From the NCBI GenBank assembly GCA_000739535.1, contig DF820465.1, positions 664,910-703,924 of the forward strand: a stretch of DNA of 39,015 nucleotides, written 5' to 3'. The notes beneath the pieces were generated by a model, which saw only the letters and a program-made list of their open reading frames with translations, made no database searches and was not told the DNA's origin. This document shows positions 1 through 39,015 of the stretch, one piece after another. A program made the translations under genes and the position numbers. Each line of letters starts with the position of its first letter. The first letter of the stretch is position 1. Source of the stretch: Candidatus Vecturithrix granuli (GTDB lineage Bacteria > Moduliflexota > Moduliflexia > Moduliflexales > Moduliflexaceae).

Positions 1-64
1 AGAGGATCTGAACATGATCACAAGATATTTGTCAAAGAACTTTTTTATCTACTGCGTAAAGTGA
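1..64 (+). CDS. possible C-terminal end of an upstream gene (partial)
   Basis: One plus-strand frame starting at base 2 is open from the window edge and ends with a TGA at 62-64, one base before the ATG of the HEPN gene. It would encode about 20 residues (EDLNMITRYLSKNF...). The near-contact with the next start codon is typical of translational coupling. The piece is too short to identify, and another frame is also open here, so this is only a candidate. Confidence 0.22.
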   Translation, partial: EDLNMITRYLSKNFFIYCVK

Positions 65-65
65 G

Positions 66-455
66 ATGGATAAAAAAGAAAAAGTTGAATATTGTCTTGA
101 TATCGCTGACTACGATTTTGAAACAGCAAAATCTATGCTCACCTCCGGTCGTTATTTGTATGTGGTTTTTATGTGTCAGCAGGCTATCGAGAAGATGCTC
201 AAGGCATTGTATATCAATATATTTGACGAGGAGCCTCCAAGAAGTCATAACTTAGCTTTTCTCTTCAATAAATTGGGAATAGGCGCGTCCAATGAAACAA
301 TGGAAGTGTTGAATTCATTGTCTGCCCATTACATCAATAACCGCTATCCCGAATATAAAAGCAAGCTTTCGACTGTCCTTGATCAGAAGAAGGCTGAAGA
401 ATTTCTGACCAAAACGGAAAGGACCTATACATGGCTGAAATCCCAGATAATATAA
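66..455 (+). CDS. HEPN domain protein
   Basis: A 129-residue all-helical protein of the HEPN family (PF05168 type), usually paired with an MNT minimal nucleotidyltransferase in toxin-antitoxin-like modules. Visible hallmarks are the N-terminal helix with AxxDFETAK, the CQQAIEKMLKALY helix, the PPRSHNLAFL turn and NNRYPEY near the C-terminus. I do not see the RX4-6H catalytic motif of HEPN ribonucleases: the arginine of NNRYPEYK is not followed by a suitably spaced His. RNase activity is therefore doubtful. The ATG at 66 follows GTGAG, a weak ribosome site. The 3' end overlaps the start of the MNT remnant at 431, the usual arrangement for this pair. The family call is sure; the function is not. 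Confidence 0.85.
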   Translation: MDKKEKVEYCLDIADYDFETAKSMLTSGRYLYVVFMCQQAIEKMLKALYINIFDEEPPRSHNLAFLFNKLGIGASNETMEVLNSLSAHYINNRYPEYKSKLSTVLDQKKAEEFLTKTERTYTWLKSQII

Positions 456-621
456 ACGCCGCTTTATCTGATTATGTGACCAGACTTTCCCAGGAAATTC
501 AGGTACGCGCGGCTGTTTTGTTTGGTTCGTGTGCGACGGGAAAAATGAGAAAGATTTCGAGCACGAAGGCAACGACCCCTTTCTTCACGAAATCCTGACA
601 AGCGGCGTCAGAATCGCATAA
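431..621 (+). pseudogene. MNT nucleotidyltransferase, internally deleted
   Basis: The ATG at 431 overlaps the HEPN gene in another frame and starts an MNT-type N-terminus ending in VLFGSCATGKMRK, the GS...G signature of minimal nucleotidyltransferases. The reading then becomes nonsense and stops at 596-598. In a different frame from 553 to the TAA at 619-621, the sequence reads DFEHEGNDPFLHEILTSGVR, the typical C-terminus of the same family. The middle, including the catalytic Asp residues expected right after GKMRK, is missing. I infer one out-of-frame internal deletion with its junction near 552. The HEPN partner upstream remains intact. Confidence 0.75.
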
Positions 622-640
622 TCTACTATAAGAGATGTCA

Positions 641-737
641 TGAGCGAGACGCTCACCCGGCACGATAAAAATGAGAGATAGAGCGCGAAACTCCAGTTTC
701 GCGGCTGTCAACGATGCGCGAAACTGAAGTTTCGCGC
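641..737. repeat. row of short palindromes (hairpin array)
   Basis: Three perfect inverted repeats follow each other between the convergent MNT remnant and the dehydrogenase gene. They are TGAGCG/CGCTCA at 641-655 (3-base loop), CGCGAAACT/AGTTTCGCG at 684-703 (2-base loop) and GCGCGAAACT/AGTTTCGCGC at 716-737 (2-base loop). The last two are near-copies of one unit. A fourth hairpin lies at 749-779. This looks like a cluster of REP-like intergenic palindromes. No gene is seen between 622 and 816. Confidence 0.7.
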
Positions 738-748
738 TACATTTTCAA

Positions 749-779
749 AGGAGCGTCAAAGCTGAGCTTTGACACTCCT
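749..779 (-). terminator. hairpin downstream of the sugar operon, terminator-like
   Basis: 15-base arms (AGGAGCGTCAAAGCT and AGCTTTGACACTCCT) with one mismatch and a 1-base centre form a strong hairpin about 38 bases past the stop of the hydroxyacid dehydrogenase gene. On the minus strand it is followed only by a short TTT, so termination is plausible but not textbook. It may instead belong to the repeat row beside it. Confidence 0.45.
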
Positions 780-816
780 GCTGCTGGCGTCAACTCAACT
801 ACTAATGCTGTAATGC

Positions 817-1755
817 TTATTCGTTGAGAGCCTGGAGCAGGTTATCAACTGCCATTGTGGTGGCGTTGTCAACGCTTTCCTCTGTAAAGCCGCCGACATG
901 CGGGGTTGTAATCACGCGTTCATGTGAAAAGAGCGGATTGGCCTCAGGCGGCTCTTTGCGATAGACGTCAGTGGCAAACCCTGCAAGCTGTCCGCTGTTC
1001 AGGGCTTCCAAAATTGCCTGTTCGTCAATCAGCGTGGCGCGCGCCGTATTGATGAGATAGACGCCTTTTTTCATGCGAGCAAGGGCGTCGTTTCCTATCA
1101 GCGGCTTCCCATCTTCCGGCGATGGACAGTGCAGGCTGATCAGATCGGATTCGCGCAAGACTTCATCAAAGGAGCCAAAGCGAAAGTTCGGTGAAGGCGC
1201 GAATGAAGCATCGGGATACATATCATACGCGATGACCTGCATCCCAAGTCCGACAGCCATTTCAGCGACATATTTCCCGATTTTGCCGCATCCCACTATG
1301 CCAAGCGTCCTTCCGTACAGTTCGATGCCTTTTTTGCGTTTCCATGCCCCGGCCTTGATGCCGGCGTCGCTTGCGGGAATGGCTCGCGTCAGCGCAAACA
1401 TGAAGCCAATGGCTAATTCCGCCACGCCGCGAGCGTTGGCCCCAACAGCTTTGAGGATTTTGATGTTGAGGCGTTCGGCTGTTTCAGCGTCAATACTATC
1501 AATGCCCACGCCATTCCGGCTAATCGCTTGTAATCCTTGCGCTGCTTCAAGCACCCTGGCGCTTACCGGCTCGACACCCGCCAGCATTCCGACGCATCCC
1601 GGCAATAAACGCAGCAATTCTTCCTCATTCGGCTGTTCGCCCGGGGTCGAAAAGATGATGTCATAGCCTGCGGCTTTCAATTTTTCTAAGGCAGGATGTC
1701 CGTCGCGAGTTAAGGAGCGCGGCGTTACTAAAATTTTTTTCATCGCTTTTGTCAC
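817..1755 (-). CDS. D-2-hydroxyacid dehydrogenase (phosphoglycerate dehydrogenase-like)
   Basis: A 312-residue NAD-dependent D-isomer-specific 2-hydroxyacid dehydrogenase, which interconverts a 2-keto acid and a D-2-hydroxy acid in the cytoplasm. The dinucleotide motif GCGKIG is at residues 155-160. The catalytic Arg-Glu-His triad is visible as R239 (NTAR), E268 (RKEPP) and H286 (TPHVGG). It lacks the ACT regulatory domain of long SerA enzymes. The start is uncertain: GTG at 1755, or ATG at 1743, which would give MKKILVT; neither has a clear Shine-Dalgarno. It is the last gene of the operon, 49 bases after the phosphoglucose isomerase gene, so a role in sugar-acid metabolism is likelier than serine synthesis. 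The exact substrate cannot be told. Confidence 0.88.
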   Translation of the reverse strand: MTKAMKKILVTPRSLTRDGHPALEKLKAAGYDIIFSTPGEQPNEEELLRLLPGCVGMLAGVEPVSARVLEAAQGLQAISRNGVGIDSIDAETAERLNIKILKAVGANARGVAELAIGFMFALTRAIPASDAGIKAGAWKRKKGIELYGRTLGIVGCGKIGKYVAEMAVGLGMQVIAYDMYPDASFAPSPNFRFGSFDEVLRESDLISLHCPSPEDGKPLIGNDALARMKKGVYLINTARATLIDEQAILEALNSGQLAGFATDVYRKEPPEANPLFSHERVITTPHVGGFTEESVDNATTMAVDNLLQALNE

Positions 1756-1804
1756 AAAGGCTCGAAGATACGATGGTCTTTGAGTCTTTGCCGCTCACAG
1801 CGGA

Positions 1805-2368
1805 TTACAGGATTTCAACCTTGTCTCCGCGTTTGTAAATACGTTTTGGGAAACCTTCTTCTTCAATATCGCCATAATTATGCCCGGCGTCTCCCGGATA
1901 CACATAAAATGTGATCAATGGCTCGTCGCCGACATTCACCGAACGATGCGCCCAATAGGGAGGCACATAGACGACTCGTCCGCGTTCCATGTATTCGGCG
2001 CGGCATTCGCCTTCGGTCGTTTTCATCAGCATATAGCCTTTACCGCGCAGGCAAAGATAGACTTCCGCAGCCTCCGGGATCTCATGATAGTGTCCTTTCG
2101 TCATGAAAAACTCTTCCCCGACAGTGCCGGGTTGTAATTTACTGAGTCCGAATTGGAGGTGGCCGGTTTCCTGTGGCACGGCCTTTTCGAAGACTTCATA
2201 ATGCAATGGGTCGCCTTGCTGAATAAGTTTTTCCAGGGCATCAGCGTCGGCGTAATGCCCTTTCATGCTTGAGGCTTTCCGCACGAGATGCGCGTTATAG
2301 TCCTTCAGCACGGCCTCTGCCAGATCGATATCAGCTCCAAACGGCTCCATCAATAGTTGATCAATCAT
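1805..2368 (-). CDS. pgiA: cupin-type glucose-6-phosphate isomerase
   Basis: A 187-residue single-domain cupin of the archaeal-type phosphoglucose isomerase family (PF06560), which interconverts glucose-6-phosphate and fructose-6-phosphate with a bound metal. The metal ligands are visible as H93 and H95 (KGHYHE), E102 and H141 (YWAHRSVN). Their spacing equals that of the Pyrococcus enzyme (88, 90, 97, 136 as I recall it), with a constant offset of five, so the active site looks intact. The family is unrelated to the usual bacterial Pgi. It sits between the shikimate-dehydrogenase-like and hydroxyacid dehydrogenase genes, suggesting an isomerase step in a sugar catabolic pathway. The true substrate could be another sugar phosphate. 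Confidence 0.85.
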   Translation of the reverse strand: MIDQLLMEPFGADIDLAEAVLKDYNAHLVRKASSMKGHYADADALEKLIQQGDPLHYEVFEKAVPQETGHLQFGLSKLQPGTVGEEFFMTKGHYHEIPEAAEVYLCLRGKGYMLMKTTEGECRAEYMERGRVVYVPPYWAHRSVNVGDEPLITFYVYPGDAGHNYGDIEEEGFPKRIYKRGDKVEIL

Positions 2369-2448
2369 AATTATTCTCTCCCATGTACATCTTGATGTTT
2401 ATCCGTGCGTGTGTCACATTTGTTATATTCATGTCATTCGATGACTTC

Positions 2449-3408
2449 TTATCGTTGTCTGAATTGTTCGGCGATCTTTGATAATTCATCAAACACCGGC
2501 CCCTCTGCAGGAATATCAATGTGAAAGACTTCGGCAATCACCTGAATCCAGCCGTGCAGGAAATAGACCCAGCCATCTTCAATCTGAAGGTGATGCTGTT
2601 GTTGCTGGGAGCGCGCCTGATCCAGGAAGAGCAAGTTCCCGCGATAATTGAAATCCCAGGCAATTCCATGTTCCGGAAAAATCGCGGCGTCGGTGAGCGG
2701 CGACCCCGGAGCATCTTTGCCCAATCCGGTCGCATTGACAACGAGCGACGCTGGTTTCAGTTTGGCTGCAACAGCATCGTTCTGTTCGGGAACAGGCGCG
2801 TGGATATATTCGACCGTTACATCGCTGTGTAATTCTTTGTGGATACGTTGGATTTCTTCAAGACGAGTCGTACTCCGATTCGTCACGTAAATTTTCGATG
2901 GTCTGTTGCCGCCATGTTCTGGTTTCATCAGATAACACGTCAAAGCAATGGTTGCGCCTCCTGCGCCCATCAGCAGAATTTCGGCCCCGGTATTTTTCCA
3001 ATAATTTTCCGACAGAAAGGCTTCAATCGCCAGACCGCTGGAAATGGGGTCTTTGGCGTGTCCGACCAGTTTGCCATCGCGTTTTGAGATGCTGCTGATT
3101 TCGTCCATCAGTATGGCATAGGGATCGAGTTCATCGAACATGTCTTTGCATGCTTTCAGAAGATCAATTTTATGTGTGGTCACCAGCGCGCCTAAGGACA
3201 GCGGATCATCTTTGATGAATTGGACGACTTCACGATAGTTCTCCGGCGTGTCGTGGAGTTTGAAATCAATCCCTTTAAGCTGGCACACCCCCACGTTCAA
3301 ATATTCAGCCCATTTCGGAAAGACGCTCATAATTGACGATTTTGAGGTCGTCACCCCGATAAAATACATCGTCGGAATTGGGGCTGGTGCATAGGTCTGT
3401 TTTCCCAT
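2449..3408 (-). CDS. shikimate dehydrogenase-like oxidoreductase, substrate unknown
   Basis: A 319-residue protein with the AroE fold: an N-terminal substrate domain with TSKSSIM at 21-27, the catalytic-type Lys K80 (TTHK) and Asp D120 (HAKDP), then a Rossmann domain with GAGGAT at 148-153 and NATGLG. Compared with genuine AroE, the NVT before the lysine is LVT, the NTDG motif is AKDP, the Asn of the GAVNT segment aligns with Ser, and the C-terminal Gln is not found (the region reads YFLHGWIQV). The catalytic Lys and Asp are kept while shikimate-contacting residues have changed, so I infer another polyol or hydroxy acid as substrate. It lies 72 bases after the sugar kinase gene and 80 before the isomerase gene. 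Confidence 0.75.
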   Translation of the reverse strand: MGKQTYAPAPIPTMYFIGVTTSKSSIMSVFPKWAEYLNVGVCQLKGIDFKLHDTPENYREVVQFIKDDPLSLGALVTTHKIDLLKACKDMFDELDPYAILMDEISSISKRDGKLVGHAKDPISSGLAIEAFLSENYWKNTGAEILLMGAGGATIALTCYLMKPEHGGNRPSKIYVTNRSTTRLEEIQRIHKELHSDVTVEYIHAPVPEQNDAVAAKLKPASLVVNATGLGKDAPGSPLTDAAIFPEHGIAWDFNYRGNLLFLDQARSQQQQHHLQIEDGWVYFLHGWIQVIAEVFHIDIPAEGPVFDELSKIAEQFRQR

Positions 3409-3450
3409 AGTGTTATTTCCTTGTAAATGAAATTTTCATTCGTATGTATA

Positions 3451-3482
3451 AGAAATCGGATTTTTTCGAAAACCCGGTTTCT
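3451..3482 (-). promoter_or_regulatory. intercistronic hairpin at the kinase stop codon
   Basis: Arms AGAAATCGGATTTT (3451-3464) and AAAACCCGGTTTCT (3469-3482) pair over 14 positions with two mismatches around a TTCG loop. The hairpin overlaps the TAG stop of the kinase gene. In an operon such a structure could stabilise the kinase mRNA end or partly terminate transcription. On the minus strand it is not followed by a clean U-run. Confidence 0.5.
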
Positions 3483-5013
3483 ATGCCTGACTCTTTTTTT
3501 CACTGACCGTATTAATGGCCTCTATAAATTCTGCATAGTGTGTAACGCGGTCCTGGTAGAAGGGCATTTTGGTTTTGTCAGGCTCTATTCTTGTTCCTAT
3601 CTCTATCCATTGTTTTGATGCCCGATCTAAATCATTGAATATCCCGGTTCCAAAGCCGGCCAAAAGGGCGGAACCAAGCGGAGCTCCTTCTTTGCGTTGA
3701 AGCTGGACCACCGGAATTCCTAATATATCCGCCTTCATCCGGTTCCACACCTCGCTTTTTTCTCCTCCGCCGGTAATCCTGATTTCCGTTGGTTGAAAAT
3801 CCGCGTAGAGCGACTTCAGGATGTTCATGTAGATGCCATACTCTAAAGCCACTCCTTCAAGAATGGCCTTATACAGGTGAGCAACAGAGTGACTCCATTG
3901 AACTCCCAACCAGGCTCCGCGTAAATACGGCTGTCCCGGACACACACGTCCGGCAAAGTGCGGAATAAACAACGGATCGGTTTTGGCCGGTTCAATGGCT
4001 GCGATCATCTGGTTGAGCGCGTCAAAGGAAATCAGTTCTTCTTCCTTGCGCTTCCAATTCACCAGTTCTTTCCGAAACCATTCCAGATTCATGCCCCCGC
4101 CGTTAATATAGGCATACGGATGCCACAGTCCTGGAGTTGCAGCCTGACCGCATCCCAGGGTTTTATTGCTCAGATCAGGTTGCAAAGTTTGGGTGGTCGT
4201 AGCAAACACAGAGGCCGTTCCGGCGACGTCAACGCAGATGCCTTCCTGCGTCGCGCCGCAGGAAAGGAAACTCGCGGCCGTATCGCCGCAACCGGCAATT
4301 ATCGGTATCCCGGCCTGGATACCGCATTTTTCTGCCATTTCAGGAATAACCGTCCCGATAATCGCGTGAGAAGCCACAATACGAGGCAGCTTATTCATGT
4401 CAAGCTCAAACTGGCGGCATAAGGCGTCATCCCAGCGATTGTTCCGGTTATCAGCAAAACCGGAGAAGTGCAGGTACGAGGAATCAATAAAGGCCTGGTC
4501 TCCGTTTAAACCACACAGCCGCATCACGGCGTATCCTCCGGGCTGGACAAAAGCACGGATTTTCCTGAAGACCTCGGGATGCTCGTACTTCCACCACAAA
4601 ATTTTCGGTCCGTGATTGAAACTCGGCGGCCCGCCTGCTTTACGAACAATTTCATCGCCGGCTTCTTGCTGCATTTTCGTGATATACGGCGCACAGCGCG
4701 TATCTAACCAGGAATCGTAAGGCGTGACATGTTTTCCATCCGCGCCGACGCCCAGAATGCCGGCCATTTGTCCGTCAATCCCAATCCCGGCAATCTCGCC
4801 TGGCTGAATTCGCGCTTTTTGCACACATGCTTTGATTGTCGCGCACACAGACTGTACCTGGATTTCTGGCTCTTCCTCGACAACTCCAGGCGATGGCTGT
4901 GAGAGTGCCGAAGGTTGAAACGCCTCGGCCAGGCAACGTCCATCTTGTGCAAATAGAGCCGCTTTTGTGCCCTGAGTCCCGATATCAATGCCAATCAGAT
5001 ATGTTGTAGGCAT
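3481..5013 (-). CDS. FGGY-family sugar kinase (xylulokinase-like)
   Basis: A 510-residue FGGY carbohydrate kinase that phosphorylates a sugar or ketose with ATP in the cytoplasm. The N-terminal phosphate loop reads IGIDIGTQGTKAALF (D10), followed by GIGIDGQMAG near residue 80. The probable catalytic Asp lies in AGCGDTAASF, near residue 244. The C-terminal half contains the adenosine-binding segment ITGGGEKSEVW. Length and motif order fit the xylulokinase branch, but FGGY specificity cannot be read from motifs. GGGAGG lies 7 bases before the ATG at 5013. It is the first gene of the four-gene operon and faces the divergent region from 5014, where an operator-like palindrome lies. Confidence 0.88.
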   Translation of the reverse strand: MPTTYLIGIDIGTQGTKAALFAQDGRCLAEAFQPSALSQPSPGVVEEEPEIQVQSVCATIKACVQKARIQPGEIAGIGIDGQMAGILGVGADGKHVTPYDSWLDTRCAPYITKMQQEAGDEIVRKAGGPPSFNHGPKILWWKYEHPEVFRKIRAFVQPGGYAVMRLCGLNGDQAFIDSSYLHFSGFADNRNNRWDDALCRQFELDMNKLPRIVASHAIIGTVIPEMAEKCGIQAGIPIIAGCGDTAASFLSCGATQEGICVDVAGTASVFATTTQTLQPDLSNKTLGCGQAATPGLWHPYAYINGGGMNLEWFRKELVNWKRKEEELISFDALNQMIAAIEPAKTDPLFIPHFAGRVCPGQPYLRGAWLGVQWSHSVAHLYKAILEGVALEYGIYMNILKSLYADFQPTEIRITGGGEKSEVWNRMKADILGIPVVQLQRKEGAPLGSALLAGFGTGIFNDLDRASKQWIEIGTRIEPDKTKMPFYQDRVTHYAEFIEAINTVSEKKSQA

Positions 5014-5035
5014 GATTATCCTCCCGCTGTTTTAT

Positions 5036-5049
5036 GTCGAACGGTCGAC
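5036..5049. promoter_or_regulatory. palindrome upstream of the sugar operon, candidate operator
   Basis: GTCGA-ACGG-TCGAC is a perfect inverted repeat about 23-36 bases upstream of the kinase ATG, where an operator for a sugar-responsive repressor could lie. No regulator gene is in the window, so the assignment rests on position and symmetry only. Confidence 0.35.
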
Positions 5050-5580
5050 CATTAAAGCTCTCATTTCATATTTTTTGATACAATTTCTGAGAAGATCCTT
5101 CTGGTCTTTCATAATTAAATATGTAATGACAATATTACAATATTACGAACTGACTTTCTATACAAGCTAAAAACATCTGTCAAGGAAAAAGTGACAGAAA
5201 TCTTCTAAATGGAGTACGATCCAGGGTCGTTCAATGTTCCACGCCAGGTTCTGGAGAACGAAATTCTGTTGTAACTAAAATTTCATGCGTCAAGGAAAAA
5301 AGTTCTTGCAGGCACAGGTGTTGGCTCAACGGCAAAGACTCTTTTGGGGATACGCGACAGAATTTAATTTGCATCTAGCATGGATCACTTGTTACGTAAT
5401 TCTTACGGAGGCGACTGAACCCATTATAAAATTTATACCTTTTCCTTTTTTGGGTTCAAATTCCTTTTTTGTGTTCAACTTTTTGTCTTAATTTTCGCCA
5501 TAAGAATATCATAAAATTTTATAAACGTTTTTGTGTTCAGGAAGTTCCAAATGAACATTTCGGAGAAAGGAATTTGTCTT
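5050..5580. other. AT-rich divergent intergenic region, no gene seen
   Basis: This stretch separates the minus-strand sugar operon from the plus-strand beta-barrel gene. It should hold both promoters, but I see no convincing -35/-10 pair. It contains a direct repeat AATATTAC AATATTAC (near 5132-5147), a hairpin CTGTCA/TGACAG (5177-5197), a 12-base direct repeat GTCAAGGAAAAA at 5179 and 5289, and the palindrome GTTCTGGAGAAC (5248-5259). Short open frames here have no coding character that I recognise. Confidence 0.5.
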
Positions 5581-6819
5581 ATGAAAAAGAAACAGAAATA
5601 TTTTCGCTATTCGGAACAACATCTCTGGTTACAAGTATTAGGAGTGATCGTGGGTGTTCTCTGCCTCCACATATCTTCAGCAGAGGCTATCTGGTTAGGA
5701 CAATTTCAAGTCAATCCTTTTCTTGAACTCCAGGGGATATATGACACCAATATTTTTCGCGTCAGCGATGATCAAGAAAAAGATCGTGATTTTATCACAG
5801 TAATCAGTCCGGGAATTCATTTTGAATTTCCCACATCTCAGGATCCAACCTTTCGTGCTGTTGCCAATTATCGCTCTAGTATCAGGCTGTACGGTAATGA
5901 CGGCGATTCGAAAGTTGATCCCAAAGGAGAACTGAATACGAATGATCATCGCTTAGATGGGCATCTCTATTTCACTTTTGCTTCGGGGCTGCGTTTCACA
6001 ACGGGCTATATCCTCAGTCTGGACTCGAAACCCCCAGACTTTCGCGGGGATACTCGCGACGGATACGCAGACCATGCCTTTCTGGTCCAGACAGCCTACG
6101 CGTTTGCTGACCGTTACGAAATTCAACTTGGCTATAGCGGATCCCTTCGGAGTTATGACGACTCCTGCAATAAAGATGATAATTATGCCACTCATCAAGG
6201 CGAAACGACGTTGTTCTATCGAATTTTCCCCAAACTTTCCGTGTTAGGCGGCGGAAGTTATGCCCTGACCAGCCGAGAAGAACCTGTTTTCTCGGATAGT
6301 AAACAATATGCAGGGTATGGAGGCTTCCGGTATGAAGCAACTGAACAGTTAACAGCGACTATGAAAATCGGGGCTCTTCACAAAGACTTTGACGCCAGAG
6401 ATGTTGATGATACCACCCAAGTCTATGCTTCTGGTGAAACGCAGGCTGTATTTTCGGATACATCATCTCTGAATGTACAGTTGTATCGGAATATTGGTGA
6501 AACCTCGCTTACAGACGAATCCAATGTATATGGCGCCTATTATGTTCGTACGGGTGTTCATGCCAGAATGACGTATGGTTTACCTGCGCTTCCGAATACG
6601 TCATTTATAGGAGATTTGGGTTATACCCGCGAAACCTATCCGGAAGACGCGAAGGACAGAAGCGATGATAGCTTGGAAATCGGGGTCGGAGTCGACTATA
6701 AATTTTTGAAATTTTTTGTTATCGGAGTAAAATACCAATATAGTTCGGCAGATTCTACGATCAACACGAAAGACTTTACAGATCATGTCGCCATGATTAA
6801 AATCCGGGCAATTCTGTAA
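5581..6819 (+). CDS. outer-membrane beta-barrel protein (BBP2-like) of the polysaccharide locus
   Basis: About 412 residues. I chose the ATG at 5581 because GGAGAAAGG precedes it and it gives a good signal peptide: basic MKKKQKYFRY, a hydrophobic stretch, then ISSAEA with cleavage likely after residue 36. The mature part begins FQVNPFLELQGIYDTNIFR, the typical opening of the putative beta-barrel porin family found next to exopolysaccharide genes. It continues as alternating strands with many Tyr, Asp and Thr. The last strand ends DHVAMIKIRAIL, without the usual terminal Phe. It likely forms an outer-membrane barrel. With no Wza-type protein in view, it is a candidate polysaccharide exit or anchoring protein (inference). 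Confidence 0.75.
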   Translation: MKKKQKYFRYSEQHLWLQVLGVIVGVLCLHISSAEAIWLGQFQVNPFLELQGIYDTNIFRVSDDQEKDRDFITVISPGIHFEFPTSQDPTFRAVANYRSSIRLYGNDGDSKVDPKGELNTNDHRLDGHLYFTFASGLRFTTGYILSLDSKPPDFRGDTRDGYADHAFLVQTAYAFADRYEIQLGYSGSLRSYDDSCNKDDNYATHQGETTLFYRIFPKLSVLGGGSYALTSREEPVFSDSKQYAGYGGFRYEATEQLTATMKIGALHKDFDARDVDDTTQVYASGETQAVFSDTSSLNVQLYRNIGETSLTDESNVYGAYYVRTGVHARMTYGLPALPNTSFIGDLGYTRETYPEDAKDRSDDSLEIGVGVDYKFLKFFVIGVKYQYSSADSTINTKDFTDHVAMIKIRAIL

Positions 6820-6853
6820 GGTGTTCACCGAATATTGTCGAACTATGCGAGAG

Positions 6854-6877
6854 ATCTGGTTTCTTCAAGAAACCGAT
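6854..6877. terminator. hairpin between convergent genes
   Basis: GGTTTCTT (6858-6865) and AAGAAACC (6867-6874) pair perfectly around one base, and flanking ATC/GAT extends the stem with a bulge. It lies between the end of the beta-barrel gene (6819) and the end of the dehydratase gene (6882). AATTTT follows on the plus strand, so it may serve as terminator mainly for the beta-barrel gene. Confidence 0.55.
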
Positions 6878-6881
6878 AATT

Positions 6882-9332
6882 TTAAACCTCAACTTTTTCT
6901 TTTGTCTGCTCCTGCATGGGAACCCCTATTCGGGCGTTCCCCTGTCGAACTCCGTAGTGCGGTAGTTCCCACATAGGAGTGGAGGAATAAAAACTTTTTC
7001 TCCATTCTTGTTGGCCGGAATACTCATGGAATTCAGGGCGATATTCCGGCACAATGTCTTGAAGTTTCTGTTTAATCTTACTGCTATCAAAGGTACGCGA
7101 AACCTCTAAAAGCGACGTTATTTGATCGTGCAGCTTATTCATGTTACTGCCGTTCCCACGCAGCACCATGATTTTTTCATGTTGAGTTTCTACGATGCCT
7201 TCCCCCTGAGTAATCAGCTCTTCATGCAATTTTTCTCCCGGACGTAAGCCTGTAAATCGGATATCAATATCAGTTCCCGGTTCATAACCATGCAGGCGAA
7301 TCAAATCTTGCGCCAGGTCAACAATTTTGACCGGATTACCCATGTCTAACAGAAAAATTTCACCGCCTACGCCCATGGCCGCCGCTTGTAAAATCAGTTG
7401 TGCAGCTTCGGGAATGCTCATAAAATATCTGGTGATCTCAGGATGAGTCACGGTCAAAGGCCCCCCTCGTGCAATTTGCTCCTGAAACAGAGGAATCACA
7501 GAACCTGAACTTCCCAGGACGTTGCCAAAGCGCACGACTATGAAACGGCTGTCAGCATGATTGTTGGCCCCGATCACTAATTGTTCGGCAATGCGTTTCG
7601 TGGCCCCCATGACATTGGTTGGGCGCACAGCTTTATCTGTCGAAACCAGGACAAATTTTTTGACCGCATATTCCTGAGCAAGCTGCAAAAGATTACTCGT
7701 TCCAACGACATTGTTTTTTACCGCCTCCCAGGGTTGGCATTCCTGCATTGGCACATGCTTATATGCCGCTGCATGAAAAATAATCTGCGGATGAAAACTG
7801 CTAAAAACCTGCCTGAGTGTTTCCGGATCGCGTATATCTCGCAGAAATCCGATCGTATTGAGCGATGGAAAACGTTGGGTGCATTCCATTTGAATCCGGA
7901 ACAGGTGAAATTCATTCATGTCAACCAACGCGATGGCTTCGGGAGAAAATCGCGTGATTTGCCGGACGAGTTCGCTGCCGATCGAGCCGCCGGCTCCGGT
8001 CACAAGAATGCGCTTGCCTTGCAGAGTCGCAAAAATCGCCTCTTTATCCAGCCGCACTTCTTCGCGCCCCAATAAATCTTGAATCGTCACTTCGCGCGAC
8101 GCTTTGACCGACAACGTGCCATTAATCAATTCTCCCAGAGAGGGCACTATTCGAAAAGGCTTTCCACTTGCTTCACACAACGCCACAATCCGACGCACCT
8201 GGGCGGCCGTGGCCGACGGAATTGCGATTAAAATCTGATCAAACAACGAGTGAAAATTCTTGATCTGTTCCAGACGATCTAACACTTTGACCCCATGAAT
8301 GCTCATCTCCAATTTTTCCGTATTGTCGTCGAGAAATCCGATCGGATCAAAACGTAAAGAAGGATTCTCAAGAATCTCTCTGACAACTTTTTCTCCGGTA
8401 TTCCCTGCTCCGATAATCAGAAGCCGCGTTCTTGTACTGGCGCTGCGGTGAGAAAAAGACGTGTTGCGGAATTTTTTCTCCCTCTGAGAACAATAGAGGC
8501 GCGTTCCCACGCGCGCTCCGGCAACCAGTAACAAGGTGATCCCCCAATCCAGCATGAACACCGAACGAGGATAACCCTGAAAGCGATAGAGCAGGAGAAT
8601 CACGAGCACAACTCCTAAGCTGCTGACAATGCTGGCTTTCCCGATCTTCAACAAATCTTCAACGCCAGTGTAACGCCATAATCCCTGATAGATGCGGAAA
8701 AAGACAAAGATGGCGATCTTCATGCTCACAACTAACGGCAGCGTGTTGAGAAATGTCATGAACTGCGCAGCTGGAATCTGAAATTCGAATCGTAGCAGAT
8801 ATGACGCATAAAACGCGAGAGTCACAAGAAAAATGTCAATCAAACAGCTTCCCAACCGGATCAGGACGATTTTTTTTCGATCAGGGCAGAAAAGGTTGAG
8901 TAGATCGGGAAAGAGCGATTGGCGCAGATTCTCTGACAGCGTCACGCGAATCGAGGTGCGAAGTCCGCCGATGAACAAAAAAGAGAGTAAACCGTCAATC
9001 AGGAACACCGAACGTGGGTATCCTTCAAATCCGGATACAAGCAGCAAGGCAGTCATAATAACCGCCGTGCTGAGAAGGATTGCTCGCGCGATATTGATCA
9101 CGTCAGCCAGATTGGTATAGCGCCACATTCCATGATAGGCGGAAAATAACGCCAGAATACTGAGTTTCGTGAAAAGCACGAAGGGGAGAGCTTGTAACAT
9201 GGCATTCCTGTGCTGAGGCGGGATTGCCATCTCAAAGCGCAGGGCGTATGCAGCATATAAGGACAAAACACTGAAACACACGTCTGCAAACAGCATGAGA
9301 TAGAAATTTTTATGACGAGGCAAGAGTTTCAT
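6882..9332 (-). CDS. PglF/CapD-type NDP-sugar 4,6-dehydratase with duplicated membrane module
   Basis: An 816-residue membrane enzyme of the WbpM/FlaA1/PglF family, probably UDP-GlcNAc 4,6-dehydratase. A first nucleotide-binding-like domain starts with LLIIGAGNTGE (304-314). The catalytic SDR domain has ILVTGAGGSIG (442-452), S564 in VSTDKA, and M575xxxK579 (VMGATKR), the Met replacing Tyr as usual in this family. The oddity is the N-terminus. The four-helix membrane module occurs twice, at about 14-130 and 155-280, each copy with LRFE, a G-WRYT segment and GYPRSVF. Typical homologues of about 600-650 residues have it once. GGAGG precedes the ATG. The gene ends the long minus-strand run, 327 bases after the aminotransferase gene. 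With the neighbouring PglE-, PglD- and PglC-like genes it suggests di-N-acetylbacillosamine synthesis. Confidence 0.88.
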   Translation of the reverse strand: MKLLPRHKNFYLMLFADVCFSVLSLYAAYALRFEMAIPPQHRNAMLQALPFVLFTKLSILALFSAYHGMWRYTNLADVINIARAILLSTAVIMTALLLVSGFEGYPRSVFLIDGLLSFLFIGGLRTSIRVTLSENLRQSLFPDLLNLFCPDRKKIVLIRLGSCLIDIFLVTLAFYASYLLRFEFQIPAAQFMTFLNTLPLVVSMKIAIFVFFRIYQGLWRYTGVEDLLKIGKASIVSSLGVVLVILLLYRFQGYPRSVFMLDWGITLLLVAGARVGTRLYCSQREKKFRNTSFSHRSASTRTRLLIIGAGNTGEKVVREILENPSLRFDPIGFLDDNTEKLEMSIHGVKVLDRLEQIKNFHSLFDQILIAIPSATAAQVRRIVALCEASGKPFRIVPSLGELINGTLSVKASREVTIQDLLGREEVRLDKEAIFATLQGKRILVTGAGGSIGSELVRQITRFSPEAIALVDMNEFHLFRIQMECTQRFPSLNTIGFLRDIRDPETLRQVFSSFHPQIIFHAAAYKHVPMQECQPWEAVKNNVVGTSNLLQLAQEYAVKKFVLVSTDKAVRPTNVMGATKRIAEQLVIGANNHADSRFIVVRFGNVLGSSGSVIPLFQEQIARGGPLTVTHPEITRYFMSIPEAAQLILQAAAMGVGGEIFLLDMGNPVKIVDLAQDLIRLHGYEPGTDIDIRFTGLRPGEKLHEELITQGEGIVETQHEKIMVLRGNGSNMNKLHDQITSLLEVSRTFDSSKIKQKLQDIVPEYRPEFHEYSGQQEWRKSFYSSTPMWELPHYGVRQGNARIGVPMQEQTKEKVEV

Positions 9333-9491
9333 TCTTGGGCATCCTCCGAACGGAATAAAAAAAGGGTTTTCCTTATTTAGAAACTGTTCTCAGAAAAAGG
9401 TTAAACCCTAAAAACGCCTAACGCCTTATTCTTCTATATGTTAACCGAAATTTATGTGAGGATGACAAAATAGAAGACGGCTACTTGCCTA

Positions 9492-9506
9492 AAGCGGGAC
9501 CCGCTT
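9492..9506. repeat. short GC palindrome
   Basis: AAGCGGG-A-CCCGCTT is a perfect palindrome with 7-base arms, 14 bases upstream of the long hairpin. It looks like one unit of an intergenic repeat. Confidence 0.5.
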
Positions 9507-9520
9507 ATTCCGCCATAATG

Positions 9521-9599
9521 ACAACAACGGATGCAAGGAATCAGCGGATGGTTGGACGCACCTCGATGGTATCCGTTGATTCCTGACATCCGTTGTTGT
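9521..9599. repeat. long imperfect hairpin, repeat element or terminator
   Basis: Two 29-base arms, 9521-9549 and 9571-9599, are inverted copies with three mismatches and a 21-base loop. Both carry the word ACAACAACGGATG or its complement. The element lies 60-140 bases past the aminotransferase stop. The stem is far longer than a normal intrinsic terminator and has no U-run, so a mobile palindromic repeat is the better guess. Confidence 0.65.
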
Positions 9600-9659
9600 G
9601 TTGTGGCGTCCACATAGTCTGGAAGACTCCCGGAACCTCTAAGACTCCGAGAATCCCGA

Positions 9660-10796
9660 TTAAAGAACTCGCTGAAGGCAGGCAATCACGCGATCCTGAT
9701 CTTCCTCAGTTAAATTTGAGCCAGAAGGCAGGCAAAGGCCCTGTGTAAAAACGGTGGTTGAAAAATCGGCATGTTCTTCATGCGGGTAGTAGAGTGAGCC
9801 TGCAAATACCGGTTGCAGATGGAGAGGTTTCCAAACCGGGCGCCCTTCGATATTCTCTTGTTCGAGCGCATCGAGTACCTGATTGGGCGTCAGCGGGCAG
9901 CGATGCGGATCAAGGGTAAGCACCGTCAGCCACCGGTTTGAGCGTCCGGTGGGCGCTTCAGGCATAAATTCGATTCCGTCACGATTCCCCAACTGTTCAA
10001 CATAGCGGTCGAAAATCCGCCGCCGTTCTGCGATGCGGTCGTCTAGCCAGCGCAGCTGCCCACGCCCGATAGCAGCCAGCACATTACTCAGCCGGTAATT
10101 ATAGCCGATCTCGCTATGCTGGTAGTGCCGCGCCGGGTCTCTGGCCTGGGTGGCCCAGAATCGGCATTTTTCAAGGGCTTCGCGATCATCGGAGACTAAC
10201 ATGCCGCCGCCGGAGGTGTTCAGAATTTTATTGCCGTTGAAGGAATAAATACCAAACGCGCCGAAGGTCCCGCTCGCTTTGCCTTTATAGCTTGCGCCCA
10301 GGGATTCTGCCGCATCTTCAATCACTGGTACGTCGTATTGCTGGCAGAGCGTCAGCAGCGGATCAAAATTCGCGCTTTGCCCATACAGATTGACGATAAT
10401 GACTGCCTTTGGAAATTTGCCTGTCTGCTCAGCGTCTTTAAAGGCTCGTTCTAATGCCAGAGGTGACATATTCCAGGAGTCCGGCTCAGAATCAATAAAA
10501 ATTGGCTCGGCCCCTTGATAGATCACTGGGCAGACGCTGCCAATAAAGGTCAGCGACGAACAAAACACGCAGTCTCCGGGCCCAACTCCGAGATAACGCA
10601 GCGCTAAATGAATGGCGGCCGTGCCGGAGCAGAGCGCTACAGCCCCTTGAATACCCACATATTCCGCAAGCTCGCGTTCGAAAGCATCTACCTGCGGGCC
10701 AAGCGGCGCAATCCAGTTACTGACAAAGGCCTCGGTCACCAATTGTTGTTCATATTTCCCAATATGAGGGGGAGAAAGATAAATTCGTTTTTGCAT
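9660..10796 (-). CDS. DegT/DnrJ/EryC1-type sugar aminotransferase (PglE-like)
   Basis: A 378-residue PLP-dependent aminotransferase that would aminate a 4-keto-6-deoxy nucleotide sugar. It starts IYLSPPHIGKYEQQ, and the AFVSNWIAPLGPQVDAFE segment is typical of the PglE/EpsN branch. The PLP lysine is K190 in SFNGNKILNTSGGG, and D161 of IEDAAES should bind the pyridine nitrogen. The C-terminal EGRPVWKPLHLQPVF is also family-typical. AAGG lies about 7 bases before the ATG. The likely substrate is UDP-2-acetamido-2,6-dideoxy-4-keto-glucose from the PglF-like enzyme encoded next, and the product would go to the PglD-like acetyltransferase. It is separated from both partners by unusually long gaps for this locus. 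Confidence 0.9.
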   Translation of the reverse strand: MQKRIYLSPPHIGKYEQQLVTEAFVSNWIAPLGPQVDAFERELAEYVGIQGAVALCSGTAAIHLALRYLGVGPGDCVFCSSLTFIGSVCPVIYQGAEPIFIDSEPDSWNMSPLALERAFKDAEQTGKFPKAVIIVNLYGQSANFDPLLTLCQQYDVPVIEDAAESLGASYKGKASGTFGAFGIYSFNGNKILNTSGGGMLVSDDREALEKCRFWATQARDPARHYQHSEIGYNYRLSNVLAAIGRGQLRWLDDRIAERRRIFDRYVEQLGNRDGIEFMPEAPTGRSNRWLTVLTLDPHRCPLTPNQVLDALEQENIEGRPVWKPLHLQPVFAGSLYYPHEEHADFSTTVFTQGLCLPSGSNLTEEDQDRVIACLQRVL

Positions 10797-10847
10797 AGTC
10801 GAACCTTCTCCTTTCTAACGTTTTGAGAATACGATGTTCATACAGGA

Positions 10848-11009
10848 CTACGACCTGACTGCTCCCAGACTCCTACCCTGTTTTGAACCACCGCGCTTAC
10901 CGGAGGATTCATAGGCATCTGCCAGAGCTAACAACGATTGAGAAATCGAGATGGAAGGAAGTTCCGCCTCTCTGAGTCGCTCACGCTTGACGTCGGCCCG
11001 CGGATAACA
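10848..11009 (-). pseudogene. coding-like remnant of unknown origin
   Basis: Between an in-frame TAG at 11010-11012 and a TAG at 10848-10850, the minus strand reads 53 codons with a natural-looking composition: YPRADVKRERLREAELPSIS, then SQSLLALADAYESSGKRGG. There is no start codon with a ribosome site. I do not recognise the family. A C-terminal scrap of a transposase or accessory gene is possible but unproven. Confidence 0.25.
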
Positions 11010-11047
11010 CTATACCCACTCTTTCATACGAGTGAACTCCGTGTTAT
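11004..11047. repeat. hairpin with symmetric internal loop
   Basis: The outer arms ATAACAC (11004-11010) and GTGTTAT (11041-11047) and the inner arms CACTC (11017-11021) and GAGTG (11030-11034) are separated by 6-base unpaired stretches on both sides, with an 8-base loop. The shape resembles ends of IS200/IS605-type elements, but no transposase gene is seen. Confidence 0.4.
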
Positions 11048-11171
11048 TCATCGTACCCCTGAAATAAGTTAACTCTACGTCTCTTTTTTGGTTCAGATAT
11101 CACATACTGTGCGCAAAAAAGATTTTATGTCAAGCCAAAGATCGTTGTGTTCGATATGTTCCTGTCCAGTT

Positions 11172-11807
11172 TCAAGTTATTTTTTTCATTCTGGCGGGGA
11201 TCCCGACGACCGTGACACCATCGGGGACGTCGTTAATCACGGTTGCGCCCGCGCCGACCGTGACATCTGAGCCGATCCGAATATTAGGAATAATCACGGC
11301 GCCTGCGCCAATTAAGGTGCGCTCACCGACCGTCACGCCGCCGCACAGTCGAACTCCCGGCGCGATATGTGTCAGATTCCCCACCGCACAATCGTGATCA
11401 ACGGAGGCCGCGGTATTGATAATGACGTGTTCGCCAATGGTCGTATCCGCGTTGATGACCGCGCTAGCCATGACAACCGTACCATGTCCGATAACAACGC
11501 CCCTGGAAACAGAGGCCGACGGATGAAGCGCACGCCCGAAATCAACACCGCGGTCGCTCAGAATCCTACTCACGCGATGCCGGATGTCATTATGACCTAT
11601 AGCGATGATCATTTTCATTTCATGACCGTCTAACGCAGCTAAGCCGCCGATGACCTTATACCCGAACACTTCTTGTCCCCAGAGGATGTGATTATCATCG
11701 AATAACCCGCCGATGACATAACGTCCTTCGCGCTCGATAATATCAATGACCACTTTGGCGTGGCCGCTTGCCCCGAAAAGATAACATGTTTCTTGCTGCG
11801 TTTTCAT
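11172..11807 (-). CDS. pglD: PglD/NeuD-type sugar N-acetyltransferase
   Basis: I chose the ATG at 11807 (211 residues, MKTQQETCYLFGASGHAKVV). It gives the canonical start of the PglD N-terminal domain, and TAGGAA precedes it, overlapping the stop of the PglC-like gene. The N-terminal Rossmann-like part binds the nucleotide sugar. From about residue 95 on, hexapeptide repeats form a left-handed beta helix (IGHGTVV, IGEHVIIN, IGSDVTVG). H138 in ASVDHDC is the probable catalytic base. The reaction expected is acetyl-CoA-dependent N-acetylation of the UDP-4-amino sugar to UDP-di-N-acetylbacillosamine. The gap to the PglC-like gene is 11 bases. O-acetyltransferases share this fold, but the neighbours favour the bacillosamine role. 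Confidence 0.87.
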   Translation of the reverse strand: MKTQQETCYLFGASGHAKVVIDIIEREGRYVIGGLFDDNHILWGQEVFGYKVIGGLAALDGHEMKMIIAIGHNDIRHRVSRILSDRGVDFGRALHPSASVSRGVVIGHGTVVMASAVINADTTIGEHVIINTAASVDHDCAVGNLTHIAPGVRLCGGVTVGERTLIGAGAVIIPNIRIGSDVTVGAGATVINDVPDGVTVVGIPARMKKIT

Positions 11808-11818
11808 GCGAATATTTC

Positions 11819-12439
11819 CTAAAGATTGTACCCGCGAAATTCTTCCATTGTGGCCTGTCCTGGCTGATTGATGCCTTCCCGCTTGATCACGTGTACAAAC
11901 GTGAGGAACAAAATTTTTATGTCTAACCAGAGCGACCAATTGTCCACATACCAGATGTCATACGCGAACTTTTCTTCCCAGGAAAGGGCGTTGCGGCCGT
12001 TAATTTGCGCCCAGCCCGTAACGCCTGGTTTGACCTCATGCCTGCGCATTTGTTCCGGGGTGTACCGTTCCAGATATTGCACCAGCAGTGGGCGCGGCCC
12101 GACTAAACTCATGTCCCCTTTCAGCACGTTCCAGAGTTCCGGCAGTTCATCCAGCGACGCGGCGCGTAAAAACTTGCCAAAAGGCGTCAAGCGTTCGGCG
12201 TCCGGAAGCAAGTGCCCCTGTTCGTCGCGCCGGTCCGTCATGGTGCGAAATTTGTACATAGTAAACGGTTTACCGTGTAATCCCGGGCGAACTTGACAAA
12301 AAATCGTTGGACAATCTAACTTCACACGTATCAGTAAGAGAATCAGTAACATCACTGGCCATAATAGAAATATCGCAGGAATTACCACTACCAGATCCAC
12401 CAAACGTTTCACCATCTGGAGTTGTTTCCTGGGGTTCAT
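11819..12439 (-). CDS. pglC: PglC-type phosphoglycosyltransferase (initiating sugar transferase)
   Basis: 206 residues from the ATG at 12439, which overlaps the preceding glycosyltransferase stop as ATGA. It is a small monotopic phosphoglycosyltransferase of the bacterial sugar transferase family. It has one N-terminal membrane segment (about 12-36), KFRTM at 63-67, the catalytic Asp-Glu dyad D97-E98 in SLDELPELWN, GDMSLVGPRPL at 108-118 and KPGVTGWAQINGRN. It has no extra N-terminal helices, unlike WcaJ/WbaP, so it matches PglC in size. It would move phospho-sugar, probably di-N-acetylbacillosamine phosphate, onto undecaprenyl phosphate at the inner membrane and so start the repeat unit. The sugar identity is inferred from the neighbouring genes. 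Confidence 0.9.
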   Translation of the reverse strand: MNPRKQLQMVKRLVDLVVVIPAIFLLWPVMLLILLLIRVKLDCPTIFCQVRPGLHGKPFTMYKFRTMTDRRDEQGHLLPDAERLTPFGKFLRAASLDELPELWNVLKGDMSLVGPRPLLVQYLERYTPEQMRRHEVKPGVTGWAQINGRNALSWEEKFAYDIWYVDNWSLWLDIKILFLTFVHVIKREGINQPGQATMEEFRGYNL

Positions 12440-13683
12440 GCCTGCCTCTCTTGTTTGATTGCGATGTGGTGCAAAATTTCTAAAAGTTGGGCGGCTAGTT
12501 GATCCCGCGAAAATTGTGTTTCCGCCAATCGGCGAGCATTTTTGCCATAACGGGCGCATAATTCAGGATGATCTCGTAAATAAGTCACCTGTTCGACAAG
12601 CGACTCAGCATTTTCCGGTTGAACAAACACTCCGACTTCATACGTATTTACAAGTTCTTGCAGCCATCCCGGAGTATTGACGAGCACCGGGCGTCCCGCA
12701 GCTAAGGCATCAAAAAACTTGTTTGGAGAACAGGTATAAAGTACGGGAACATTCTTATAGATCGTCATGCACACATCTGACGCCGCGGCTAACTGAGCAA
12801 TGTAGTCTTTCTCCGGAACGGAATCTGAAAAGACCACATTCATAAGGTGATGTTGCTGACAGAACGCCTGGAGTTCAGCACGCCGTTTTCCGTGCCCATG
12901 TAACACAAACACGATCTGCTGCTCTTGCTTTGTTTGTAAAATGCGAGCTGCCTGGAGCACATAGGTCAAGTCATTAGCCTCTCCCATTGCTCCGAAGTAT
13001 GTACACACAAAACGTCCATGTAATCTCAAACGATCTCGGACAGCCGCGCCATCAACATCCGGATGAAAGAGTTCAATATCTGAGGCATTTGGGATCACGC
13101 TTACCTTCTGAGCAGCGACGCCGGCTTGTTGAACGCCTTCAGCCATGCCCGGTGAGAGGGCCACAATATGTTCGGCATGTCTATAGATCGTCCTTTCTAA
13201 CCATCGAGCAAGGGCAATATTCACAGGATTTTTTAAGGCTGCCATTTGAATAGGAGCCTCAGGCCACAAATCTCGTACTTCAAATACGAAGGGCACGCGC
13301 CATCGTTTCCTGGCAAAGAGCGCAGGAATTCCGATTGTCAGGGGGGTTGAGGTCGCAAAGATTACATCTGGCATAGAAAGGGAAAATAGGGCACAGGAAC
13401 TTATCAGCGCAAAGTGGAGAAAATTGAACATACGTTTCCAATAAGAGAGGGTGGTGCCATACCGGCTATCCGCATACCCGGCTTTGATCTCTATCACTTG
13501 AATTCCCATAATTTCTCGTTTTCTGAACGGATTTTTTCCGGTCCAGGGGAAAGAGCGATCCTGAGCGGTCAACATGGTGACCTGATGTCCGGCGTTCACA
13601 AAACGACGGGCAAATTCATAGGATCGCGTTCCTCCTACTTGTTGAGGAGTAATAAAATATTGATGCAGGTATAAAATATGCAT
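12436..13683 (-). CDS. GT4 glycosyltransferase (WbuB-like)
   Basis: About 415 residues from the ATG at 13683, preceded by GAGAGGTGGAG. It starts MHILYLHQYFITPQQVGGTR, with an N-terminal GT-B domain carrying GGTRSYEFARRFVNAGH, the opening typical of WbuB-like transferases. The C-terminal donor-binding domain has IPNASDIELFHP, FGAMGEANDL and CSPNKFFDALAAGRPVLVN in place of the classical E-x7-E segment. It probably adds the second sugar to the PglC product, since the two genes overlap by four bases. Donor and linkage cannot be told. Confidence 0.86.
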   Translation of the reverse strand: MHILYLHQYFITPQQVGGTRSYEFARRFVNAGHQVTMLTAQDRSFPWTGKNPFRKREIMGIQVIEIKAGYADSRYGTTLSYWKRMFNFLHFALISSCALFSLSMPDVIFATSTPLTIGIPALFARKRWRVPFVFEVRDLWPEAPIQMAALKNPVNIALARWLERTIYRHAEHIVALSPGMAEGVQQAGVAAQKVSVIPNASDIELFHPDVDGAAVRDRLRLHGRFVCTYFGAMGEANDLTYVLQAARILQTKQEQQIVFVLHGHGKRRAELQAFCQQHHLMNVVFSDSVPEKDYIAQLAAASDVCMTIYKNVPVLYTCSPNKFFDALAAGRPVLVNTPGWLQELVNTYEVGVFVQPENAESLVEQVTYLRDHPELCARYGKNARRLAETQFSRDQLAAQLLEILHHIAIKQERQA

Positions 13684-13717
13684 TAGTCTCCACCTCTCTG
13701 GCAGATCGCTCAAAACG

Positions 13718-15034
13718 CTACCAGGCAATTCCTTGGTAATTGGGATTTTCGATAGATTCTATGCTACCAACAAGATCAATGACCGAAATTCCTTGTTCCA
13801 ACCAGGATACAATACGTTCCCTGGCAACCGGGTGACCGACAATGACGGTTTCGCAGACGTTCAAGGCAGAAAGCGTCTTGACAAAACATTGAGTAAGATG
13901 AGGGATTCGCTTGTCAATATAGGCCTTGTTTGATCCTATCAACCAGGCCGTACGTACATATTCATCCCAAATTGAAATGGTAAAGCCTTTTCCAATCAGC
14001 CGTTCTGCCAGTTCGACCAGGGGACTTTCGCGCAAATCGTCTGTGCCCGGCTTAAAAGATAAGCCTACTAAACCGACCTGATGTTGACTTCCCGTAATAA
14101 TCATCTGGAGCACATGCTCTATTTGGTGGGCGTTACTGGTTAAGATATTTTCACACATCGGAAGAGACACACCCGCCATGCGAGACGCGTAGATTAATGC
14201 CCGCAGATCTTTTGGCAAACAGGAACCGCCAAATGCAAACCCGGGGCGTAAATATTTGGGAGAAATATTCAACCTGGTATCAGCGCAAAAAATATCCATA
14301 ACGACTCGACTATCAATAGCAAACGCTTTACAAAGCTGGCCGATTTCGTTGGCAAAGGTGATCTTAACAGCATGGAAAGCATTATCTGCATATTTCACCA
14401 TTTCGGTTGTTTCAAGCGAAGCGGTAAAACGAGGCGCCTCTATAGCAGAATAGAGCTCAAATACTTGCCGCCCTGCGCCTGTTGTACGCTCTCCCACGAG
14501 AATTTTCGGAGGATGATAAAAATCCTCTACTGAGCTCCCTTCACGCAGAAACTCCGGGTGAAACACAATATCGTAGCGTTCGCCGGCCGGTCGGCCGGCA
14601 TGTTGTTCAAGAATCGGGAGTAAACGTGATCGAGTTGTCCCCGGGAAAACTGTACTCCGTAAAATAAGTAAAAATGGGGTCAAGCGTTCTCGAAGCGCGT
14701 CGCCGATTTCTGCGATCACGGTTTCAGCATAAGAGGTATTTAAGTTGCCATTGCCCAAAGAGGGAGTTCCTACACAGATAAACCCCATGTCGCTGTTTTG
14801 CACTGCTTCCCAGCCGTGCATTGTCGCTCTTAAACGACCAGAGTGAACAGCCGCGTGCACCAACTCATCCATCCCTTTTTCAAGCAGAGGAGATTTTCCC
14901 TGATTGACGCTTTCAACTTTGGCCTGTATGACGTCGACCCCGATAATGTCATGTCCATCATGGGCCAAACATGCTGCGGTCACCATGCCAACATATCCTA
15001 ATCCAAATACACTAATACGCAAATTATTTGCCAT
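13718..15034 (-). CDS. algD: GDP-mannose 6-dehydrogenase (AlgD-like)
   Basis: 438 residues from the ATG at 15034; a longer reading from 15073 adds an untypical leader. It oxidises GDP-mannose to GDP-mannuronate in two NAD-dependent steps. The N-terminus reads LRISVFGLGYVGMVTAACLA, the nucleophile is C272 in GFAFGGSCLPKDLRAL, and the C-terminus has GLSFKPGTDDLRESPLVELA, NKAYIDKRIPHL and a final GIAW, all as in the AlgD branch rather than UDP-glucose dehydrogenases. UDP-sugar dehydrogenase activity cannot be excluded. In Pseudomonas this is the committing enzyme for alginate. Here it supplies a uronic acid to a Wzx/Wzy-type polymer, and the heparinase-like gene directly upstream fits a uronic-acid-containing product. 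Confidence 0.87.
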   Translation of the reverse strand: MANNLRISVFGLGYVGMVTAACLAHDGHDIIGVDVIQAKVESVNQGKSPLLEKGMDELVHAAVHSGRLRATMHGWEAVQNSDMGFICVGTPSLGNGNLNTSYAETVIAEIGDALRERLTPFLLILRSTVFPGTTRSRLLPILEQHAGRPAGERYDIVFHPEFLREGSSVEDFYHPPKILVGERTTGAGRQVFELYSAIEAPRFTASLETTEMVKYADNAFHAVKITFANEIGQLCKAFAIDSRVVMDIFCADTRLNISPKYLRPGFAFGGSCLPKDLRALIYASRMAGVSLPMCENILTSNAHQIEHVLQMIITGSQHQVGLVGLSFKPGTDDLRESPLVELAERLIGKGFTISIWDEYVRTAWLIGSNKAYIDKRIPHLTQCFVKTLSALNVCETVIVGHPVARERIVSWLEQGISVIDLVGSIESIENPNYQGIAW

Positions 15035-15125
15035 GTCCAACACACAACCTGTTTGCTTTTGGCTGATAAACAAAGCTGTTTATCCTTGCGTCCTCAAACA
15101 AAGCGGTTTGCATGGACAACTCCTC

Positions 15126-17321
15126 CTATATTGTCAGATGTTCCTGAAAATCCCTTGTTTTAAAACTCGCTTGTGTCATGATACTTTGCAAACCAGGAGG
15201 ATGCAATATCAGCATCAGTTCAATCGCGTCATCTAAAATATGAAGATGCGTTGCAGATACCGAGAGTCGGCGCATGAGATCTGCCGGAACAAAAATACTG
15301 AATACACGACAGGGAACTGCCGCTTTTGTCGTGAGCCTGAGAGACAGAGCCGGAAAACGTACCCCGTAATACGGAGCATGCCAGCCACGAGGCGCGCGCT
15401 CTTCTGCGCCGCGTAAGAGGTTTATATGGATAGGAGGGGATTCCGGATCACACACGCCGACCAGAACGCCATACCTCTCTGTTCCAATTTGAAGAAGAAC
15501 ATGCCGGGATTGCGGCTCGATCTGATATGGCAAATCTGCAAGCAGCCAATGTAGTGTAAATTCATGCTCCCCCATTCCGAGTAAATCATCAAACACGATC
15601 CATATATCCGCCGCCGACATAAGTACAGCTCGACGATGAATGACAGGAGCTTCTAAGCGGGCATACCCATCATGTTCTCCTTCAAAATACGTCAGGGCCT
15701 GCGTGGATGAAACGCTAAAATGGCGAACGGTTGAAGTAAGCCAGGGAAACCACAAAAAACGCGGACCTCGCGTCATTTGATCTTGTCTATCTACCATCAA
15801 CGTGTTATGGACTGCTGTCGTAACCAACGCATTATTCCATGGTGGAGAAGCGTTGTAGAGATAAGACCCAGGATCACACGCAATATTTATCCCTTTACGC
15901 CAGATATCCAGGTGGAGCATATCAGCTTGCGACGGACGATTCTCAAACGTTGCACAGCGAATCATCCCCCATGAGGCGTCGCCTCGCAAGGTGTAATATC
16001 CACCGATCTCAGTTCCCCATGATTTTCTGGGAACTTGCTTTATCGGTTGTTTTAAAGCCTCAACGCCGAACATCCAGAACAAATCTTCGTCCCACAATCC
16101 CTTTTCATAAAGACGTGTCCGGGTAAATAGATAATGAATGCTGTTTAAAACAGGGCGAAAGTCTCTATAATCACAGCTATTGAGCGGAAGAATAAAAGCG
16201 CCATCATTTGCTCCGTAATTGGGAACACCGCCGGTCTCCTGATCCTGAAGTTGATAAAGAAATTCCCCGGCCTGCCGAACCCGATCTAATAATTTTTGCG
16301 AAAACCCGTATCCATGCAGTTTCCCGAGTCGTATCGCCCATGCGAATAGATGCAGCATCACGCGATGGTAATTCGTTGAGTGTTGAATGTACGACCCATC
16401 AGCTTGAATCTGAAACATTCCTTCGGATTCCAAAATTTTGCGCCCCGTTTCACGCCAACGACTCGCTGCTTTTAGTTGGGGAAATAACAGCCCGACAGTC
16501 CACAGCCCGACGCCTTCACTTAACGCATGATTATTTTGTTGCAGGTGCGCATACAAGTGATCAGCCTCGACCCTCGCTGCCTGCGCAGCAATCATCCCTA
16601 CCAGCCAGGCAACTCGTTCAGCGCTTGTCACGGAAGCCTCGGCAAAAGCATAGAGCGCAAATGCCCACGCCATGATTCGCAGCGAAATCTCCTGCCCACA
16701 CTTCCAATGCGCTCCCCTGTTGGGAGGGTTCGCCTCGCGCCAACTGTCGAGTATTTGCCAAAAAATTTCGGCGAACTCTTCTTTGCCGCTGATCCAATAC
16801 GCTCGCGCCAACAGGTAGCTAAAGGCAAATCTCCCGGGTTCCCAGATATATTTCAGATCTCCATATATCGGGGAGTACATCGCAATATGGCTCCAGTGGA
16901 CATTGAGCGGAGCATGGCCGCCGGTAAACGGATTGACATGCCACTCAGGCGGAAATCCAAGATGAGCATTTTGCCTGGAAAAATACGGGAATATTCCTTT
17001 TTGGATCACCTCAGCCTCTTGAATAACATGCGCTGCCTTCCTCTCTCCCCAAATATTGTGTAACGTCTGCCGCGATTGCGTTCTCTGTTGCGGAGCAAAA
17101 AAGAAGTGCGGACGATGGTGCTGCCACTCCTCATAAAACGCCTGTGAAGAAGGCGGCACATCTGGCTTCAACCAATGAGCTAACTCATTGTCACGCCATG
17201 GGCGTTGTCGAAAACGAAACGCATGCCAACCTGAACGTAACTGACATTCATAGAAGGCGCGTAATAGCACCCATTTTAGGCCATAGCTTCGAATAAGTTG
17301 GGAAAGAAATTCTATTTGCAT
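15126..17321 (-). CDS. heparinase II/III-type polysaccharide lyase-like protein
   Basis: A 731-residue two-domain protein. The N-terminal half (about 100-350) is a helical toroid of the heparinase II/III N-terminal type, with FSYLLARAYWISGKEEFAEI, GAHWKCGQEISLRIMAW and QNNHALSEGVGLW. The second half is the beta-sandwich heparinase domain with ADMLHLDIWRKGINIACDPG and HNTLMVDRQDQ. Relatives cleave or modify uronic-acid polymers. Many such genes sit in exopolysaccharide loci beside a bi-domain oxidoreductase, as here (10-base overlap). No signal peptide is evident at the N-terminus (MQIEFLSQLIRSYGLKWV), so export is unclear. It may trim, epimerise or degrade the AlgD-derived polymer; activity is unproven. 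Confidence 0.82.
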   Translation of the reverse strand: MQIEFLSQLIRSYGLKWVLLRAFYECQLRSGWHAFRFRQRPWRDNELAHWLKPDVPPSSQAFYEEWQHHRPHFFFAPQQRTQSRQTLHNIWGERKAAHVIQEAEVIQKGIFPYFSRQNAHLGFPPEWHVNPFTGGHAPLNVHWSHIAMYSPIYGDLKYIWEPGRFAFSYLLARAYWISGKEEFAEIFWQILDSWREANPPNRGAHWKCGQEISLRIMAWAFALYAFAEASVTSAERVAWLVGMIAAQAARVEADHLYAHLQQNNHALSEGVGLWTVGLLFPQLKAASRWRETGRKILESEGMFQIQADGSYIQHSTNYHRVMLHLFAWAIRLGKLHGYGFSQKLLDRVRQAGEFLYQLQDQETGGVPNYGANDGAFILPLNSCDYRDFRPVLNSIHYLFTRTRLYEKGLWDEDLFWMFGVEALKQPIKQVPRKSWGTEIGGYYTLRGDASWGMIRCATFENRPSQADMLHLDIWRKGINIACDPGSYLYNASPPWNNALVTTAVHNTLMVDRQDQMTRGPRFLWFPWLTSTVRHFSVSSTQALTYFEGEHDGYARLEAPVIHRRAVLMSAADIWIVFDDLLGMGEHEFTLHWLLADLPYQIEPQSRHVLLQIGTERYGVLVGVCDPESPPIHINLLRGAEERAPRGWHAPYYGVRFPALSLRLTTKAAVPCRVFSIFVPADLMRRLSVSATHLHILDDAIELMLILHPPGLQSIMTQASFKTRDFQEHLTI

Positions 17322-19453
17322 TCTGAGCTCAATTCCAATGTGACGCGCATCACCTCGACGATTTCCTCAAAAGGAATTGGCGCTGCGCCGCCCTGTTCAA
17401 TCGCTTCAATAAAACGTTGCATTTCCTGATGATGCCCTTTATCCTGCCGCCAGAGTTTCATCTGATGAAATGTTTTCCATCCATATCCCCGAAGGGTTTT
17501 GAAATTATCAAGCTGCAAAATTTTCCCGGCGCCGAAGACTTCTAAATGTTCTTTGGAAAACCCTTTATTGCCGTTGGTAAAATAATGAATTGTTCCAATG
17601 GAACCATCTGCAAAAGTGAATTGAAGGCTGACCGTCTCCTCACCCTTTTTGTTGAGCCTGATCAGACTATAATGTCCAAAGTGATGACCAGCCAAAAATC
17701 TAAGCAGATCAATAAAATGACATGCTTCGCCAAGAATGCGGCCTCCCCCGATATGGGGATCATGATTCCAATGTTCAGGAGGCAGAGAACCGGCATTGAC
17801 TGTCAGAATAAAACTTTTCGGTTCGTAAATCGTTGAGAGTAAGGTTTTCAACTTCACAATATGGGGAGCAAAACGACGATTAAAGCCGACCATAAGAAGA
17901 GGAGGAGAAGTTGAGAAGTTGAGAAGTTGAGAAGTTATGGAATCAAGCTCCTCTAACGTTAAACATAATGGTTTTTCGACAAAGACGTGTTTTCCGGCTT
18001 CCAGGGCCTGGAGGACAAATTGGGCATGGGTATTATGGCGGGTGGTGATGAATACGGTCGTAATCTCCGCGTCGGCAAAGATGCGCTCGACATCGGTAGT
18101 GCTGCGTTCAAAACCGAACTTTTTGCCCAAATGCGTTCCGGTCACGCCTTTGCTCGACGCAATGGTTTTCAGGCGCGCTCCGGTCTGTTGCAATGCAGGC
18201 AGCAACACCTGCCCTGCAAAATTCCCGGAACCGATGACGCCGGCCACAATGGATGTGTTCGCCGCGCAGGGACGCGAAGGAGCGCGAAGCTCAATAGTTT
18301 TCTCAACAAGGAGCGAGGATGTCTGCGAAGCCTTGTCAGATTGATATTGAAGAAGAATGCCGGTATAGGGTTCCGTGTTCTCACCGATCAACTTATACGC
18401 TTTTTCTGCTTCCTCGAAAGGCAAACGATGACTGATCAACGACTTGACATCGAGCTTGCCTGAAGCCATCAAATCCAGCACGGCCTCGAAGTTGCGTTGT
18501 GCTGTCCAACGTACGTAACCTATCGGATAATCATGGCCTTTCTCCTCATATTCCGGATCATAACGCCCCGGCCCATAAGAGCAAGAAACCTGGAAGGATA
18601 ATTCTTTTTCATACAAATCGGAACGTTTCAATTCCAGGCCGGCCATGCCAACCAGGACAATTCGTCCTCGTTTGCGGCACATCTGGGCAGCCTGATGGAC
18701 AGGTTCGCTGCTTGTCGTCGCGGCGGTAATTAGGACGCCATCGGCCCCTCGTCCGCCGGAACAGGACAGAACAGCAGCAAGCGGGTCTCCTCCCAGGGAA
18801 AGATCAACAACGGTCGCTCCGAATTTTTGAGCTAACAAGCCTTTGGCCGGATCTATATCCACCCCTAAGACCTGACATCCGGCCGCATGTAACATTTGCA
18901 CGGTCAACAAACCGATCAACCCAAGTCCGATAACAACAAAGGTCTCCCCTACAGAGGGATTGGCCAGTCGAATCCCCTGCAACCCGATTGCGCTGACCAC
19001 CGTAAAACTTGCATCTTCCTCACTTACATGGTTCGGAATACGAACGCATAAATTCCGAGGGACGCAAACAACTTCGGCATGAGGGCCATTGCTGATCACG
19101 CGCTCCCCTTTCAGCAACCTTTCCTGGAAATTGCTCGCCTGGCATTCAAGTACGGTTCCGACATGGCAGTACCCGAGCGCGAGGGGTTGATCGAGTTTGG
19201 CGCGCACAGCATCTATGGTAGGGAGCAATCCATCGGTTTTGATCTTCTCAAGAACCTGTCGGACTTTCTCCGGCTGCTGTTTCGCCTTCTGAAGATAATT
19301 ACCCCGGCTAAATTCGACTAACATGCGTTCTGTTCCGGCCGAAATCAAGGTGTGGGTGGTTTTGATGAGCAGATGTCCCGGCTTCGCTTGAGGCGCAGGG
19401 ATTTCAACAAGTTCGGTGCGCCCGGTTTTCAGGTTTTGCAAAATCTGTTTCAT
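17312..19453 (-). CDS. bi-domain oxidoreductase: zinc-free alcohol dehydrogenase plus Gfo/Idh/MocA
   Basis: A 713-residue fusion. Residues 1 to about 370 form an MDR-type dehydrogenase with HTLISAGTERMLVEFSRGN, LGYCHVGTVLE, and the nucleotide motif VIGLGLIGLLTVQM. The usual GHE zinc motif is absent. From about residue 405 a Gfo/Idh/MocA domain follows: GVIGSGNFAGQVLLPAL, VFVEKPLCLT and MVGFNRRFAPH. Such fusions recur next to heparinase-like genes in polysaccharide loci, but their reaction is not established; a role in sugar oxidation or epimerisation is a guess. The segment between EKPLCLT and MVGFNRR is encoded in part by a 4 x 8-base tandem repeat (17905-17936). The gene overlaps the heparinase gene by 10 bases. 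Confidence 0.87.
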   Translation of the reverse strand: MKQILQNLKTGRTELVEIPAPQAKPGHLLIKTTHTLISAGTERMLVEFSRGNYLQKAKQQPEKVRQVLEKIKTDGLLPTIDAVRAKLDQPLALGYCHVGTVLECQASNFQERLLKGERVISNGPHAEVVCVPRNLCVRIPNHVSEEDASFTVVSAIGLQGIRLANPSVGETFVVIGLGLIGLLTVQMLHAAGCQVLGVDIDPAKGLLAQKFGATVVDLSLGGDPLAAVLSCSGGRGADGVLITAATTSSEPVHQAAQMCRKRGRIVLVGMAGLELKRSDLYEKELSFQVSCSYGPGRYDPEYEEKGHDYPIGYVRWTAQRNFEAVLDLMASGKLDVKSLISHRLPFEEAEKAYKLIGENTEPYTGILLQYQSDKASQTSSLLVEKTIELRAPSRPCAANTSIVAGVIGSGNFAGQVLLPALQQTGARLKTIASSKGVTGTHLGKKFGFERSTTDVERIFADAEITTVFITTRHNTHAQFVLQALEAGKHVFVEKPLCLTLEELDSITSQLLNFSTSPPLLMVGFNRRFAPHIVKLKTLLSTIYEPKSFILTVNAGSLPPEHWNHDPHIGGGRILGEACHFIDLLRFLAGHHFGHYSLIRLNKKGEETVSLQFTFADGSIGTIHYFTNGNKGFSKEHLEVFGAGKILQLDNFKTLRGYGWKTFHQMKLWRQDKGHHQEMQRFIEAIEQGGAAPIPFEEIVEVMRVTLELSSECK
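17905..17936 (+). repeat. tandem repeat, 4 copies of GAGAAGTT, inside a coding region
   Basis: Four perfect copies of the 8-mer GAGAAGTT lie back to back, followed by ATGG. They are within the Gfo/Idh/MocA half of the bi-domain oxidoreductase, where the protein reads SQLLNFSTSPPLL. Because 8 is not a multiple of 3, gain or loss of one copy would shift the frame. Confidence 0.9.
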
Positions 19454-19484
19454 AAGAGATTATTCCGTTATAACCATTGGCTGC

Positions 19485-20213
19485 TTATTTTTCAGCCTCA
19501 ACATAAAGAGAAGCGGGTTTATATTCATTGCCACATTCATCGACTTCTAAGCGATATTCGCTCCAATGAGGAATCAGGCTTACATTATAGGTGCAAACCC
19601 TGGGATGTTTATAACCAAGCAGAGCTAAGAGCTGGCAAAGGCTAATACGATCATACATCCATTGATGCGTCTCGCCTCTTCGCCTCGCATCACCAAGTAT
19701 CAGGTTTTCAAGGAGTCTTCTGAAACCTGATTGTTGCCTGGTTCCTGACGATTCTTGTCGTACAGATTGTTCAAGAATGCCCTCAATATAATGTTCATGG
19801 GAAACGGCTTCAGAAGAGTGTACATCACATAGCGCGATGTGCTCTACGTATTGACGACATCCTTGTTCAAAATCTGGAACGACTATGCGATGGATTCCTC
19901 CTGGTTTGAGAACTCTTTTCACCTCTATCAGAAACCGTTCAGCAACATTGCGATCAAGGTGCTCAAGGAGATGAGAATGATATATCGCATCAATTGAATC
20001 AGACGCAAATGGAATCCCTCGTGATAAATTATGGACCATAATATTTGTCGGCAGCGCATGGAAACGCTCCAAGCGTTCGCCCTTCACAAACAAAGGCGCA
20101 ATGACTCTCAGAAGAGGATTTTTCTTGAATCGTAAGTAGATAGACCAATCTATATTGATCACTTCAGGGCTTGCACTCGTTTTGGTTCCACAACCAAGGT
20201 TCAGTATTTTCAT
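19485..20213 (-). CDS. SAM-dependent methyltransferase
   Basis: A 242-residue class I methyltransferase starting MKILNLGCGTK, the SAM-binding GxG at residues 7-9 lying unusually close to the N-terminus. VINIDWSIY follows as the acidic second strand. The motif DSIDAIYHSHLLEHLDR is the post-II region, and RVLKPGGIHRIVVPDFEQ is the family-typical methyltransferase 11 segment. The ribosome site GAGAAG precedes the ATG. The 157-base gap upstream, after the carbamoyltransferase gene, makes this the first gene of a possible sub-operon. It probably O-methylates a sugar of the repeat unit or a lipid-linked intermediate; the target is unknown. Confidence 0.83.
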   Translation of the reverse strand: MKILNLGCGTKTSASPEVINIDWSIYLRFKKNPLLRVIAPLFVKGERLERFHALPTNIMVHNLSRGIPFASDSIDAIYHSHLLEHLDRNVAERFLIEVKRVLKPGGIHRIVVPDFEQGCRQYVEHIALCDVHSSEAVSHEHYIEGILEQSVRQESSGTRQQSGFRRLLENLILGDARRRGETHQWMYDRISLCQLLALLGYKHPRVCTYNVSLIPHWSEYRLEVDECGNEYKPASLYVEAEK

Positions 20214-20370
20214 TGTGTCTTCTCACAAATAGATCTCACATAAATACTATCCGCAAAATTTTTCATCCATCCTGTGAGCAGTATTATGATCCAACTTTGG
20301 TTTTCCAGGTTGCTGCTCAACCACAGGAGTACAACGCGGTTCACAGACACTTTTGTCATGCTGTATGATG

Positions 20371-22122
20371 TCATTCTGCCAGTCTTTCCGGATCTTTTTT
20401 CCAACACATAAAAGGCCCGATGACTAAGACATCCATCCTGGTGCGGATGTAACAGTCAATCGCTTCCTCAGGCGAACACACGATCGGTTCATTCTCGTTA
20501 AAACTGGTATTGAGCACAACCGGTAATCCGGTCTGCTGTTCGAACGTCTTGATCAAATCATAATAGAGAGGGTTTTCCTCATACGCTACACTTTGCAGCC
20601 TCCCGGTATCATCAACATGATTTACAGCGACTAATTTCTCTCGCCATCCCGGTCTAATGGTATATACGTGCAGCATAAACGGCGACGGATGGGCATGTTC
20701 AAAGATGTCGGCTTGCCGTTCCACAAGCACTGATGGCGCAAATGGCCGAAACCACTCCCGACGTTTGATACGGGCATTCAAAATATCTTTCATGTCTGGC
20801 AAGCCGGGATGGCAGAGAATTGACCGGTTGCCCAGGGCCCGCGGCCCCCACTCCATCCGTCCTTGAAACCACCCCACGACTTTTCCATTGGCGATGGCCT
20901 CAGCAGTACGCCAAAGTAGGGATTCTCGTTCGTACCGGGTATATCGAATGTTCTGGCTTTCAAGCGCCTTTTTGATTACGGCCTCTGAAAATTCTGGACC
21001 AAGATACGCATTACGCATCACAAAACGTTTTCCTTCTTTGAGCAACACATTACTGGCATAGAGGGCTGCGCCAAGAGCTAACCCTTCATCTCCGGCAGCC
21101 GGTTGAATGCACGTTTGACGAAACGGCGTATTCTCAAAAACTTTGCCGTTTGCTACGCTATTCAGTACACACCCCCCGGCCATAGCGATCCGGTCGGAGG
21201 TTACGAGGGAATACAGGCGGTTAAGCAAATGAAAATAGACTTTCTCAAACATCCGCTGCACCCCACATGCCAGGTCCATATCGCGTTGACTCATCGCACT
21301 ATAGGGTTCCCGGGGTTGACCGAAGAGTTCAACCATATAATCAGCAAAATGACGTTGTAACTGAATTTCTCCGCGCTCATTGATCCTCATGCCCTGGCCA
21401 GATCCAAAGGGCAAAAAATATTTCGGATTCAATTCAAACCCCTCATGGGTCAGCGTTATCATATCTTCAAACCGATCATAATAGCTGTCCTGGCCTAACG
21501 CTGATAACCCCATCACTTTTCCTTCATCGCCGTATTTTTTGTATCCGATAAATTCGCAAATCATGGTATAAAGAGAGCCGAGCGAATGGGGAACGTAACA
21601 CCGTTGTACCGTGGAAATGCTCTCGCCCTCGCAAGCCGCTAACATGCAGGTCACAAAATCCCCTGAACCATCAATAGAGAAGCCTGCTGAACGCTCCCAG
21701 GGAGAAATAAAATACGAACTGGCAATGTGAGCGAGATGATGCTCAACATTGTACTGGGTAAAGCGTAACTTCTGCGGATCAATCTGACATTCGGTGGATA
21801 AGAGCGTCTTCAGATCATCTAATGGACTTTTCAAAGCTTTGATCTTGAAGAAATTTAATAATCTGGTCGGATGCTTGAGCACATATTCAATTTTCTGTTT
21901 CTGGTTGGCCGCGGAATCCCTCCCGATAGCTGCCACATCAATGTCTTGCAAGGTTAGTCCGGCAATATCTAAACAACGCTGAATGGCGAGTTTGGGAAAT
22001 CCAGCATAATATTTCACGCGATTCAAACGTTCTTCAGCAATCGCGACTATAGGCTTTCCGTCCATAATAATGGCTGCAGACGAACCAGCATGAAACATAT
22101 TGAGTCCTAAAATTACACTCAT
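20371..22122 (-). CDS. NodU/CmcH-type carbamoyltransferase
   Basis: 583 residues from the ATG at 22122, preferred to the ATG at 22128 because AGGAG is 7 bases from the former but only 1-2 from the latter. The N-terminal Kae1-like domain has IAEERLNRVKYYAGFP, the metal-binding EHHLAHIASSYF (H128, H129, H132) and DGSGDF. AGGCVLNSVANGK belongs to the nucleotide-binding lobe. The C-terminal YrdC-like domain has FQGRMEWGPRALGNRSI and VLNTSFNENEPIVCSPEEA. The family transfers carbamoyl from carbamoyl phosphate, through a carbamoyl-adenylate, to a hydroxyl. Here the acceptor is probably a sugar of the polysaccharide. It overlaps the upstream GT4 gene as ATGA. Confidence 0.92.
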   Translation of the reverse strand: MSVILGLNMFHAGSSAAIIMDGKPIVAIAEERLNRVKYYAGFPKLAIQRCLDIAGLTLQDIDVAAIGRDSAANQKQKIEYVLKHPTRLLNFFKIKALKSPLDDLKTLLSTECQIDPQKLRFTQYNVEHHLAHIASSYFISPWERSAGFSIDGSGDFVTCMLAACEGESISTVQRCYVPHSLGSLYTMICEFIGYKKYGDEGKVMGLSALGQDSYYDRFEDMITLTHEGFELNPKYFLPFGSGQGMRINERGEIQLQRHFADYMVELFGQPREPYSAMSQRDMDLACGVQRMFEKVYFHLLNRLYSLVTSDRIAMAGGCVLNSVANGKVFENTPFRQTCIQPAAGDEGLALGAALYASNVLLKEGKRFVMRNAYLGPEFSEAVIKKALESQNIRYTRYERESLLWRTAEAIANGKVVGWFQGRMEWGPRALGNRSILCHPGLPDMKDILNARIKRREWFRPFAPSVLVERQADIFEHAHPSPFMLHVYTIRPGWREKLVAVNHVDDTGRLQSVAYEENPLYYDLIKTFEQQTGLPVVLNTSFNENEPIVCSPEEAIDCYIRTRMDVLVIGPFMCWKKDPERLAE

Positions 22123-23330
22123 ACACATTCTCCTTTTGAAAAACCAGCGAGGCGCAGTCTGTTGTTCGATTTCCCATATTCTAAGGCCGTATAAAAAAGT
22201 TGTCGGTTTTGGTCTAACACCTCATCATTTGTGATAATCCGCTCAGCATAATTTCTGGCATGTTCACGCCAGATGCGATGTTCTTGCTGATCCATGTTTA
22301 CAGATATTTTCAAAATTTCTCGAAATCGCTCTGGCTGATTCAGAGGAACCACCCAGCCTGCTCGGGAGGTTTCCAAATCCCGCCAGGGCGTTTGATCGCT
22401 GATCAGCACAGGACATCCTGCACTCAGAGCTTCCAAAATGACATGACCGAAGTTTTCTGAGCGGGTTGGGAAAAAAAAGAGCGCGTACTCACTGAAAAGA
22501 GAGGAGACGTTCTCAGGCAAAACAGTCCCATAATATTGTACATGGATGTTAGGCGGCAATTCTTTTATAATCTGCTGACACTCTTCCCAATACGCCTGGT
22601 CTTTAACCGGCCCATAAATATGGAATTGGATATTTCCCTGAATTTCTCGAAGCATCATCAAGGCTGCATCGAGATTCTTTTTGCGGTCAATTCGCGAAAG
22701 AAAGATGAGCTTTAATTCTCCGATTTGTTTAGGTGATGAAGCCGGTTGTGGAGTCTTCAAGAGAGAGGGCGCCACAATATCCGGGGCGACAACGATCTGG
22801 ACGCCGCCGCCAAATATGCATCGAATATCTTCTGCTTCATATTCACTCGACGCCTGCCAAACAATGCCATGATACAGCCGCAGGAGTTGAGCCAGATGAA
22901 GGAAAACCTGTTTTTTGAGACCCTTGAGTTCAATCGCCCCGGGTGACAACATGCCACGCGGCGCAAGAATAACAGGGATGCGAGGTAGAAGGAACAGCCT
23001 TCTTAAACATAATGGCGTAATCGTAAAGTGAGCCGAAAACATGCTATTCAGGTACAACAGATCAGGCCCTGTCTGAAAAATTCCTGTACGGAGTTTCCTA
23101 AACAACTTTCCTCTGGGAGACGCATAAAACACGCACAGTCTGTCAAGGTACTGCCAGGCATCTACCTGGATCTCTGGATAGGGAGATCGATCTCCGGCAT
23201 CTCGGTCTCTGGCCATTAAAAAAAAGGCAAATTCCTCTCCCAGGCGTTCGACCATGTTTACCAGGGTGCGAAGAGGCCCGCCAGATTTATAGCCTGGCAA
23301 GTAATAATCGTTGAGTATCAAAATTTTCAT
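22119..23330 (-). CDS. GT4 glycosyltransferase
   Basis: 403 residues from the ATG at 23330 (MKILILNDYYLPGYKSGGPL), the family-like start. A longer reading from 23366 adds an unlikely leader. The GT-B fold shows GGPLRTLVNMVERLG in the acceptor domain. The donor domain has LIFLSRIDRKKNLDAAL and ENFGHVILEALSAGCPVLIS with the E-x7-E pair. It retains configuration if it follows the GT4 rule. Its stop overlaps the carbamoyltransferase start, so the two may act on the same sugar. Donor not known. Confidence 0.87.
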   Translation of the reverse strand: MKILILNDYYLPGYKSGGPLRTLVNMVERLGEEFAFFLMARDRDAGDRSPYPEIQVDAWQYLDRLCVFYASPRGKLFRKLRTGIFQTGPDLLYLNSMFSAHFTITPLCLRRLFLLPRIPVILAPRGMLSPGAIELKGLKKQVFLHLAQLLRLYHGIVWQASSEYEAEDIRCIFGGGVQIVVAPDIVAPSLLKTPQPASSPKQIGELKLIFLSRIDRKKNLDAALMMLREIQGNIQFHIYGPVKDQAYWEECQQIIKELPPNIHVQYYGTVLPENVSSLFSEYALFFFPTRSENFGHVILEALSAGCPVLISDQTPWRDLETSRAGWVVPLNQPERFREILKISVNMDQQEHRIWREHARNYAERIITNDEVLDQNRQLFYTALEYGKSNNRLRLAGFSKGECV

Positions 23331-23374
23331 CACTCGATCTTTTCGTCGTATTGCAGACATTATCATGGTTGCCT

Positions 23375-24838
23375 TCAGCTTTCCCCGCGCTCCCCATCAA
23401 GAGGATTCCTGACAAAACCGGTTGTTCTGGCACGGAATCTTCTCTCTCTGAAATGCAGCTTCGGAGAAACTTGACCTTTCCCGGAAAGAGGGAGGGAAGT
23501 TTTGGTTTTCCGATGAGAGGAGGCATTGATGCGCCCTAATTGCCAGATATACGCAATAAAAACAGCTTCATGCATCCCTCCCCAAAACGACTGAGCCGTC
23601 AGGCTGCTGATAAAACCAAACAAAAAGACGCCAAACCAGTAAAGGAATTGAGTTTTGAGCCAGGGATCCGTCGCCGAGCGGATTTGTCTGAAAAGAAAAG
23701 AGAGGAAGCTCATGATAAAGAGCAGCCATAAACATAAGCCGATCACTCCGGTTCTCGCCAGAAATACAGCAGGCGTCGCATGGATCTGATGCTGCAAATC
23801 TCCCACGCTTGTTCGAATCATAGCCCCTAAACCAAGACCGAAGATTATATCAAAGGGACTTATTTCGGGGGAGTTTCGAAACCTTTCTAACAGCCCTGCC
23901 AGTTCTCCGGCTCGCCCTCGCGCATTCGGATCAAATTCTCCGCCTTTTTCGAAAATATCGTACATCGTCTCTTCCCATCGGCGTTCCAGAAGTCTTGTCC
24001 CCTGATCGTACATTGCCGGATACGTTTCCTGGATAATCAGAATAATTCCCCAAAGGCCAGCAATGAGGAGCAGCAGCTTGATCCCAATTCGCAGGCCAGG
24101 GCGCATTCCTGCGGCATAGCCGATCGCAAAGATAAGCGCGCCCCAATTGGCTCGTTTACTGGTCAGAACAGTACCCAGGACGAACAGGATCAGGAAGAGA
24201 ACGTCTTTCCAATTTAACCGGGATTTCAGGAGTAAATAAAAAATCACGGGAATTGTCGCATTTAAAGAAAGTTTATGATAGTTCTGTTCAACTACATTAT
24301 GTTGAAACACGATGAACACGCTGAACAACGAGAGCGTCAGGAGGATCCCATAAATCCCCTGAAAAACCTGCTCCGGCTTATTGAGCGGATGTCTGGTTAA
24401 GGCCAGAAAAATAAGCGGCAGAATCGAAAGGAGAAAGATATCGCCAATAATATAGGTCAAAGGCCATTCATGGATCAGCCCAATAATCGCTGAGATTGGG
24501 GTATATAGTAAAATCCATGTAATGGCTTTTTCAAAGAGTAAGGGCGGCCCTGGAGAAACAGAGGGACGAACCGGCCGAGAAACGGCAAAAAACATGATCA
24601 ATACACTCAGACTTCCTGAAATTCCCCCCATAATAACAAACACGGTTCTGGTTAATTCTCGTCCCCATAGCTGGAGAAATAACATTGGGACCATGCCAAA
24701 AAGCAGGATAATGACCCCTAAGAGAACAACGCTGATTTTCCATTCAAAAGGTAGAGGATTGGCTTTAAGTACAACGCCTTCAGAGACGCCTTTCATATCA
24801 GAAACTGATTTCTTGTGGAGAGGACGTGTGTTCCGCAT
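23375..24838 (-). CDS. wzy: O-antigen polymerase/ligase-like membrane protein (Wzy candidate)
   Basis: A 487-residue polytopic inner-membrane protein with about 11 hydrophobic segments and a large periplasmic loop near residues 275-350 (TRLLERRWEETMYD, NARGRAGELAGLL, IIFGLGLGAMIRTSVGDLQH). The loop and the TSKRANWGALIFAI segment resemble Wzy_C/O-antigen ligase proteins. AAGGA lies 7 bases before the ATG. The C-terminal 50 residues are basic and soluble. Its place among the glycosyltransferase genes and the Wzx gene supports polymerisation of the lipid-linked repeat unit in the periplasm. A second ligase-like protein is encoded at 36240-38894, so the division of labour between the two is open. 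Confidence 0.75.
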   Translation of the reverse strand: MRNTRPLHKKSVSDMKGVSEGVVLKANPLPFEWKISVVLLGVIILLFGMVPMLFLQLWGRELTRTVFVIMGGISGSLSVLIMFFAVSRPVRPSVSPGPPLLFEKAITWILLYTPISAIIGLIHEWPLTYIIGDIFLLSILPLIFLALTRHPLNKPEQVFQGIYGILLTLSLFSVFIVFQHNVVEQNYHKLSLNATIPVIFYLLLKSRLNWKDVLFLILFVLGTVLTSKRANWGALIFAIGYAAGMRPGLRIGIKLLLLIAGLWGIILIIQETYPAMYDQGTRLLERRWEETMYDIFEKGGEFDPNARGRAGELAGLLERFRNSPEISPFDIIFGLGLGAMIRTSVGDLQHQIHATPAVFLARTGVIGLCLWLLFIMSFLSFLFRQIRSATDPWLKTQFLYWFGVFLFGFISSLTAQSFWGGMHEAVFIAYIWQLGRINASSHRKTKTSLPLSGKGQVSPKLHFRERRFRARTTGFVRNPLDGERGES

Positions 24839-24853
24839 AGTAATTCCTTCGTG

Positions 24854-26002
24854 TTATTGTGGATTGGGAACAAGGGAACTCAGATAGAGCTGTTCAAGTT
24901 GCTTGACAGAATTTCGCACATCAAAAAGAGCAGCAAAACGACGCGCCGCTTCACCTTGTTTGCGACGTTTCTCAGAATTTTTTAATAAGTCCAGGACTCG
25001 TTCTACCCCCTGGGACAGGTTTTCAAGTGGAAAACAATTGTCGCGCAGCTCGGGTGCCAGGGCTTCCTCTCGGAAAACCGGTAATTCTGAAACGACGCAT
25101 GGCAGACCGGCTGCCTGCGCCTCAATAATTGCAAAGGGGAAGCCTTCCCACAACGACGGAAACAAAAAGACATCCATACTCGCCAGGATCCGTGGAATAC
25201 TTTCGTACCGGCCAGGCAGAATAAATTTTGCTGAAAGGCCACGCGCGTCAATCTCATGAAATACCCTGTTTTTTAAGGGGCCGTCTCCTACAAGCAGAAA
25301 ACGCACATTCGGGAGTATATCGGCGATTTTATGGGCAATCTGGATGAAAGCCTGATGGTTTTTTTCTTTGGCAAAACGAGCCACATTCCCAACAACCAAG
25401 GCATCAGGAGGAATGCCAAGTTCTTCACGAATTGCCCGGGGGTCATACGTGGGCTGAAACAGATTCAGATCGATGCTTGAATACATGCATTGCATACGAG
25501 AATCCAGGGTTGCGCGTGTTTGAAAATGATCGTGTAATACCACGTTTGAAACGCCAAGAATATGAGTCGCGTCACTCAGAACAAGCCGTTGCGAAAGACG
25601 GCGAACAAACCGCCGGGCAGGAGATTCACATTGCCTCAGATTAATACTCCCATAAAAAGCAATCCGAACAGGGATACCAACGTGCCGAGCCATCCTTAAA
25701 ATGATGCCATTACAAAAATCACGATACGCCTGGACAACATGATATTGCCGGCTTCGAAGGCGGCTGACAATCTGGAGGCTTGATGAGATGATCGCATGAC
25801 GTAACGGCCACAAAAAGACCTCGCTCCCTAACCGGGTCGCTTGTTCAGTTAAGCCTCCATGAACATCCGACATTTCGCAGACATCCATTTCGAACATCGC
25901 CCGATTAGAAAATTGCAGCATATTCATGACAAACTGCTGAATGCCTCCTGTGCTTAAATCTCCGACAACATGAAGCACCCTGATTTTAGAAGGATCGCCC
26001 AT
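24854..26002 (-). CDS. GT4 glycosyltransferase (EpsF-like)
   Basis: 382 residues from the second of two adjacent ATG codons (26002), chosen because GAGGAGGTT is better spaced from it. It starts IRVLHVVGDLSTGGIQQFVM, the GT-B opening with a glycine-rich loop. The donor domain carries VGNVARFAKEKNHQAF, FLLVGDGPLK and EGFPFAIIEAQAAGLPCVVS with the E-x7-E pair. Its 5' end overlaps the preceding GT2 gene by about 17 bases, and the polymerase gene follows after 15 bases. It is a cytoplasmic, membrane-associated transferase for one sugar of the repeat unit; donor unknown. Confidence 0.88.
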   Translation of the reverse strand: MGDPSKIRVLHVVGDLSTGGIQQFVMNMLQFSNRAMFEMDVCEMSDVHGGLTEQATRLGSEVFLWPLRHAIISSSLQIVSRLRSRQYHVVQAYRDFCNGIILRMARHVGIPVRIAFYGSINLRQCESPARRFVRRLSQRLVLSDATHILGVSNVVLHDHFQTRATLDSRMQCMYSSIDLNLFQPTYDPRAIREELGIPPDALVVGNVARFAKEKNHQAFIQIAHKIADILPNVRFLLVGDGPLKNRVFHEIDARGLSAKFILPGRYESIPRILASMDVFLFPSLWEGFPFAIIEAQAAGLPCVVSELPVFREEALAPELRDNCFPLENLSQGVERVLDLLKNSEKRRKQGEAARRFAALFDVRNSVKQLEQLYLSSLVPNPQ

Positions 26003-27113
26003 CATAACCTCCTCTATTTTCTTGAGGATTTATTACCCGGGTCTGTTGACACGCCTGGCTTGTTTGCAGATAATGGCCTGTGATTCGTCGGTTTTTCCAG
26101 GCGTCGCCAAAGCCCTCAATGATGCCAAGCGTGCTTGCCAGAATTTGAGGGGCTTTGAGTTTCAACACCTCCCAGACTTTGTAAAATATGGGCTGGTCTC
26201 TCACCAGAATTTCGGACACAGGCCCCGGGCGTGGGAGATTGATCGGTCTTTGGTGTTCATGCTGCGTGGCTTTGCGACGGTGGAGCACCGTAAATAGAGG
26301 AGAAACGCAGCGGCGTGACGCTTCAAAGATGGCAAATCCATACCCCTTTGCCCGGATAACGGTATAATAATAATTGCGAGCTTTATTTCGTGCAAACAGA
26401 AAATTTTTTTCCACGGTCATTCGACATCCTCCGGACGTCTCCATGTGATGGATCATCGCCGCTTCAGGATCATACCCCACGCGTCCTCCTGATTTTCGCG
26501 CCCGCGCCACAAATTCAACATCTTCACCGTACGCATTCGCACGAAAATCTTCATGAAATCCTCCTAACGCAATTAATGTTTGGCGGCGCCAACAGGAATT
26601 CCCCCCCCCAATCCGTAACGCATCCGGTAAACTGGTTGTGTACCGATTTAACAACAGTTTCCACTGATCAGCAGCCTGAGCAATGCCAATCGGCAAAGGG
26701 TAGTTCCGGGTCAGTTCCGTTTCATTCAACGCCACCCGCCCTCCCACGCCAACTACCAGGGAATCTGAAAAATGTCGAACATATTTTTCTAATAAATCAG
26801 GGACGGGTGTACAATCGTCATCTAAGAACACCACCAATTCTCCCTTCGCATAAAAGACGCCGATGTTCCTTGCGCGCGGCAGATTGGCCTGAGCATCCTG
26901 AATCCATCGAACTTTACCCTGGGCTGCACATTTAGAGAGGAACCTCTCTGTATCCGATTCATGGTGAAGGGTTTTATCCACAATGATGACTTCAAAATGG
27001 GGATAGCGGAGGTCAAGCACAGCCTGAACTGTCGCGCAGAGCATCGCTTCACGTCCATACGTCGGAATAACCACAGAGACAACTGGTTCAGAATAATAGG
27101 GTTCACCTTTCAT
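25986..27113 (-). CDS. GT2 glycosyltransferase
   Basis: A 375-residue inverting GT-A enzyme. The N-terminal part reads VVSVVIPTYGREAML and EVIIVDKT. The donor-metal Asp motif is FLDDDCTPVPD (D98-D100). AYGEDVEFVARARKSGGRVG supplies the acceptor-site ED. The C-terminal region carries a basic, hydrophobic stretch likely to sit at the membrane. AAAGGTGAG precedes the ATG by about 8 bases. The gene lies 33 bases after a methyltransferase gene and overlaps the next GT4 gene. It is the only GT-A enzyme of the locus. Confidence 0.88.
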   Translation of the reverse strand: MKGEPYYSEPVVSVVIPTYGREAMLCATVQAVLDLRYPHFEVIIVDKTLHHESDTERFLSKCAAQGKVRWIQDAQANLPRARNIGVFYAKGELVVFLDDDCTPVPDLLEKYVRHFSDSLVVGVGGRVALNETELTRNYPLPIGIAQAADQWKLLLNRYTTSLPDALRIGGGNSCWRRQTLIALGGFHEDFRANAYGEDVEFVARARKSGGRVGYDPEAAMIHHMETSGGCRMTVEKNFLFARNKARNYYYTVIRAKGYGFAIFEASRRCVSPLFTVLHRRKATQHEHQRPINLPRPGPVSEILVRDQPIFYKVWEVLKLKAPQILASTLGIIEGFGDAWKNRRITGHYLQTSQACQQTRVINPQENRGGYDGRSF

Positions 27114-27146
27114 AAGTAATGCTCACCTTTTCTTTGTGTTTGAGAG

Positions 27147-27893
27147 TCAAGACGCCGGTTTATGCGAATAGATTTCAATATTATAGCCAAAGACCGTTGG
27201 TTTAGGATTCTGTCCGCGTAAGTAGTAGAGTGTTTTGTGGATGAAATGGTTGAAAAAACCTTTTAGTCCCAGTCCTCTCCAGGGGACCCAGGGTCGCCAT
27301 GCGCCCGGATGCCATCCCCATTGATCCGGAACCAGTTGATGTTTCTCAAATCCAATCAGATCCAATAATTGTCGGAGGCTGAATTCTGTATAACCTGTGA
27401 GATGTGTAAAATCTAAATACCGACTATACGCGCATAATAAACTGGACATATTCGGAGTTCGCAGAACAATGCTTCCATTCGGGACTAACGCCTGATAAAC
27501 CACATGCAGCACTGTTGCAATTTTATCTACGGAAATGTGCTCGATCACATCATTCATAATGATGAGATCGTAAACAGATTCTTTCCCCTGAAGGAAATCA
27601 CATCCGTCCATATAATGCACTTCGAAACGTCCCGCAATCGCTGTTTGGCAGATCTTGGCCTGGTCAGCGACTAACTCGACTCCCTCGAGATAGTGATATC
27701 CGGCGCACCACAATGCCATGAGTTGATGTCCCCAGCCACAGCCAAAATCAAGTATCCTGGCTTCCTTATTTTTAGGAAGCCAGGGTTTTCGGCAGGCAAA
27801 TTGTTCTGGGGTTGATTCTGCTGCCGCCCAATCCGGAGGTTGATTGAGCATGCGTTGGTATTGACATGCATAGTGTTTGTATTGCTCCCACAT
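27147..27893 (-). CDS. SAM-dependent methyltransferase
   Basis: 248 residues from the ATG at 27893, preceded by TAAGGAG; a longer frame would run into the flippase gene. The SAM site is ILDFGCGWG (47-55). An acidic residue follows in YLEGVELVADQ, and DLIIMNDVIEHI and NGSIVLRTPNM are the later class I motifs. The Shine-Dalgarno includes the TAA stop of the flippase gene (27908), so translation is probably coupled. The C-terminal Trp/Pro-rich stretch DQWGWHPGAWRPWVPWRG is unusual and may bind the glycan or membrane. It likely methylates a sugar or a terminal group; the target is unknown. Confidence 0.85.
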   Translation of the reverse strand: MWEQYKHYACQYQRMLNQPPDWAAAESTPEQFACRKPWLPKNKEARILDFGCGWGHQLMALWCAGYHYLEGVELVADQAKICQTAIAGRFEVHYMDGCDFLQGKESVYDLIIMNDVIEHISVDKIATVLHVVYQALVPNGSIVLRTPNMSSLLCAYSRYLDFTHLTGYTEFSLRQLLDLIGFEKHQLVPDQWGWHPGAWRPWVPWRGLGLKGFFNHFIHKTLYYLRGQNPKPTVFGYNIEIYSHKPAS

Positions 27894-27907
27894 TTTTTTG
27901 CGTCTCC

Positions 27908-29536
27908 TTATTTCTCCAATGGTTCTATATTCTCGGATAGCGCACTTATCCAGGCTACTAATACGAGAAACCGTGGTTGCCATCTTGTGGGCACAAACCG
28001 TTGGCAACGGATAAAAAATTGTCGTTCATTGTTTCCAAATATCTGCCATTGTCGCAGGAAATAAATATACAGAAGCGTCCCCCCCAATATTCCCAAAATC
28101 AGACAGAAGAAATTTGATCCATTCAAACGCCTCACAAGCAAGCTCACACCAGAAGCCAGAAATCCCACCATAATCGCTGCACCACAACTTCGCGCCACCC
28201 GCATCAGAGGAAACCCTATTTTTCTGTAGATACCTACGTAAAGTATGCTTGCGATCGAGCCAGCAGTTTGTAAAAGCATGTTCACCGCAGCAGCCCCCAC
28301 GGCGCCCCATTTGGGAATCAACCACACATCAAGTACAAGATTCACCAGGGCAGCCATGACAGCCCATTTCAAAAAAAAACGATGTCCTTCTATAGCTGGT
28401 AAGGCGGCTCCGCCTGGATAGGAGATTGCCAGAAAAAATGATGGGATCAGGAGCAGGCGAAAGGGAATGACCGTCGGTAACAGTTCTAGCGGGAAGAGCA
28501 CGGCCAATAAGGAGGGCGCTAAGACCCAGGCCATGACGCACGGGAAAATACCGATAACCGTGCTCAGAACAGTGGCCGTCTCGTATCCTCTCGATAGTCG
28601 GTCCAATTCTCTTCCCCCATATAACTCTGAAAATGCTGGCAAAAGTGTCTCTGAACTCATCCTGCTTAATCGTACCGGAAACATCGCCAAAGAAATTGCC
28701 AACGTATAATACGCTAATTCTGCAGCATAGCCAGACTTGTCAGACCAGAAGTAATCGAGAAAGAACACCTCGATAAAATTCCAGGTCACCATAGAGAAAA
28801 GACTGGCGATGGCCATACTCGTGCCATATTCGAACATCCGAGACCTCAGATTCGTTTCTTCTGCGATAGGCTCATTGCCCATTTCAGGTTGACTTCGCCA
28901 AAGATCAACGAGAGCAAACAGAATACTGAGCAAATAGATCATCTGGCTTCCGGAAAAGACGAGTATTGCTGCAAAAAGACTGCCCTCTTTCATTGAGAAG
29001 AGGATGCTTAATCCCATGAACCTGGCTATTGTAGATATTATCCCTGCTATCGCAACTCTTCCATACGCCTGGTAGCCTTTTATGAAACTTTCTCCAATCC
29101 GACCAAATGAATAACACCCAAAGGCAAGCTGAATGATCATGAAGAGTACACGATCCGTTCTGCTTCGCTCAAGTATCCCGAAAAAGTAGAGCGTGCTTCC
29201 AAAGACGACAAGCAGAGTGATCATCCCCTGAAGCCAAAACGATTTTTTCAGAAGGTTCCAGGTTTTTGAAATACGATATTGGCCTCGGAGTTCCGCGACA
29301 TACCTGATCAGGATGGGGGGCATTATAAACAGTGCGATGGCTGCCAGCCAATCAAATAAACGATAATAATATCCATATCGTCCAACGCCATCTCGCCCCA
29401 AAAGATGCGCTAATAAAACAGGGATCGCCAGGCTCGTCAGAAAATTAAAAGTAAACACTCCTCCCTGAATAACCACATTCTTCACAACTACCTGTTGCAA
29501 GTTCTGCTTCCTTGCTTGTTCTCTCTGGTTCTTCAT
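27908..29536 (-). CDS. wzx: polysaccharide flippase (Wzx, MOP/MATE fold)
   Basis: A 542-residue inner-membrane protein with roughly 14 hydrophobic helices. The opening NVVIQGGVFTFNFLTSLAIP and LLGRDGVGRYGYYYRLFDW is typical of polysaccharide-synthesis flippases, and SLAMFPVRLSRMSSETLLPA is the equivalent motif of the second half. TAGGGATCTC precedes the ATG. It would carry the undecaprenyl-diphosphate-linked repeat unit across the inner membrane to the Wzy-like polymerase. It is the only flippase gene here. Confidence 0.88.
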   Translation of the reverse strand: MKNQREQARKQNLQQVVVKNVVIQGGVFTFNFLTSLAIPVLLAHLLGRDGVGRYGYYYRLFDWLAAIALFIMPPILIRYVAELRGQYRISKTWNLLKKSFWLQGMITLLVVFGSTLYFFGILERSRTDRVLFMIIQLAFGCYSFGRIGESFIKGYQAYGRVAIAGIISTIARFMGLSILFSMKEGSLFAAILVFSGSQMIYLLSILFALVDLWRSQPEMGNEPIAEETNLRSRMFEYGTSMAIASLFSMVTWNFIEVFFLDYFWSDKSGYAAELAYYTLAISLAMFPVRLSRMSSETLLPAFSELYGGRELDRLSRGYETATVLSTVIGIFPCVMAWVLAPSLLAVLFPLELLPTVIPFRLLLIPSFFLAISYPGGAALPAIEGHRFFLKWAVMAALVNLVLDVWLIPKWGAVGAAAVNMLLQTAGSIASILYVGIYRKIGFPLMRVARSCGAAIMVGFLASGVSLLVRRLNGSNFFCLILGILGGTLLYIYFLRQWQIFGNNERQFFIRCQRFVPTRWQPRFLVLVAWISALSENIEPLEK

Positions 29537-29562
29537 GAGATCCCTATAGAGTAAGGCGATAA

Positions 29563-29709
29563 TTAGGAGGTTTTCTCGCCACTAATAACACGTTGTGATA
29601 AAAGCATTGCCTCAGTAGCTAACCACCGAAGATGCCATGGACGGATATTTGGATGCGGCCCCAACATAAAATTCCAAATGGTGTTATAGAGAGTTCCGAG
29701 AAAACTCAT
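29563..29709 (-). pseudogene. 48-codon ORF, probable remnant of a larger gene
   Basis: The frame between the GT4 stop (29720) and the flippase start (29536) reads MSFLGTLYNTIWNFMLGPHP, then NIRPWHLRWLATEAMLL. The composition (GPHP, PWHLRWLA) is that of a real protein, not of a random frame. It resembles N-terminal segments that I associate with some methyltransferases of polysaccharide loci. There is no clear Shine-Dalgarno for the ATG at 29709. A truncated gene is the likeliest reading; a genuine small protein cannot be excluded. Confidence 0.4.
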
Positions 29710-29719
29710 TATTTTGATT

Positions 29720-30889
29720 TTATCTGATTTGTTCTTGGAGGACACACTTCTGATAAAATTCTTCATTTTGACGAACGACTGTAGGTAAGCTAAAACGCTC
29801 GATCACTCGCTCTCTGGCTCGCAGGCCAAGCTGTCGCGCCGATTCCTGATGTTCCAGCAGCCAAAGCATTCTTTGGCTCAGCAATTGGCGATCTTGCGGG
29901 TCGCAAATATAACCGGATTCTCCATCGATCACAGCCTCGCCATCTGCAATGATCGGCGAAACGACGACCGCAGCCGCGCACGCCATCGCTTCTATTGCAG
30001 CAATACAAAAGGATTCAGCGATTGACGGGAACACACAACACCCTGCCTGCCTATACAATGTCTGAACCTCTTCTCGCTTGACAGCCCCCCGATAAACTAT
30101 TCTTTGACGCCATCTGGAATCAAGTTGTCCCATTAAGTGAGACAATAATGACGTTCCTCCAGGGCCATCATAACTGTCTGGCCCGATCAGCTCAACCCAT
30201 GCAGACTCATTCTGACGAAAAATCTCTGGTAAGGCAGCAAAAAGTTGAGGCGCGCCTTTATTAACTGATACCTTGCCAAGAAAAAGGATCAGGTGAGGAT
30301 CGCGAACCATACCAGGGACAGGTGCAAATATCTCAGTGTCAACAAAATTGGGAATAGTTATATCGGCTCGTCCCTCTTTTCCAAAGCTTTTTCGCGTATA
30401 TTCTTCAATGAATCGGCTCACGCTAATGCGATAATCAGCGGATTTGATTGTTCTGCCTTCAAAATATCGGCTCAATCTGGATCCGTTCATCCCTTTCATT
30501 GCTGCATAGGACGTGCAGCCGCCATGATATCGCGTCAGAAGTTTACACCTGGTTCGCTTCGGGAAATGGAAAAAAGCCGCTTCGCCATTATATTCCGGAG
30601 CCTCGATCACATCCAACGCTTGTTGGTTGGCAATCTGTCTCGCAACGCGCGAAAGCCGCCATCGATCCCGGAAAGCTTCAAGATAGGTATGTTGTTGACG
30701 AGCAGCTCTCCGGATTCTACGGATATGAATGGGGCCATCATTTTCTCTTGCATCTCGATCAGATAATCCAATAACCCAGATCTGATGTCCGTGTTCTGCC
30801 AGCTTATGGGCAAGGTCATAGGTAAACGATCCGATGCCGCCTGCTCGATCCGGAGGATACTCGCTACAAATAAATCCTATACGCATCAT
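29720..30889 (-). CDS. GT4 glycosyltransferase
   Basis: 389 residues (388 if the second of the adjacent ATG codons at 30889 and 30886 is used). It starts MRIGFICSEYPPDRAGGIGS with the acceptor-side glycine loop, followed by FTYDLAHKLAEHGHQIWVIG. The donor domain has LILFLGKVSVNKGAPQLFAA and FPSIAESFCIAAIEAMACAA with the E-x7-E pair. The ribosome site is weak. It lies 12 bases after the reductase gene of the 6-deoxysugar module, so it may use that module's product, though this is only positional inference. Confidence 0.87.
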   Translation of the reverse strand: MMRIGFICSEYPPDRAGGIGSFTYDLAHKLAEHGHQIWVIGLSDRDARENDGPIHIRRIRRAARQQHTYLEAFRDRWRLSRVARQIANQQALDVIEAPEYNGEAAFFHFPKRTRCKLLTRYHGGCTSYAAMKGMNGSRLSRYFEGRTIKSADYRISVSRFIEEYTRKSFGKEGRADITIPNFVDTEIFAPVPGMVRDPHLILFLGKVSVNKGAPQLFAALPEIFRQNESAWVELIGPDSYDGPGGTSLLSHLMGQLDSRWRQRIVYRGAVKREEVQTLYRQAGCCVFPSIAESFCIAAIEAMACAAAVVVSPIIADGEAVIDGESGYICDPQDRQLLSQRMLWLLEHQESARQLGLRARERVIERFSLPTVVRQNEEFYQKCVLQEQIR

Positions 30890-30901
30890 ACGATCAACCC
30901 A

Positions 30902-31816
30902 CTATATGTGCTCTGCCGTTATCGATTTTGCTAAAGCCTCCGCCACAGCGATTGTCCATGTCCACCCGGTATGCCTGTTTAACAGCGTATTATCCCCATA
31001 GCTGTCAACAATATCATGCTGTTTGACTCGATCTTGTTGAACGGACACCGTGAGTCTTTTCCCTGATAGCGCGATCAGGATATCCAGCACTTCTTTGATT
31101 CCGGTTGACTGTCCGCGGCAGACATTATATATTTGCCCTGGTTTTCCATGTATCAGAATCTTCCAATACGCATCAACCACATCTTCTATATCCAGAAAAT
31201 CCCGTTTGGTTGCAAGATTTCCGACCAGTAAGCAATCTCCATCCTGTGCCTGCCGAATTTGCGTGATAAAGCTCCCCAATGACAGGGTGTGAGACAAGCC
31301 CTGTCCGATAACATTAAACGTTCGAGCAACAGTGACAGGCATGTCAAAATTTTGGGCATAAAATACGGCATACTGCGACTGAATCAATTTTGATAAACCG
31401 TAGAATGTGACCGGGTACGGAGCGGTATGCTCTGTAATGGGTAGATCCTGACTCGCGCCATACTCAGCAGCCGATCCTATAATTAAGAGCTTATGCACCC
31501 TGAGCTTATGCTTCAAGATGATTTCAAATAGATTCCGGCTCATCTCAGCGTTGATGTGCAATAACGTCGTAAAGTTCTCTGAACCAAAGACTCCCACCAG
31601 GTTGACAATATAATCAGGTTCGACTTGCACGATGCAAGATTCCAATTCCTTCGTATTGGCAAGATTGCGGATATAAAGCGGAATTTTACAGTCCGAAGCT
31701 TGCGCCTTATCTACGCCGATAAATTCATATTGTCGGTATAACTCATGCTTCTGAATGTAATTCTGAAAATGTTTGCCTGTGAACCCACTTATCCCCAAGA
31801 TCAGAACTGTTTTCAT
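30902..31816 (-). CDS. NDP-sugar reductase/epimerase, extended SDR (Rmd-like)
   Basis: A 304-residue SDR enzyme with the nucleotide motif GISGFTGKHF (8-17), the catalytic Ser in GSAAEYG (S115) and YGLSK (Y139, K143). The overall pattern, including RTFNVIGQGLSHTLSLGSFI and RDFLDIEDVVDAYW, fits GDP-4-keto-6-deoxymannose reductases (Rmd) and related 4-reductases. It starts with an ATGA overlap on the nucleotidyltransferase gene. Together with LegB and the nucleotidyltransferase it forms a compact module that would activate a sugar-1-phosphate, dehydrate it at C4-C6 and reduce the 4-keto group to give a 6-deoxysugar. Confidence 0.82.
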   Translation of the reverse strand: MKTVLILGISGFTGKHFQNYIQKHELYRQYEFIGVDKAQASDCKIPLYIRNLANTKELESCIVQVEPDYIVNLVGVFGSENFTTLLHINAEMSRNLFEIILKHKLRVHKLLIIGSAAEYGASQDLPITEHTAPYPVTFYGLSKLIQSQYAVFYAQNFDMPVTVARTFNVIGQGLSHTLSLGSFITQIRQAQDGDCLLVGNLATKRDFLDIEDVVDAYWKILIHGKPGQIYNVCRGQSTGIKEVLDILIALSGKRLTVSVQQDRVKQHDIVDSYGDNTLLNRHTGWTWTIAVAEALAKSITAEHI

Positions 31817-32532
31817 GATACTGGTGAAGGCAAAAATTGTTCTCGTCGTTCTTGAAAGAGATCAGTCGCTTTTTCGTAATCCTCGATACGTCCAATATCC
31901 AACCAATAGTATTCTCCCCGGAAACATCGGACCTGTTTATTGAGGCAATGCAGTTTACTAATCAAATCGGGCATGTCCATATAGGCGCCGAGAGGAATAT
32001 TTTGAATCATCTCTTTGTGAAACACATAAATTCCCATGCTGACTTCAAAATAATAGGTTGGTTTTTCAATATACCGTTGAAATCGAGGTCCTTCAGTCTC
32101 CAGCACCCCCAAATCAATTTTGACTTCTTTTTTATAGACCGAGATTGTGACATCATTGTGTTGTTGAACATGATAGTCAAAGAGTTGTTTATAGTTAATT
32201 GTTGTTAACGTATCGCCATTCATGACTAAAAAATTCTCATGAAGGTTCTGAATCAATGACAGCGGTCCCGCGGTTCCCAGGGGTTGATCTTCTAAGGAAT
32301 AGGTAATGTTCATCCCTAATTTTTCGCCATGGCCGAAAAATGCCATAATAATTTCCGCCAGATGATTGACAGCCAGAATAATCTCTGTAAATCCATAGTA
32401 TTTAAGTTGCCGGAGAACTATTTCCAGGATCGGGGTATCATCAACCGGTACTAACGGTTTAGGAAAATTCGTCGTAAACGGTTTCAGACGGGTCCCCTTG
32501 CCGCCAGCCAAAATAATTGCTTGCATCGTCAT
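31813..32532 (-). CDS. sugar-1-phosphate nucleotidyltransferase
   Basis: A 239-residue enzyme with the signature LAGGKGTRLKPFTTNFPKPL and the metal-binding Asp in VMNGDTLTTINY. Its size, without a C-terminal beta-helix, resembles HddC/MurU-type mannose- or heptose-type nucleotidyltransferases. It would make the NDP-sugar for the LegB-type dehydratase; the base and sugar cannot be told. The start is ATG 32532 or 32526; AGGCGG lies just upstream of both. It is 6 bases after legB. Confidence 0.85.
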   Translation of the reverse strand: MTMQAIILAGGKGTRLKPFTTNFPKPLVPVDDTPILEIVLRQLKYYGFTEIILAVNHLAEIIMAFFGHGEKLGMNITYSLEDQPLGTAGPLSLIQNLHENFLVMNGDTLTTINYKQLFDYHVQQHNDVTISVYKKEVKIDLGVLETEGPRFQRYIEKPTYYFEVSMGIYVFHKEMIQNIPLGAYMDMPDLISKLHCLNKQVRCFRGEYYWLDIGRIEDYEKATDLFQERREQFLPSPVS

Positions 32533-32538
32533 TTCCGC

Positions 32539-33537
32539 CTAAATGTTGTAAAGATCACTTTTATATTTTTTAAAATTTTCATCAACTCTCAACCAGCCAA
32601 TTGTTTCTCGCAATCCTTGATCCAATGAATATTGCGGTCGCCACTTCGTCAGACGCATAATTTTTTCATTATTGCCGAATAATCGTTCTACTTCACTTTT
32701 TTCCGGCCGTTTCCGTTCCTTATCAATCACAATGGATGCTTCTGGCTGAATCAAAGAAATTAAGGTCTGCGCTAACTCTCTGATCGAAATTTCGGTTTGC
32801 GTGGCGATATTTATTTCCTCGCCAACCGTCTTGTCCGTGCGGGCAATTTCGATGAATCCTTGGACAGTGTCTCTTACAAATACCAGATCTCGGGTCGGAT
32901 GGAGAGAGCCTAAACGAATTTCGTGTTTTCCCGAGAGTAGTTGCGTAATGATTGTCGGAATGACCGCTCTGGCGGATTGCCTCGGCCCATAGGTATTAAA
33001 GGGGCGAACAATCACAACCGGCAGATCAAAACTGCGATAGAATGATTCTGCCAGCCGATCTGCGCCGATTTTAGTGGCAGAGTACGGTGATTGCCCTTGC
33101 AGAGGGTGCTTTTCGTCAATTGGCACATATTGCGCCGTTCCATAGACCTCTGACGTTGAAGTGACTAAAATTTTTTCGCATTTCAAGTCACGCGCTGCTT
33201 GCAGAACATTCAGGGTGCCTTTGATATTTGTGTCAACATAACTCTCGGGAGAATGGTAACTGAAAGGGATGCCAATTAAAGCTGCCAGATGGAAGATGAT
33301 CTCACAGTTTTGCATCGCCGTTCTGACTCCATTCGGATCACGAATATCGCCTGAAAAAATTTCAATTCGCTCAAGGGTTGGCTTTGGAAGCGTATCTAAC
33401 CAGCCCCAGGAATTAAACGAATTATAATAGACAAACGCTTTGACATGACACCCTTCCCTGAGAAGAGCCTCAACCAGGTGGCTGCCAATAAAGCCATCTG
33501 CCCCTGTTACTATGGTGTTTTTTCGTTGTAATGCCAT
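32539..33537 (-). CDS. legB: LegB-type NDP-sugar 4,6-dehydratase
   Basis: 332 residues from the ATG at 33537; a longer frame would begin at a TTG inside a palindrome. It is an extended SDR with VTGADGFIGSHLVEAL, YYNSFNSWGWLDTLP, TSTSEVYGTAQYVPIDEKHP (E130), Y152 and K156 in SPYSATK, and NTYGPRQSARAVIPTIITQL. The NSFNSWGWLD and PRQSARAVIPTI segments are hallmarks of the LegB branch (NDP-N-acetylglucosamine 4,6-dehydratase of legionaminic acid synthesis). No neighbour looks like LegC, LegI or LegG, so here the keto-sugar probably goes to the Rmd-like reductase instead. The gene follows the tyrosine-kinase gene after a 162-base gap that contains hairpins. Confidence 0.87.
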   Translation of the reverse strand: MALQRKNTIVTGADGFIGSHLVEALLREGCHVKAFVYYNSFNSWGWLDTLPKPTLERIEIFSGDIRDPNGVRTAMQNCEIIFHLAALIGIPFSYHSPESYVDTNIKGTLNVLQAARDLKCEKILVTSTSEVYGTAQYVPIDEKHPLQGQSPYSATKIGADRLAESFYRSFDLPVVIVRPFNTYGPRQSARAVIPTIITQLLSGKHEIRLGSLHPTRDLVFVRDTVQGFIEIARTDKTVGEEINIATQTEISIRELAQTLISLIQPEASIVIDKERKRPEKSEVERLFGNNEKIMRLTKWRPQYSLDQGLRETIGWLRVDENFKKYKSDLYNI

Positions 33538-33574
33538 TGTGCGTAATCGTCTTCGGAAGTGATTCCTCTGCAAG

Positions 33575-33587
33575 AGAACCCGGTTCT
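33575..33587. repeat. small palindrome upstream of legB
   Basis: AGAACC-C-GGTTCT is a perfect inverted repeat 38-50 bases upstream of the legB ATG. On its own it is too short to assign; it could be an mRNA hairpin or a binding site in the 162-base leader. Confidence 0.4.
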
Positions 33588-33654
33588 TCCCTCAGCGTCT
33601 TTCTAAAAAACTTTTTATTCATTTAGACAGACGTTTATCCTGAAAGGTTTATTT

Positions 33655-33695
33655 CTTGAAAAAACAAACATATCCTACGGGTTTGCTGTTTCAAG
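33655..33695 (-). terminator. hairpin just downstream of the wzc stop
   Basis: Arms CTTGAAAAAACAAAC (33655-33669) and GTTTGCTGTTTCAAG (33681-33695) pair over 15 positions with two mismatches around an 11-base loop. The hairpin begins five bases past the wzc stop. No U-run follows on the minus strand, so it is better read as a partial terminator or an mRNA-stabilising stem that sets kinase output apart from the sugar genes. Confidence 0.5.
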
Positions 33696-33699
33696 CAGA

Positions 33700-35928
33700 T
33701 TATGCTGCCGCGTTCAATTGTTTTTTCCCGTCCTGCGTGTAGTAGTGGCTATGATAATATGAATAGTAATAGTAGTAGCTGTCTTTCTTGAGGTCGACGC
33801 TGTTAATCACGCCTCCAAGAATCACGGCGTCGGCGGAGAGGAGTTGATCGCGCGCACGTTGCGCAACATCACGTTTGGTTTGTCCGGCATGCACAATAAA
33901 CACGATGCCATCAGCAATCCGGCTGAGAAGAATGGGATCCGTGACCGTATTGACCGGCGGAGAATCGATCAGGATTTTATCATACCGTTCTGCAAGGGCT
34001 TCGATCACGATTCTTGCGAGACTAGATCCCAGGAGTTCCGAAGGATTGGGTGGAATTTTTCCACAAGGAATCACATCCAGGTTCTTAATTTTGGTATGCT
34101 TGACCACCACTTTGGTGCCATACGTTTTTATATCTGCCATCATATCTGCAAAGCCACGATCATTATTGACGTTAAAAATCTTATGCATGACCGGTTTTCG
34201 TAAATCGCAATCAATAATCAAGGTCTTGCTGCCGCTCTGGGCCATGGCAATCCCCAGATTCGCCACGATGCAGCTTTTCCCTTCTGCCGGACCGGGGCTG
34301 GTCACTAACATCACAGAACCGAAATCCAGATCCAGGGCGCGTTCCTCGTCGCTTACCAAAGAAAAGACCACATTGGTTCGCAGCGTTCTATAGGCTTCGG
34401 AAGCACTCGATTTGGGATCAATCGCCACAATCATGTCAGGTTTGGCCCTCGTGCCATTATTACCATTATTGGAATACTCTTTGCCATACACTTTGGGAAT
34501 AAATCCTAAAAATGGCATATCAAGATATTGCTTGATATCGTCTGAGGTTTTAATACTATTATCCCAAAATTCAAAAAAGAACGCCAATCCGATTCCCATC
34601 GTCAAGCCAACCACCATGGCGAGCAGAATATTGCGAATCTTTTTAGGAGCAATCGGACTATTCGGCACAACTGCATGGTCAACAATGCGAATATTATTGG
34701 TCTGTAAACGCTCAGTCACATTGGTCTCTTTTGTCCGTTGCAACAATTCGTTATAGACTCGGTGATTACTTTCGACTTCACGTTGAAGTTCCCCATATCG
34801 AATGGCTTTTTTGTTCAGATCCATGGCCTCGTGTTTTTGTTCTTCAAGCATTTTGGATAAATCCTTTTCCTGAGCAAGAGCCACTTCATAATCGCTTTTG
34901 AGGCTATCAAAGATGCGTTTGATTTCTGTATTCAGGCGACTTTTCGTCGCATCGATCTGTGATTGAAGGGCGGTCATATTGGGATGCTTGTCACGAAATT
35001 TTTTGCGAAGTTGAGATAATTCACTTTCTAAATTCGCTAATTCAACTTTGAGTCCCTGAATAAGAGGGTTATTGATGACCACTGAGAGCGATTCCACTTT
35101 ATCGGACTGGTATTTCTGAACCTGCTTGTATTGCGCCTCTATCGCTGCTCGCTTGATTTTCGCTTCATTGACTGCCGTATTGAGTTCTAACAGTTTCTGC
35201 ATAATGATATTTTGTCGCTCTTCAAAAGAGAGGATCCCATGCTCTTCCTTATATTGTTGTAACGCGGCCTCTGAATCTGCAACTTTTTTCTGAGTAATCT
35301 CGACCTCCTTTTCTAACCATAGTACCGCATCTTTTGAAGCAACGAGTTTATCATCGAGATTCCGCTCAATATAGACGTCAGCTAAGGTATTCGCTAACAT
35401 AGCAGCTTGTTGTCGATCTGTCGAGATGGCTTTAATATCAACCAAACGGCTGCCTCGAATAGGAGAAACCGTGATGCTCTGGAGAAATTCATTTACCAGC
35501 CGTTCTTCTTTATCTATGGTCTCATCAGATTCTGGGGATGGCGCAGGTGTACTCAATCCTAATTTTTCGGCAAGCTCATTGAAGATGCCGCGCACAGAAA
35601 AAAACATTTGAACTTGCGGTCGTTGCAGATCTGTCAGCCCAAGTTTTTTCAACACTTCTTTGGCAAGTGAACGACTCATGAGGATCATATATTGTGTTTG
35701 ATAATAATCCTGAGCTGAAGTGTCAAGCTTCAGAACTTCCTCAAAAGCAATGAGATTTGGGCTCTCTTTCTCTATCAAGATCCGCGTAGTCGCCTCATAG
35801 ATAGGAATTTGGCGAAATGTCCAGATGGTAATAGCCACTACTGTAAGAAATGTTACTGTCAGAATGATCCATCGCCGTTTTTTGAGAATGTGCACATATT
35901 CTCGAAGTTGAATGACCTCGTCAAACAT
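33700..35928 (-). CDS. wzc: tyrosine autokinase / polysaccharide co-polymerase (Wzc-like)
   Basis: 742 residues from the ATG at 35928, with GGGGGAGG six bases upstream. Membrane segments lie at about 20-37 and 433-453, with a periplasmic Wzz part and long coiled-coil (about 200-405) between them. The cytoplasmic BY-kinase has Walker A SPGPAEGKS (544-552), Walker A' IIDCDLRKP (571-579) and Walker B ILIDSPP (652-658). The Tyr tail 718-730 holds nine tyrosines (YYYYYSYYHSHYY), the autophosphorylation cluster. The Walker A ends in KSC where KST is usual. It controls chain length and export through cycles of oligomerisation and phosphorylation. It is the first gene of the large minus-strand operon. 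Confidence 0.92.
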   Translation of the reverse strand: MFDEVIQLREYVHILKKRRWIILTVTFLTVVAITIWTFRQIPIYEATTRILIEKESPNLIAFEEVLKLDTSAQDYYQTQYMILMSRSLAKEVLKKLGLTDLQRPQVQMFFSVRGIFNELAEKLGLSTPAPSPESDETIDKEERLVNEFLQSITVSPIRGSRLVDIKAISTDRQQAAMLANTLADVYIERNLDDKLVASKDAVLWLEKEVEITQKKVADSEAALQQYKEEHGILSFEERQNIIMQKLLELNTAVNEAKIKRAAIEAQYKQVQKYQSDKVESLSVVINNPLIQGLKVELANLESELSQLRKKFRDKHPNMTALQSQIDATKSRLNTEIKRIFDSLKSDYEVALAQEKDLSKMLEEQKHEAMDLNKKAIRYGELQREVESNHRVYNELLQRTKETNVTERLQTNNIRIVDHAVVPNSPIAPKKIRNILLAMVVGLTMGIGLAFFFEFWDNSIKTSDDIKQYLDMPFLGFIPKVYGKEYSNNGNNGTRAKPDMIVAIDPKSSASEAYRTLRTNVVFSLVSDEERALDLDFGSVMLVTSPGPAEGKSCIVANLGIAMAQSGSKTLIIDCDLRKPVMHKIFNVNNDRGFADMMADIKTYGTKVVVKHTKIKNLDVIPCGKIPPNPSELLGSSLARIVIEALAERYDKILIDSPPVNTVTDPILLSRIADGIVFIVHAGQTKRDVAQRARDQLLSADAVILGGVINSVDLKKDSYYYYYSYYHSHYYTQDGKKQLNAAA

Positions 35929-36239
35929 GAAAGTCCTCCCCCTCTGCTGCTTGACATTACATAACAGCAAGAATGAAGATAAGCAAAAATTTTCTGATGT
36001 TTACTGAATAACAGCGGTTCTCATCAATCGTCAGTGAAAGAAACGTGCTGATGCTTAATTGCGAAAACTATTGTGTTTGCCAATGTATTGACGGCCTTCT
36101 TTCCTGAAGGTTTAATCCGACAGATAAAACATAAAAACCGATCAACTTTTCTCAGTTTCCTTGCTCTAATACCTGCAAGGCATATTCTCAGACGAAAACC
36201 CGATGATTTATGACAAGAAATACTCTTCTGTTCTCCAGA
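35929..36239. other. divergent promoter region between wzc and the ligase-like gene
   Basis: No gene is seen in these 311 bases. They should hold the main promoter of the polysaccharide operon. On the minus strand TTGCTT and TATGTA are 17 bases apart about 30-60 bases upstream of the wzc ATG, but the -10 match is poor, so I do not call a promoter. A small hairpin CCTTC/GAAGG lies at 36095-36110. I find no ops/JUMPstart sequence. Confidence 0.45.
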
Positions 36240-38894
36240 ATGACCGTTATGTATGCAAAAATCATTGAATTCGGTATTTTTTTTCTGCTTATTTATTCTC
36301 CTCTGGCATTCGGAGGGGTCGCGCAACATTCTGTTGCTCTTATAGAAGTAGTCAGCGGATTACTGGTTCTGGTCTGGCTTGTCGGGGGCGGCTTCCATAG
36401 AAGAGGGTCGTCAATTTCTCCCTTTTTTCCTCGAACATTATGGGGAATACTCGGGGTATTGCTAACGTGGATTCTGATTCAATTTCTTCCTGTACCGACA
36501 GTCATTGTTAAATATCTCTCCCCCTCTGCGTATGCTCTTTATGTAGAAGCCGCTGCTCAAATACATGTTCCGTTGCCTTCTTTTCTTCCGTTGTCTGTCT
36601 GTTCATACGCCACTAAAACAGAATTCTATAAATTTGTGGCGTATGCTGCGATTTTTTTGCTTGTCATTCATGTTGTGAGGACTCCCCGGCAGGTTCATCG
36701 TTTTATCTATCTTATTATCACCATGGGATTCCTTGAAGCGTTTTACGGACTTTTACAATATCTCTCAGGACAACATCAAATTTATTCATTTCAAACAACC
36801 CGCTGGGTTCATGGCACGTTTGTGAATCAGAATCATTTTGCGGGATATATGGAATTGACCATACCTTTAGCCCTGGGAATGCTTTTAACACGCTTTGAGA
36901 CTCCGGTGTTTTCCCGTTCAGACCATCCTTCTTTCAGCTCGCAGAACAAATATGCCAAAACCATTTTTTTGCTTGCCATCGTATTACTCATGGTGTGCGC
37001 CCTGTTTTTAAGCGGGTCCAGAGGTGGTATTTTCAGTTTTTTATGCGGAATGTCGGGTTTTCTTGCGTTGATAATGATACGCCGTCAACTGAGGCGATGG
37101 GGGATCATGCTCCTGGTTTTTCTTGGAATGGTAATAATAATCACGCTCATAACCAATTCACCCTTGATTGAAAGGCGTCTGCGCCCACTTCAGGAATTAG
37201 CATCGAACCCATCTCTTCACCTGAGATGGGAACTCTGGAGAAGCGCTCTTCGGATTTTTCAAGATTATCCCATCGTCGGCTCAGGATTGGGCGCCTATTC
37301 TCATCTCGGTTCTCGCTATAGAACGTTTCTTTCTGATCTCCATTTCATGTATCCTGAAAATGAGTATTTGCAATTGCTTGCTGAAACCGGCCTTATTGGC
37401 TTCACATTATTCCTCTTATTCGGCGTCATCTTTTTCTTTCGAGTTGTCGCAATATGGAGACGCCGGCGATCACGATGGGTCATAGCAATTGTCGCCGGCG
37501 GACTCAGTGCAATGGTCAGCGTGCTTTGTCACAGTGCCACAGACTTCAATTTGCATATTCCTTCAAACGCTCTATTGTTCAGTGTGATCGCCGCGTTGAT
37601 TTTTGTAACGATTCATTTACATGCACCTGAAGAAAAAACTATCCTCAAAGATTCACACCTCCCTTACCATCATCAAATTTCTGTTCCTCAAAATTTGCGA
37701 GGAAGGTATCGCAGAAGTCTTCTTCTATTATTTCCTCTCTTTTATCTTTGGCAGGTTGCCGTTACCTACTACGCTTTTCACCACTATCAACGTGCTCAAC
37801 AGATCATTCAGAAATCAGAGGATGAATCTCTGCATTCAATATCCGCCAATTCCATATTTTTTCACTTGCAACAAGCGCTCCAGTACGATCACAATCACCC
37901 TGAATACGCATATACATTAGCAAATGTGTTTTACAATGCTTCTCAGATACCGCAAAATTCGGCCGAATTCAGAGAAACAGCCTTGCATGAAGCGGAAAAA
38001 TGGTTCAGAGAAGCGATTCTGTGTGATCCGGCGAACCCCTGGCTATACTATCAGTTAGGACGTTTGAGTCACCAGCGGGGCGATTGTTCGTATTGGAAGA
38101 ATCCCTTCTTACGAGAACACCCGGCCTCCTGTCCACCAGCGCAATTTTTTCTACACACGTTACGGAATGCTCCTGGAAACCTGTATCTGCGAAAAGAAAT
38201 TTCTCGGTGGTTTTACAATTATGATGCAGAGATAGGATTACGTTTCATCCAGGCTCTCCGTACAACGCGCGCTCAAGAAAAGATAGCAAATCCTTATGTT
38301 ATTAGACAACTCGCACAATTTTTGTATGAGATGCAGATGGATGATGCAAGCGATCAGGAATTTGCGCATTTTTTAAAAACTCGTACTCAAAAATGTCAGT
38401 TTAACATTCTTACTCAAGACCTTTCTGATGCCAACATTCTTGAACTTGGCAATGATGATGGAATTCCCGATTGGTATGCTCCCTTAGTTTCAGAATCAGA
38501 GCGGGTCAAAAAGGAAATCTGCCTGCCTGAAAGTCTTGACGAGTATCGTTATGCGGCGTTGAAGGTCTTTATGGGCACCGGGGGCAAGCGGCATTTCCTC
38601 ACACATCTTACAATTGACGATCAGCATATCGCAACATACACCCACACGCTCCCTCAGCAAGCGAACTGGCATGAAATCCCATTTGATCTGACGTTGCTCC
38701 GGGGAAAATCAAAGATCAATGTCTATATTCGCGTTGAAGAAGCCTCAGCAGACGGCAATTTTCTTCGGATAGGAGGAGATCAACAGACGCCCACGACATG
38801 CAGTTCATTGAACTTTTATCAGTTTGGCGACCTTTCTTCTGAAAAAGGCAACCAATATGGTGAATTTTTGATCCGTCTCGTTCTCAAAAAATAG
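36240..38894 (+). CDS. O-antigen ligase/polymerase-like protein with TPR and C-terminal beta-rich domain
   Basis: 884 residues from the ATG at 36240; ATG codons at 36210 and 36249 are alternatives, and none has a clear ribosome site. Numbering from 36210, residues 17-470 are a polytopic membrane part with the Wzy_C hallmarks GTFVNQNHFAGYMEL (202-216), LSGSRGGIFSF and the loop WRSALRIFQDYPIVGSGLGA (343-362) followed by NEYLQLLAETGLIG. One more helix (503-522) is followed by helical, TPR-like repeats (about 545-720). The last 140 residues (about 755-894) are beta-rich: ALKVFMGTGGKRHFLTHL, WHEIPFDLTLLRGKSKINVY. Ligases with TPR tails are known; the extra beta domain is unusual. It may be a ligase or oligosaccharyltransferase of the locus. 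Confidence 0.8.
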   Translation: MTVMYAKIIEFGIFFLLIYSPLAFGGVAQHSVALIEVVSGLLVLVWLVGGGFHRRGSSISPFFPRTLWGILGVLLTWILIQFLPVPTVIVKYLSPSAYALYVEAAAQIHVPLPSFLPLSVCSYATKTEFYKFVAYAAIFLLVIHVVRTPRQVHRFIYLIITMGFLEAFYGLLQYLSGQHQIYSFQTTRWVHGTFVNQNHFAGYMELTIPLALGMLLTRFETPVFSRSDHPSFSSQNKYAKTIFLLAIVLLMVCALFLSGSRGGIFSFLCGMSGFLALIMIRRQLRRWGIMLLVFLGMVIIITLITNSPLIERRLRPLQELASNPSLHLRWELWRSALRIFQDYPIVGSGLGAYSHLGSRYRTFLSDLHFMYPENEYLQLLAETGLIGFTLFLLFGVIFFFRVVAIWRRRRSRWVIAIVAGGLSAMVSVLCHSATDFNLHIPSNALLFSVIAALIFVTIHLHAPEEKTILKDSHLPYHHQISVPQNLRGRYRRSLLLLFPLFYLWQVAVTYYAFHHYQRAQQIIQKSEDESLHSISANSIFFHLQQALQYDHNHPEYAYTLANVFYNASQIPQNSAEFRETALHEAEKWFREAILCDPANPWLYYQLGRLSHQRGDCSYWKNPFLREHPASCPPAQFFLHTLRNAPGNLYLRKEISRWFYNYDAEIGLRFIQALRTTRAQEKIANPYVIRQLAQFLYEMQMDDASDQEFAHFLKTRTQKCQFNILTQDLSDANILELGNDDGIPDWYAPLVSESERVKKEICLPESLDEYRYAALKVFMGTGGKRHFLTHLTIDDQHIATYTHTLPQQANWHEIPFDLTLLRGKSKINVYIRVEEASADGNFLRIGGDQQTPTTCSSLNFYQFGDLSSEKGNQYGEFLIRLVLKK

Positions 38895-38918
38895 ATTTTC
38901 AGCAAATAGATTATAGAG

Positions 38919-38949
38919 AAAAACCGAGTTTTTAAAAAACTCGGTTTTT
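38919..38949. terminator. bidirectional rho-independent terminator
   Basis: A perfect 15-base inverted repeat AAAAACCGAGTTTTT / AAAAACTCGGTTTTT with a single central base lies 25 bases past the ligase-like gene. A-rich and T-rich flanks allow termination in both directions, fitting convergent genes on either side. Confidence 0.85.
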
Positions 38950-38970
38950 GCTTTTGGACATTTACCTGAC

Positions 38971-39015
38971 CTATGGCAATACAGGACTTACAGGCGGCGG
39001 TGGGGGCGGCGGTGG
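38971..39015 (-). CDS. C-terminal end of a proline-rich protein (partial)
   Basis: On the minus strand the window edge opens in a frame reading PPPPPPPPVSPVLP and then TAG (38971-38973). It ends 22 bases from the bidirectional terminator, as expected for a gene convergent with the ligase-like gene. The same bases read as polyglycine on the plus strand, so the low-complexity GGCGGTGG repeat could mislead; the protein itself lies outside the window. Confidence 0.35.
   Translation of the reverse strand, partial: PPPPPPPPVSPVLP

Follow-up and report, generated by a model that had tools for sequence, protein, structure and literature searches.

A four-helix membrane module followed by a Rossmann-like DUF is common to large phosphoglycosyl transferases, PglF-type dehydratases and some WecA-type enzymes, and the conservation of bundle and DUF across functionally unrelated enzymes was termed puzzling in the paper on the structure of WbaP (PMC10942596). 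WbaP is a dimer whose stalk consists of two bundles of four transmembrane helices (TMH), and its N-terminal domains are shared with PglF (PMC10942596). In the Salmonella enterica enzyme (8t53) and other large monotopic phosphoglycosyl transferases, the bundle and the PF13727 DUF accompany a sugar-phosphate transferase catalytic domain, with one bundle per chain, paired in the homodimer. WecA-type transferases (L007, L010, L097 and others; 22 rows in our survey) serve a polyprenyl-phosphate pathway and carry the same membrane module with the DUF, placed C-terminal to a polytopic GlcNAc-1-P transferase and without a dehydratase domain. The PglF/CapD/EpsC dehydratases, of which Campylobacter jejuni PglF is an example, have one four-TM module ahead of the DUF and the SDR domain and are about 590–690 aa long; truncated C. 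jejuni PglF (delta1-130) is active (PMC10653937). Here we describe an 816-aa protein encoded in a 39,015-nt stretch of the genome of Candidatus Vecturithrix granuli (the window). It has the same DUF, SDR domain and motifs as these dehydratases, its closest relatives in our survey being L182 and L186, and it shares the four-TMH bundle and PF13727 DUF with WbaP, but it has two four-TM modules rather than one.

A PglF-type dehydratase with a tandem membrane module

The reading frame is intact and uninterrupted and starts with an ATG at position 9332, 10 nt downstream of a GGAGG ribosome-binding-type sequence, which supports a start that takes in the first module, copy 1 (Table 1). The protein matches PF02719 (Polysacc_synt_2) with 396.8 bits (E 7e-119), including the NAD-binding GxxGxxG and the DK...MGxxK catalytic region, and its SDR domain has the motifs TGAGGSIGSEL (at residue 445), STDKAVRPTNVMGATKR (at 564) and GLRPGEK. 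A further match to PF13727 (44.5 bits) gives copy 2 and the DUF the bundle-then-Rossmann-DUF layout that is usual for the PglF/CapD/EpsC type. The closest PDB chains are those of C. jejuni PglF (WlaL; 5bju–5bjy), and together these matches confirm the PglF/CapD-type assignment proposed when the sequence was first read. The PF02397 (Bac_transf) domain that would mark a large monotopic phosphoglycosyl transferase is absent from the protein. Its two modules depart from the usual one-module layout, which is not a strict requirement of the family, since fused variants exist.

Table 1. Coordinates of the dehydratase gene, its parts and its neighbours within the window
Feature	Position	Strand	Evidence
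PglF/CapD/EpsC-type UDP-GlcNAc 4,6-dehydratase, 816 aa, two N-terminal four-TM modules	6882..9332	-	
SDR dehydratase domain, PF02719, residues 438-730	7143..8021	-	domain match, motifs
Rossmann-like DUF, PF13727/CoA_binding_3 region, residues 298-437	8022..8441	-	domain match; 3nkl Z 18.9
Copy 2, four-TM module, residues 157-286	8475..8864	-	alignment, AlphaFold, HMM
Inter-copy linker, residues 137-156	8865..8924	-	sequence comparison
Copy 1, four-TM module, residues 9-136	8925..9308	-	alignment, AlphaFold, HMM, WbaP match
GGAGG ribosome-binding-type sequence, 10 nt 5' of ATG	9343..9347	-	sequence
DegT/DnrJ aminotransferase, PglE-like	9660..10796	-	domain match
PglD-like N-acetyltransferase, PglD_N and hexapeptide repeats	11172..11939	-	domain match
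Small PglC-like phosphoglycosyl transferase, Bac_transf PF02397	11819..12559	-	domain match

The first 286 residues, slightly more than the 280 originally noted, contain the same four-helix unit twice. Copy 1 and copy 2 are 36% identical over 122 residues with zero gaps (BLASTP, E 1e-28), and their Smith-Waterman score of 237 compares with a mean of 31.8 (sd 5.6) and a maximum of 59 in 1000 shuffles. The three motifs that had drawn attention to the repeat are present in each copy: LRFE at residues 31–34 and 180–183, GMWRYT at 68–73 and its counterpart GLWRYT at 217–222, and GYPRSVF at 104–110 and 253–259. At the DNA level the copies align in two stretches only, each of about 30 bases, and because they barely align we judge from the sequence that they are old or fast-evolving and are neither a recent nor an assembly repeat. 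An assembly duplicate, which the sequence-only reading had also dismissed, is ruled out by the low DNA identity and the single open frame. With a module HMM that was built without either copy, the two score 119.7 and 135.4 bits, compared with a median of 118.6 across 185 other modules. Copy 2 retains all 14 near-invariant family positions and copy 1 retains 13 of 14, the remaining one being a conservative change from L to V. Since these residues are kept and the HMM scores are typical despite the large divergence, both copies look constrained, implying purifying selection.

In an AlphaFold model of residues 1–437 (mean pLDDT 83.6, pTM 0.67), eight membrane-length helices are predicted in two groups of four (6–32, 39–62, 75–98 and 107–134 in copy 1; 152–181, 188–211, 224–249 and 256–295 in copy 2), followed by the Rossmann domain. 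This agrees with the eight-helix scaffold envisaged earlier; the predicted topology of the anchor is N-in/C-in. Few rows of that model's alignment cover copy 1, which was therefore modelled separately with a 43-row alignment, again giving four predicted helices (pLDDT 87.6, pTM 0.80). Structurally, the copy 1 model fits best to the four-helix bundle of S. enterica WbaP (8t53, residues 7–143; Z 12.4, with an rmsd of 2.9 across 126 residues), and the next row has a Z of 8.0. Z values below about 13 are to be read with caution for helical bundles, and a first pass with Foldseek gave WbaP no high rank. The match is supported by sequence homology and by the domain relationship between WbaP and PglF (PMC10942596). 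Copy 2 and the DUF, modelled together, match residues 9–243 of WbaP.

Distribution of two-module dehydratases

Our survey of 1220 genome slots (some genomes occurring more than once), combined with a genome-wide contig scan, yielded 144 distinct PglF-type module ORFs, a sample that is no estimate of frequency because it is enriched for long ORFs, and in which badly diverged modules were incompletely detected. The 816-aa protein is alone among the 144 in having two PglF-type modules, which rules out within this set that the tandem is common in the family. No second PglF-type module was found in its closest relatives; an alignment scan of the contigs returned 80 relatives, none with a homotypic tandem, and a single-protein scan of the genome contigs found no close relative. 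A Legionella plasmid match (H1) with 90% query coverage proved to be a single-copy protein, and the long frame of L055 to include an upstream non-coding frame. We did not find a tandem module described in the literature. The tandem is thus real and rare, and it extends an already known family.

The statement in the sequence-only reading that known members carry the module once is only partly right: six other dehydratases, from Zixiibacteriota and other lineages (L060, also represented by L096, and L061, L062, L103, L108 and L118; frames of 767–826 aa), likewise place two four-TM modules ahead of their DUF and SDR domain. None of the first modules of these six scores above about 23 bits; the GxWRY...D residues have been lost from them, and they fall with the modules of large phosphoglycosyl transferases of the WbaP/WcaJ type (support 97). 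Because their first module is of this transferase type, the six are, on sequence grounds, heterologous fusions and make up a recurring fusion class, revealing a second route to two-module dehydratases. Copy 1 of the 816-aa protein, in contrast, lies in the PglF clade, which rules out its derivation from a large-transferase module, and both of its copies are PglF-type modules by HMM rather than one of them being an unrelated membrane protein joined by fusion.

Several other arrangements were seen in the survey. In L067, a dehydratase frame of 741 aa, the N-terminus is extended by several hydrophobic helices, which look unrelated to the module and have no match to its HMM. L056 (918 aa) joins a PglF-type dehydratase to a C-terminal transferase resembling the large phosphoglycosyl transferases, the reverse of the order in L021 and L054, in which a PglC-type domain lies N-terminal to a PglF-type dehydratase; the 951-aa frame L065 has a module closely related to that of L056. 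In L063 and L054, as read from their sequences, the PglF-type dehydratase is followed by a C-terminal receiver domain of the response-regulator kind, reminiscent of EpsW, whose receiver activates the transferase EpsZ (PMC12802240). Fusions of the four-TM module and DUF to WecA/GT4-type enzymes (L007, L008, L010, L011, L023, L097–L102 and others) are common in Nitrospirota and also occur in same-order relatives of the host genome.

Origin of the two copies

The catalytic half of the protein groups with L093, L094, L182, L186 and L188 (support 100/100), and L182 is 63% identical to it in this half and 58% identical across residues 166–766. Copy 1 independently groups with the same five proteins in two trees (support 95/81 and 85/95), and its homology to the single-copy L182 spans residues 9–161, taking in the linker and reaching the first Rossmann strand; the linker at 137–156 is similar to the Rossmann-entry linker of single-copy relatives (VFP..DRK). 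Because it shares its relatives with the catalytic half and resembles L182 through the linker, copy 1 looks like the original N-terminus of the enzyme. In trees of 147, 51 and 36 rows, copy 2 falls outside the copy 1 group, either as a long branch or at a base that is not resolved. The phylogeny of the two copies, proposed earlier as a check, therefore places copy 1 among the proteins related to the catalytic half but does not group the copies with each other.

These placements leave two accounts of copy 2 to be weighed. It is possible that the module was duplicated internally and that copy 2 then changed faster: approximately unbiased (AU) tests do not reject the copies as sisters (p 0.36 and 0.17) or copy 2 within the copy 1 group (p 0.37 and 0.20). 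Alternatively, copy 2 may have been recombined in from another PglF-like gene, which would make the protein a homologous fusion, and we regard this as a real if somewhat doubtful possibility. It would explain why copy 2 falls outside the relatives that copy 1 shares with the catalytic half, and why each copy is nearer to L094, L182 and L186 (42–47%) than to the other copy (35%). Module swapping is also common, large-transferase modules being found before PglF and modules after WecA. The same AU tests count against capture, however, as both alternative placements pass; in addition, no donor gene was found, and the three other genes with PF13727 in the genome belong to the large phosphoglycosyl-transferase type. 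Of the earlier proposal of an old duplication, the homology and divergence of the copies stand, whereas their sister origin does not follow from the trees.

An artefact of assembly or gene calling is extremely improbable. The genome bin has an estimated contamination of 10.75% and the gene lacks confirmation by a second genome, but it reads as one unbroken frame behind a good ribosome-binding sequence, GC content is uniform between the copies (0.48 and 0.485), there is no DNA-level repeat, and the contig extends over at least 704 kb. As for the gene as a whole, its relatives are in other phyla and, in the three nearest genomes, from the same order, none of the best six candidates scored reached E <= 1e-60 for PF02719; it is therefore likely, judging from these comparisons, that it arrived horizontally.

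Role of the second bundle and its genomic context

Homologues of pglE, pglD and pglC lie directly upstream of the dehydratase gene in the same orientation, and other genes of the cluster encode glycosyl transferases, a Wzz/tyrosine-kinase protein and a protein with a Wzy-type ligase domain. The locus is a Wzx/Wzy-type exopolysaccharide cluster with a branch whose putative sugar is UDP-diNAcBac. From its motifs and these neighbours, the 816-aa protein would be an NAD-dependent UDP-GlcNAc 4,6-dehydratase that converts UDP-GlcNAc to a 4-keto-6-deoxy sugar, step 1 toward UDP-diNAcBac, and together with the PglE, PglD and PglC homologues it would feed a polyprenyl-phosphate-linked exopolysaccharide pathway.

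We postulate that the ancestral enzyme had a single WbaP-like four-helix bundle, then the Rossmann DUF, then the SDR domain. In the 816-aa protein a second PglF-type bundle lies between this first one and the DUF, giving a predicted eight-helix anchor. Because truncated PglF is active, the extra bundle should not serve chemistry and would most likely act in membrane assembly. The stalk of the WbaP dimer is a pair of bundles, so one chain with two bundles could supply the pair alone; the two bundles may pair within the chain as the WbaP stalk does between chains, fixing or stabilising an oligomer. A dehydratase with intrachain-paired bundles that aid membrane assembly is our best explanation, which we offer tentatively, as its pairing, substrate and function are all deduced indirectly. 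Against it, the trees do not unite copy 2 with copy 1, and close single-copy relatives manage without a second bundle. The more specific idea that the two PglF-type bundles reproduce the two-chain stalk of WbaP as an intrachain pseudo-dimer, a natural covalent-dimer variant, is conceivable but rather doubtful.

It is also conceivable that the extra bundle is a docking platform to which the PglC-type transferase, or another membrane enzyme, is recruited and which channels UDP-4-keto-sugar products to the membrane step, as the sequence-only reading had suggested in part. The PglC homologue encoded nearby is a small, separate transferase that has no bundle of its own, and both direct PglC–PglF fusions (L021, L054) and modules fused to WecA-type transferases occur elsewhere. 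The intervening PglE and PglD steps are carried out by soluble enzymes, however, so that channelling to PglC would be indirect, and the existence of close single-copy relatives also counts against docking, which we consider unlikely. Because the tandem was seen in one genome only, it could instead be a lineage-specific accident, and an extra bundle that is merely tolerated as a spare anchor with no specific role would fit both this restriction and the long end branches of the two copies (1.0–1.5 changes per site). Such neutrality is disfavoured because both copies are constrained, keeping nearly all invariant polar residues as well as typical module scores, and it too seems improbable. A doubled module with polar residues kept in both copies amounts to a natural experiment, and suggests a role for the four-helix bundle beyond anchoring. 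The copies could be deleted or mutated one at a time, and if the bundles do form a pseudo-dimer, their separate mutation would offer a way to ask what this widespread module does.

Two further features of the window were noted. Between the pglE- and pglF-like genes, at 9521–9599, lies a palindrome with 29-nt arms (90% complementary) and a 21-nt loop. A search of the genome gave 34 matches on many contigs, some of them both strands of one palindrome and including a tightly spaced group at G000:C14:36926-37034, and on the basis of these dispersed matches it looks like a REP/MITE-type element. The 713-aa protein encoded at 17312–19453 has NCBIfam matches to zinc-type alcohol dehydrogenase families over the first half of its length and to Gfo/Idh oxidoreductase families over the rest; this fused two-enzyme gene adjoins a heparinase-like gene (15126–17321).
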